In this document: in pieces, positions 1-64,000 of the stretch
Layout of the letters: every line of letters begins with the position of its first letter
How positions within the stretch are numbered: position 1 is the stretch's first letter
Source: Amyelois transitella
Lineage: Eukaryota; Arthropoda; Insecta; Lepidoptera; Pyralidae
DNA length: 64,000 bases
Reading direction: 5' to 3'
NCBI RefSeq assembly: GCF_032362555.1
Contig: NC_083513.1
Span: forward strand, 8,432,001 to 8,496,000
The notes under the pieces: model-generated
Told to the model about the DNA's origin: nothing
What the model saw: the letters and a program-made list of their open reading frames with translations, nothing else
Database searches by the model: none
Program-made: the position numbers and the translations under genes

Positions 1-276
1 GTCATCAAATAGCGATCTCAACTTTAACCATAACTCCTTCGATGTACTGACGTTTTTGATGTGAACATAGATTGATGGATCAATTGTTAAAATCAATTTT
101 GCTTTCGTTCTCGCATCTTCTACAGCTTCTGGTTCTTGTCCCGGCTCTGGTTTAATACATTTAACCATTCCCTCTAACACCAGAAAATTCTCTGCGGCGA
201 AACACCAGTCACTATAATTTTCACGACCTTTTAGTTTAGGTACACTAACTATATAACTTGAACTATTAGCGGCCAT
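1..276 (-). CDS. Ty1/copia-type Gag N-terminus, partial (runs off left edge)
   Basis: An open frame starts with ATG at 276 (reverse strand) and stays open for 92 codons to the window edge. The product begins MAANSSSYIVSVPKLKGREN and continues with a W-C-F-A-A-E-N-F segment and a late K-E-L-W-L-K-L segment. This order (small N-terminal patch, then x-N-Y-x-x-W, then x-x-x-W-x-x-L) is the usual start of copia-family Gag polyproteins in insects. No stop or frameshift is seen in this part, so the element may be fairly young. The rest of Gag-Pol lies outside the window. Family assignment is inferred from motif spacing. Confidence 0.75.
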   Translation of the reverse strand, partial: MAANSSSYIVSVPKLKGRENYSDWCFAAENFLVLEGMVKCIKPEPGQEPEAVEDARTKAKLILTIDPSIYVHIKNVSTSKELWLKLRSLFDD

Positions 277-575
277 GATTGAAAATACAAAGTGACTCCA
301 CGCTGTTTTTACACTTATTTCTTCAATGTAACTTTGACTAACCGCGACACACAAATCTATTGTCCATCTGACTGATGATAATACTGACAAAAACTTAGAT
401 AATTCGCGAACAAGCAGTGAAATATGGGTCTGGGCTCAAAACCTATAATAATAAAACAACGTGGTGAGCTTGAAGGAACTCGATCAAGTGAAGTACTTTA
501 TTTTAGAATAACTATATAACGGTAAACGGACATAGATGGCGCTACGAGTAACAAAAAGGATATTTTGTTTTTACA
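277..575 (-). mobile_element. Leader, primer-binding site and probable LTR of the copia-type element
   Basis: Read on the minus strand, upstream of the Gag start there is GGTTTTGAGCCCAG (about 431-445), which resembles the copia-type primer-binding site complementary to an internal half of initiator tRNA-Met. Above it, a segment ending in TTATTATTATA and beginning TGTAAAAACAAAATATCC (about 448-575) would be a short LTR, with an AATAAA at about 503-508. The outer boundary at 575 is tentative because no second LTR is in the window to compare. Confidence 0.45.
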
Positions 576-651
576 TAGATAATAATAACAATTGGATCTT
601 TATTGAAGCTGGTCCGTTGGTAGGGTTAGCAAAATAAAATTTGATCCATAA

Positions 652-850
652 ACATACATACATTATTATCACGTCTATATCCCTTGGGGGGAAAACGGAA
701 CCAATAATCTTGAAAAGACTAAATGGCCACGCACAGCTTATAATGGAACTGAGATTCAAATAGTGACAGGTTGCTAGCTATCCCTTAGTAGCCTTTTATG
801 ACATCCTAGGAAAAGAGAGTCCTATTCTTTAGTGCCGGGAACCACACAGC
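652..850 (-). mobile_element. SINE-A copy, internally deleted
   Basis: Begins with the reversed CATA tail and TCACGTCTATATCCC, ends with the reversed family head (GCCGGGAACCACAC). Part of the middle (around the 'cccatcgcct' block) is missing. Confidence 0.8.
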
Positions 851-873
851 AATGATCAATATAATGTGATAAA

Positions 874-960
874 TATTGTCTTCTTCGTCCTGGCGTTAAT
901 TCTGATTACATCCTCACCTTTCTAGAGAGGAGCCCTGGGTGCGCCTTTTACGAGTGTGAT
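874..960 (+). repeat. Repeat family C fragment
   Basis: Carries the family-C opening: a CTGGCGTTA block, then CATCCTCACC, then GGAGAGGAGCC-like, then GTGCGCCTTT. Family C is a second dispersed moth repeat of about 300 bp found at some ten places here. Its class is unknown to me. Confidence 0.55.
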
Positions 961-1144
961 ATTGTCATGATTATTTTGAGGATAATAATTTTGATGATAA
1001 GGTTTCCGGCTTAAATTAGGATCACAAACCAATTGACTTAAGGATAACATCAACAATTCTAAAGGCATATATTGGTTTAACAGAATTATTGCCAAAACTT
1101 TTCACAGCATGTGAAGTACAGTACAGTAAGGTTTGGTTTACTAG

Positions 1145-1360
1145 TATGCAATGGGCCGTGGGGTGCCGGCAGAGTAGAATAGCACCACCCCCATATCTTC
1201 CCATCGGTATCGTAAGAGGCGCTTAAAGGATTAGGCGGGAGGACAGGAGGATTGACAACATTGCCCAGAATCAATACACACTGCGATCACCAACCCTCCT
1301 ACCCAGCGTGGTGACTATGAGTTAAATCCTCCCATTTCTGGGGTGGCCTTAGCACGGACG
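1145..1360 (+). repeat. Repeat family D copy (single in window)
   Basis: GTGCCGGCAGAGTAGAATA, then a block reading CATCGGTATCGTAAGAGGCG, then CTGCGATCACCAACCCTCC and CCCAGCGTGGTGACTATG. I recognise these blocks as a dispersed lepidopteran repeat but cannot name the class. The two open frames here (both minus strand, about 60 codons) look like chance. Confidence 0.5.
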
Positions 1361-1664
1361 TTTATAGGGTATACATACATACATACATATCGTCACGTCT
1401 ATTTCCCTTGCGGGGTAGACAGAGCCAACAATCTTGAAAAGACTGAATGGCCACGTTCAGCTATTTGGCTTAATGATAGAATTGAGATTCAAATAGTGAC
1501 AGGTTGCTAGCCCATCGCCTTAAAAAGGATCCCAAGTTTGTAAGCCTATCCCTAAGTCGCCTTTTACGACATCCATGAGAAAGAGATGGAGTGGTCCTAT
1601 TCTTTTTTGTATTGGTGCCGGGAACCACACGGCACTGCCGGGAACCACACGGTTTATAGGGTAT
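1361..1664 (-). mobile_element. SINE-A copy with 12-bp target-site duplication
   Basis: The body runs 1373-1652. It is flanked by identical TTTATAGGGTAT at 1361-1372 and 1653-1664, a target-site duplication that marks retroposition. The head (5') end is doubled: GCCGGGAACCACACGG occurs twice in a row at about 1619-1652. Confidence 0.9.
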
Positions 1665-1844
1665 TAATTAGATTACATTTCTTTTACTGTTCTAGCGCTA
1701 CTTATGTGAACTTTTTCTGATTCCATTTAAATAAATAAATAAAAATAAAATATGTTTATTTCAGACACAGTCCAGAGTTGTTAGTAAATCTTATGTACTA
1801 ATGTTAGTAATAATTTGACACGTTTTTATTTAAGCTCGAAATTT

Positions 1845-1901
1845 AAAAGTGAAAGAAATGTAAATGAAAAGTGAAAGAAATGTAAATGAAAAGTGAAAGA
1901 A
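1845..1901. repeat. 22-bp tandem repeat, about 2.6 units
   Basis: Units start at 1845, 1867 and 1889 (partial) and are identical; each begins AAAAGTGAAAGAAATG. Confidence 0.9.
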
Positions 1902-1934
1902 TCTTGATGGCATCTCTTTATTCTTATCAAACGA

Positions 1935-2192
1935 CATACATACATATCACGTCTATATCCCTTGCGGGGTAGATAGAGCCAACTCACAGTCTTGAAAATA
2001 CTGATAGGCCACGTTCAGCTATTTGGCTTAAAGAAAGAATTGAGACATAAATAATGACAGGTTGCTAGCCCATCGCCTTAAAGAAGAATCCCAAGTTTAT
2101 AAGCCTATCCCTTAGTCGCCTTTTACGACATCCAAGGGAAAGAGATGGAGTGGTCCTATTCTTTTTTATATTGGTGCCGGGAACCACACGGC
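1935..2192 (-). mobile_element. SINE-A copy, near full length
   Basis: Complete from the CATA tail to the GCCGTGTGGTTCCCGGC head (read in reverse). The 3' stem carries an extra change (GTAGATAGAGCC). Confidence 0.88.
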
Positions 2193-3518
2193 AAACTTTA
2201 TTAATTTTAAATTATCAAACCACATTCAACTTAAAAAAAATTACTATTTTATTTATTGTTTCAACCCTAAAAATCGACGTTTCGCTGAATCCCACAGGTG
2301 AACCGGGGAATATAAAATGTATGATACCTTAAAAGCTTATAAAAGTTACAGTCTTGTGTTAGAAAACTGTATTTATTAAGTACAAGCGGCATGCCACGGA
2401 TTCGCCCGAACATAAAGCACATAAATATCACCCGCATCTAATATAATAAATAGTGCCAAGATGAATAGAAAAAAATGAAATAAAAAGTAATGCCCCATTT
2501 TAACGGTAAAAGATTTTTTATTCTCAGACCTATTCAATATGCTCATAATATTTCATAAGAATCGGTCAAGCCCTTTCGTAGGAGTTCGGGAACGAACATT
2601 GTGACACGAGAATTTTATATATAAAATAATATTAGTACAAATCATAGTAATGTTCAACACAATACGCCATTTGAAGTCAATACTCTGAATATAAACACTC
2701 ATTAACAAATAACTGAACTTCAAAAAAGTAAGTGAAAGCTCCTTTCAGAATACTCAAAAGAATTCTAACATATTCCTATTACTTATATATACGGGAACAA
2801 ATCTCTCCAATGCGTATAATGAAATGCCATATCGAGGTGTTTACCCCGCTTTGAAAAGAGATGAAAGGTGAATTCTACTGACGCATTTCTTATACATATA
2901 GACGGAACATTGTATTCAAATGCGTTATTGGATATTGATTTTATGCTAATACACGTCAACAATGTTTCATTTATCGTATTTATTATGATTCCAGATTTGG
3001 ATTGTCAGGATTTTGTGAGTTTTCAGTGGCATTTCTTTTTTAAATTCGTAACTGGTCGGAGCTATAGAAATTTTAATAGTTATTTTACGGGTAGATCTGT
3101 AAAACTCGTGAAATGTTGTCTGTTTAAATCATAACAAATAATAATATTAAAACAAATAATATGCATTAAAAATCACTGTGCACATAAAAAAAAACACTGT
3201 TTGATCTGTGTACTAAATGTTCGAAGCTTACTTATTTATAGTTTAAGAGTCTATCCATTAGTTTTGCGTTCTATTCTTTTCTCATCATTGACAAAATCAT
3301 AAGTAAATAATTCAAATTTAAAACGATGACTTACATTAATGCCAACATTTAAACGTGCCGAATTCTATACACGTCGAACGGCACACTAAATCTTGGGGGT
3401 AATATAATGAAATTTCTTATGATTAAAAAGATATTGTTATTTAGCATGTCATTCCTTACTTATATACCCTTTTTGAATCGGACAGGGTATATAATTAAGG
3501 AATATAATATAAGTAAGG
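2193..3518. other. AT-rich DNA without recognisable gene
   Basis: No spliced gene, RNA or clear repeat is seen. An 88-codon frame at 2868-3134 has no homology that I recognise and AT-driven composition. A small inverted repeat (CCTTACTTATATA against TATATAAGTAAGG) lies around 3449-3518. Confidence 0.5.
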
Positions 3519-3798
3519 ATCTTTTTGAATACATACATACATATGGTCACGTTTATATCCCTTGCGGGGTAGACAGAGCCAACAGCCTTGAAAAGACTGA
3601 ATGGCCACGTTCAGCTATTTGGCTTAGTGATAGAATTAAGATTCAAATAGTGACAGGTTGATAGCCCATCGCCTAAAAAGAGTCCCAAGTTTGTAAGCCT
3701 ATCCCTTAGTCGCCTTTTACGACATCCATGGGAAAGAGATGGAGTGGTCCTATTCTTTTTTGTATTGGTGCTGGGAATCACATGGCATCTTTTCGAAT
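3519..3798 (-). mobile_element. SINE-A copy with imperfect target-site duplication
   Basis: Body 3530-3786. The flanks ATCTTTTTGAAT (3519-3530) and ATCTTTTCGAAT (3787-3798) differ by one base. Confidence 0.85.
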
Positions 3799-3834
3799 CG
3801 GACAAACAATTATGTCACAAAAAGTGACACAATT

Positions 3835-4005
3835 GTTTCGTCGTATGAGTTCGCGGCCGTCGTGACGTCACGATCTAAACTTCGTGGACGCACAACATAA
3901 TTACATGTCACAGCCACAATTGCGTAGCTAGACATTTGATTGAACGCCCTATAACTACACGGCTACATCTCAATGAGACGTGTGGCTGGAGATTCCATGG
4001 CTGTA
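3835..4005. promoter_or_regulatory. GC-richer block with perfect CRE; candidate regulatory region
   Basis: TGACGTCA (3863-3870) lies in a CpG-containing stretch inside AT-rich DNA. A splice-donor-like GTAGGTAACTG follows at about 3992-4002. No downstream coding exon was found, so function is unproven. Confidence 0.25.
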
Positions 4006-5205
4006 GGTAACTGCGAATATTGTACATACAAACGTACCTACATAAAATCATGAAACTGTACTACTTACCACGATCCCTGAATCTTTCTATCTAAATCTAA
4101 TCTACATCTTTCGATCTATCCACATTATTTTTTTTTTGTAGTGACATAACATTATACTACTACAGATTAATGCTTACTAGTTTTATATGACAAAATATCT
4201 AGCAACATAAAAATAACAGCTATTAATGTTATTTTGTAAACGAAAAATGACACTACCGCCGCTGGTATGAAAAAAACATAAAAAATTCATAAAGATAGTG
4301 GTTTTTCAGTCAGTTGTGATTATGACGAACGTTTTGATTGCCCTAAAGGCTTAAATACAAAACTAATTATGAATGTAGGTAGTTAAATTTCAGTGTTCAA
4401 TCAAAGGGCTAATTTACATAGATTACATAGAATTTTCTTTTATATACAATTGTCGAACAGTTATTTTAATCACTTGGCGACATACATATTGAAATATTAA
4501 GGCGAAAATTGGTTAGTATATTCATTAGTAGCTCTGACTCTGACGTGAAAAATCTATTGAACTGATTTGGATAAAACTTTACTCAGCGTTTAAAAATGTT
4601 CGTACTTTATTTTGTTTTCGTCTTGTGTTTATTTTTTACATTTCCATGTCAGAATTATTAACTAGAATACATAGTTTGAAAAATTAGTAGTGCCTTTAAA
4701 AAACCCCTTAAGAATTAGTATGACAAAGAAGTAACGATTTCTAATATCCTCTGTAATAGTCATGTGTATAAGAAATAACTTTTAGCTTCAACAAAAAAAA
4801 AAACAATATTAGGTTTTACCTCATTGAACCATTATCGGGAGAATAACAGAAAAAAAAAATTAAATCTTACCTATTGTTCCCTACTGGCATCTTTCCAGAA
4901 CACATCAGCTAGGAAACAGTATCAGAATTTATGTTCACGCACGCAAAATCGTTTTCACCCCGGCCTAAGATTTAATCAAAAGTTAAGACAGAGTAACGTC
5001 TGATTAAACTGTTTTTTTTTAAATAGTGTAATTTTTTGAGTAAGTCTTGTCGTATTATGATTAAAAGTGACGATATTAAGATCAAAAACACACAATAGCT
5101 CTATTTCATTGTCAAGAACAAGTAATGGAGATATGCTTTTTCCCGCAGCTGTGCCTGAATTAAACGAAAATTACTATTTTCCTGATTCCGTAAGAATTAC
5201 TAAAA
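4006..5205. other. AT-rich DNA, nothing recognised
   Basis: Many A/T homopolymer runs. No exon-like segment, RNA gene or repeat family member was recognised on either strand. Confidence 0.5.
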
Positions 5206-5256
5206 AATGTAGTCCTAGACTACATTTTTTTTAGTCCTAGACTACATTTTTTTTCT
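5206..5256. repeat. Two 22-23 bp direct repeats, each partly palindromic
   Basis: TAGTCCTAGACTACA followed by a T run occurs twice in tandem. The core TGTAGTCCTAGACTACA is itself an inverted repeat. Confidence 0.8.
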
Positions 5257-5341
5257 TTTTCAAGGTTACGAACAAATAAACATACTTTCGCATTTATCAG
5301 TTTGAAGTACAGTTCGGTCCACGCAATATTTATTTTTTTAT

Positions 5342-5526
5342 TATTCGGGTCGGGATTCGAACTCGGGCATGCGGAAAAAAGAACTTTTTCTTATATTCTT
5401 GGGTCTTGGATAACGTTGACATTCAGTATTTATTACAAAATATAATATCGTTGAGTTAGTATCTCGTTACACAAGTTACGAACTTACTTCGAGGCTAACT
5501 CAATCTGTCTATATAATTTATCCCGT
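5342..5526 (+). mobile_element. tRNA-derived SINE (family B), degraded, 5' truncated
   Basis: A diverged B-box region (GGGATTCGAACTCGGGCATG) is followed by the family body: CTTGGGTCTTGGAT, TTACAAAATATAATATCG, then GAACTTACTTCGAGGCTAACTC and a TTTATCCCGT tail. The tRNA head is missing. Confidence 0.65.
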
Positions 5527-5905
5527 CATTACTAAGCGCGGCGTCTTTATTTTTGATTTTTGGCTTCCACCCCTGCCAAAGTTTTCTGGTTCCCCGCTAA
5601 TAGGAAAAGTAGGCCAATCTACTGCGATGCCGTAGATAGCCTGTTTGCTACTATTTGTAAACAGGACGAAACGTCCTTGTTTTTAAGTGTTTTGGCAATG
5701 CTAACGAAAAATACTTTAGAACACTTTTATCTACTTTTAAATAGGCAGTTTAGTGTGTTTCATTTACACAATATGAAGCATTTACAACTAAGTAATATAT
5801 CTCTATTGAGAAATAAATTCTATGTGGTTAAAGACGAACGAACGTTTTTAATGTGTGAAGTTTTAAATTGATAAGTAGTTCATTAAGGGTGAATACCCTT
5901 AGTGA

Positions 5906-6272
5906 AAAAACTCACCCAATCCAGTTTCCATGGTCAAACCCAGGACTCTTCTTAAAATGGTTACCAGGACTTTTTATTCAAATAGTCCCGGTTACCCTGG
6001 GTTTGACCATGGAAACTGGATTGTGTGAGTTTTTACACTTTGCAGGGAATCATGGTTAAAAATCCAGTTGCCTGAATGTGCAGGCTTCTTCGCGATGTTT
6101 TCCCTTACCGTAAGAGCATGAGTTAGTATTTAAACTAATGTACCTACATTACTTCTAAAATAGTCTCAGTTCCATGGCCGAGGATTGATCCATGGGATAT
6201 GAAGATGTGCTTTTATGGGCATCAATGCATTTTAACCGCGCACCTTACCTATTCGACCACCAATGCTTTTTA
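5906..6272 (+). repeat. Repeat family C copy with an inverted partial copy (39-bp palindrome arms)
   Basis: The plus copy runs from about 5996 to 6272 and includes GTTGCCTGAATGTGCAGGCT, the CGATGTTTTCCC block and ATTCGACCACCAATGC. A minus-oriented fragment (5906-5944) pairs with 5996-6034 at 38 of 39 positions. An inner pair, 5959-5971 with 5984-5996, extends the fold-back. Confidence 0.75.
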
Positions 6273-6310
6273 GGTTACTCTTGACTTGATATAAATCATT
6301 ACTTGGTAAA

Positions 6311-6583
6311 ACTCAGAAGCATACATACATACATATGGTCACGTCTATATCCCTTGCGGGGTAGACAGAGCCAACAGTCTTAAAAAGACTGAATCGCCAC
6401 GTTCAGCTATTTGTCTTAATGATAGAATTGAGATTCAAATAGTGACAGGTTGCTAGCTCGTCGCCTAAATAAGAATCCCAAGTTTGTAAGCCTATACCTT
6501 AGTCGCCTTTTACGGCATCCATGGGACAGAGATGGAGTGGTCCTATTCTTTTTTGTATTGGTACCGGGAACCACACTCAGAAG
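6311..6583 (-). mobile_element. SINE-A copy with 9-bp target-site duplication
   Basis: Body 6320-6574. ACTCAGAAG flanks it at 6311-6319 and 6575-6583. The 3' hairpin and the central GTCTTAAAAAGAC block are present. Confidence 0.87.
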
Positions 6584-6969
6584 AAAATTGTTTGTTAATA
6601 GTTGCTTTCAATGTTGACGTCGACCTACAAACGGGTGCCGTTCTATTTAGAAGTTCATATTAACTTGTACTGTTGCCACTTGCCACCAGAAACAACCATT
6701 GACTACGAAGTCTTATTTTGTAGACATCTTACTTATACTAGTCGTTCAAACTTAGACATTAGCATGAATAAATTTGAACATCTCAAATTACTGAACCGTT
6801 TTTAATGATCCACACGTACACATTATACGTAAAATGCGTTTTCGCTCCAAGTTGATTTGTAGACCTTACTCGCTTATTTCAATTAAGTAATTAAAGTAAC
6901 TATAGGAAAGAAGAATGTTTTTTTTTCTTGAGCATTGTCAAATTATCTCATATTTATATTATTTATATT

Positions 6970-7078
6970 TATTTCACGTCTTTATCCCTTACAGTGGAGA
7001 CAGATCTATAAGTCTCAAAAATGAAAGGCTACGTCCATCCTGACAGCTTAACGATTGAATTGATATTCAGATCCAGAT
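6970..7078 (-). mobile_element. SINE-A fragment, old
   Basis: TTTCACGTCTTTATCCCTTA, then GGAGACAGA and AAAGGCTACGTCC align with the 3' half of the family, with many substitutions. Confidence 0.6.
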
Positions 7079-7139
7079 ACGTTTATAATTTCTTATCCTT
7101 TGTTTTCTCTCTATAGTCTATACAAATCTAAGTCAATGT

Positions 7140-7331
7140 AAGGAGTCGTTTAGTTTACGAGATTCTTAACACAGTCTGGTAATTGCCTCAACGCAGCTCG
7201 GTTAAATTTTACCGCTCGGCTTAACTTTCTCAACTGGATAGGCCCCGAGCGTACTTCAGACTTCACGTCTATTTGAGTCGACATGCGAAATGTTTCAAGA
7301 AACGTCTGAAACAAGAAACATGTCGTGCTAA
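7140..7331 (+). other. Candidate noncoding exon with strong splice donor
   Basis: A CpG-containing stretch ends in TGCTAAG|GTAAGTAC, a consensus donor after 7331. TTCAGAC at about 7257 could be an initiator. Its short frames close before the donor, so it would be 5' UTR. It could be the missing 5' exon of the tektin-like gene 7 kb downstream, but nothing in the sequence proves that link. Confidence 0.25.
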
Positions 7332-7382
7332 GGTAAGTACTTCATTGTTAATTATTCATTTATTTACAAATTTGCTATAAAA

Positions 7383-7538
7383 ACTCTCTTCATGCAAGCT
7401 CGGCGGTTTCGGGTACTTTTGACCTGACCCTTTACCAGGACGTCCTTAATTTGATCAAGATACGTTCGTCTAGGTCTTCCCACTCCGACCTTTCCCTCCA
7501 CACTCTCCTTGTATATCTGCTTAGTCAACCTGCTTTAC
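7383..7538 (-). mobile_element. LINE-T fragment (no tail)
   Basis: Matches the copy at about 50903-51055: the reverse-strand products include the KESVEGKVGVGRPRRT block and the DQIKDVLVKGQVKS block. It lacks the last ~100 bp and tail, so it is a rearranged remnant rather than a simple insertion. Confidence 0.8.
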
Positions 7539-7575
7539 GTAAGTAATAAAGATGTAAGTATATCTACGTAAGCTA

Positions 7576-7669
7576 ACATACATATAATTACGTCTTTATC
7601 GCTTCCAGGGTAAACAGAGCTCACAATCTCCAAAGGACTGCGAAGCTACGTTCAGCTGTATGGCTGTTC
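7576..7669 (-). mobile_element. SINE-A 3'-half fragment
   Basis: ACATACATATAATTACGTC, GGGTAAACAGAGC and CTACGTTCAGCTG match the family tail half. Confidence 0.65.
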
Positions 7670-7971
7670 AGCTTCGCATTAAATATTTTATACTTATTGG
7701 AGTATTATTGTTAGATGTGATGAATGTTAAGGCACGCCTAAAACCTCCATATTATTTAATTTTGAAACTATATCTTAGACGAAGAACCTACGTCCGCCTA
7801 TACTCACGATTCCAGTATGATCGACAATGCATGTCTTTTAATGGAAAACTGCCTTCTGACCCTCATATCAGGAAAATGATAACAAAAACCCTGGAGATAC
7901 ATTTATACATATCATCACGTGCATATTTCTTGTCAGGTAGACATTGTCAACAGTCTTTAAAAGACTTATAG
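7660..7971 (+). CDS. Unrecognised 103-codon frame with signal-peptide-like start (low confidence)
   Basis: ATG at 7660 lies inside one SINE-A fragment and the stop lies inside another. The first 27 residues have a basic start, a hydrophobic run (F-I-L-I-G-V-L-L-L) and a plausible cleavage after V-K-A. The rest is rich in Arg, Tyr and Leu (about residues 28-60) with no family that I recognise. There is no TATA, intron or poly(A) support. It may be a chance frame between repeats; I list it because the N-terminus is unusual for random AT-rich DNA. Confidence 0.15.
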   Translation: MAVQLRIKYFILIGVLLLDVMNVKARLKPPYYLILKLYLRRRTYVRLYSRFQYDRQCMSFNGKLPSDPHIRKMITKTLEIHLYISSRAYFLSGRHCQQSLKDL

Positions 7972-7986
7972 GCCACGGTTGATCGG
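7893..7986 (-). mobile_element. SINE-A 3'-half fragment
   Basis: Reversed tail (CATTTATACATATCATCACG), then GTAGACATTGTCAACAGTC and TTATAGGCCACGG; it ends at the middle of the family. Confidence 0.65.
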
Positions 7987-8381
7987 ATCATAAATTCATG
8001 TAATCTTCAGTACTCTTATATACTTATTAAATTATTACGTACAATGCTAATAACATACCCCAACTACACAAATTTGGTGTAACTTTACAGCGAACTACAT
8101 ATACACTAGAGTTTATACACCACAACAATAACTTAACACTTAGGCTGCTGTACTTTGAAACTTAATTAACACTTATCTGCTTAGAACATCTTTGCAGAAA
8201 ATTAACGATAATTTTCCTTACGTGACAAGCCTTGGCTTAGCACGGGTTATATAAAATACTAAAACTTCCCTCGACGCACTTAATGTCATATAATATTATA
8301 TCTTTAGTTTATATGGCTATTATACCTTCCGAACGACTAAGGAAAACTTTGGGAAAGTACCATTTATACAAATATATTATT

Positions 8382-8841
8382 ATACTAGCTTCCCCCCGCG
8401 ACTCCGTCCGCGCGGATGTCGGTCTTCGCGTGGATGGTTTATTTCTCCATTTTGAGTAACTCTGACAATGACATCTTATAAATATCTTTTGGACCCAATT
8501 ACGGCTAGGCCGTTTTGGTGCCGCCTGCAGTTGAGTTCACGTTCTGTAGTAAGTAGTCCGGCCAATTTAGACCAAAAAATAAGAATGAAGCTACAATAAT
8601 TCCCATCAAACTGAAAATCGGTAAGTTTTATCGGAAAATTACCTCAGACATAGATTGTAGATCATAAAGTTATCTATAAAAAGGAATCAATATTTTTTTT
8701 CAATAAAGCTACCGTTTCTGAGATATAACGATGCAAAAAGTTGCAAGCGTCATAATATGCATAAGCACGTCTCGTATATGTAGCAGAAATGCTTTATCTC
8801 AGAATGCTCAACACATGAAATACCGTTAGTCTTTAATAATA
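8382..8841 (+). repeat. Lepidopteran dispersed element, left part; inverted partner at 9960-10290
   Basis: Opens with ACTAGCTTCC...CCGCGACTCCGTCCGCG, a start common in lepidopteran repeats. The stretch 8560-8765 (key blocks AAAATTACCTCAGACATA, TAAAGTTATCTATAAAAA, CGATGCAAAAAGTTGCAAGC) recurs inverted at 9960-10290. Class not identified. Confidence 0.6.
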
Positions 8842-9156
8842 GTAGACGGCTATGGACACCACGGCCTCTCATGCCCTAGGAGTGCCGGCCGTTTAGGGCG
8901 CCATGCCGCCCTAAATAATATAATCATCTGTGCTCTTGCCACCATCCATGTTCCAGCCGTTCTAGAACCAAACAGTCTGGCTCGGGATGATGCCAAGAGA
9001 CCGGATGGTATGCCTTCGGTACCCTGGAGATTGGGGCGGCCTTTGGTGTGGGATGCTACTTGTGTCGACGCACTTGCGCCGTCTCATCTTCAGGTTACTA
9101 AATCTAAGGCCGGTTCTGCTTCAAATGAGGCAAAAAACCTTAAAAGGCGCAAATAT
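8842..9156 (+). pseudogene. Non-LTR retrotransposon C-terminal ORF segment, part 1
   Basis: An open frame gives V-D-G-Y-G-H-H-G-L-S-C, then SAGRLGRHAALN, LEPNSLARDDAKRPDGMPSV and LVWDATCVDALAPSH. I know this block order from C-terminal regions of retroelement polyproteins in many invertebrates, including the H-x-x-x-x-C end of a zinc-knuckle-like motif. The clade is uncertain. The frame is interrupted after R-R-K-Y by another LINE's 3' end and resumes at 9460. Confidence 0.65.
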
Positions 9157-9435
9157 GTTATTATTATGTATTTATCTGTATTTATGCGCATTTATATGTA
9201 TTATAATATATAGATATATATTCTGTATGTATTTTATTATGTTCAAACATTTATTTATCTTGCTCTGCGCCAACGCCGATTTCCTGTTTGGTTTCCTTCC
9301 ACCCAAAGGTTGACTGGAAGAGATTGCTTTAGCGATAAGTCCGCCTTTGTACCATCTATATCTGCTTTGTGTTGTTTTGTATGTTTTACTCTTATGGTGC
9401 AATAAAGAGTTTTATCTATCTATCTATCTATCTAT
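9157..9435 (+). mobile_element. 3' end of a second LINE, inserted into the retrotransposon ORF; (TATC)n tail
   Basis: Contains CGATTTCCTGTTTGGTTTCC, AGAGATTGCTTTAGCGATAA and GGTGCAATAAAGAGTTT, then ATCT repeats at about 9413-9435. I recognise this as a common lepidopteran LINE 3' UTR. It splits the frame of the older element, giving the order of insertion. Confidence 0.6.
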
Positions 9436-9459
9436 GTAGGTATCGGTAATACCTATACT

Positions 9460-9677
9460 TTTGAACCTTTTGGGGTAGAAACTCTGGGACCGGGGGCCTA
9501 TCTGCCCATCAGCTTTTCCGAAAATTGTCGAAAAAGCTGATTGAGGTATCTCTTGACCGGAGGGCTGGAAATTATCTGGCTCAGAGAATCAGCATTGCCA
9601 TTAAAATTGGCAATGCTGCCAGTCTTCTGGGCACACTCCCGCATGTTGATACTATGCAGGGACTGTATAATTTATAA
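9460..9677 (+). pseudogene. Non-LTR retrotransposon C-terminal ORF segment, part 2 (one frameshift)
   Basis: Starts F-E-P-F-G-V-E-T-L-G-P in line with the earlier part. A frame change near 9485-9525 follows, then DRRAGNYLAQRISIAI, GNAASLLGTLP and a stop at 9675-9677. Together with 8842-9156 this is the end of one degraded ORF. Confidence 0.6.
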
Positions 9678-10620
9678 ATTAAATTTTAGTTTGTAGTCAT
9701 CTTTTTTCTTTCTTTTTATAAGTAGTTTTAGTTTTAATTTGATTTAATTGTAATCTCTATTATTGTCCTATAATGATTTTCTTCACTTAGGGTTATTCTA
9801 ATTTTATTAAATATCTAATAAATGCGAAAGTTAGTCTTGAGTGCCACTGCGTAGTGAAAACACGTGTTTATTCTAACCTATTTCAGACTTTTTCAAGTTT
9901 AATAATAAAAATGTTAAAAAAAACGCGCTAATAGTACACTACCTCAGAGGTGGCGTGGAAACTTGTGCATATTATGACGCTTGCAACTTTTTGCATCGTT
10001 ATATCTACCTATACATACCTTTTTTATAGATAACTTTATGATCTACAATTTATGTCTGAGGTAATTTTCCGATTTGAAAAACTTACCGTTTTGAAGAAAA
10101 TCGCGAAACACCCATTTTTTACCTTTGACCTTGGGTAAATTTTTTCCTTAAACCGGAATCATGGGGAATTTTGAAATAATGCTTTTGATTGTATTTTAAA
10201 CAATTATACTCATTTTAAGCTTAATGGGAATTAATGTAGCTTCGAATGTCTAGATTGACCGGACTAAAGTATTTTTCATAGTAATTAGTAGCGGCCCGCG
10301 TGTGCTGCAAACGGTTCAAGCTAAATCCGACTTTCGGCGCTACAGTTACGGCGCTGAATCCACTGCGGGTAACGTAACGTGTGTTCGCGGTTCTACAGAA
10401 CAACGTCTATGGATAAACTGAAAAATTAAGATTTTTTTTCTTCGTTTTTTTTCCAGGATAAAAGTATCCTATTTTATGCCCAGGATAATAAGGTACAATT
10501 ATACAAAGTTTCATCAAAATCGAACCGTTAGTTTTCACGTGATGCCTGAACATACAGACAGACAGACAAAAATTTTTTTAATCACATATTTGTGTTTGGT
10601 ATCGATCCAGTAACACCCCC
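9678..10620 (-). repeat. Retrotransposon 3' UTR, then inverted copy of the 8560-8765 repeat
   Basis: 9678-9900 is AT-rich with AATAAA-like signals. 9960-10290 repeats 8560-8765 in reverse orientation. The right end (10440-10600) has the block CAGGATAAAAGTATCC, ATCAAAATCGAACCGTTAG and CAGACAGACAGACAAAAA, which is typical of lepidopteran repeat termini. Confidence 0.5.
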
Positions 10621-10755
10621 TGCTATTTATTTTTTCAATATTTTCAATGTACAGAATTGACCTTTCTACAGATTTATTATATGTATAGATATACATATAC
10701 TCGTATCAATAGTGGAAGATTATAAGTAACTGTAAAGGAATTGAAAATAGAAGAA

Positions 10756-10903
10756 ATACAAATAACGTGAAGAGAGTTATGAATGTGGATGAAGCAAAGG
10801 AAATATGCAGAGATCGTGGCAAGTGGAAAGAGGTAGTGTCTGCCTACCCCTCCGGGAAAGAGGCGTGATTTTATATATGTATGTATGTATACAAATAACG
10901 TGA
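10756..10903 (+). mobile_element. LINE-T stub (about 118 bp) with target-site duplication
   Basis: The insert 10771-10888 encodes the last residues of the LINE-T ORF (K-R-V-M-N-V-D-E-A-K through Y-P-S-G-K-E-A stop), then GGCGTGATTTTA and the TATG tail. ATACAAATAACGTGA flanks it at 10756-10770 and 10889-10903. This is a very short 5'-truncated insertion. Confidence 0.92.
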
Positions 10904-11758
10904 TGAAATTTATATCTTGTTTCTCAAGTCTATTTTTTTACAGTGGAAACCCCTTTTTGCCATTTGTATCGCTTAATGACCAGCCATTATTGCAAGACTG
11001 AACCTGTGTATTTAACTGAGAGTTAAATTTAAAATTACTTAGTCAATACTGACCTTTTTGTTACTATTTTTATGCTGGCTAAAATTAAAATGTAATTGAA
11101 AATTAAAAGATTCAAAACATTGAAAATGTCATTTATTTTTTGACACATTGCAAATGCGTTAAGTTTTTGCTAAAAATTCTATTTTGTACGAGTTTATTTC
11201 TAAGACAGGTTATAACTTGTTCTTTTGGCAAAATGCAGTCGGTTGTGACTTTTGAAAAACCATTACCCCATCTTAGTTTGTCAGATTGGGATGCTCGCCT
11301 ATATGGATTACAGGTTAGAAATCTTCTAATGGTCTGGATTATGGATGTTTTTTTATACAAGTATGTATTATAGAAATATAGTATAGTTGAATTTACATTA
11401 TCTTCTTCATGTTAATCAACAAAACATGTATATTTTCGTCTTTAAACACAAAATATTTATCATTAATTTCATTACGTGCAATCCAATTACGTGACTGAAG
11501 TTTTGAATTTAAATAATAATCCCAGCAATACTGTCCCCCAATAATTTTATGGCGCTGATTCTGTTGGCAAATTAGAAAAGTTTCCAACTGCCGGTCGGCT
11601 GAAATTGCCTGGTAAGCCTATTGCGGAAAGATTCAAAGTATCGCCCAGTTAAAAATAATGAAAATTTATTATTTTATGAGACTTTGACTGCTACAAGGTG
11701 AGGGTTCTTGACTTGACACGCTTTAATGTGTCAGAAACATGTTTTGTTTTTAAATTCC
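10904..11758. other. AT-rich DNA without a convincing gene
   Basis: Overlapping short frames at 11133-11373 lie on both strands. Neither shows a recognised domain, and no good splice-site pairs frame them. Confidence 0.4.
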
Positions 11759-12027
11759 ATGATTTGATGTGCCCTGTGGTTCCCGGCACCAATAAAAAAA
11801 ATGGGACCACTCCCATCTCCTTCCCATGGATGTCGTAAAAGACGACTAAGGAATAGGCTCATAAACTAAGGGATTCTTCTTTTAGGCGATGGGCTAGCAA
11901 CCTGCCACTATTTGAATCTCAATTCTATCATTAAGCCAAACAGGTGAACATGGCCTATAGGTCTTTTCAAGTCTGTTAGCTCTGTCTACCCCGCAAGGGA
12001 TATTTATATATTTATGTATGACTTGAT
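11759..12027 (+). mobile_element. SINE-A copy, full length, with imperfect target-site duplication
   Basis: Body 11771-12017. The flanks ATGATTTGAT (11759-11768) and ATGACTTGAT (12018-12027) differ at one base. The head reads GCCCTGTGGTTCCCGGCACC; the tail is TTTATGTATG. Confidence 0.87.
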
Positions 12028-12584
12028 CTCTTTCAGTTCCCATTGCATCCTCCCTTCGGGGCCCGGATTCACTTTCCGATATTCTCTCTTAACTTTGTTC
12101 GATCTTCGGCATTCTCAGTTTCTAGCACGCATGTCATCCTTTGCAACGTCAAGCCAGGATAATTTTGGTAGAATAACTTAGTCGATAATTTTCTAGTTAT
12201 TAATTTAAGTGCTATGTAAAAGATGACAAAGAATTAATCTGAACTCAAATAATTTGATTTTATTTAGCTCTTAATTTTATAAAAATATTTTTTAATTCAT
12301 TCTTTAGGTTCTAGATCATGACAAACCGAATCTAAAATACTTAATAAACCAAATCAACTTCTCATGAAGTTTTTCCCAGTCACCCGAGTGAAGACTATGT
12401 TATGTTCGAATAAGTCAAATTAGACTTTCAACTCCGAGATGAATCGCGTAACGGAATCTTATATGAATTCATAGAAATCATGGATTCAGTCTCAGATGTT
12501 ACGGCTGTCTGATCGTTTTCAATGTATTTTTAAAAAAAGATTTGGGAAACGCAATGGAAAATGAACTAGCTAGAACTTCGGATT
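12028..12584. other. Intergenic, nothing recognised
   Basis: 12040-12120 is slightly GC-richer (CCTCCCTTCGGGGCCCGGAT) but shows no frame or splice signal. Confidence 0.4.
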
Positions 12585-12728
12585 CTCCTTTAGACGATGA
12601 GCTAGCAACCTGTCACTAATTGAAACTTAATTATCTCATTAGGCTAAATAGCTGAACGTGGACTATTGTTCTTTGCGAGACTGTTGGCTCTGTCTACCCC
12701 GCAAGGGATATAGACGTGATTATATGTA
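12585..12728 (+). mobile_element. SINE-A, 5' truncated
   Basis: Starts at the ACGATGAGCTAGCAACCTGT block and continues through the intact 3' hairpin and a TATG tail. Confidence 0.85.
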
Positions 12729-13620
12729 TGTTATAGAAAAGTAAACTTTTTCTACATCAAATATAATTTAATTGCCGTCGATATTGATATAATATAAGAT
12801 GTTATTTCACGAAGAAAATACCTTAGGTACTCTTCTCTTATCCATAAGGGAATTTAAATAAATTACCTAGTAATTAACTGAATACTTACTAAGAGCGGTC
12901 GGAGACAAAATAAAGCTAACCACCTCTTTATAAACAACACCAAACACCATTATGGTGGTCACATTTCAACCTACACCTTTCGATAAAAGTTTTTAATTTC
13001 CTTCGACAGTTTTTACCTATAATTTATTTTTGTACTGTCAATTTTTTAAATTTTATAATAGACTTTGCCATTCCGATCATCTCAGTTATAGTCCACTTTC
13101 AATACCTATATATATACGTACCCTTTGTAATATAAACTACAAACGTGAATAGGAACTCGCGTTTCTTTGAGGCATTGCTCTGTTTATTTGTAGTGGCGCC
13201 CGAGCGCATTGTCAATTATTGCTTGATTTAATACTACAATGCGCCAACATTCTATTCTCAACTCCATCCTATTATTCAGTCAGTCGATGTGAATTTTATT
13301 CATACAAAGAATCGTAAATATTCATTTATACCGACGTTACTCTAGTCAAAAGTCGAATTGCTCGTAAAATCTATGCATTGTTTGTGAAAGTTTAACCAAT
13401 ATCATGTTTTACGAGTGCATTAGTATTTTCCTTATATTATTCTAGTATCGAGGAAAGCGGAGTTTGGAACATAAACTTTTTGTTCAATCTTGCTGGAAAT
13501 CCTTTTCTTGTTACTGTCATTTGATAAGCATAAAATATGTTACTTTAACTAGGTATTATAAATTGCAGTAGTTTTTTAAAATTTTATTATTTCGATAAGA
13601 AACTTTCTCATTTGGAGAGA
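12729..13620. other. Intergenic, nothing recognised
   Basis: No exon, RNA gene or known repeat. A GC-richer island at 13185-13250 (GTGGCGCCCGAGCGCATTG) has no open frame of interest. Confidence 0.4.
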
Positions 13621-13623
13621 AAT

Positions 13624-13832
13624 ATACATACATATAATCACATTTATATCTCTGGCGGGATAGACAGAGCCAACAGTCCCGAAAAAATCAATAGGCCACG
13701 TTCAGCTGCTTGGCCATATGATGGAATTGAGATTGAAATAGTGACAAGTGACTAGCCCATTGCCTTAAAGAAGAATCCCAAGTTTATAAGCCTAATCCTT
13801 AGTCGCCTTTTACTTGCCGAGAACTACACGGC
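13624..13832 (-). mobile_element. SINE-A copy with deletion near the head
   Basis: Tail and middle are well preserved. The 'catccatgggaaagag' to 'tattggtg' part of the head is missing before the closing CGAGAACTACACGGC. Confidence 0.82.
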
Positions 13833-14147
13833 ACAGGACTAAAATATACCTTTACCTACTCCTGAGTGCTACATTGCTTTCAAAATATATAAATCTTCAT
13901 CCATTGATAATACCTAATATGGTCCAACGCGTTGTATGAATTTCAAATATCTCTCTGCCTGATGCATTCAGTTCTATAGATATCCATTCGAATGTTCTAT
14001 TGAATGTGATAGCTTACATTTAGATCTCTCTCTTTGAAGTGTCAAAGTTGAGGTAACATGTAGGGTTAGGTATGTAAATTGTATATATTTGTGAACCCAC
14101 AATATGTAAGGAATATGAATAGAAATATATAAATTAACAAATATTGT

Positions 14148-14192
14148 ATATCCCGCAAGGGATATAGACGTGACTTTATGGATGTATGTATA
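14148..14192 (+). mobile_element. SINE-A 3' hairpin and tail only
   Basis: CCCGCAAGGGATATAGACG, then GTGACTTTATGGATGTATG. This is a minimal 5'-truncated copy. Confidence 0.7.
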
Positions 14193-14289
14193 AACACAAG
14201 TATCGTTATTCTTATTCCAGTCAAAGACCCTATGGCTAATCATACTGAAAACTCCTTTCACCATTCTAAAAAATCAAGAACCAATATGG

Positions 14290-14332
14290 ATTTTCTTTCA
14301 CTTTCGCTCTCTCTGTCTCTCTCGCTCTCATC
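14290..14332. repeat. CT-rich microsatellite
   Basis: CTTTCGCTCTCTCTGTCTCT and following CT units. Confidence 0.85.
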
Positions 14333-14537
14333 CTTGTGTGTTCCCAGTTGCACTATTACGTCTAAACTTCTTGATTTGGGAATCACCTCATAGATCCTCT
14401 TTCACTTGTTCCACTTCACCATCAATAAAAATATTAGATACATTTTGTAATTCTCATTCCCTTCCCATGTTTCAAAATCGATTATATTTTTACTAAAGTT
14501 CACCTTACCAGCTTACCATGTCCTCTTAGGCTCTTAG

Positions 14538-17500
14538 GCCGATAACTCCAAAGCTTTACCTAAGAATAACTGGCATATCGTTCACCAGGTAACATCCGAC
14601 ACAAGAAGGGCAGACGCCTTCGACCTACGGTATTCAGCGAACCAACTGCGCAATGAAACGAAGATCAAGACGGATTGGGACAGCTACCACAATAACAATC
14701 GGCTCAGAGCCAGGTAATTTTTACCCAGTTTTTTTAGGATATACATACGTTTAAACGACGCAACTTTCGCGAAGGGGAGGCAGAAATTACATATTTCCAC
14801 TTGCCATAGTCTTAATGCTTCTTTTGCTTGATTCATCACTCTATAAGTAAGCTAGATAGAGAACTCTTAAGCTTGTAGTCTCTGCGTACCCTTTTGGGAA
14901 GGAGGCGTGATTCAGTATAACATAATCTGAACAACACTGAATCCTCTTGACTTGAATTTTCGCCAGAATATGTCCCCGTCTCGGATAAGATTATTCTTTC
15001 AACTTTCAAATTCATTTATCAACACTTTTCTTCTTTTATCAATCATCTTTTTCTTCAATAGGTAATTAATGATAAATATGAGATTACTTGAGTCTTATAT
15101 TTTTGCTATAAGAGCAGGAAACTTTTTATTACTTAAAGCATAATTAAAATATAGTATCAGTATGTTTTTGTCCTGATGTTATTCCCAGACACGATCACAC
15201 AATATCAGAACTTGCATTTAAATTTTAGCTCCTTTTAGTGTAAGTTGACTAAGACATTTTTGAAATAATTTTAAACGCTTCGTCATACATAAAACGTTAA
15301 TTTGTTCATAATAATAACAGAGTCTACGAAATAGAACAATGGAGGTCGACAATTCAAGAACTGCTCGATCGTTTGGACCGCGAGATGGCTAGCCTGAAAG
15401 AGGAGAAGGCGTCGACCGAGAGAGAGTTGGAACAACTGAACATGCCTCTGCTTGTTTGCTCTGAATGCTTGTCTAACAGGGACGGCAGGAGAAGCTCTGA
15501 ATTGACATATGATCTTGCTGATACCGAGTTGAAAAAGGTGAGTTATGATTTTCTGTTGCCAAGGTCTGAAATGATAATAAATGTTGTGATTTCAACATAA
15601 TGATGAACTGTTTAGATTTAGTTTGAAATTTTATTGTTCATAAAAAAAAAAAAACGATCTCTTCGTTTCGAACCAGCAGAATTGAGGCGATCTAGAGCTC
15701 ACATCTTGAAATATAATCAGTTATACACTCGATTCGGAAATACAGTCGAGAATAATTGCTGTGATAAAAGAATACCTACATACATACATATAATCACGTC
15801 AATATCCCTTGCGGGGAAGACAAAGCTAGTAGTCTTGAAAGACTGATAGGCCACGTTCAGCTGTCTGGCTTATTGATACGAGATTTAAATAGTGACAAGT
15901 TGCTAGCCCATCACCTGAAAGAAGATTCCCAAGTTTATAAGCCTATTCTTTGGTCGCCTTTTTCTACACCCATTGGAAGGAGACGGAGTGGTCCTATTCT
16001 TTTTTTTCTATTAGTGCCGGAAACCACACCGAACACGTCAAAAGGACTTTTATGTATTAAGACGTTCCTGCTTCTACTTTTGTACTGCAGGAACTCTGCG
16101 TAACAGAAAGTAATAAGAAAATGTTGATTGATCGCTGCCAATCAGCCTGGGAGAAGATCAATAAACTAGAAGTGGTCAAGTTCAAACTCCAACTGGACCT
16201 GAAAGACAAGAACGAAGCCCTGCAGATTGACAAAGACATGCTCAGTCTGGACAAGGATTGTGCAAACATAACTTATAAAACTGACTCGTTGAAGACTCCG
16301 AAACGGTAATATCTAAGTTATTAAAAGACAGTTAAGTCGCATGAGTTTATATACTCAACGGAGTTCTAACAATCGAGGATTTCATTTTTACGTATTTAAA
16401 GCTTAATATAAACCCATTGTGTTCCTTAATCCCTTTTTAATTTCTGATTTACGGGAAAATTAAAAATATGTTTATTAACAGATGTATTAAATATTTATGG
16501 GTCAGAGCTCAGTTAGAGGCAATGCAGTAGTATTGAACGTTTATTTATGGAAAAATCTAGTTATTTTCCTGATTTATCCCATATTATGCGTTATGGTTTA
16601 AGCTGGGTGTCACATTGTGCTATTACGAGTATTAAACTCCGTATAGAAACGTGGTAAACGGCAGTATCAGGGCTCTTTAATGCTATGGAGTGTTGGAAAA
16701 CAAGGAAATTTTGGCAAGGAGTTAGCTATGTCATAAATTGCCTATTCATAATAAATTTACCGCATTATTTATTTTTCTGGTAGAGTATTTACTCATGCGG
16801 TAATCTGCAAACTTTACGACACTCCATCCTGTTAAGCGCAATCAAAATCACATTTCCTTCACCTGCCGCCACAGTACAGCTATAAAATATTATACGGCAA
16901 ATAAATATTGTATAATATATAAAATATGGAGGCAATAAAACAGGATTATTAACAGAGGAATACCTCATCACAAGGATCCTAACTAATATTACAAATGCGA
17001 AAGTAAGTTTATTTGTTTGTTTCCTGTCTCATCACGCGTTATCTACTGAATCTAGTTTGAAATATGGAAAAGCAATAGAAAGATATTAAGGTGGTGACAG
17101 CTTAATATTCTACAGGCCATAAAAATAAATTCTACTTCATAGAAACTTTTACTTCAAACTTATTAAAAGATAATGCCATTACAGCATGATAACTAACCAG
17201 CAATGGATCGACAAATGTGAAGCGACTAAGAAAATGGCACTAGACGAGTTGGCTGACACTCTTCGTCTGCGCGAAGCCCTGTTTGTGGCCAGGGGTAGAG
17301 CCAGGAACGCCTTGCGAGCTCAGACTGATGTAACAAATTACATGCTGAGAAGGAGGATCTATGATACCCAGCGGGCGAGGAATGAACTGCAGTGGCAGAA
17401 GATGAAGGTAATAATGACCAAAATTTTTCATTTGCACAAAGCTTTATTCGTGGCTTTGTGGTTGTGAAGCAGAAGAAATAATAGTTTGAAGGACTCAATA

Positions 17501-18607
17501 TCTTCCTGTATATATAGTAGCGCGAAACAAAAATACAAAGGCATTGATAATTAATTCATCTAATACTACATATGTAAGTTCAAACACGATGCCGATTGTC
17601 AAACATTTTCAAACCTTTTTCGCAGCGGTTCTTAAACGCTACATTTACTGACCTCCGAGCTTTGTAGCCAACAGCTGAAAATACAAAGGGGCAAACAGAA
17701 ACGACGACAAGAATTTAACAAATGACTAATCGTAATCGTGGATGTATTGAAAGAATCCAGTCAGCTTAACAATTAAAGAATTCAGGAGTAAATCATGTCC
17801 TGTTTTTTGGTCAGCAATAAAAGTTTACATTACAGATGGAAGAAAACATGGACAAACTCAACAACGAGATAAAAACAATGGGCGAGCAGTTTGCTGACAA
17901 GGTGAACGCGCTGAAGGTAGCCGAGACCAGGCTGGAGACGCGAGGGTACCGCCCCGGGATCGAACTGGCGTCCGACGAGGCAGACATCGGGCTCAAGGAG
18001 GAAGTGAGGAACCTGAGGGAGACTATCAGGCAGTTGCAGGAGAAGTTGGACTGTGCCAAGTAATTTATTTTTCTTGTCTAATTTTTCTTCTTGCTAGAGA
18101 TTTTTTTTTAATATAACAGATATTACATATTAGATTTGAATGCGTTTCTTCAGTTTTAAGACGCTGTAGGACAAAGTAGAAATGGAAATGTCGGAAAACG
18201 AACTTGCAACTTAGAGCAGGTAAAGATGTGAAAGGGCTGCTAAGTAGATGAAAAAAATTAACTCTTTACGCTTCGTAATATAATCCAAATTAAAAATATC
18301 ATTCAAAATTTAAAAAAAAAAAATTTTAATTAAATTTTCTTCAGCTGATGTTTTTTTATAGAGGCATAAAAAACTGCATAGTATGTAAATATGTAATGAA
18401 ATATTAATTTTTAGAGCAACGTACAACGCACTTGAAGGTACATCTATCCAGATAGCCATAGACTTGAACGACAAAGAAGCGACCTTGGAAACCGACATCC
18501 GTGCTTTGGAAATGAGAGCAGCCCTGGAACCCAAACGTCCTCAGGGCACTGAGAAGAACCTAATCTTGGCCAGCATGAAGGATGAAGTGCCTAATGTTGA
18601 AAACTAA
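14538..18607 (+). CDS. Tektin-2-like axonemal microtubule protein (first exon missing)
   Basis: Tektins are coiled-coil filaments on the inner wall of axonemal doublet microtubules; in insects they are expected in sperm flagella. Six exons join in phase: 14538-14713, 15321-15537, 16091-16305, 17185-17407, 17836-18059 and 18415-18607, for 415 residues plus stop, close to the roughly 430 of tektin-2. Visible blocks are N-N-W-H near the N-terminus, ANQLRNETKIKTDWD, then LEQLNMPLLVCSECLSNRD (matching the tektin N-P-L-x-x-x-x-E-C-L-x-x-R block), YMLRRRIYDTQRARNELQWQ and, at 17950-17976, RPGIELASD. The last is the tektin signature usually written RPNVELCRD; four positions differ, including the Cys. 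Block order fits tektin-2 best. All introns end in AG; the donors are GT. The start codon lies in an upstream exon I could not find: an in-frame TAG directly precedes 14538. A poly(A) signal lies at 18704-18709. SINE-A copy 15774-16030 sits in an intron. Confidence 0.88.
14765..14917. mobile_element. Two degraded LINE-T 3'-end fragments in opposite orientation
   Basis: A minus fragment at about 14771-14845 (GGGGAGGCAGA, then TTTCCACTTGCCATAGTCTT) and a plus fragment at about 14877-14916 (GTCTCTGCGTACCC, then GGAAGGAGGCGTGATT) face each other inside the first visible tektin intron. Confidence 0.5.
15774..16030 (-). mobile_element. SINE-A copy in tektin intron
   Basis: Near full length, from the CATACATACATATAATCACG tail to the CCGGAAACCACACC head, ending 60 bp before the next exon. 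Confidence 0.87.
16306..17184. other. Tektin intron (879 bp)
   Basis: Contains at 16978-17060 the start of a common lepidopteran repeat (AACTAATATTACAAATGCG, then GTTTCCTGTCTCATC). Otherwise unremarkable. Confidence 0.6.
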
Positions 18608-18799
18608 TTAAAAAGTGAAGAATAAGATATGAGGAAGTGTTGGACTGAATCAAAATCTTACACAGAAGTAAAAACATGGCATGGAACATTCTTAAAATTA
18701 TTTAATAAATTTTGGTGATGCCGATTTGCATTTCGTTTTTTTTGCATTTTATGGGGGATTCAAAAGCAGTTAATTTGTTGACACGTCTTACATTAATGA

Positions 18800-19062
18800 G
18801 ATCCGGTTGCGTCCTGACCCCTCTGGCGAGGAGCCCGGTATGTACCTTTGACCATGATCCTGTTACAGGTTTTTACACCAAGCGACTCCCGTCAGACCAC
18901 TGCAATCTTTGCCGAGAACTTAACCAATATTGGGTCCTGCTTACCCAACTAGTTGTCTGGATGTGCAGGATTCCTCACATGTTTTCCCTCGCCTTAAAAG
19001 TATTGGCTGGTAATCAAACTAATGTAGATAAACTGAGAAAACAGTCACTGGTCCATAGCTGC
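18800..19062 (+). repeat. Repeat family C copy, in an apparent 148-codon frame
   Basis: GCGTCCTGACCCC, GACCATGATCCTG, GGTTTTTACACCAAGCGAC and GGATGTGCAGGATTCCTCAC are family-C blocks. The open frame 18712-19158 is produced mainly by this repeat and is not called as a gene. Confidence 0.75.
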
Positions 19063-19240
19063 GGTAAAAAGGTTAATGATACATGGAAAATAATAGTTTT
19101 TTTCTGGTCGCAAGCGGATAAGGACAAAATGAATATACATGAAATGAAAAATTCTTGATCCTTAAGTGAGTGACGTGAGTGTTCGTTCCAATATATTTAA
19201 ATTTTCTCCTATCTAAAAGATTTTAATAATAATCACACTA

Positions 19241-19287
19241 CATAAAAAATAAAAGTAACATTTATTATGTTACTTTTATTTTTTATG
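19241..19287. repeat. Perfect 21-bp inverted repeat, 5-bp loop
   Basis: Arms 19241-19261 and 19267-19287 are exact reverse complements, with loop TTATT. They lie about 630 bp past the tektin stop. The stem is very AT-rich. Confidence 0.9.
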
Positions 19288-19514
19288 CAAATATATATAA
19301 CATTACTCTTTAAATACAGCCCCTAGCCTCCTAGTGTATTTTGTATCAAATAGCAAAAGAAGACTTACTAACGTTGCGAAATAACCCGTTGCTAAACAAA
19401 TAAAATAGATTTTTTAAAAATCCACCTTCATTCTACCTTAAGAGAATCAACAAGTTTTACTGGAATGGAAACTCAAGTTTTAAAAAAGCTATAATTAAAA
19501 TATAAATTCTTGCC

Positions 19515-19765
19515 TAGAATCATCCTCCTCTTAGCTTTATTCTCGGTTGCATCCTCACCTTTCTGACTATCGAGTAGCCGAATAGCCTTTGTTAACGATC
19601 CTGGATAGGGTAAGTCAGATTTCAACACAAATGCAACCTTTGCAGGAGAAACTAAGTCTTTGGGGCTTACACATCCAATGACCTGAATGTGAAGTGAAGG
19701 TTTCCTCACGATGTTTTTCGTCATCGTAAGAGCATCGGTCAGGTATCAAACTATAATAACAGGAT
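19515..19765 (+). repeat. Repeat family C copy
   Basis: CGGTTGCATCCTCACC, GATCCTGGATAGGGTAAGTC, GGTTTCCTCACGATG and GTAAGAGCATCGGT are present in order. Confidence 0.75.
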
Positions 19766-20040
19766 ATGAACACTCGCAATTAAATCAAATTAAATATTTA
19801 AACTCAGAAAAGAGTTATTGATGAAACATGGCAGTTTAAATATTGCCTTTTTATTAACTGGATATTGCAGACAAATAAATGAGAAATAGTCAACTATGAA
19901 TTCATTTCCTTCCTTTTCTGAAGTCGGCACAAACATTTGCCCAACACAGGCCTGAAATCAAATTACTTGGATAGAATTAGAGCCACTTAGTCGGACCCCT
20001 GGTGACTCCATGCTTCGTTTGCTTGAGTGTCTCCAAGGAA

Positions 20041-20048
20041 TATAAATT
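20041..20048 (+). promoter_or_regulatory. TATA box of eclosion hormone gene
   Basis: TATAAATT, followed about 30 bp later by TTCACATTCATC, an initiator-like sequence that puts the start near 20071. Confidence 0.6.
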
Positions 20049-20070
20049 GAGGAGGATTCCTGCCATCTTC

Positions 20071-20110
20071 ACATTCATCTGGCACTACTACTCCTGATAC
20101 GAACGATCCA
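20071..20110 (+). other. Eh: Eclosion hormone noncoding exon 1 (inferred)
   Basis: About 40 bp between the inferred start and the donor GATCCA|GTAAGT (after 20110). It precedes the coding exon by 3.1 kb. A TATA-driven noncoding first exon and three exons in all is the layout I recall for Manduca and Bombyx eclosion hormone. The link across the intron is inferred. Confidence 0.55.
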
Positions 20111-23100
20111 GTAAGTCCATTTTCTTTTTAAAATTGGCTTTATATTTAAATTGTTGTAAATGTTGCTTTATGAAGGTTGAATTTTTAGGTTGAGTTAGCT
20201 TTATTTCTTTTGTTTTTTAAAAAAGTACCTTGCTGTTTGGACAGTTTAGTTGACAGACTGTTGGTCTCAAATGGGGTATCGGCACTCGCATTTAATTTTT
20301 CTTTTTATAATCCTCTCCCATTTTAAAATTTTTAGAAATCCATTTAGCTTGTAGGTTTATCTGTCTGGCCCTCTAAATTGACTTTAGGACAAAAACCTAC
20401 CTTAATAATTTATTTTCTTATTTATGTACACAGAAAACATCGAGAATTATAAACACAAAAAACAAAGTAACATAGGTTGCATATTTCAAAAGAAATCTCT
20501 TCCAGCACACTCGAGATAGTTTATGTTAGTGATCCGACCCTATGATGTCATTTTTGATTTGACTTGCATATACAAATATAGTTTATATCTATTAAAACAC
20601 TTTTAGAAACCAGAAGATCTTGTTAGGGACTTAACATACGCGTTAAACTGGATATTTTTTTTGTCATGATTTCATACGCGGAAATTGAAAAGACGAATCA
20701 ATCATAACATGTAAGAACTTTTTATATCCGGCTAACCGATACGTACCTAACGATTTATTTAGGAAGTGTTATATCTACAATTATTGTGATTTAAACAGAT
20801 CGTGTGATAAGCAGATCCGCTTCCTAAAAGGTGAGACGGTCGTAAGTACCCGTTCATTCTAGAGCCTCGTACATTGCCGTCCCAGTTCCTTCCTCGTTCA
20901 AATAATTATGAAGATTACCGACTGTGTATTGTGTAAATTAATTTGATCGTAGGCAATGTTCAGCTCGGTACGAGAAACTTGTCTAGAGGTTATTTACATT
21001 TGACTTTTGTCCGTCCGGAAGTAAATTTCTTTTGTTTTTAAACGGGCGATTCTGTTAAGCTATTTAAATTGTCTTGTCGAAAACCTTTTTAAAATTACAC
21101 TGTCTGGGCACGATTTGGGCGCGAGTTCAAGGTTCTATTTGGAGATGTAAATTTTATTTTAATCAACGTAATTAGGTTTTTACTGTGAGGGAATAGAATC
21201 TAAATTTTTCGGTTTGTTAATTGGTTGTAAAGTAAAAAGAATAACCCAAGTATCATCAATGTATTGAGAATTCAGGCGCCCCAAGCTACTGCTGAAGGAG
21301 ACCCAGTTGGCATCGATGGAAATAATGTTATGGACATGACAACATTTTTGTTAAGTTTGCTTTGATTAATCGTTAACGTTCATCGTGAAATTCAGAATGT
21401 TCACTTGGTATTGTCAATACAATACAATGTTCTGGGTACCCCTTACATTAAGAAATTGTTCGATATCTCTCGATACTTTCGCTTTCATTCACAATTTATT
21501 CTCAAGTTTTATAAGTGTCTTCTGAATCCATGGAAAAATAAAGCGGAAAATTGATAAGCTAAAAATAATAGGAGTCACTTTAAAAATGAGACCAAAAATT
21601 TCCGAAAGCGCAATAAATGCAACGATTTGAACATTGCACTTTGGACACATGACTTTGTTATCAAAAACCTTGCAACATTTCATCACAAGTCTTCTGAGAA
21701 CGATGTAACACTTTTATAGACCTTGGTTTACCAAATTACATAATGTGAACCTTGACTTTTTTTCGCATATTGTTTTTTCCTTTTATTGGGATGTTACCTG
21801 AGGAAAATGTACCCTTTTTTTCGTAAATTTTTAATTGGTACTGTTTAGGAAAAGTTCAGTTTACAAACATCCTTATATATTTGAAAGATATACCACAACG
21901 GAGGAAATTGACTGTAAAGGTGACGAAGATTTTTAACTGTAACTTTTTTAAAGTACCTATGTTGATTGAGAGGTATTATAATTACTTATAACATTACCTT
22001 TATATAAGAGATGTATAGGAATTAAACTGAGAATCTCCTTACATCAAAATGTTGATTTTGATATCAAAGAAGAAATATATAGGTACACACGTTAAATATG
22101 ACCAGAAACAAATAATGCATACTGCTATTAAAAGCTTTAAAAAGTTATGAAGTGACTAGCTAATTGTTAATGAATACTTAACGAATACCTTACGTTGATC
22201 AAGTTCAAATTAAATGACTGACCGATAATTCAAGGAAATTTCAACGGCATATCCCCATTATGCCCGTCCTAAAATTATGTACTTCCTACTTAGAACTTTC
22301 GATTTTTGTAAAGGTAGATCCGTTTCCTGGGAATTTCTTTCGCTGCCCCACCACACTGCTCATAGCCATAGCCATGCTTGCGCTATGTCCACCTTACATA
22401 TTTAAACAAGAATCGCGTTCGTATGGTTGTGTCCAAAATTTTCTTTTGAATTCTCAAGCTTTACCCAAAGAGTGGTCGAAGGCGGTCGGTGTAGTAACCT
22501 TGGATTTTAATTGATGCATCGGATTGTTACGGTGAGTGTTGTCGCTCTTTTGTTTTGTTTACTTGCATTTTTTTTTCTTTTTTAATGTGCATGTGACCAC
22601 GTGTAAACAGCAAAACATTGTTTTGTTCTGGCAGCATCTTGTCCAACTGAAACGTGTCTACTTTACGTACGTTATTAAGGTGTTCAGTAGCGCTTCAGTT
22701 TACGCCCCCCTAATTTTCCTGAAACTTGCCTGAATTTCGACTTCTGCTATTATTACATTTAACATTTATAAATATAGATAATTTCTTTAAAATGCATTGT
22801 TTATGTAAGAGTCAATAAAAAAAATAGTACCTAAATGCTATTGATACAAAGACGGAAACAAATAAAATATTTAAATTAATAAGAGAATAGTTTTTATCTA
22901 TTAATATATACATATGAACATTAGAAATTTTTAAATACCATGTAATTTAAATGAATGCACTGAACTACTTATCACACAAACCTAAATTATTCATAAACAA
23001 GTTAAGCACTATAAAGGTGTATTTCATTAAATAATTAATCATTTCAATAATTCAATTTCAATTAATCTGTTTGTTATGATAATCTAATTAAGATTTCATT

Positions 23101-23256
23101 GTTAATAATTATCTGATACCTTAATTAGTAAGGCATATCCAGGGATGTATTTAGGGACTTAAGTATAATTGTTCGATCTTTAAAAAAAAATGTTCCACCG
23201 TTTTTAGTATTCCATTATTTCCTACACATGGTGCGGTAAATATATTTTGTTTTCAG
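20111..23256 (+). other. Eclosion hormone intron 1 (inferred)
   Basis: 3.1 kb of AT-rich DNA. I see no repeat-family member in it, in contrast to the rest of the window, which fits selection to keep regulatory DNA. Short frames (21489-21686, 22260-22514, 22536-22733) show no recognised product. Confidence 0.4.
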
Positions 23257-23270
23257 ATAATCATACCAAA

Positions 23271-26200
23271 ATGGCAAGCAGGATGACGTCCACTCTCCTT
23301 CTGATCGCAATGATCACTCTACTCTTTAGCATTGGACACGTGAAAAGTAATCCAGCTATTGGTAAGTCACGAAATAGTATTTATTTATTTAAAAAGGCAT
23401 ATACCTTATAGGATAGGTAAGGATGTAACCGCTACAATATCTAAAGAAGAACACTTAATAATAGAAAACAATCATTACACATCACATTAACGTAATAAGA
23501 AAGATTCTTGTTAGATAAAATTAATTATATCGAACTTAACACATTTACCTTTATACATTTACCGTTTTACAATAAAAAGATGAAAAGGAAATGTTCGTTG
23601 TGTGCCCGCCAAACAAATGCCATAGGGGTGTATGCAAACCCAGTTGGTGTAAATTAACGATAGGCATTTAATTTTATGCAGGACCAAATTGAAATATTTA
23701 GTCTTCTACCAAGATTTATAGGTATTATTACCCAAAACTGAATGTATTCATTCATCTCTATTACATTACTTCCACCTCTCACTCTTGCGTTACATTGCAC
23801 CATAATAATTTATGACACTCACTGCAACTGCGTTGTGATTCATGTAAAATCCCCAGCACCAAATCGAGCTCTCACAATTCAGTTCGATTTGCTTTCCGGA
23901 ACTATTATATTTTGGTATATAGGTATGCAGAAACGACCTTAGTTCGTATCTGTGCTCGTATGTACTAATAACCCTTTAACGGACAATAGCAGCCTTACAT
24001 GTATTCGAACCCTTAAATAACAATGTGAAATCATGGTGATTCACGAACAAGCGCAATTATATTACACAAGTCAAAGATTTTCCTAATTCGCACTTTTGAA
24101 ATTGGCATCAATTGTTTGCGTCAATATTGTGTCCGTTGTTTTGGCCAGCTTTTTTAGCAACCCAGTATACATTACATAGCGGAAATGTTTGTTTTAAAAT
24201 ACTTTTTTTAATTGATATTTGAGAGCATTTGACTTCAATTTGCCTAACCATTAATAAGAATGATATTGCATTTTAAAAAAAAATCTCACAATTAACGTAT
24301 TTCGTCGGTTAACTGAAAAAATTATATTCAGATCCCACAAATCTATTGAATTTCCTCAAAATCAGACCAGCCGCCGTATCGTGGCACGCGCGAAACCGTT
24401 ATTATCGCGTGAAAATTATATCACTTTATTATAACGTGAAACGGGACAGCAATACAAAAGTATTCGCATTAGTTTGTTAAAAAAAACACATACAAACAAT
24501 GTATTTTTACCCTAAGTTGACATGGCAAAGTTTATAGCAACAAGGTTTAAGGTGATGCACGCTAAATCCAATAATGCCTGTTCTTCACCTCTTGAAAATC
24601 TCTAATCTATGGTCGCGTTTCCTCACTATTCTTTGCCACGCAAATGGTATTACTACTTCTATATATTGATGACCAGGTCAGTAGGTCCTGACCTTTCGTA
24701 GCTAGCGGATCCAAACGCCGCTCTTCGCGTACAATCTCGTAACGATTGTATCAAACAATGTGTTACGAAAGGCCCTAATGTCAAGCGCACGTGGCACCAG
24801 GGCCGGTTAGCTGGTTTACTCCACTGTGTCCACGTAGGTGATATCACACGAAGTACACAAACTTGACTTCTTTATATTCTCATTTCGGAATATAAATTTC
24901 GGAAATTTTCTTTCGGAAAATATTACCTAGGTTTAATCATACAATCGAAATAAATAACTTATGGTCACGTCTATGATGAAAAGACTGATAGGCCACGTTC
25001 AGCTATTATTATTGATAGAATTGAGATTTAAATAGTGACAGGTTGCTACCCCATCGCCTAAAAAAAGAATCCCAAGTGGTAAGCCTTTTTTGTATTGGTG
25101 CCGGGAACCACACGGAAATAAATTCCTAAGTATTAATGTTCATTTGTTCACCTAGTGAACTGAAATTGATGTACAAAAATTGTTTATAAATAATACAGGC
25201 ATTATACGCGCAAGTAACGCGACGGTGTCGCTCGGAGACCACGGATCATTGTACCATGATTCGAAACGTTCGAAATAAAATAAAAGTTTAATGTAACGGG
25301 AAAGTCTAAAATGAATTGTTGTACAAACACTGTATAAAATAACTGGTTTAAATTCTAATCAAGATTGCATGTTCATTTAAATAAAAATATCGTTAATAAA
25401 TGAATTTAATCGGTAAAGTTCTCAAACAAAGTCAAGTAAATTATTCCACTTGGAACTTGAAATAATTTGACTGCTCACATCAAAAGTCCACCTGGGTGGT
25501 ATCACCTAGATGCACAAAGTGGAACAAAGTGGCTAGTTGTATCGAAGACGCTGTGCGGAGGCTATGACCCCAATCCGCGATTTGGCACTTTCGCTGCGTT
25601 ACGCAATTCACCTTAGCCGCTTACACTTGACCCTGGCGTGAAGACTTGCCACCACGGCCGAGCACGCGCCGTTGTAAGGGCCGTTTTATTTTGTGTGTCT
25701 ATGGTCCTAATCGCGTGGGTATTCCCTTTTCTCATACATGTATGCGCGTTCCAAGTTTTTAAAGCAGCTTTCCGGCATTTTATTCTCCATACGGTCAGTA
25801 TGTTTTTTTCGCCTTCCTCAAGTTATCAGTATTTATTTATTTCTTTATAGCTTTTTCTTTTATTACAGATTTTGGTCATAGACAATAGAATTAGCCAAAT
25901 CAATTTTAGAAATCGAAATAATATATGACAATAGAAACGTTTTATTTTACTTAAACCTATAGGGATGATGTGTCGTCATTTTGCATCGCACCAAATAATC
26001 TGCGCAGTTGTTCAGTTTTAAAATAAATCTCAGACTCACAGTCGTGGTATCAAAACTCACTTGCAGCGTTAAATTCACCACCTAAATATCACTTTCAACT
26101 TACATTATTCTGAAGTTTGTGGACCTCTAATATTTCTGTGTTACCAGTTTAAAGCACGTGCCTACCAGCTTTCCCACATTTTCTCTAATGACCAGTTTAC

Positions 26201-26442
26201 TCCTCAAGTTGGAAATCATTTGAACCATTTCATATATTTTATTTAGCATTAAATTATTTTTTACAGCAACCGGTTACGACCCATTGGAAATTTGCATCGA
26301 AAATTGCGCGCAATGCAAGAAAATGCTCGGGGCTTGGTTCGACGGGCCGCTGTGTGCCGAATCCTGCATCAAGTTCAAGGGAAAACTCATTCCAGAGTGC
26401 GAAAACTTCGCGTCCATCTCGCCTTTTCTTAACAAACTTTGA
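23271..26442 (+). CDS. Eh: Eclosion hormone precursor
   Basis: Eclosion hormone is a neuropeptide that triggers ecdysis behaviour. It is made in a few brain neurons and in known insects acts on Inka cells through a receptor guanylate cyclase. Coding exons are 23271-23361 and 26267-26442 (88 residues plus stop). The intron interrupts the fifth residue of the mature peptide (Ala, G|CA). Residues 1-26 are a signal peptide with a hydrophobic core (TLLLIAMITLLF). The mature 62-residue chain starts NPAIATGYDPLEICIENCAQ and ends in F-L-N-K-L. Its six Cys, at mature positions 14, 18, 21, 34, 38 and 49, match the known pairing pattern (14-38, 18-34, 21-49). The CKKMLGAWF and GPLCAESCIKFKGKLIPEC blocks are nearly those of Manduca. 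Acceptors are TTTCAG (ending 23256) and TTTTTTACAG (ending 26266). A likely poly(A) signal is at 26835-26840. Confidence 0.98.
24680..24850. other. CpG-rich unexplained block in Eh intron
   Basis: GCGGATCCAAACGCCGCTCT and CAAGCGCACGTGGCACCAGG stand out from the AT-rich surroundings. A 62-codon minus frame (24659-24847) covers it without a recognisable motif. It could be a transposon fragment or a regulatory element. Confidence 0.3.
24958..25115 (-). mobile_element. SINE-A copy with two internal deletions
   Basis: GGTCACGTCTAT joins directly to GATGAAAAGACTGATAGG (the hairpin is lost), and AAGTGGTAAGCC joins to TTTTTTGTATTGG. Confidence 0.8.
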
Positions 26443-27150
26443 GGAGAAAGAGAGAGACGACATTCGTTGATAACTTCGACTATATTGACACAACAGATCT
26501 TGATATACGTAATGAATATGATGAAAATACAGATTATTGCTTATCTGTAATTTCACTCAAAAAAAAAAAAGAAAAAAAAATTGTGGCCCCGCCTACTTTT
26601 ATAATTCTTAGGTATGATTCTAACACTTTTTACCAAGTTAGTTTCAACCTTAAGTTAAAGAAGCTAAAGATTCTTCTTATAGGAAATCACACGTATTACT
26701 AAAATTCTGTGGTGCCAATATAGATTTTGTAATTCAACGAATATACAAATGACATGCCAAAGCTTTAGATAAGCCAGTATTGTTTACTTTTATACTTATT
26801 TTATACAGGGATTAATGTAAGAGTACTCATTCCTAATAAACGCTAATAATTAAACAGGCTTTCATTTCTCCTAGTCATTTTATTGTTTCAAAACTTTTAA
26901 ATCCATACAAGATCACATCATATACACGACATAAAAAAAATTCTGTGAAAGTTCACTCTTTACAATAAGTTTCTCTATTATTATCTGAAATTATCTTAAT
27001 TAGCGAAGACCGAACCAATTTGTTAGGTACTAGTTACGTATATGAAAAATATATAATCATCATGTTTGCCTTTAAATATTAGGCATGCATACATAGGTCG
27101 TTTAGGCATACAGGGCAAGCTCAATCTATGTGGTTTTTTCTATTTATTGC
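26443..27150. other. Eclosion hormone 3' UTR and intergenic DNA
   Basis: The 3' UTR probably ends shortly after the AATAAA at 26835-26840. The rest holds nothing recognised. Confidence 0.5.
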
Positions 27151-27268
27151 AAATCACGTCTTTATCCTTTAACAGTGTAAACAGTGCCAACAGTTTCGAA
27201 AAGACTGAAAGACCACGTATGTATCTCTATGGTTCAGTGACAGGTTGCTAGCCCATCGCCTTGAAAAA
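27151..27268 (-). mobile_element. SINE-A fragment (tail side to middle)
   Basis: AATCACGTCTTTATCC, CAGTTTCGAAAAGACTGAA and GTGACAGGTTGCTAGCCC; truncated at the family middle. Confidence 0.75.
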
Positions 27269-27760
27269 ATAATACCGATTTTTTTAATCTTTCCCTATAT
27301 TTTCTCTTCGCTTCAAGATTAACATGAATAATGAATTCAGATTTCTTATAATATGGACTTATAAACATCAAATGTATTCATTTCAAAATATATACCTAAA
27401 CCTAGTATCATTCTATTAAAAAAGGAATCAGTATCTTCCAGAATCTTAAATCTGCATGATTTGTCTTAATGTAATATATTAATTTCACACAAAAACATGT
27501 ATCAACTCTGCATTTTAAAAAATTCCCGTCATTTTCACAAGTTTCTTATAAAATAAATATACATATGTATAGTATGCAAGGAAAGCTCTGTCCAATCCGC
27601 GAATGACAATTTGAGAATCTTGTGGAATTTATCAGTATTTCGCCAAAGTAAAACTACCACTTTTAAATAACATTTATACAGTAAATGACATGGCAACACT
27701 TTCGCATACTGAAATAGCGTTGCCGAGACGGTGTTGACGCTTTCTTTGAATTCCCTAAAT

Positions 27761-27772
27761 TTTATTTTTATT
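27761..27772 (-). terminator. Poly(A) signals of the HP1-like gene (inferred)
   Basis: Two AATAAA hexamers on the minus strand, about 140 bp past the stop codon. Confidence 0.45.
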
Positions 27773-27911
27773 AATTAATTTTAATTTGTTGCATCTTTTT
27801 ATACCACTCAGGTATTATGAATTTTACGGATCGGGCAGGATTTATGTTACATATTTAATTCAAAATGCAATAATATTAGTAATCGGTATTACTAGCGTTG
27901 TTAAATGAAGG

Positions 27912-30943
<3,032 letters not shown>

Positions 30944-31694
30944 TTAAAGTTATAATTATTGAACTACAAACTATTTTATATATACCAACATTAATACTAT
31001 TATAAACCCTGGTTTTCCACATGCAATCAATCAACTCAGAAAAGAGTTATCTTAAGTGATCAGTTTGAGTGTAAACAGCTGACAGAGAAAGACCGCATAC
31101 GCAAATAATGCGTTACACTCCTTTTTTCGACAAAATATTCAATGTACCAACAGACACAGCTCGTATTATGAGTTTATTATTTTTATAGATATTGATTCTG
31201 TTCGGTTATAATTATATTAGTCATTTAGGCATTTTCACTTTATATGATATTTTTACGCAAAGTTTACTCAGTTGGACTGTTGACCACAAAACCTATGGTC
31301 ACAATTAACTTTCGGAAAATCGAAATTTGGGTCGGCTTTTATGTTAAAACCTCAACGTTGAATGAAAGTTGGAAAATATTTTAAACTATGTATTATTCAT
31401 TAGGAAATAAACTTACAGAAATGAACGTAGGTAAAACAATATGTATGTAGTTATACTATAATACTTGCTTGAATTGTTGTTGTTGGCTTTGTTAAACTTT
31501 GCTTCTAAGCTTTGCTTCACCTTTGCTTGTTTTGATTACTACAGTATTTGGTTGGTGATTGGCGCATTTGGCGTCTTCCTCACTTTGATATGTTAACAAT
31601 TATGACATTGACTTTATTACTTGACACTTTGTTATTACATTCGTTCTCATCGCTATTTTGATATCGTGCGCTAAGCCTATGTGGATAATGCACC

Positions 31695-31812
31695 AGAAGT
31701 CACTGGTTCCTTTGTTCATATACTGTGGGCAATAAATTTATACATGTGATTTTATGTATGTATGTATAAATTTATTGCCCATAGTATATGAACAAAGGAA
31801 CCAGTGACTTCT
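31695..31812. repeat. 50-bp inverted repeat with LINE-T tail as loop
   Basis: Arms 31695-31744 and 31763-31812 pair with one mismatch. The 18-bp loop (31745-31762) reads TGTGATTTTATGTATGTA, the LINE-T tail sequence. The arms are not LINE-T sequence. Confidence 0.92.
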
Positions 31813-32115
31813 TTGCCTACCCCTCCGGGAAAGAGGCGTGATTTTATGTATGTATGTGCCTCTTTCCCGGAGGGGTAGGCAAAGACTACCTCTTTCCACT
31901 TGCCACGATCTCTGCATACTTCCTTCGCTTCATCCACATTCATAACTCTCTTCATGCAAGCTCGGCGTTCTGGTACTTTTGACCTGACCCTTTACCAGGA
32001 CGTCCTTAATTTGATCATGATACGTTCGTCTAGGTCTTCCTACTCCGACCTTTTCCTCCACACTCTCCTTAGATATCTGCTTAGTCAACCTGCTTTCATT
32101 CATCCTCTCCACAAA
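31811..32115 (-). mobile_element. LINE-T fragment with fold-back at its 3' end
   Basis: A plus-strand 27-bp end (31811-31837), a tail (31838-31857), then the same end inverted (31858-31884), continuing as about 257 bp of LINE-T on the minus strand to the Lys-Gln-Ile region. Confidence 0.9.
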
Positions 32116-33499
32116 GTTATATTGGTTGGATCACATATTACCCAGATGACGATGCAAAAATTAACTGCATGATTCATGTATGGATCACTTAAAATAAAAT
32201 AACAGACCGATGTCGGTACTTGAAGGATATTGATGTGGATCTACATCTAAGAGTAGTAGTAGAAGCCTAAAATAAGATTTTGGTTTGCATTCGCATAACC
32301 CAAAATTTATTGGGAATATTTATGTGAATACCTAAATATATAGTGGTGAAAACAACGGTTATTTTTCATAGATGCAATCCCTTTAAGTATGTAAAATGAA
32401 AAAATGAATTTTAATGAAGTTTAGACATTGAGATCTTTTGCCTAAAAAAAGGTTAAGGCTGTCACTGTCGAAAATATCAAAATCTTATCAAATTTAGGAT
32501 AGGCAAAGATAGTCATCGCTTGCCTAGCCTTCGCGAGTGACGGTGATTCTTTCTGATTAGGATTGGTTTTTAAATCGATTTGAATTATAATCGCATGTAA
32601 TCGATTTATTGAAAACTTTCTTTACTTTTTGAATTGGTTGGGGTTTTTTTAATTTTATTAAAAACAAGATAAATATTACACTAACAATTATTTACCAGTA
32701 AAATCCGAGAATTCGATCAATTTTATTGGTTCATTAAGTGAACAAGTATTATTAAATTACATAGGATAACGATGACATCTGCAGAAGTTGTTTTTCGGTC
32801 GTTATTGTGCTAGCGTTCCTTAATTTTATCCTATGAAAGTTTTTTAAGGAAGAAAATTTTTTTAACGGCGCCATTTCCTTTCTGTTTTCTGGAGAGAATT
32901 GCCAATCCTACATTCAACTAATAGCGAAATTGTTTCATCTATATCAAAACAAAATAAAATCGATAGTCCAAGGTGATTTGTTTATTTACTGAATTCTACA
33001 TATCGATATTTTTGTTTCAATAATCGATTTTCTGATTATTAATGTCAGATCGCCCGTCATTCCTGTACAATTTCTTGGGTAGGTGAGCATTGAGTTGAGT
33101 CTTAGACATTATAATGTCTGTGGCATTGAGCAAATATTTTGTAAACATAACCTCAAAAAAGAAAGAGATTTCGGGCGAAACAAATTCATATTATATTGCA
33201 GAGCCTGAAAATAAAATATATTAGAAGGTGGGTTAAATTTAGGTTCCTTGTAATAAATATTTATTTACTAAATTATTTATCTACTTTTTTCCCAGCAACC
33301 TCAATTGAATACATTATAATGCTACTGATTTTAACCTCTCATCATTGTTAGGTAACCTGCTTTGGGTAGGTACCCAAAGTACTGTATAAAATGCAGCCTA
33401 GCTACACATAGGCTCAATTACTTGATATATTTAATGGTATGATTCAGGCTGATCCAGACTTCCGCATAGAATAGCTTCAAACGAGAAGTCTAGTCTCGT

Positions 33500-33596
33500 G
33501 ACTTACCCAATCCAAGATAATGGTTAAAAAACGCGCACCCCTGGCTCTAGTCTAGGGGTGAAGATGTAACTGGGACTAACGCTAAGAGGATGATGG
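33500..33596 (-). repeat. Repeat family C fragment
   Basis: Reversed blocks: CTTACCCAATCCAAGATAATGGTT, CGCGCACCCCTGGCTCTAG, GGTGAAGATGTAACTGGGAC. Confidence 0.6.
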
Positions 33597-33668
33597 AAGC
33601 TAATAAGCAATCCTCAATCGAAATTAGTTTATTTAGTGTGATTTTACTGTAAGTGCGCACAATTTCAG

Positions 33669-34931
33669 ATGGCGGAAATGGATCTCTTCACAACAAGCAC
33701 AGCTTTCTGTGCACGATGTGGATCAATATTGCCACTTCTACAGGAGTTTGGCTCTGTAAAATGTTACTCTTGTAAAGCCATCTATGAAGCAGACAGTGAG
33801 TAGTTACTTTTCATCACATTAGTCTTTTAAGGCTAAGGGCTAACTAACAACCTGGCACTATTTGATTCTCAATATCATGATTTAACCAACAGCTAAATTT
33901 CTCTCTTTTCGAGACTGTAGGCTCTTTCTACTTTGTAAGGGATAACAATAGTTTTGATCATGGCGACACTCAAGAATTTCCAAAACTACCAGATTAAAAA
34001 AGTTAATTTTGTATTATTTTTTTGCTTTCCATGTTCACTTTTGAACCATAAAACCTATAAGTAAAATTTTAAAACTTAAAAAGGTAAATCCTTTTCATTT
34101 GGGATTCAAATTATCAATTTATGAGTTAAAAATGTAAGGTCCCAAAATACAATAACTTGTTATTGACTAAATTAAAAGGAAAAATAATGCGGCATGTAAA
34201 ATATAAAATTAGACAAAAACTATAAGATATGATCTTTAAATATTATGTTTATATTCTATTACAGATTTCAGCAATTTAAAATTTAAGTACACAATCAATT
34301 TCAATACCATATCGGTTGTGAGTCAGAAAGATTCTGTAGATACAGATGATGCGGAAGGCCCCGTGGTCGAAAGGAAATGTCCCAAATGTGGCAACGACAG
34401 AATGTCATATGCAACGCTACAGCTACGTTCCGCTGATGAAGGGCAGACCGTGTTTTATACATGTATATCTTGCAAGTAAGTCAGTTTGCCTTTTTAACTC
34501 GTTACTGGTGAGGGATAATAAAAGTTTTTTGGGGAAAGGCACATACAGGCAATGTTGAATTTTGATTTACGAAAAGAGAAACTCAATTTTGCACTCTTCT
34601 GTAAAGTGATGTGCTTAAGCTAATTAGATGGCCTTCATTTCATTTGACTTTTGGACTTGTCTGCCCTGTAAGGATTAAAGAACTGATCATGTGTATGTAT
34701 ATGTAGTATTTGAAATTGTTTAAATTAGCAACAATGAAAGATGAATCATTGGTTTTGTATCATACTTTTAATCTCAAATAAAGGTTACCAACTTAATGCT
34801 TGATTTCAAATTAAAAATCATTAATTAGGTATCCTTATATTACCACAACTTAGAACTTTAATAAAAGCATAAATTAACAACAAAAAAATTTCTATATCTT
34901 TTACAGGTACAAGGAGACTGAAAACTCATGA
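33669..34931 (+). CDS. Polr1H: RNA polymerase I subunit RPA12 (POLR1H/RpI12)
   Basis: RPA12 is the small zinc-ribbon subunit of RNA polymerase I, needed for transcript cleavage and termination at rDNA in the nucleolus. Exons 33669-33795, 34265-34475 and 34907-34931 give 120 residues. The N-terminal ribbon has C-A-R-C-G (residues 15-18 region) and C-Y-S-C-K. The C-terminal TFIIS-type ribbon has KCPKCGNDRMSYATLQLRSA, then DEGQTVFYTCISCKYKE, with the catalytic-hairpin acidic pair in R-S-A-D-E-G. Length and order match the family (human about 126). The ATG follows directly on an acceptor (TTTCAG|ATG), so a noncoding exon lies upstream. Poly(A) signal at 35090-35095. The introns hold SINE-A fragments (33817-33952, 34650-34708). 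Confidence 0.96.
33817..33952 (+). mobile_element. SINE-A fragment, old, in POLR1H intron 1
   Basis: CAACCTGGCACTATTTGATT, TTTTCGAGACTGTAGGCTC and GTAAGGGATAA. Confidence 0.6.
34650..34708 (+). mobile_element. SINE-A tail fragment, old, in POLR1H intron 2
   Basis: CTTGTCTGCCCTGTAAGGAT and ATCATGTGTATGTATATG. Confidence 0.45.
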
Positions 34932-35103
34932 AGAAAATATCGTATGTCATTTTGTTTATTATAATTCTGTGATTTTATTACCTAATGCAAATATATATTC
35001 TACTAATTATTTAAATATTTGTTTCAAATTAAGATAAACTGGTTAGGTCATAAGAATCATATGATGAGTTCAATCTGTGACATTGTTACAATAAAGAATA
35101 AAT

Positions 35104-35208
35104 AAATAAAGTAAGTTTGATTGTTGTCTCTTCATGCGTTATCTCCTGAACGAATCTTGTGGTTTATCAGACTCATTATTATATATACTTATTTATAATA
35201 ATGAGTCT
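35104..35208. repeat. Lepidopteran repeat start and 15-bp perfect hairpin
   Basis: 35104-35162 resembles the repeat at 16978. Arms 35169-35183 and 35194-35208 are exact complements (AGACTCATTATTATA). Confidence 0.65.
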
Positions 35209-35513
35209 TGAGAAGGACATAGTACTTTTCATTCCGCTAAAAACTATAATTCCTGTAAGATTAGGGAATAACTGAATTCTTGTGTAGGTAGCGCTTAATT
35301 CACGTGTGTAGGGGGTAAGTTGCGCGGCGAAGCTGCCAGTTAAAGCCAGTATTGGTATAATTAAAACTAATGAAATGATTAAAACTACCTGTGGTAAGTA
35401 AAACATTTACTTAGAAGTGATTTTACTCAGATTTAATTTATTTTTATGATGAATGAACTCTGATAGTTAGCCCGCGTTAAATAAAATTCTTTCTCATTTG
35501 CATCGCGTGCGCA

Positions 35514-35620
35514 TTCTAGTACTCTTCCCCTTGGCTTTAGTCTCGGTTGCATCCTCACCACTCTGGAGAGAAGCCCGGGGTATGCCTTTGAGCTTGGATC
35601 TTGGATTGGGTGAGTCTGTC
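35514..35620 (+). repeat. Repeat family C, 5' part, ending in (CA)n
   Basis: CCTTGGCTTTAGTCTCGGTT, GCATCCTCACC and GGATTGGGTGAGTC, then CACACACACACA at about 35619-35632. Confidence 0.75.
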
Positions 35621-35709
35621 ACACACACACACAGGGCGCACAGATGCGCGTCAAATTCTCTTTTTATGTCTGGGTTTAACAATCATAAATCATGTTCTTC
35701 TGGGTTTAG

Positions 35710-35751
35710 AGGCGGAACTGCCGAAGCGAAGATGGGCAGTTCCGCCTTTTT
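35710..35751 (+). repeat. GC-rich hairpin followed by T run
   Basis: GGCGGAACTGCC (35711-35722) pairs exactly with 35735-35746; TTTTT follows. It looks like a bacterial intrinsic terminator but sits in plain moth DNA. Confidence 0.85.
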
Positions 35752-36099
35752 AATGTTACATTGGCAAATAAAATGTTTTTCTAATATTCAGCAATAAATG
35801 TCATCGCTTTAATTTCACTGTGAAATGACTTCGCTATTCGCTTTGCTATGCTATGCTTCGGTATTTTTTGGGTTCTATACTATTTTATATACTTACTTAC
35901 TAGCGTCAACCGAAGCTCCTCCCGCATTGAATTAAACGTAGGTACGTTTTTTTTAAGTTCGTATAGCCCGTGTTACTACTCAACGTTGATTCTAACATTG
36001 CGCAAAAATCGTGAAAATTTTAGTCAAAATCGTTCAGTAGATAGTTATTCGTTTAGAAGTAAAAAGTAAAATTTTTATTTTAATTCAAAATATTACGTG

Positions 36100-36560
36100 G
36101 TAGGTATATAAGTATGGATATGGGCATAGGGCTCTCTACATCGGTAGGGTAATCGGACGTCACGTGTGCATTCCGAAACTTCTATCGATAGTTCGATTAA
36201 AAATGCGCAAATTCACGCTAGTTAACCCCGGGTGGTTTACACGGTCCCAATCCGACGCCAGCCGAAGCCTTATCGTGCAATCAATGTACACACATCAAAC
36301 GGTACCGGCGAGCTTCATTCACAAGCACAGGTGAAACCTTCCCGTTTCACATTCGGCACGCGCTACTGCCAAAGATTCTAATTTTTTATTCGAATCGAAA
36401 CGAGACGGCGTTATTCGAATCTCGAATGAATTCTATCAGAGAGACGGAGATGGACCTTTTTTTATCGGCGTCGTCGAGATGGTAATTAATTTGATCAGTG
36501 TACGTTAACTTCGTAGTGGTTAGTGCGGTGTTTGCACGATGATTTCGCGGTTACGATAAA
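36100..36560 (+). promoter_or_regulatory. CpG-rich candidate promoter region
   Basis: GACGTCACGTG (36157-36166, overlapping CRE half and E-box), a perfect DRE TATCGATA (36183-36190), and an initiator-like ATCAGTG at about 36494-36500. GC content is well above the surroundings. No coding exon was identified next to it. Confidence 0.35.
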
Positions 36561-36832
36561 GTAGGTGATGGCATGTGATATCCATTATGGTGGTACGATT
36601 TCCTTAGTTACGAGGTGCAATAAATTTTATAGGTTTAGTTTTTCCAAGATAGAAATTAACTTTAGTTTTTCGAACGCGTTTGGTCTGGATATTGTTTATA
36701 ATGCGGACATTAATATGCGACAACGGTGCTCTACGATTAGCATTTGCGTCAATTGCATACATTTTTTATATTTTTATATTCTATTTGTATTACTTAATTA
36801 AGAAATAAATATCCCTGGTATCATATTTATGT

Positions 36833-37028
36833 GATGTCGTTAAATGCGACTAAGGGTTAGGTTTATAAACTTCATTCTTCTTTAAGGCGATGAGCTAGTA
36901 ACCTGTCACTATTTGAATTTCAAATCTAGCATTAAGCCAAATAGCTGAATGCGGCCTAATAGTCTTTTCAAGAATGTTAGCTATGTCTACCCCGCAAGGG
37001 ATATAGACATGATTATATGTTTGTATAT
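36833..37028 (+). mobile_element. SINE-A, 5' truncated
   Basis: GATGTCGTTAAATGCGACTA through the intact 3' hairpin and ATTATATGTTTGTAT. Confidence 0.83.
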
Positions 37029-37669
37029 TAATGGAAATAGTTCTTGCTAGTGTGTAAAGGTAAGACTAGTTAGACCTTATAAGCAAAGAAGGATTTACTG
37101 TATTGACTTGACTGTGTAATTACAGTTATTGATGAATGAAAAGTCTAAAATCAATCAGTGGGTAACTTGAACTGGTAAAAATATTTGTTCTAATTTCTAT
37201 TTATATTTATCCGTACATTTTTAATATTTTCATTTAATTTTGCATGTAGAGCCAATATATCCATTCTCTCAAGCAAAAGTATGGTCATAACGATGAAATC
37301 TGAAATGGAAATTGTTACATGTTTGGAAAAATTATGGTCTTAATGTCCACAGGCAGAATTTAAAATAATGTTCACGCGAGAAAAGTCCCTTGTAGAAGAT
37401 AGTGTTACACACGCAGTGCAAAATTTGTAATAAGAGTTAGTTGTAGAGTAAAGAGCAACTAAAATGTTGGTCTAGATTATAAACTGTTACTAGTACCAGA
37501 TGCCCCGTGTCCTTTTTTGGATCTTTAAAAATATCATTAGGTAAGTGAAGACCAAGTTTTATAAAGGCTTTTCCTTGTTTGTCATCAACATTGGGAATTA
37601 CTGGATTCAGCTTCATGAAAACATCACAACTTAAAATGCAGTATCACTCCACAAGAAAATGTGCCTACT

Positions 37670-37929
37670 TCTCCGCTCTGCAAGTTTCCGAGAGCATCGA
37701 CATTCTTCTCTTTATCGATGTCGATACTTTCCACCTGTGCTGCGGGGGCCGGGCGGCAGGTGCTGCCCAGACGCGGCGGCGCGTCAGTCTTCCGCGGCCA
37801 TCGCTCCGGCAACACGTCGCGACCGTACCTCGACACCGATCACACGTGCGTGGCGCAACCCTATTTTGTTGTTCCAATTTTAAAAGTGCTGTGCCAACTT
37901 GTGTGTAGGATTTTACTTTTCGATTCCCG
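37670..37929 (+). other. CpG-rich candidate exon ending at a strong donor
   Basis: 37735-37860 is the most CpG-rich stretch of the window (CGCGGCGGCGCGTCAGTCTT). The plus sequence continues without break to TTCCCG|GTAAGTTT (donor after 37929). Three frames are open across much of it, as expected of GC-rich DNA. One reads GRQVLPRRGGASVFRGHRSG then NTSRPYLDTDHTCVAQP, which I do not recognise. It could be a 5' UTR exon or a coding exon. Confidence 0.35.
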
Positions 37930-38157
37930 GTAAGTTTGAATTTTGTTACTGGCCTGTTATAAATGAATTAACTATAACGTGTTTCTATCATTCGCGACGG
38001 TAAATTCATCGTGTTTTGATGTGGAAGTATGTTAGTAACAGTATACGATCATTCGAAATTTACAGAAACGAATACGTTTGTGATACCTGTTCGTAAGTTT
38101 ACTATAACTAATGGATCAGTGCGATAGCTTATCTGAAGAATAAGGTTTTAATTAGTC

Positions 38158-38358
38158 ATGCCCCACATAAGTTTAGCACTTAAAAAGTTGGTTGGAGAAG
38201 TTTTTGAGTTAGAAATGAGTGGGAGATCAGCCTTTTATGCGGAAAGATGGTGTTGCTACGAGATGAGAGATAAGATACGAGTTTTACAAAGAGTGCTAAG
38301 TGCCGCATACAAAAGACATCAACGGGCTCTGAATGTTTGTGACATGAAATATGTATAA
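38158..38358 (+). CDS. Unrecognised 66-codon frame
   Basis: It begins M-P-H-I-S-L-A-L-K-K-L, is rich in Arg, Lys, Glu and Ala, and could form one amphipathic helix at residues 25-55. It lies just downstream of the CpG-rich candidate exon; an acceptor-like ATTTACAG ends at 38064. There is no family match and no direct evidence of expression. It may be chance. Confidence 0.2.
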   Translation: MPHISLALKKLVGEVFELEMSGRSAFYAERWCCYEMRDKIRVLQRVLSAAYKRHQRALNVCDMKYV

Positions 38359-38359
38359 T

Positions 38360-40504
38360 ATAGAAGTAAAACTCAACTATTTGCAGTTATCTTAAATATA
38401 CGCCATTTAATTTATGTTTTTAAGGAAAAGAAGGCTGTCGATTGTGCACCATTAAAATACCTTTTGTTTAAATTAATGAGAAAGTTTTCGAAATAAATAT
38501 GAGAAAAATCACTACCGTCACTCCATAGAAGGTTCCAGGATTCACAACACGTCCAACTACATACTTTTTGTGTCGTTTGTAATAAAAGAATTGAACATTC
38601 AAGAAGGGAACCTAAGATTGATTGATGAAATTCTACTTGTTTTTTTCTGAAAGCTGCACCTAGTCGCTTCATGGTCACCTAGTATGGAAAACCTAAAATA
38701 TACCTATAATCTAAAATATCGATATCAATGCTCTAACAATCCTTTCTCATCTCTTCGTTTTTGCCAAATAGGTCAAAAACGGAGAGTTGAGAAAGGACAT
38801 GCGTGCAGTTAATTTAATTAAACTTTGTATTATAATATAAGGCATAATAATATTTATAGACTTATTATTTGAAGTGGTACATTTGTAGTTTCTCCATTTT
38901 TTGTTTCCGTGATAGTGTCAACGGGTGTCAACGTAATTTTACAACTCTGTGCATCACAACTTCTTTTCGCTTAATACTATTTTATCTGTCATCTAAATGT
39001 TTATGGTTGAGCATGGTAATTTTTCAGAAACCTTATCTTACAAAAATAGGTAGTGGTATGATAGCAAATTGACAGTAAACCGATTGTCATCACCGTCATC
39101 TCAGCTTTATTTATTGTAAGTTCACTGCTTGACATGTTTCTCTAAAGGATTTCCATCTTGACGCGTTGGAAGCGTCCCTGCGTCTTCCTGCTTTAAATAG
39201 GTACCTCTAACAGTTTTGTTCATAAATAATATACATAAATTCACGGCTCTTTCCCGGAGGAGTAGTCAGAGACTACATCTTTCCACTTGGCACGATCCCT
39301 GCGTATTCTATTCGTAATTTCAATTATATTCATAACTTTCATCATGCAATCTCGGCGATTTCGGGTACTTCTGATGTTAACTAAAATGATGGATCTATTT
39401 TATACATAGTATATATTGGCTATTCTATACATAGTATATTATACCTCTTTAATGAAACATCCAATGAAACTCGTACCCATTAAAAATGTGTGAAAAATCA
39501 ATTAATACTTCTATGAGTTTGTGAGACATTCCAATAGATGGTTGATAAATTCTTTAACACGGGTATCTTGATTAGTGGACAGTAAAATAAAGAGTACACA
39601 GAATGTATGTATTTTTCTGTGTATTCAAAATATAAAAACCGTACTATGTCTACATAAGTGCTTGTACTTGCAATAGTTTCGCGCTGTGTGTATGTAGAAG
39701 ACTACAAGAGGACAAGAGCGCTACAAAATTATTATTGTTATTGTTAATTCTTGATCGCACCCGCAGCTTATAATGCTGATGCGTATGCGTCTATTGGAGA
39801 ATTTGACTTCATTTCACTTCACTTCTGATATCAAATAAAAATTATGTAAGCACTTGCCCAAGAGAACGGAGATGATTTTATTTATTATTATTTATTTATT
39901 TCTTCGTTCGTTGTATGTTATGTTTAAAAGTATCTATAAATAAATTGAAATAAATGGTAAAATGTTATTATCTTTTAAGCATAATTAAAGTACCTAAATA
40001 TTATAAAGATGCATGTGTATTTTCTATGTAAGCATTGGTTTCTAAAACTTATGCTTATTTTATTAATCTTTCTATTGTTTATCTTAGCATAAATATTATT
40101 GTTTAGATTTCATTGAAAAAAGGTAAAGGACAAAAGGTTATGCTAATCAGCAAATCTGTTTTATATTCCCAATGGTTTTCCGCCTTTTTGAGTAATTATT
40201 CCGAGAGACATATAAATAACAGGGAATTACGCTCGAACCATTTAATTAATATTATTTGGTAAAATTTTAATAAGAAAGTCGATGCCAATACTTTAAGAAG
40301 CTATTTTAATTATATTCTACGATGTAAGTGATTATTTTATTGCGTATTAATTTCTTATTTTGAAACTTATAACTTTGCATAGTAACTACAGTCCGCTACG
40401 AAAAATGGTATAATCGGGTCACGCTGAATTTCTATATTCCTTTAAGTCAGTTCAGACCGAGATGAAACGCGGCACAACATTTTATTACTTAAGTACTTTT
40501 AAAC
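38360..40504. other. Gene-poor DNA with one old LINE-T fragment
   Basis: 39244-39372 (minus) has CGGCTCTTTCCCGGAGGAGT and CTTTCCACTTGGCACGATCC, degraded LINE-T 3' sequence. A TATCGATA lies near 38717. Nothing else recognised. Confidence 0.5.
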
Positions 40505-40770
40505 GCCGTGTGGTTCCCGGCACTATTACAAAAAAGAATAGGACCACTCCATCTCTTTCCCATGGATGTCGTAAAAGGCGACTAAGGGATAGGCTTATAA
40601 ACTTAGGATTCCTCTTTTAGGCGATGGGCTAGCAACCTGTCACTATTTGAATCTCGGTTCTATCATTAAGCCAAATAGCTGAACGTGGCCATTCAGTCTT
40701 TTCAAGACTGTTGGCTCTGTCTACCCCGCAAGGGATATAGACGTGATCATATGTATGTATGTATGTATGT
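40505..40770 (+). mobile_element. SINE-A, full length, best-preserved copy
   Basis: 5' head GCCGTGTGGTTCCCGGC can fold (GCCG with CGGC). The body carries GGACCACTCCATCTCTTTCC, GATGGGCTAGCAACCTGTC and the small conserved hairpin AGTCTTTTCAAGACT. The 3' part has an outer stem GTCTA/TAGAC around CCC-GCAA-GGG, then GTGATCATATGTATG and further TATG units. It has no tRNA-type A/B box that I can see. Confidence 0.93.
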
Positions 40771-41690
40771 CTTCGTTCGTATTTAATTTGATTAGCTAGA
40801 TAAACTCTGTTCTCTCGATTTTTGAATCGGAATGTTAATTAAACAGATATATATTTGCTAATTAGACGTTTATCAGCTAATAAGATGCGTGTAGGCTTTC
40901 AATTTCCACTCATGCCATCCGCAATAATTTTGTGTTAGGAAGATCGATGGATATTCCTACTTGTTGGCAATAAATATATATTTATTTAAGTGGATATGTA
41001 AAGGTACTTATTTCAGTTCAGTATTGACGAAATGTAAACTAAATAAAATAATAACTCGACAGATTTTGATGTAAGGATTGTTGCCTCAAACAGAAATTTT
41101 TAATATAGGTAACCGTAGCACTTAAATATATTACGACTCTTAACTTGAATATATATATATATAAATCTACCATCCGCTATTTTTTTTTAACTCTTCTTTA
41201 TGTACTTTTTGCCAGTGCAATGAATGCAAATGATAGAATTGAGATTCATTCATTTATTCATATAGACAAATCTATATCCCCTCCCACGTCTATATAAGAG
41301 ACTAATAATAATAATAATTGAGATTCAATTAGTGAATTAGTTCAGTGATTTAACTTATTAAAGGATAATTATATTAATTACCTACCAGTTTCGTTCACGA
41401 TACAAAACTATTAACTTATTACTCTCCTCATTTCAGAAATCTGTTAGTGATTCTGTATGGCTGTATGCTTACGGACGAGATATGAGAGTAAAAAATGTTA
41501 CACTTCGGAAGTAGGCTAACCGTAAATAAAATTATAATTGGCTTTGTCTCTCGCTCCACGCATCTTCACGGTGTTTTAACACAGTATGGAGTTTGTAGCC
41601 AGCCTTAGAATTATCTTGATAATGCTCACACTAATTAGTGTTTTAATACTTATCGTGTTATCAAAGGGTGGGCATTTAACATGCATAAAT
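40771..41690. other. AT-rich DNA, nothing recognised
   Basis: A short (TA)n at 41150-41163. No exon-like segment. Confidence 0.4.
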
Positions 41691-41692
41691 AT

Positions 41693-41766
41693 AATGACGT
41701 CTTTATCCCTTGCGGGGTAGACAGAGCCAGCGGTCTTAAAATACTGACAGGCCACGTTCAGCATTA
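41693..41766 (-). mobile_element. SINE-A 3' fragment
   Basis: GACGTCTTTATCCCTTGCGG, GTAGACAGAGCC and CAGGCCACGTTCAGC. Confidence 0.8.
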
Positions 41767-42114
41767 AAATCTGCAAATAAGGTAAGTACTAATTTAATCT
41801 ATATCCTCCTTTTATGAAGCCGGTTATCGTTTTAAGTGTAACAAACTTTTTCCAAAAAATCGTATCAAAATCGGTTCAGCGTAACGCGAGATAATCGCGG
41901 ACGAAAATACATACCTGCATACAGGTGAACTGAGAACCACATATTTTTGAAGGCGATTAAATACACCTTTTCTTTGGTTTCCTCATCCCTTTAACGCTTT
42001 ATTAGAAATCCTGAGGAAAATTCGTCAACATAATTACATATTTTCTCTCAGAATTAAACATGTCTTTCGGTCCGCGTTGTTATATACTTGGTTCATATTT
42101 TGTACGTACAGACA

Positions 42115-42278
42115 TATTTTGTACCAACAGTCTTTAAAAGACCGAAAGGTGACGTACGAGTATGTATGGCTTTATGATGGAATTGAGATTCAAATAGTGA
42201 CAGGTTGCTAGCCCATCGCCTACAAAAGGAATCCTAAGTTTATGTCCCTATCCCTTAGTCGCCTCTTACGAAATCCAT
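42115..42278 (-). mobile_element. SINE-A middle fragment
   Basis: CAACAGTCTTTAAAAGACCG, AGTGACAGGTTGCTAGCCCA and CCCTTAGTCGCCTCTTACG; both ends missing. Confidence 0.82.
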
Positions 42279-45200
42279 GTTAAATATTAAATGTTAATAT
42301 ATCTTCAGTCAAAAGCAACTGTTACCCAATAAACTGCTTTACAACAAGCAGTAGTTGAGAATCTTTAGTGGTCTGCAGAAAACCGCAGGAATACTGCTAG
42401 ATTAAATTGTTTGTACAAATGTTCGCCTCAATGCAACGGTCCGATTTTATGGACGAAGATTGCCTTTAACCTACTGTGTAAAAGAGGGTTATGTCTTCCA
42501 AACGTGTGTTCTTTAGCAGCATATAAGCCTTCATGGATTTAAGGTAGTGTGGATTTAATTTCTTCTAGTTGTGATGGTTTATTGAAAGCATATTTCGTAA
42601 TGTTGTTTTTTATTAACATTGTAATATAAATAAACATTTCATTATATTTTAACAAAAAAAAAAAATATTTACCGTAAGGTAATTTAATATCTATTGTCTT
42701 GTGCCAACGTGCATAAAGTTTAAATAAATAAATAAGGAGGTAATATTTTCTTCTATTGACCCGATTTTAATAGGTCGTACAGACATAATCATGTAATGAA
42801 AGAAATTATTCAAAATTTGACAAACTCATAGATGTCCTCACCATTAGGTGATAATTTGAATTCCCAGGAAAGATTTTTTGCAAAGGCAAAGGTCCCAATC
42901 ATATTACTAGCGATGATAGTAAATATACCAAACATGCTGAGTTATGATTGATTTTATGGATATAATTATGTATGATGAGTTTAAAGTCTCAGTTAAGTCT
43001 TACTAGAATTCATTGAACCCGCATGCGCCTGACCCAATTTTTTATGAGTTGTTAAAGCCCCGAATTCCCTAAATTCCTGAAGGCGAAGCATCGAGTAATA
43101 GTTAATACTTTACTAGACAGGTGCTCACGAGATTCAACATCAAAAATTCCTTCCGAAACAAGTTTTTAATAATGATCCTCTATGTAATATTATCCCTATA
43201 ATAAACGCTAACAGAGGAACGAATCCGAATATTCGATTAGTAATGTTCATAAAATAATCCCTTGTAATTTATTTAAAAGAACCTCCATGGTTACTATAAT
43301 TCATTTAAGATAAGTAAAATTTATGGACGGTTCAAAGTTGAGAGGATGTTGCCTGTTGCCGCTGGTACAATGGTGAGGGAAAAGCGGGAAACAATTTTCC
43401 TTGTTAGTAAATAGAATTTAGATATTTTTTGGCAGTGGCCAGTTTGAATACATTTTCTAAATAAAAAAAAATTGAAGATTTGTGTATAGCAGTCCTAATT
43501 TACATATTACAAAATAGACATGGGGTTTCGTTCCCGGTTTACTTTCATCATAATTTCTTCAGTAGATTTTGCGTGAAAGAGAACCAAATAAACATCCACA
43601 CATCCTTACAAACTTCCGTATTTACAATATAAGTAGGATGTTAAGTATCTAACGTACCTAATTCAAACAAATTCTCTTGTGTTGCACCAAACGATTAAGT
43701 GGGCGTACAATGCAAGGTTAGATTAAATACCCATCTATTATTATTATGTTATATATGTATTAGGCTACTACTACGAAGTTATATGATTTTAACACTATGC
43801 TTCCAACCTATCTTAGTTGTGATTTATGTATAAAGTATCTATGTTAACATCGGTGGATTCCCCAAGATATTTTCTTTAATTTGATAAATCCCTCCTTGTA
43901 AAGTTTCTATTACGAATGTTTTTGTGTATAGTAACAGTTAAACCGAGATATATTCGAGTGGGATATTTTGATTTATTCGTCTTTTACAAAAAAACACAGA
44001 TTCTTAACTTTTACTCACAGTTGGAATTCGTGGGCATATCTAGATAATAAAAATAACAATGTAGCTTTGTTTATTTTAAATCTATATTAAGTGGCATTAA
44101 ATACATCAAAACGCTAGGCCAATGTCATTGAAAGTTGGGATTTTTAATACAAAACTCAACATTTTTGATTTCGAACTCTCACTTGGATAAAAATGGCCGA
44201 GCGGCCGCAGAATTCCATAAAATCATTATTAATTTATTAATGTATACGCTGGCCGCGCTCTCTCTGTAAAGAATTCATGGTACGGTGGCTAGTGTTGCCA
44301 ACTCTAATGTAAACTAAAACTGTAAGTCTCTGTTGAAAACTGTACTTCCATTTACGAGACAATTTTTGTGAATTCCTAGACAGAATGACCTTATTTTTTC
44401 ATAAATTTCTTAAAATTCACGAATTTTTACTTGGAATCGACCTACTTTTAGAAAAACAATACAATGAAGAATTAAGATTTGGAATTTACAACTGAAAACT
44501 AAATTTGGCATCGAAAAACAGTAGATCTGCTGAATTCTGCCGGTTAAATTACTGGTTGGAAACATTGACAGTGGCCGTATCCTCTTTAGCGATTGGACGA
44601 TAACGTCACTCGAATCGCGTCGAACCTAACCGGCGGATTATGGGAATTTGCGCAATTTATTCCCTATATTAATCATTAGTGCAAGAAAAAGTCTACTGCA
44701 GTCAATTCTTGGCTTGTTAAAAATATATTTCTTTATATCGAGTGGGATATTAAGCGTAGAAGTAAGTATTTTGCATATCGAGGTGTAAGGTGCAACTCAA
44801 CTAGTCGTAAATATTATGGTTAAATTAACTATCTGAAAATCAATCCCATTATGAAACCAATTAGCTCAACGTGGCCTCTGAACCTTTTGACGACTTTTGT
44901 CTACCTGCCCCTTAGGGGCTAAAGATTGATATTTCTAACACACACACATAATATATTAATAAAGCATATATTTTTTCTTTCAAAATTAGAAGTTCAATTT
45001 CAAAATTTTAATGTCTGAATAGTAAACGTTTGTACGTACGCATGAAGAGCGAATAAACTTAGTTTTCATTTAACAGCAAACATCCGACATAAACTTTCCT
45101 TTCTTTAATTTTATTATATTTTTTAGTTCAAGTGTATCTGTATAAAAGAGAAATCACTGATATAATGCGTAATGTTTTCATATCATTGTTCTTCAAGTTA

Positions 45201-47140
45201 TTTCTAGAACCGACCGTATTAGTATGATCGGATTTAGTTTCTTTTAATATTAATTAAACTCTGTACATCATCAACAACAGAATAGAATACGGCAGGACAG
45301 TTTAATGAAATAGATTTCTTTTGATAGACCTAAATATGCTTAAAACATTGTGCAACATTTTCTTTAAAATTAATCTTTCATTAACTTAAAATTGACACTC
45401 AAGAATGTGTAATATTGAAAGCGTTGGAAAATGAAATTCGTGAGAGCTATCCGCCACTTCATGTGTACACGCGAGCCGCGTTCAACAAATATACCGTAAT
45501 ACACGGAAACTAAAAACTGATAGAAGCGGCACCACAAAAAATAGACGCAACAATCAACTTGACGTGTACATCGATCAACTTGAATGCAACATCTGCAATT
45601 CACATAAGAACAAGCTTAAGTTAAAATTCAGAAAATGCAACAATAAAGATGACGCGCATATCAACTTCAATAAGAATACCAGTTGGATGAAGTAGATTTA
45701 AAATTTAAAAAATGTTAGTACTCAGATTACAGCAATGTAATTGATGGGCATATTGACTTGAAGAATGGCTGGGAATACGATTTCAGAACAACATTTTGAG
45801 AAGATTTGCAAGATTAAAAACTCATATTCCCACGCAATTCATTGTAAGGCATATTTATTATATGGAAGTAAGTAGGTAAGTGTAAATTTATCAAGATCTT
45901 TTTATTAATATTTAGGACCTTCTTTGCGAAATGAATGTTTGGGTGTAAAAATATATTATAATAAAATTTGAATTACTTTTGCCGTTATAATCTAAAACAC
46001 GCGGAAATAAAAAGAAAGAAACATATATCTAACCATATGGCAGAAAGTAATGGCAAGTCAAGATTACTAGCCGTGATAAATTGTAGTAGCTTCATAGTCT
46101 CGGTTAAAAATATTGATTTCAATAAGCCGCCAATAAATCACATTAAATATGCTTAAAGTCTGATAATTGAACTTGTTTCTAAACCATAATTGTCATATTT
46201 GACAACATACCCGTAGGTAGTACCTACCTTATTACTTAGTTAGTACCTACTATTACTTAGGTAAGTAATTATGAAAAATGTCAATTTAAAAACCGTTCGC
46301 CGTGTCTAGTATGCCTTATTGCTACACAGTAAACGGACCAAGACATTTGAAATTAAAAATGTAACGGCGTGATCTTATAAACAATTGCTCCGATTTTCCT
46401 TAGAAATTAATGCAGCATCATTCTCATTATCAGCAAGCAGAACTATTATAAGTAGCCTTTTGATGGACAGCTTATGTGTGTGTAATTATATGCATAGATA
46501 TACGAGTATGTGTACTGTGCACACAATACATAAAACGTAACATAAAACACGTCCCAAAATGTATTTAATTCAATTTATTTCTTCCCGAAATTTTACTGAT
46601 TTAGGTAATAGCGGTAGAGTTAAATTTGATACTACTCCCTAGTTTATTATTGTAAAACAGCAACATTCATCAATACATTTTAATTACTTTGTTTACTAAT
46701 TATATTTTGAACATTTAGTATTTGTACTGTACCATGAACACTGTTGTTTATTAGTACTTAAATTATGAGTGGCTTCATTATGGTTCTCACAAATAAGATC
46801 CGTTTAAGTTACATTAGAAGAAGAATAAGTACCTAATACATAAGATTTTTGATTTGCTGTATAGGTTATTACTCCCTAACTTTTAGTTATACTTTTTGGA
46901 ACATGCGTGTGATTTATGTTTTTATGAAGATTTACGTAAAACAGACAACGAAAAGAGTCAACAAACTCAGCTAAATCATCCATTGGAGCGTTGCAAAAAT
47001 ATGACCGGACATACTAACATGACAGAAAAACTTTTTCAATACAAGACAATGATAAGACAATATTAAATGAATAATGAATAAGCAATGTCAATATTACAAG
47101 AGCACATCAGCGTTTTTGAGGCTGCATATGAATAATTTAT
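42279..47140. other. Long gene-poor stretch
   Basis: Contains a minus-oriented lepidopteran repeat end (43545-43635), an old SINE-A fragment (44848-44930, plus: AGCTCAACGTGGCCTCTGA, GTCTACCTGCCCCTTAGGGG) and a GC-richer patch at 44580-44650 with a CRE-like AACGTCA. Short frames, such as 45370-45603, lack recognisable features. Confidence 0.45.
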
Positions 47141-47144
47141 TAGA

Positions 47145-48792
47145 GCTAACTGTACGGACAAGTGTATGGATGACAATAGTGGTATCAATGCTACTGGATG
47201 GGTTATTAAAAAACCGAATGTGACTGCGCATTTGGGCGGTAACACATCAATCCTTTATTATGTCTTGGATATAATAGACCCTGAGGGCAATCGAGTTACC
47301 ATGCGAGACTTCATTATTATTTCACATTCAAGTGGCCCAAATAAAACTGTCTGGTAGCTTTTTGCATCCAAAAATAAATGTTCAAGTAATTCAACATCTT
47401 TGAACATTAGTTTTAGGATGAGAATTTCCCGTATAAAATGAATTTTATGTCCCTTAAAAGCATAGTGTGAATGTGTTATGATAAATGTCGCATCCCATAT
47501 TTTCATACTTAGATCATTTGTGTTAGATTCCTCTTTGTTGCAACAATGTTCTAATAACATGATATTAAAATGTAGAATACATTTGTTATTTTAACACCCA
47601 ATAAATAACTTTCAAATTCTCTAGATCTATAATCGCCACAACCAAGTGATAATGAGAATAACTACAATTCATTCAGTTTACAACTTGTGAGATTTTATCA
47701 ATGGTCATATACAGAGGTCATTTATTACTATAATGTCACCATCACTCTTTGCTGACATGTCTATTCTCTTTGTATTACTTATAGGGCCTTATCAGAGTCC
47801 ATTCAATTGATTTAAGCTTGATTTATCATGTTTTGAATATGGTTTGTTGATCTGGGCCGTTCCTAAGTTAATTTTGTTGGTGGTCATTCATCAATATTGT
47901 CAATATAAATATTTTGTAGGATATCCTTAGAATGTCTCTGTTTAAAGTATTGAGGATAAATTTATGATTATAAAATTTCGTAAATAAACAAATGGGCGAT
48001 TGAATATCTTTTTGATTCGCATTTTGCAGTTACCAATATGGATTTTTAAACGTTGATTGTAAATGAAATTGATTTTTATTTTACAAACTGACTATTTTCA
48101 TTTAATTTGTAAGTCAAAGACAACATATTGGGGCGAATACAATGTAAAATGTTGTCAGTGCACTTATTTTTTTTTCCTTCCTAGTTTTGGCGTGGCCTGG
48201 GGTGCGTTAGTCAGGTTTTTACACGAAACAACTTATTTCTGACCCATATTGGATCGTGGTAAAAGCTGTACTAGACGAATACCCCTATTCTCTTAGTCAC
48301 CTTTTGCAACACTCAGTGGTCATTTTCTTCTAAGTCCCGGGAACCACACGTCACGATTAGTGCTAATAATTTTATACAACCAGAAAGGTATATAACGGAT
48401 TCCAAATTTAATAGTAATTATCGGCAGAAGTTAGTTTCTTAGCTGACAGTATATCATAATTACTAATAGTAATTGCGTTTTAACTCATCGGCTGACTGAT
48501 CACTAGATGTTCCTCGTATGCTTGTTGAATAGAAGCGTATTTGGAAGTTATTACATGCTATTGTCCAACTTATACTAGAATGAGTGTAGTATGTTACCTC
48601 AAATTTAGTACGAGAAGCATTCTATTATCGAGTTGTATACCGTGGAATGCACATCAAAATATAATTATTTCAGATAATAAAGAAGAGGTTGAATTAGAAA
48701 TTTTTGGAGGAGCGATAACGAAGGATGAAGATGGACCAACCCTGTCAAACCTGTTCGAGTTGATTCATATACTATTTGAAAAAGGCTTTTGA
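47145..48792 (+). CDS. Possible small secreted-protein gene, two exon candidates (weak CBM39-like similarity)
   Basis: After an acceptor-like TTATTAG (to 47143) a frame reads N-C-T-D-K-C, then NATGWVIKKPNVTAHLGGNT, then YYVLDIIDPEGNRVTMRDFI, stopping at 47357. The W-x-I-x-x-P-N-V-T-x-x-L-G-G...YYV pattern recalls the N-terminal glucan-binding (CBM39) domain of insect beta-glucan recognition proteins, but it is short. There are five N-glycosylation sequons. A second candidate exon follows ATTATTTCAG at about 48672 and encodes EEVELEIFGGAITKDEDGPT, then LFELIHILFEKGF and a stop. I could not find a donor that joins them, nor a signal-peptide exon, so it may be a pseudogene. Confidence 0.25.
48176..48352. 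repeat. Family C fragment (+) joined to SINE-A head fragment (-)
   Basis: TTAGTCAGGTTTTTACACGA (family C) is followed at about 48280 by CTATTCTCTTAGTCACC and CCCGGGAACCACACG (SINE-A). Confidence 0.6.
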
Positions 48793-49960
48793 AAAATTTA
48801 ATGTCATGAGAATTGGTTGTACAAATTAGGCATACTATTTAGAGCTACATTTACGTTTATTTAAAGCAGAAATACAGAGATAAATTGTCATGTAAAACAA
48901 GTACGAACATTGGGCAAATCAAGGTACGTATTGAAATATAGATGATTTTTTTTATAAAAAGTATACTATGGAGAGGTAGGATAGGTTAAAATTAAAGAAT
49001 TCATTTCGTTTAAATTAAAGGTTATAAATGTGAGACGAAATAAATATTTTCTACCTCAACTTTTTGCTTAAGAAAATCCTGTGCATGCGCATCTTATTTA
49101 TAGCTTATCTGCATTACTTTGTTGCTGAAACTAGAACTAGGCGTAGCAAATCTGTTTAAAAACATTACCATACTAAGGAGCTTGACCCATATTAATGGCA
49201 TTCTATGAGATTCTGCGAATATCTGCCTAGACTTGTTTTAGATTACTCTCGTAAAATGCATTTTTAATGATCTCTTCTCACATTTTTGTCGTGTAGACAA
49301 ATTTCAAGTTTTTAAAATAAGCGTAAACTTTTAAATTTACATATTTACGTAATTTACAAAATTTGTATGTAACCTTCATGTTTCATAAAGTTTAAATTTG
49401 TGATAAATATGAGTAACCATTATTTTTGACACTCAATAGCTTCATACCCCATTTTTGGGTTCTATTGTAATATTACTTATTATTTCAAATTAATAAGTAA
49501 CCAAACCATAGTCTAAATATTATAATTGAATTTTTATTTCCACGAATTCATTATAATTAGCGTGATTACCAAGTATTAGCTCTATCGTGAATGGGGGGGC
49601 CTAGAGCTATATGCTCCGCTTACTAGGCCCGAACACATCTGGCAAAACACATTTTTACATACATTATAGACGGTATACCGTTAAGATGGGCATCTAAAAT
49701 TAATATTTATTTTTATTACGAGCACTCGGGGCAGTAATTAAGATCTTATTACATTTGATACTGATCTGATTAAATAACGATAGACCCACGAGAGTAGTGG
49801 TTATTTATTCTGCTGTAGCGTTTGGCTCGAGGCTGTATTTTTCGTGTTGTCATTATTGAATTGAGATGGTGTTGTTTCTCAATAAATGCGATGGGTTATT
49901 GTGAACGAAATTGATATTTGAAGAACACTGTTGGATATTAACCATAAAGTTTATATGATA
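48793..49960. other. AT-rich DNA, nothing recognised
   Basis: A small GC-richer patch with a seven-G run (49590-49640). No gene evidence. Confidence 0.4.
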
Positions 49961-50152
49961 AAGGGAAAGGCTTATAAACTTGGGATTCTTCTTTTAGGCG
50001 ATAGGCTAGCAACCTGTCACTATTTGAATCTCAATTCTATTATTGGCCAAGCAGCTGAACGTAGCTTTTTAGTCTTTTCAAGACTGTTAGTTCTGTCTAG
50101 CCCGTAAGGGATAAAGACGTGATTATGTGAGTATGTATGTATGTGTGTATTT
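49961..50152 (+). mobile_element. SINE-A, 5' truncated
   Basis: AAGGCTTATAAACTTGGGAT through GTCTAGCCCGTAAGGGATAA, then ATTATGTGAGTATGTATG. Confidence 0.85.
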
Positions 50153-50773
50153 ATATGTTTAATTTTTTACTTACGGGTTTGCTGGAAGATATGTCTTTTG
50201 GAATAAAGTACTTTTAATTTCATTTCATTATATACTCGTATTATTATTTCGTTAAAAATAAAATTTCGGGACAAGGCCTATTAGATTAAGACTACTTCAC
50301 CTCTACTAGATGATTTTACGTGAAACACTTCTGATAATTGTTCTTCTTTCTCTTTTCCTTTTCCCAGTTCATTTAGAGTCAGCCCGGGACAAGCTCTGAA
50401 TATGTTTGATCCATTTAACTTTGGCATTTATATATTAAATAAGAGTGACCTAAGAGCGCACAATTATTGCATTAAGAAGTTGTGCATACTTACTGCAAGA
50501 TTTGAACCAATATCCTTCAAGTTAACCGGACCATGGAGACAGTGTATAATCCATTTAAAAAGTAAATACGTAGGTAGCGCCTTACGGCATTCAAAATTTG
50601 TCGTATCATTATGAGTTGCCTGGGATATCCGAATATTTGAAATGCTTTGTAAATATTTGTAATGCTTTAAACATTCAAGATTACAAGTGTCTTAAAGTAA
50701 TACCTAAAAATGTGCTTAAAACACAAGGTTCTCTTGGAAATTCCCAGTTAAAGAAGTATTTTTTACCTAACTG

Positions 50774-51795
50774 ATTCCGACGTTACATACATACATACAT
50801 ACATAAAATCACGCCTCTTTCCCGGAGGGGTAGGCAGAGACTACCTCTTTCCACTTGCCACGATCTCTGCATACTTCTTTCGCTTCGTCCACATTCATAA
50901 CTCTCTTCATACAAGCTCGGCGGTTTCGGGTACTTTTGACCTGACCCTTTACCAGGACGTCCTTAATTTGATCAAGATACGTTCGTCTAGGTCTTCCCAC
51001 TCCGACCTTTCCCTCCACACTCTCCTTGTATATCTGCTTAGTCAACCTGCTTTCATTCATCCTCTCCACATGACCGAACCATCTTAACATACCCTTTTCT
51101 ATTCCTGTAACTACATCTTCTTTCACATCACAACATTCCCTTATCACGCTGTTCCTTATCCTGTCACTCAATTTCACACCCATCATACTCCTTAACGCTC
51201 TCATTTCCACTGCATTTATTCTGCTTTCATGCTTCTTTTGCCATACCCAACTTTCACTCCCATACATTAATGTCGGGACCAACACGCCCCTGTGCACAGC
51301 CAGTCGAGCCTTTTTGGATAGTTTCTGACTGCTCATAAAGGCATGCAAAGCTCCATTCACCATGTTCCCCGCGTTCACTCTCCTTTCAATATCACTATCA
51401 TACTTGCCATCTGATGTAAACTTTGATCCTAGATATACAAACTCTTTCACTTGCTCCACTTTTTCTCCTCCAATCAAAATATTACATGCTGTCATTTCTT
51501 TCTCCATTTCAAAAACCAGTGTTTTAGTTTTACTTACGTTCACTTTCATTCCTTTCTCTTTTAAAGCTTCATGCATACAGTTTACCATCTCCTGTAACTC
51601 CTCCGCTGATGACGCCAGTATAACCTGATCGTCGGCATAGAGCAGACATTTGACGAGTAACTCATTCATCCTTAATCCACTTTTAGACTCTTTCAAATCT
51701 GTCGAACAGCTATCCATAAATAGGTTGAACAGCCACGGTGACGCAACACATCCTTGCCTAACGCCTTTCTCAATCTTATTATAATTCCGACGTTA
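50774..51795 (-). mobile_element. LINE-T insertion, 5' truncated, with perfect 12-bp target-site duplication
   Basis: The insert 50786-51783 is flanked by ATTCCGACGTTA at 50774-50785 and 51784-51795. The minus-strand 3' end reads GGCGTGATTTTATGTATG plus TATG units; there is no poly(A). Perfect duplication and an intact frame indicate a recent event. Confidence 0.95.
50809..51783 (-). CDS. LINE-T reverse transcriptase C-terminal part (5' truncated)
   Basis: The frame is open from the truncation point (51783) to the stop at 50809, 324 residues. It begins in reverse-transcriptase block 4 (GVRQGCVASPWLFNLFMD). The catalytic YADD follows in L-L-Y-A-D-D-Q-V-I, then thumb-like sequence (E-F-V-Y-L-G-S-K-F) and a C-terminal region with LRWFGHVERM and GVGRPRRTYLDQIKDVLV that is typical of RTE- and jockey-like LINEs. 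The finger domain and endonuclease are absent, so it cannot be functional. The ending is E-V-V-S-A-Y-P-S-G-K-E-A. The clade is uncertain; the short tandem tail rather than poly(A) favours an RTE-like family. Confidence 0.9.
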   Translation of the reverse strand, partial: YNKIEKGVRQGCVASPWLFNLFMDSCSTDLKESKSGLRMNELLVKCLLYADDQVILASSAEELQEMVNCMHEALKEKGMKVNVSKTKTLVFEMEKEMTACNILIGGEKVEQVKEFVYLGSKFTSDGKYDSDIERRVNAGNMVNGALHAFMSSQKLSKKARLAVHRGVLVPTLMYGSESWVWQKKHESRINAVEMRALRSMMGVKLSDRIRNSVIRECCDVKEDVVTGIEKGMLRWFGHVERMNESRLTKQIYKESVEGKVGVGRPRRTYLDQIKDVLVKGQVKSTRNRRACMKRVMNVDEAKEVCRDRGKWKEVVSAYPSGKEA

Positions 51796-51845
51796 TGTTT
51801 ATTAAATTAGAAATAACTATTAAATGATTAGTTGCAGATACTTTT

Positions 51846-51966
51846 TACAATTCTATCATTCAATTCACATCTCTATCATTAAGTCAAACAGCTAAATGTA
51901 GCCTATCAGTCTTTTCAAGACTATTTCCTGTGTCTACCATGCAAGGGATATAGACGTGATATGTAC
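51846..51966 (+). mobile_element. SINE-A 3' part, diverged
   Basis: TCTATCATTAAGTCAAACAG, CAGTCTTTTCAAGACTA and CAAGGGATATAGACGTGAT. Confidence 0.75.
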
Positions 51967-54900
51967 TTTTTACGAAAATTATGGTAAATCTATAGGTATG
52001 TTTCCTTGAAATCGCACTTAGCGGGGTTTTTATCTTTATTATGACTCAGGATGGGAAACGCTTTAAGTGACCGGAAAGGATATTGACTACACTAAGGAGG
52101 CATTCTCTCGCTTTTAAGCTAATTTAACTTTCACTTTTAAAAATCACTAAGGATATAATTTATTACTTATTGATAAAATTTTATAACATTCCAACTAATA
52201 TTAAAAATGCAAAACTAAGTTTGTTTCTTACCTCTTAATAACTACTGAAGCGATTTTGATACAACATGGAACAATTAAAGACCTTGAAAATTATCATAGA
52301 GCTGTAGTTAGTGAGTCTAGTCTAGTTACATGTAAGTTTCATGGGTTTAGGGGTGCAATAAGAGAGAATTATCCCAATTAGGGAACTTTAACACGAAAGG
52401 TGAAAGTAAGTAGTCAAAAAAGGGTAAGCCACTTCTCATATTATTTGAAGTTAACCGTACGAAAAACTGACTGCACTTACATGTATTCCAATTAATTTTA
52501 ATAAATAACACGAAATTGAATAAGAAACATAGACAAATGAAGACAACATTAGACAGAGTAACAAACTCGGTCTTATAATTTAACTACGCCTAGCTGATGA
52601 CTCTAAATGACCGCTGTAATGATAGGTTTATGATACACAACTCAATGCTGATAAAGTACAGTAGTATAACATTAAATATGATATGATCACGCAATGGATG
52701 TAATACCATTGTAGTAAAAGGTGACAAATATTTAATTGTATTTATAGTGATCTAATTTTAATAAAATACGCTATAAATGTAAATTAATATAAATTTAACA
52801 CATTATGAATCTTATCAAATTAATATAATATAATAATTATAAATACTAAATGTCTACGGATAGGTAAAACGCCCTTCAAAATCTGATAGCGATATTAGCT
52901 AGAAACGAATAAAGGACAAAATCTTTAACAAAATTTAGTTAATTCAAAAGGTATTAATAGTAAGTACTAATAATATCTAGGTGTAAATAATTAGTAAATA
53001 TTGGATGACTTTTCTTTAGAAATATGTAGTGCGTTTGTTCTAAAATGTTTTCTTAAAGTACTGTACTGTTTTCACGTTACATATATACTTAGATTATTTA
53101 GAGTTATTTAACAACAAGAATTCTACTTATGACTCAAGCATATATTAACAAAATTGCGGTGTTACGTACCTAATATAAAAACACAAAACAATGAGTGTCT
53201 GTCCTTTGAGTGAAAGTAGAAACTGCTTTAATTTTATAAGAAAGTTTTATTTTTAAATTGTCCGCCTCATTTTAGAGCCAGTGAACTTCGTATTATTAAA
53301 CAGATTACTACGGTGAATTTCCAAAATAAAGCTAGTTTTTTTGGCATGTAATATTTGTCTGTTTGTAATATAAGACCTATTTTACTTTATGCGGTGGGCA
53401 GGCAACCTCTTTATTAGAGTTCAAGAGTACGACTTTAGTAGAGTTCAAGTTAAAGTTGAACCGTGGCAATGAAAACATTAGTTAAAAAATAAAGACAAAG
53501 TTATAAATAAACTGTTATCTAAAATTCAATTAAACGACTATGAAATGTTATTTGTAGGCACTAAGTCATAACTAAGTAATATATTAATAAAATCATCATA
53601 AAATCATATTATTCTCGTCTACAACACTAAACTATTTCATAGCAAAGTTTATGGATAGGCACTAAAATAACTATTGTGTTTACTAATGTTAAAACCCCGA
53701 TCGACTGTAAAATTTAAAATTTCTGCAAACTTAATTAATTACGAATACTATAAAATTATCGGATTCTTGATTTAATATCGACTTTTTAAATTTATTTCAC
53801 GTGCTTTTGCCCTTCCTAGTCTGTATCGTGGGAGTTAATTAGTTATTTAAGTGCTAATCGATAAATTTTGCTATAAGAAACGTTCTCTTTATGCTGAGCA
53901 GAACATCATTAACTTACAATCCTCGCAGGATTCACATGGAATAGACCATTTAACCTCTGGAGATGAATTATATAAAAACTGAAATGCTTGAATTTTTAAA
54001 ATTGGTCGATCATCATCTCTTTATATCAACCCACAACCTTTTTGTTCTAACAAAAAAAAATATCTTAAATTTACTTGAGCTGGTATTTTAAACTACGTTT
54101 AAGTAATACATTTTTATTATTTACGATTAGATGTGCGAGTCGAGTAGTGTAGTAAGTCATTTTATATATTGTGAAATGATTTTTTTTTGAATTAGCCTGG
54201 CGCGCAAATATTCAAATCACTTTCTTTTTGGAAGACAATCAATAAAAAGTATTTTTGAAAATTTGCGAGCACTATCATAGACTTTTGGTATTTTGTATAA
54301 AATGTTACGTGAAAAGCATATTTTAAAAAGAAGTTGGCCGCTATCTAGAAGCCACTGTAAACCACACTCATATCTGTAACCTGGCAAAGATTAAAACCTA
54401 TGACTCCAGGATACAGAAAAGATTTATTTAAAAACGAATAGAAATGGCAAGAACATAACTTGGTTTTGGCAACATTTCTCATGCTAGTAAACTCGCCCAA
54501 TTGGAATCTTATTCACACTGGCAGTAGACAGTATTCTATTACGTTAAGTCCCACTAAGTGTACTTAAAAGTGCTTCATCATAACTAAACAGTTGGTAAGT
54601 GGTATCACTCTAGTATTTCACCGCATACGCAGCAATGCGGTTATACGATTTTCTTTAGGTTGTGGAATTCAGGTGGGGGCGATAAAAATTAAGGTTAATG
54701 GTAAATGCGTTAGGTTAGGTATTGTGGATATGTTGATATAACGCCTTGCTGGTAGTGTAGAGGAAAATGTGTGTGACAGCTTCTCTTCTCGCGTAGATTG
54801 TTAAAATCAATCAAGGGAAAGGATTAGGAGTTCTTTTTTTGAAAGCGTTTGACTACTATTATTGTGATTATTTGTCCTACGATTACTATTAATATGTGGA

Positions 54901-56548
54901 TCATAATAATATAGCGTCATTTAACCATTTTTGAATTTAGAAGCTCCGACAACTGTCAATTTTCTACAAAACTTTTTTTATGAGTGCGCGGTATCAAATT
55001 ATTTACCTACTTATTAATATTTTAAATTTATTATGTATTTATTTGATTTAATGTTCGGCGGTCATTAAAATAATTAATTGCACCGCATTTAAACTTAACA
55101 CATTAACATTTAGGTAGATAGTGAAACTTCTTGTATTTTAATTTACTTAATGCTTTCGGTCATATCTAAGTACATACAACATTTTTCTTCAAAAGGTGTA
55201 AAAGTATATTATAAGGGTGTATTTTCCTTGACAAGCGTGGTATTTGCTCATTCGAATGGACAGTACTGCCGGCTAACGGGACCCCAGAGTGTCACTGGCC
55301 ATCCTAGTTCAGACATACTGCTTACATCAGACTTCTTCTACATTACCATTATTTATTATTAATTACAAAAATTAATTTAACTATAGTCAAATTATTTTAT
55401 GAAAAATTTTATCCTGATTGCGGTGTTGAGGAAAAGCAGTTGGTAAATCTTTCGCGGTATTATCGAAGTTAACACGAAAGTACTAAAAAATTAAACAATT
55501 TTCACTCATTTGGATGTGTATCAAATGGGGTGCACTCTTAGACTCTTACCATTTTAAAAATGAACTATTTTAAGTAACGCTTCCAATTTTTAATTTCCAT
55601 TTCTTAAAAAAAAATAAACAATCTTGATAAATTTCTAAAATATAGTAATAGCAAACATATGTTAATAATTCAATAGAAAATTTTCTATTTACTTTTGTAT
55701 TTTTTTTTATTAAAATTAGTACTTAAACTGTATTTTAAAATAAAAATGAAGTAAACTATATTTTTATATCTAAACAAATCCACGATTCATATACCGTATG
55801 CACAAACGCCATAAATTACTTTAAAATTAAAAATATTTGAGCGTTCAAACCAAAAGATAACATAGCATTTGGTAAAGGCTATCTTATTTTGGTTTGTCAT
55901 CACAGCAGCCCTAATATATTTAGGAAATTTACATTCATTCACGAATCATTTGTATTCTTGTACGCCCCAATCGTGTTATCGACTGGTTTTTTATTTAAAA
56001 CGAAAGCTGGCTGTTTTTGAAACGATGAATTTTATTATTGGAACACTACCGATTACGACTTTTCTAGCTAAAATTTGTCAAATATAATTTGAACCGTATC
56101 GATGTCGATCGAGAGATTAGCGAGTCACAGCGAAGTTTATTATTAGGACACTAGGTACTTTGAAGGGGAAGATCTTAGTAACTTGATAACATTGAGGATA
56201 CTCTGAGAGATCAAGAGTACCATAAACAGAAAAGATGAGGCCTAAGGTGGTGCATGCAAGCTCAAATAATGCCTAATCACTCTTACCTTGAAGTTCCATT
56301 AAAAATAAATACATGATATGTTTTCGTTTCATGTCAAAACTCAACAAAACCCGTTAATTTATTAACATTGGAATGGCTATACTGGATAATTACTGACGCC
56401 GAGTGCACTTTAAAATGCATGAATGGCGCATTGTTACCTGACCTCTGAGAGGGCTCGTGAAGGGCTCATATTATTGAGTTTGTTATTACTGAGAAACTTG
56501 GAAAAGACGTATTGTTACTTAAGTTATGTGAAAAACTAATTAAGGCTA
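51967..56548. other. Long gene-poor stretch
   Basis: 52190-52270 holds the start of a lepidopteran repeat (AACTAATATTAAAAATGC). 55254-55330 is locally GC-richer. No splice-linked frame, RNA gene or other repeat was recognised. Confidence 0.45.
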
Positions 56549-56756
56549 TTGGTGACACTGGAGGTCCCGGGTTCGAATCCCGGCCAGGGCATGATGAGAA
56601 ATGAACTTTTCTTGATTGGCCTGGGTCTAGGATTTTTATCTACTAATTATTATAAAATAAAGTATCGTGGAGTTAGTATCTCGTCACTCAAGTTTCGAAC
56701 TTACTTCGAACCTAACTCGATCTGTGTAATTTGTCCCGTATTAATTTATTTTTTTA
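56549..56756 (+). mobile_element. tRNA-derived SINE (family B), 5' truncated
   Basis: Starts in the T-arm (GGTCCCGGGTTCGAATCCCG), then GGCATGATGAGAAATG, GGCCTGGGTCTAGGAT and CGAACTTACTTCGAACC. Confidence 0.87.
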
Positions 56757-56863
56757 TTATTATTTTCTACTCGTATATTGAAGAATGAAACTACGTTAAT
56801 CAAATTGGTAGGGTAGGCATCGTACCAATTCATGATGATGGTTAAAATGTGTGATTCTCGCCT

Positions 56864-57172
56864 ACTGAAAAACACAGGTTCAAATCCCACTTCGGACATG
56901 TACCAGTGACTGTTTTCGAAGTTATGTTCATTTGTTTGAATACTAACCGATGATCTTACGTTGAGGTTATACGGTGAGGAAACCTGCACATTGAATTAAC
57001 TGGAGTTTTAATCATGATCTAATACCGGTTTAGATTCCCCTGGAAACCTTGCGGAAGTCAGATGGAAATCGTTTTGTGTAAAAACCTGACTTCCCCAATC
57101 CAGGATTCATGGTTAAGGGCGAACCCCGTGCTACTCTACAGGCTAGTGAGGATGTAACCGGGAGTATAGGAA
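56864..57172 (-). repeat. Repeat family C copy
   Basis: Reversed blocks: GGTGAGGAAACCTGCACATT, GTAAAAACCTGACTTCCCCA, ATCCAGGATTCATGG and GTGAGGATGTAACCGGG. Confidence 0.75.
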
Positions 57173-57245
57173 TCTAATACCGCGCGGAGTTCTCAACCCT
57201 CAGCCATAAGGAATACGTGAAGAGGAGAATAGCATGGAGTACATA

Positions 57246-57440
57246 AAATAGGTCTTGAAAAAACTGAAAGGCCACGTTTAGCTGTGTGGCTTAGTGATTG
57301 AATTGAAATTCAAATAGTGACAAGTTGCAAGCCCGACTTACAAGAAGAATCCCCGGTTTTTATTTCTTTAGTCACCTTATACAACATCCATAGGAAAGTT
57401 AATGAGTGGTCCTATTCTAAAGTGCCGGCAACCACACGGC
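57246..57440 (-). mobile_element. SINE-A copy lacking the tail
   Basis: GTCTTGAAAAAACTGAAAGG to the head GTGCCGGCAACCACACGGC; the 3' hairpin and tail are missing. Confidence 0.83.
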
Positions 57441-57833
57441 ACGCCATGGCGAAAGCTAGTGTATAATAATAAATAATCCTTGAACTTACTTTCTCATAAT
57501 ATTCTACTGTGAATTCTCTAATTATAATAACCTTCATTTAATTTTTAATGATCAATATTTATTCTGAAAATTTCTCTGAAATTGCTGTCATTACTTTTTA
57601 AATTAATAATTAGGCTTCATTTTCTTCAAACATAAACATATATTTTCTTGTAATTCAACATAATGTTATTGCGTTCATAAAATTCCATTCGACAATTAGG
57701 TGTAAGGTACTACACACAGTAATTATTTTAATTTCCTCAAACGCCTGTTTTTTTTCTTCACTTAAGATCTCTTTATAACGAACTCTTGGCGTCCAATAAA
57801 ATTTTCCATCCTTGGATGCATATGTACCTCCCG

Positions 57834-58200
57834 GCGCTAGTCCCGGTTTCATTCCTCATACTTTAGAGAGAAACCGTGGATGTCGCTGTAATAAACCATA
57901 ATTCTAAATTGGGTGATTCAGGTTTTTACCCAAAACAACTCCCATCTGACCTTCGCAAATTTTGCAGGAGAACCCAATCACTTTTGGATCATGGTAACAC
58001 AATTAGTTGCCTGAATGTGCAGGTTTTCTCATGATGTTTTCCTTCACCTTAAGAACATCGGTTAGCACTCAAACTAATGTACATAACTCAGAAATGTGTC
58101 ATTAATGGCCGAGGGTTCGAAATCCATTTGGACCTGTGCCTTCCACACGCATCACACCTTTTTTTGAAGGTCACCATACCGAATCGACCACAGACGTCTC
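57834..58200 (+). repeat. Repeat family C, longest copy
   Basis: CTAGTCCCGGTTTCATTCCT to ACCGAATCGACCACAGACG, with the central GTTGCCTGAATGTGCAGGTT block. Confidence 0.8.
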
Positions 58201-58207
58201 ATCTTGA

Positions 58208-58305
58208 CATACATATCACATATTTATTCCTGACTTGGTAGACAGAGCCACCAGTCACAAGACTCTAATTAAGATTTTGAGATAAGTAGTGATTTCAATA
58301 CAATA
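58208..58305 (-). mobile_element. SINE-A fragment, old
   Basis: GACATACATATCACATATTT and GGTAGACAGAGCCACCAGTC. Confidence 0.65.
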
Positions 58306-59264
58306 CAAAGGTCTAGGTCAAATATAACTTAAGAGATTTGGTGAACACTAATAAGATAAAAAAGCCAGGCATAAAGACGATAATATCTTCACCCAAACGG
58401 CATAGTACAACATTTGTCTTAGCTAACAAGAGACATCTTACAATGTCTATTCACGCGAAAATATCATAGAATCATGATCTCAGTTTATACAGAATGTCTC
58501 AATTCAAGCTCAATATCATCTGAATACCATCTCGCACTGAGATGTTAATAAATGTAGATGCGTTACTTTTATCATTAAAGTAAATTGTTTGCCTAAACAA
58601 TATCGATTGGAGTTTGTAGAAACAAAACTTATTGTAAACTTATTGTAGGTATATAACAAAACTGACATTAATTGAAATTTTTTGGTTGGTTTGTAAAACT
58701 GATTGGATTATTTTTAAGCCTTTTAATTTTGTGGCGGTTTTGTATTTAATTTATAAATATTTACTGTGATACCTACTGTATTTTGGTGTAGGAAAAAGAG
58801 ACGAAACGAAAAGTTGATGTTACAATAACTTAAAAAAGACGGAATAATTAATGTTAAGTAGATATTTACTCTGGTCATTGTGACAAATGTCAGTTATTAT
58901 TTAAATCAAGTTATAAATATAACCGCACTACTAAACAAACCGCGCCTACAACATAGCGTATCTTACTTTATAAACATCATAGTTTTCAGATCTATGGTAC
59001 AATATTATCGTCGACCATCGACACACTTTCCAAAACAGAACTTCGGTATAAGGTAAACAAACGATGGGCTATAACCGTGAGCGATCGTTTTGTTTGGACA
59101 AAATTAGATTTTATTTGTTTCCCAATATGGTTATGATTGCTTTGATTAGGGTTGCCAACATCAAATTCTGTGTCAAGACTTTTCTCTACCTTTTATTGTG
59201 ACAAACCTGGAACTTCTGAAGGGAGCATACAGATTGTCTTTTATTTATTTTTTGCATTGAAAAT

Positions 59265-59410
59265 TCTTCTCCTTCCTCCTGGCGTAAATCCTCACCTCTC
59301 TGGAGATGAGCCTTGTGCCATGACCCTGGATTGGGTAATTTAGGTTTTTACACGAAGCGACTACCACGTGATCTCCACAACCTTTGCAGGGGAGCCTAAT
59401 CCGAGCCTTG
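59265..59410 (+). repeat. Repeat family C, 5' half
   Basis: CCTCCTGGCGTAAATCCTCA, CTGGATTGGGTAATTTAGG and ACACGAAGCGACTACC. Confidence 0.75.
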
Positions 59411-59525
59411 TATTGGAGATTAATAATAAAAAAAAATGTGTTCAACATATACTTCAAATCGTAAGTCCTCTTATTGTAAGAAATTAAAATCAAAAAGACT
59501 AAATGTGTTTTCTTGTTTGTTCCAG

Positions 59526-59702
59526 ATTAATCCAAACTGAACCGGTTCGAAGCAGTGTAGTGTTGTGAAAAAAGATTATGTGTGGTGACCGTTTGGCCAC
59601 CAGCGGGGACCAAAGGTGACAATTGTGACTAGATGTCAGTTTTTAGTGGACAATGATCGTTTGGCGAGCGAAGAGTACTAGTCGGCGGAAATTCGGTGAC
59701 TG
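59526..59702 (+). CDS. Orphan exon, probably first coding exon of a gene extending right
   Basis: A strong acceptor (TTTCTTGTTTGTTCCAG) ends at 59525 and a strong donor (GACTG|GTGAGT) follows 59702. All three frames close early, so most of the exon is 5' UTR. From ATG at 59653 one frame stays open to the donor: MIVWRAKSTSRRKFGD plus two bases. A short upstream frame (ATG at about 59578, 13 codons) precedes it. I do not recognise the N-terminus and find no following exon before 64000, so the next intron would exceed 4 kb. Confidence 0.4.
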
Positions 59703-60690
59703 GTGAGTACTAAGTATTTTTTTTACTACTTGGTGACTCTTTGAGCGTGGCGGTAATGAATCGGTTAACGGTTTGAATCCTACCACGACTATGTACAAGT
59801 ATTTATTTTGTCTTTGGTTTCGGTTTGTATGAACAAGAGGTCATATTTTTCTCGAGGCGGTTGTACCAATGACTCTTCTGAGTTAGGTGCTTGAGGGAAA
59901 ACATTGTTAGGAAAACTATACATTACGACAACTGGATGTTGATGATATTGGATGTTTCTCCTGGATATTGGTGAAATAAGGTTTACGAGTTGATATGACA
60001 TATTTTGCTGAGACTAAAACAGAAATCAGAAAGCCTGACTTTTGTTTGTTTGTGAACTCTTTAATGCACATTAGATATAAATAAAACAAATTACAAAACA
60101 GTCATTGGATTCAGAAGAATATATAATAAGATTTTTTTTGTTTTTAGTCCACATATAATTTTATAAGTGGTTAGTTACCTAAATAAGTATGCAAATTTTA
60201 CAGCTATGTAACGTTTTAGTGCCTAATTTGAATGATACAACCTAAATTCATATAAAATATAAGGCCTAACCAACTTGACTCCGTAAAAAATATTCAACAA
60301 AAAGTCTGATTTTAAAACAGTCAATAAATATATATATTAATATCCATTACATCATAAAACATTGGTACGATATATTTAACATAGTTTTTGCTGGACCAGG
60401 TGCGGTCTATTTAACCACTGAGTCACTTCCTACAATTATATATTTATAAAATTTTAATAGGCGTTGTACATGGAAAAATGGGTTGTGGCTAGACCACTTT
60501 TTGCTGATCCAAAAATATATGTTCAACGAACATACCAATCAACAGTTGTCTATTAATGAATTAGATTTTATCGGATCAGAGCAACACCTTTTTTTTTTGA
60601 GATTTTTTTACGAATGTTGTCAAGGCACAGACAAAATTGCTATCACGATAAACATTAGCGTATATAATTAAACATTAATGTAAGGAAAAG
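59703..60690. other. AT-rich DNA, nothing recognised
   Basis: Would be intron if the exon above is real. Confidence 0.4.
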
Positions 60691-60945
60691 GCTAATAAAT
60701 ACTTGGGATTCTTCTTGTAGGCGATGGGCTAGCAACCTATCACTATTTAAATCTCAATTCCATCATTAAGCCATGTTCAGCTGTTTGGTTGAATGATAGA
60801 ATTTATATTTTAATAGTGACAGGTTGCTAGCCTTTCGCCTAAGAGAAGAATCCCAAGTTTATAAGGCTATCTCTTTGTCACCTTTTACGACAACATGGGA
60901 AAAAGATGGAATGGTCCTATTCTTTTTTCTAATGCCGGGAACTTC
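60691..60945. mobile_element. SINE-A fold-back: two copies joined head to head
   Basis: A plus segment (60691-60767) and a minus segment (60791-60867) pair as long diverged arms; the minus copy continues to the head at about 60942. The join lies at the same internal family position on both sides. Confidence 0.85.
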
Positions 60946-62315
60946 TTACAAATGAAAATTTACATAAAGCCTTCGTTATCAGCTGCGCGTTAAAAGGTAT
61001 GTTAGCCCACCTGTTCGTCCTATAATACAGATGAGATTTCGAAGTGATAAATGATAAAATTCCACACCTCCCGTATAAATACTCTGTGACATTTTCAATT
61101 GTAACTTGATATGAGACAAGTTAATTAAACCCATGGCCCGAGGCGTACGATGATATTTCTATCAGCTTTCCTGATATTACTCTATGTAAGTGTTAAAATT
61201 ACACAGATACAGACCTGTCTGGGGCCGTCCAGTTATGAAATGTTATAAATTGAACATGTATTTATGTGACTTATCAATATTGTTCTCGTTTATTGAAATA
61301 AATTATATAGTTTCCACTTTTTCAAACACATTCTTTGTCGATTAATGGAATTTTACTTTTAGTATTTGTTCATCATAAGTGAGTTGGAAACATCGACGAA
61401 ATACGTAGTTATATAAAGATATAATAAGTATAATAAATATGTATAGCATATATGTAAGATATATAAAGATTAACATTAATAGTTATTTTAATAAAGTCTA
61501 CACGTAGGTACATATAATTAATTCAAAATTACGGAGGATTGAAATGCAGCAGGGATTTCAAAAAGACAAGTTGAAGTCTAGAAACCCATATCTAAAAGTT
61601 AGATTTTAAGTATCTAAATGTAAATGTTTAGAAAGTTATATGGGTGGGTGGGTCAATTTTTTTTCAAAATACCTAATTTGACATTAAATTTGAACATTGA
61701 ACGAAGATGCAAAGGAATGCAATGCAAAATTTTATTTTTAATACTTTCCTTCATGCACGTTTCACATACATATATTACACATGTTACTATCGAAGTTATT
61801 TAATTAACTGTCTTTATTATATTCACAGGCGCATTAACTCAGATCAATCATGGTTTGTCATGTGTTCCAATTTTTTATCATTCGTCATCGGTTCTCATCT
61901 TCGCCGCTATCTGTTACAATAAAAAATATCGAAGGTTTCGCAGCTCTTAGTCTATATAAAAGATCATTAATATGATTTTGCACGCACACTGAATGACCTC
62001 AAATTCGTCTCTTGAACCGTGTTCAAAACTGGCTTTTTCTAAAGGTACCTTTACCTTCGAATCAAAAGACAAGAAAGGCGATTGTTTGACTCGTCTATTT
62101 GAAACCGTTGAAATTAATTTAGCTGAAATTTGATGCACGTATAGTTAAATGCCTCAGTAAAGCTTATTTTTATATTTTAATAAATATTGTTTATTGTTGT
62201 AAATATTTGTTGTAATATAATATATACTTAAGAATGTGTATGTAAATATAATTATTACCAAAGATAACGATTTTTTTTCGAAATATGACTTAGACAGATC
62301 TTCTGCTTCTTAATG
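60946..62315. other. AT-rich DNA, nothing recognised
   Basis: No gene evidence on either strand. Confidence 0.4.
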
Positions 62316-62317
62316 GT

Positions 62318-62420
62318 GTTAAGTCGCATTCTTACGTATCTGGAGAAGAGCCCGGAAGGCGCCTTTTCACCATGATTCTATATAAGTCAGGTTTCTACAC
62401 GAAGCGAGTCCCTAAGACCA
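62318..62420 (+). repeat. Repeat family C fragment
   Basis: CTGGAGAAGAGCCCGGAAGG, CACCATGATTCTA and TACACGAAGCGAGTCCC. Confidence 0.65.
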
Positions 62421-63743
62421 ATGTATGAAAAAACACTCAGAAATTTGAAATACAGATCAAATAATGACCATTCGTTAACGCAGGGTTCTATAAAACTGAC
62501 TGCCCTGACTGACAAATGCTGGTGTATATTCAAGATTTAAACTTTTTTGTATCCTTATTAATTTGAGTTTGTACTTGTGCCGTCGGCTCCGTAAATTTGA
62601 TTGATGTAAACGACCCACATACCGTACCCGTGTTAATAATTCAAGGAAGAGGTAAAAAGCGGCCCCGAACACCGAGGGTTCCGTTGGGAACCAATTTAAA
62701 CATTTCGTTTTGGAGCCGAGTAATTACGACCAGTCTGTACGTAAAGTGAAGCTTTCAAAGGATTGCAAGATGAAGCAACTAGGACTAAGGACCAAACTTG
62801 TCAGTCAGAGCGACAGTGAAACTCAATCGTGAAAAAAATATGTACCGTAAAATTGACCTGATGTTACTCTTGATTAGTGGTTTACGCAAGTTCCTTTACT
62901 AGAGATGGTGCAGTCAAAGGTCTAAAACAGCAGAATGTACCATCATTCTCTCATTAATCTGATTATTTGTGTCTGATAAATATTCTATATTTTTATAAAC
63001 CCGGTTGTATTTTTAATTGTTGAATTTAAAACCCAAAGCTTAAAAGCTAACCAAATCTTGGGATTATACTTTCACCGAATGTTGTGTACGGATTAGAGAT
63101 TTAAAAGACATAGTTGGAGCTGTTAATCTTAAAGAATAACATTTACGGGACGTTTGTTGCGAATACTGTCTTTGTTTTCGGGTCATTATTTTCTGATCTT
63201 AAATAAAAATTTAATTAATTTGTACTTAGTTGTTCATAGTTATCGCATATTATTCTATAAGGTCACTCCAAATCAAAATATCTTCAGAGAGAGCGCAGAT
63301 CCAGATAAAATATAAAGTACTAAATGTACATGCACTAAAGGTAACATGCAGTTATAATAAAAGCGATTTAGAATAAAAATCAAATTACAAATTGAATCAT
63401 CAAAGACGTTGTATGGCTGTAATTTGACATGATTTTACAAATCACAAAGATGACCATTATCTTTTTAGTAATGGAAGCTAAAGACAGAGTTGAACTACTG
63501 TCAGAAACTATTTTCCAAATCGATCACAGTTATTTACACGGTGTCCATTTTTAAAATTGTATAGTACCATTTTTCAACACTAAGAAGGGTGCTTGCAACA
63601 TTGAAAGAGTGGAATAACATACAATTTTGAAAACGGACCTAATGTAAAAATGATTGAACCCTGGTGGTCGGCGCCCGAAGCTCAAAGGCTACGTTTCAAA
63701 ATGACGATTGTACAGAAGATGGCTCATAGTGATGATCCTTTTG
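62421..63743. other. Gene-poor DNA; one initiator-like site
   Basis: TTGTCAGTCAGAGCGACAGT near 62798-62820 contains initiator-like TCAGT. No TATA or coding exon follows. Confidence 0.3.
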
Positions 63744-63997
63744 ATATAAATAAATAAATACGGGACAAATTACACAGATTAAGTTAGCCTCGAAGTAAGT
63801 TCGAGACTCGTGTTACGAGATACTAACTCAACGAAACTATATTTTATAATAAATACTTATATAGATAAACATTCAAGACCCAGGCCAATCAGAAAAAAAT
63901 TCTTTTCTCATCATTCCCTGACCGGGATTCGAACCCGGGACCTCCGGTGTCACAGACAAGCGTACTACCGCTGCGCCACAGAGGCCGTCATATAAAT
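63744..63997 (-). mobile_element. tRNA-derived SINE (family B), full length, probable 8-bp duplication
   Basis: The head starts at 63989 (GACGGCCTCTGTGGCGCAGC, containing the A box) with B box GGTTCGAATCC, then the body and a TTTA-type tail. ATATAAAT occurs at 63744-63751 and 63990-63997; because the tail is similar, this duplication is tentative. Confidence 0.9.
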
Positions 63998-64000
63998 CCA

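Follow-up and report, generated by a model that had tools for sequence, protein, structure and literature searches.

SINE-A and the young RTE-like LINE-T of Amyelois transitella: putative partners with common termini and a candidate 3′ recognition hairpin

The window analysed here, a stretch of 64,000 nt from Amyelois transitella (NC_083513.1, positions 8,432,001 to 8,496,000; assembly GCF_032362555.1), contains a copy of a short interspersed element, SINE-A, on the plus strand and a 5′-truncated copy of a LINE, LINE-T, on the minus strand, with the following features.

40505-40770, plus strand: SINE-A, whole element, 266 nt, ending in (TATG)n
40505..40617, plus strand: SINE-A head, matching the 5′ end of full-length LINE-T copies
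40618..40714, plus strand: SINE-A middle, with a second hairpin, CAGTCTTTTCAAGACTG, inside and no significant LINE-T match
40715..40768, plus strand: SINE-A 3′ tail, common to LINE-T
40719..40742, plus strand: proposed SINE-A hairpin, GTCTA-C-CCC-GCAA-GGG-ATA-TAGAC
40750..40770, plus strand: SINE-A (TATG)n repeat end
50774..50784, minus strand: LINE-T target-site duplication AACGTCGGAAT, 3′ side
50786-51783, minus strand: LINE-T, whole 5′-truncated copy
50786..50805, minus strand: LINE-T (TATG)n repeat end
50809-50811, minus strand: LINE-T stop codon, TGA
50809..51783, minus strand: 3′ part of the LINE-T reverse transcriptase (RT) ORF, 5′-truncated copy; the frame at 50812-51648 carries RVT_1
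50813..50835, minus strand: LINE-T hairpin, GCCT-A-CCCC-TCC-GGG-AAAG-AGGC, within the last nine codons (SAYPSGKEA)
51784..51794, minus strand: LINE-T target-site duplication AACGTCGGAAT, 5′ side

The single long ORF of LINE-T encodes 1036 aa counted from its first ATG, within an open frame of 1061 aa; in it, Exo_endo_phos_2 and RVT_1 scored above the cut-off and Exo_endo_phos just below. A single endonuclease and RT ORF followed by a very short 3′UTR of simple repeats is of the RTE type, and LINE-T probably belongs to the RTE clade, judged by its resemblance to published lepidopteran pairs. All 139 scored protein matches (the best 139 of 32,246 candidates) were 100% identical over 279 aa, and many of them sit in open frames of 1059-1061 aa; judged from these matches, LINE-T appears to be a very young RTE-like LINE with many intact frames. 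Queried with LINE-T DNA, a nucleotide search of the genome that skips very common words gave no match. SINE-A also exists in identical copies, with 40 of 40 scored (the best 40 of 474 candidates) at 100% over 266 nt. Its length and (TATG)n end fit the 250-300 nt lepidopteran SINEs regarded as tRNA-derived (PxSE1/PxSE2/SfSE1 type), for which a length range of 252-298 has been published (PxSE1- and PxSE2-like SINEs; Han et al. 2021, PMC8010984). Two TTTT runs are present, and Rfam contained no tRNA match at E ≤ 5. A crude exact-match search found duplications of at least 8 nt around 21 of 40 full-length SINE copies and 11 of 23 LINE copies; at the SINE-A copy in the window no clear target-site duplication was seen, only 5 nt.

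The initial annotation had aligned the last part of the two elements, and this alignment proved real: ~54 nt of the 3′ ends are common to both at 81.5% identity, and each element ends in (TATG)n. SINE-A and a LINE from its own genome thus have homologous 3′ ends and form a common-tail pair. Chance, or the TATG repeats alone, was rejected as the source of the match by tail comparisons. In a 350 kb sample, the SINE tail was matched at 118 places, comprising 106 SINEs, one LINE-T and 11 places with neither body, which by eye are decayed SINEs; no LINE other than LINE-T was found with the SINE tail among these 118 matches.

Whether some other LINE fits the SINE-A tail more closely, a point also raised in the initial annotation, has a mixed answer: none did so in the 350 kb, yet the tail of another family, LINE-2, scores 29 against 30 for LINE-T, its copies also end in TATG repeats, and at other sites in the genome five individual LINE copies have a GUCU/AGAC stem closer to that of SINE-A. 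These five emerged from a search for LINE tails changed on both sides of the stem, which gave 13 exact pattern matches and 0 with a reversed control; by eye, the 13 are five LINE tails with GUCU/AGAC (four LINE-T-like, one LINE-2-like), seven SINE-like tails and one insertion, L191, described below, and the five were not counted as support for the hairpin. Of LINE-2, 39 non-self scored copies (from the best 40 of 1830 candidates) match one copy at 85-92%. A LINE-2-like or unsampled relative might thus have chiefly driven SINE-A, with the LINE-T match reflecting common descent of RTE tails. The ages point the same way: in arbitrary loci totalling 260 kb, the average SINE segment is older than the average LINE segment (median identities of 86.5% and 94.6%; at least 97% identity in 1 of 86 SINE and 3 of 15 LINE segments), and much SINE history may therefore predate LINE-T. 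The identical SINE-A copies, however, require an enzyme that was active recently. The young family observed is LINE-T, and it has the SINE head, being the only family whose 5′ end was read (the LINE-2 comparison covered the 3′ region). On balance we consider a different driver rather improbable; the machinery on which SINE-A depends is most likely that of LINE-T.

As had been claimed, both elements are able to fold a 3′ hairpin, since the outer GYCU/AGRC stem can form in each. The proposed compensatory C-G/U-A change in that stem is present, but it is a single change between two families. The stable GNRA and UNCG caps seen by the initial annotation were rejected as a family feature because the loop class is not kept across LINE-T, LINE-2 and SINE-A. 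Single-sequence folds of the tails were barely or not beyond shuffles (weak z-scores), and RNAalifold predicted no pairs from 117 copies. The covariation score (0.144 vs 0.116 in shuffles) lay above all 500 shuffles, as did the numbers of paired cells and of cells with double changes, whereas pairs changed on both sides numbered 3 against 4.4 in shuffles; we did not keep this score as support, since the excess traces to a single inherited change among 18 distinct rows. Among 79 SINE copies selected on their body sequence, conservation of the hairpin (0.896) was about equal to that of its neighbours (0.844 to 0.928).

These results bear on a simpler reading, in which the RT would recognise the letters of the tail (CTACCCC, GTGAT and the TATG repeats) and the stem would be incidental. 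It accounts well for the weak folds, the empty RNAalifold prediction, the one family-level covariation and the varying loop class. It accounts less well for the outer pairs predicted in SINE-A, LINE-T and LINE-2 alike despite the C-G/U-A and loop changes, and a 3′ stem-loop is described as common in stringent-type LINEs and SINEs (PMC3747384). We judge this reading unlikely, and recognition of the shared hairpin by the RT, its proposed role as the "ticket" of SINE-A, stays plausible, with one compensatory change behind it. Strict patterns gave 0 matches in viral contigs, where the loose-pattern matches listed were taken as chance and no RT relatives were confirmed; a pattern search of genome contigs likewise gave 0 matches.

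The LINE-T hairpin falls within the nine terminal codons of the RT ORF, and codon usage there appears frozen. At residues conserved between LINE-T and the majority of 20 LINE-2 copies, the same codon is used in 12/12 cases within the last 18 codons against 12/27 upstream (p=0.0009), the cut at -18 having been picked after looking at the data; with the last nine codons the figures are 7/7 and 17/32 (p=0.03). Against a single LINE-2 copy they are 11/11 vs 6/17 (p=0.0009) and, for the last nine codons, 6/6 vs 11/22 (p=0.055). Such frozen synonymous sites may arise because a recognition signal would be written in the last RT codons. The freezing begins at codon -18, upstream of both the hairpin and the tail shared with the SINE, which suits recognition by primary sequence.

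The two elements also resemble each other at the 5′ end. SINE-A positions 3-113 match the 5′ end of a full-length LINE-T copy, L184, at 84.7% identity, and the ~113-nt head begins full-length LINE-T in six of the seven copies read: beyond L184, it is carried by five of six copies with 1061-aa open frames, the sixth being without it. These five LINE copies begin at the same base as L184. The head and 5′UTR (1-374) were spanned at 99-100% in 40 of 40 scored genome matches, L184 included, these being the best 40 of 2221 for a query that itself contains the head. By sequence comparison, therefore, SINE-A and LINE-T are a pair with both termini in common, down to the first base in the copies read. 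Within the window this 5′ sharing is invisible because the LINE-T copy is 5′-truncated. A 5′-terminal HDV-like ribozyme was rejected as an identity for the head: Rfam lists none, and the helix order does not appear to fit.

SINE-A could have been built by joining both ends of a LINE of the RTE type that already bore the head, instead of the LINE having captured a SINE head. The identical first base agrees with this, and so do precedents listed in a table of PMC3747384, where Bov-A2 (headed by the 5′ end of BovB), RTESINE1, MAR4 and RTE1-N1_LA are SINEs whose head comes from an RTE-clade LINE 5′ end and which, like SINE-A, have both ends in common with the LINE. Unlike those, the SINE-A head is of a type that lepidopteran papers class among the tRNA-derived SINEs, and the receiver may therefore be the LINE. 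According to Han et al. 2021 (PMC8010984), PxSE1 and PxSE2 combine a 72-nt tRNA-related head and a 44-nt central domain with differing 3′ ends, and SfSE1, PxSE5 and PxLINE1 diverge strongly in their 5′ regions; moreover, the LINE head is without 8 nt that most of 97 SINE copies have. An origin from the LINE head is thus possible, but we lean against it.

In the insertion L191, 13-nt duplications enclose a LINE-T body that continues into a SINE tail. The flanking sequence is TATG-like in part, on the 5′ side it resembles the tail of an older SINE, and the duplication is separated from the LINE match by a few bases; a later tail exchange is a possible origin. Such a chimera would be expected from an enzyme that accepts either tail, and L191 offers an observable candidate for a product of template switching.

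The suggestion that SINE-A is a parasite of LINE-T gains from the 118 tail matches without another LINE, the identical copies of both elements and L191, and we regard the partner relation as well supported. We consider it probable that SINE-A, as a non-autonomous retroposon, is moved by the LINE-T enzyme through the hairpin and GTGAT end, with head and tail exchanged by template switching. The RT would bind the ~24-nt hairpin and GTGAT directly ahead of the repeats; target-primed reverse transcription would start at the bound end, and any RNA so ending would be copied. In LINE-T the signal would be embedded where the RT coding sequence ends, in its final codons. Head and tail would pass between SINE and LINE as the RT switches templates, and the common head would give both RNAs an identical start. 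More tentatively, the trade may have run both ways: the SINE would have taken the LINE tail (last RT codons plus stop) and the LINE the SINE head, gaining a start signal and a burst, leaving one replicating pair with the same termini whose parts are exchanged when the RT switches templates within the common hairpin; L191 would be an example.

The eel elements UnaL2 and UnaSINE reportedly share a 3′ stem-loop ahead of short repeats that is recognised by the RT; here the LINE-T hairpin lies in the ORF end and not in a 3′UTR, and the likeness is one of the proposed mechanism. Experiments on eel LINEs and SINEs are mentioned in part of PMC3747384. The initial annotation knew of no description of this pair; pairs of this kind with 43-bp shared tails have been published in lepidopterans (sections of PMC8010984 and PMC3272025). 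As in the present pair, SfSE1 and PxSE5 share a tail with PxLINE1 (43 bp at 84% between PxSE5 and PxLINE1.1; 56 bp between PxSE5 and SfSE1), and PxLINE1.1 (3228 bp) has endonuclease and RT, with an (ATGT)n end in its group (Han et al. 2021, PMC8010984); "stem-loop" and "hairpin" are absent from the main text of that source, and our comparison is by description, not sequence. HaSE1 has a 43-bp tail at 82% identity with HaRTE1.1, with stringent recognition discussed (Wang et al. 2012, PMC3272025). The HaSE1/HaSE3-HaRTE1.1 system thus also has a tail common to an RTE LINE, but with TGA instead of TATG repeats and a HaSE1 head ascribed to tRNA-Glu, and the accessible portion of that paper does not mention a shared LINE 5′ end. 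The Metulj SINE of Heliconiini has likewise been given an RTE LINE partner, called suspected, through its 3′ tail (PMC6685494); "hairpin" and "stem" are absent from the available part of that source, and the likeness is again one of description. In SINE-A and LINE-T the 5′ termini are shared too, and one old insertion, L191, joins pieces of both elements.

How LINE enzymes choose templates and how SINEs capture them is, to our knowledge, known in detail for few pairs. SINE-A and LINE-T are young, many of the LINE frames are intact and the candidate signal spans ~24-50 nt, which makes recognition directly testable. A recognition hairpin within the RT coding end, if true, would tie the enzyme to its template sequence, and a LINE carrying a SINE head, if true, would mean that parts flow both ways.

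The window spans C9:8432001-8496000 of a genome whose SINE and LINE types point to Lepidoptera. SINE-A and the RTE-like LINE-T lie in it as the initial annotation had described them:

40505-40770, plus strand: SINE-A, 266 nt (head 40505-40617, middle 40618-40714, tail 40715-40768)
50786-51783, minus strand: LINE-T

The window copy of LINE-T is 5'-truncated, has AACGTCGGAAT duplicated at either side and encodes a protein with RVT_1, and no clear duplication was found around SINE-A. Another LINE-T copy, the full-length L184, carries endonuclease and RT domains and is flanked by ATATTTACGAG. A crude exact-match search found duplications of at least 8 nt, part of which may be chance matches, at 21 of 40 full-length SINE copies and 11 of 23 LINE copies. 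A search of the genome (327 Mb, 33 contigs) with the LINE-T protein gave 32,246 candidates; the best 139 were scored, and all of them were 100% identical over 279 aa, many with open frames of 1059-1061 aa. Judged by sequence, LINE-T is evidently a very young family.

The proposal that both elements share a 3' tail was borne out: SINE positions 211-264 and the tail of LINE-T align at 81.5% identity (E = 8e-10). After removal of the TATG repeats the top SINE-LINE match was still tail to tail, its score being reached anywhere by 11 of 2000 shuffles, and the window contains 24 occurrences of the tail motif where 0.56 would be expected. A sample of 350,128 bases (the window, 35 arbitrary loci totalling 260,000 bases, and 8 loci fetched for SINE-A) contained 100 SINE and 25 LINE tails. 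BLAST placed the SINE tail at 118 sites: it adjoins SINE body at 106 of them and LINE-T at 1, while the remaining 11 show neither body and look by eye like old SINEs. A different LINE with a tail closer to SINE-A, the contrary case named in the initial annotation, was not found in this sample. A second, related lineage, LINE-2, first met at L026:910-1092 and represented by 39 further scored copies (85-92% identity; best 40 of 1830 candidates), fits the SINE tail almost equally well (score 29 vs 30 for LINE-T). Genome-wide, five LINE copies have a stem closer to that of the SINE, with GUCU/AGAC instead of GCCU/AGGC, double changes that keep the stem; four are LINE-T-like (one with a TTC loop) and one is LINE-2-like.

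LINE tails with GUCU/AGAC found by pattern search in the same genome (G000; contig:position)
C1:2628713
C8:2047173
C27:2224517
C31:5241050
C11:10969127

Other arrangements of these tails were also seen. At L026:633-1117, a LINE-T and a LINE-2 copy stand in tandem with the same orientation, and both have their own tail at the end. At window 31805-31890, a LINE-T tail runs into an inverted duplicate of itself, which ends abruptly at the 3' arm of the proposed hairpin. Resembling it, L159:120-175 is an inverted pair of SINE tails lacking TATG repeats, joined inside the 3' arm of the hairpin, and may have arisen by fold-back during reverse transcription.

The hairpin, an outer GYCU/AGRC stem before the (TATG)n end, had been proposed as shared by both elements, and its conservation held in part. 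The four outer pairs are predicted in a 43-nt context with probabilities of 0.98-1.0 in the SINE, 0.77-0.80 in LINE-T, where an alternative fold is equal in energy, and 0.92-0.99 in LINE-2, but single-sequence fold energies showed no clear excess over shuffles (z = -1.52, -1.99, -0.94 and +0.92). RNAalifold predicted no pairs on 117 tails (92 SINE, that is, the 100 minus 8 identical targeted copies, and 25 LINE), which is not surprising given the decayed copies, yet lends the hairpin no support. The covariation score (0.144 vs 0.116) and the proportion of paired cells (83.0% vs 81.5%) exceeded all 500 shuffles and slid versions, but only one pair is informative, with a single change between families. 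Of 106 distinct rows, 75 have U-A and 18 have C-G at this pair, which is the suggested compensatory change. Both sides of a pair had changed in 3 cases, compared with 4.4 in shuffles. With GCAA, UCC(G) and AAU as loops, the families have no loop class in common, and a GNRA/UNCG cap rule as a family feature was rejected. Among 79 SINE copies picked by body, hairpin identity was 0.896 versus 0.844 to 0.928 for its neighbours. A second, perfect hairpin around CAGTCTTTTCAAGACTG lies just upstream of the shared tail (window 40693-40709), in the SINE only.

In the LINE, the hairpin falls within the codons of SAYPSGKEA, immediately followed by the TGA stop. Comparison of LINE-T with the majority of 20 LINE-2 copies, two lineages only, revealed many synonymous differences upstream of the last 18 codons. 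Within these 18 codons, 12 of 12 conserved degenerate residues had the same codon in both lineages; upstream of them it was 12 of 27 (p = 0.0009, Fisher), a cut chosen after looking at the data. With the nine hairpin codons as the cut, which follows the hairpin of the initial annotation, the counts were 7/7 versus 17/32 (p = 0.03), and 6/6 versus 11/22 (p = 0.055) when one LINE-2 copy replaced the majority. The coding side is better evidence for RNA-level constraint than folding; part of the codon freezing may have another purpose, since it extends upstream beyond the SINE similarity.

The elements also share their 5' ends. L184 begins with the SINE-A head, minus about its first five bases (SINE 3-113, 84.7%, E = 4e-32), and nothing in LINE-T significantly matches the middle of the SINE (114-210). 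Five of six further LINE-T copies open with the same GCCGTGTGGTTCCCGGCAC as SINE-A; the sixth, apparently truncated, lacks the head. Of 2221 candidates across the genome, the best 40 were scored, L184 among them, and all 40 span head and 5'UTR at 99-100%; headless copies would rank lower in this search because the query contains the head. The head is therefore part of the LINE-T master, not one chance insertion. Acquisition of a SINE head from a LINE 5' end is a known route (PMC3747384). Han et al. 2021 (PMC8010984) describe SINEs with differing 3' ends in which a tRNA-related head of 72 nt precedes a central domain of 44 nt, and report divergent 5' regions for SfSE1, PxSE5 and PxLINE1. These reports, and an 8-nt gap in the LINE head relative to most of 97 SINE copies, speak for transfer of the head from SINE to LINE. 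Runs of four or more T, which bear on whether the head could drive polymerase III, number 12 in the L184 element and two in SINE-A. The shared head (window 40505-40617; loci L185-L188 and L190) could, judged by eye, form GCCG/CGGC and GUGGU/ACCAC helices that would cross as a pseudoknot.

The expectation of concordant insertion ages holds for the youngest layer, with identical copies genome-wide in both families among the best-scored, but SINE segments are older on average: across the 260 kb of arbitrary loci, median identity was 86.5% for SINE (n = 86; 1 at ≥97%) and 94.6% for LINE segments (n = 15; 3 at ≥97%). For the earlier SINE copies, LINE-2-like relatives may have supplied the machinery.

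Thirteen places in the genome matched a pattern of LINE upstream sequence running into a GUCU...AGAC tail (reversed control, 0). One of them, L191, is a 5'-truncated LINE-T (LINE 665-996 at 90.7%, tail included) whose tail has SINE letters (SINE 206-266, 93.5%), with ATGTAAGTATTAT read by eye at both sides. The simplest reading would be a single target-primed event with SINE RNA as its first template and LINE RNA as its second, the switch falling within the shared tail; L191 would then be a candidate fossil of shared machinery use. Later gene conversion is a possible source of the SINE tail. Part of the duplication is TATG-like, the flank on the 5' side is similar to an older SINE tail, and a few bases separate the duplication from the LINE match.

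In the accessible literature searched, which included few subscription papers and from which PMC8010984, PMC3272025, PMC6685494, PMC4016481, PMC3747384 and PMC13295347 were consulted, we found no description of the hairpin, of the way it overlaps the RT ORF, or of any LINE in Lepidoptera that carries a SINE head. SINE-A and LINE-T are a real SINE/LINE pair of an already known kind. As read from sequence, the anatomy of the pair is unusual, with both ends shared, a candidate recognition region within coding sequence, and a putative chimera. Recognition of the hairpin by the LINE-T enzyme is plausible, and in this pair it is open to testing.
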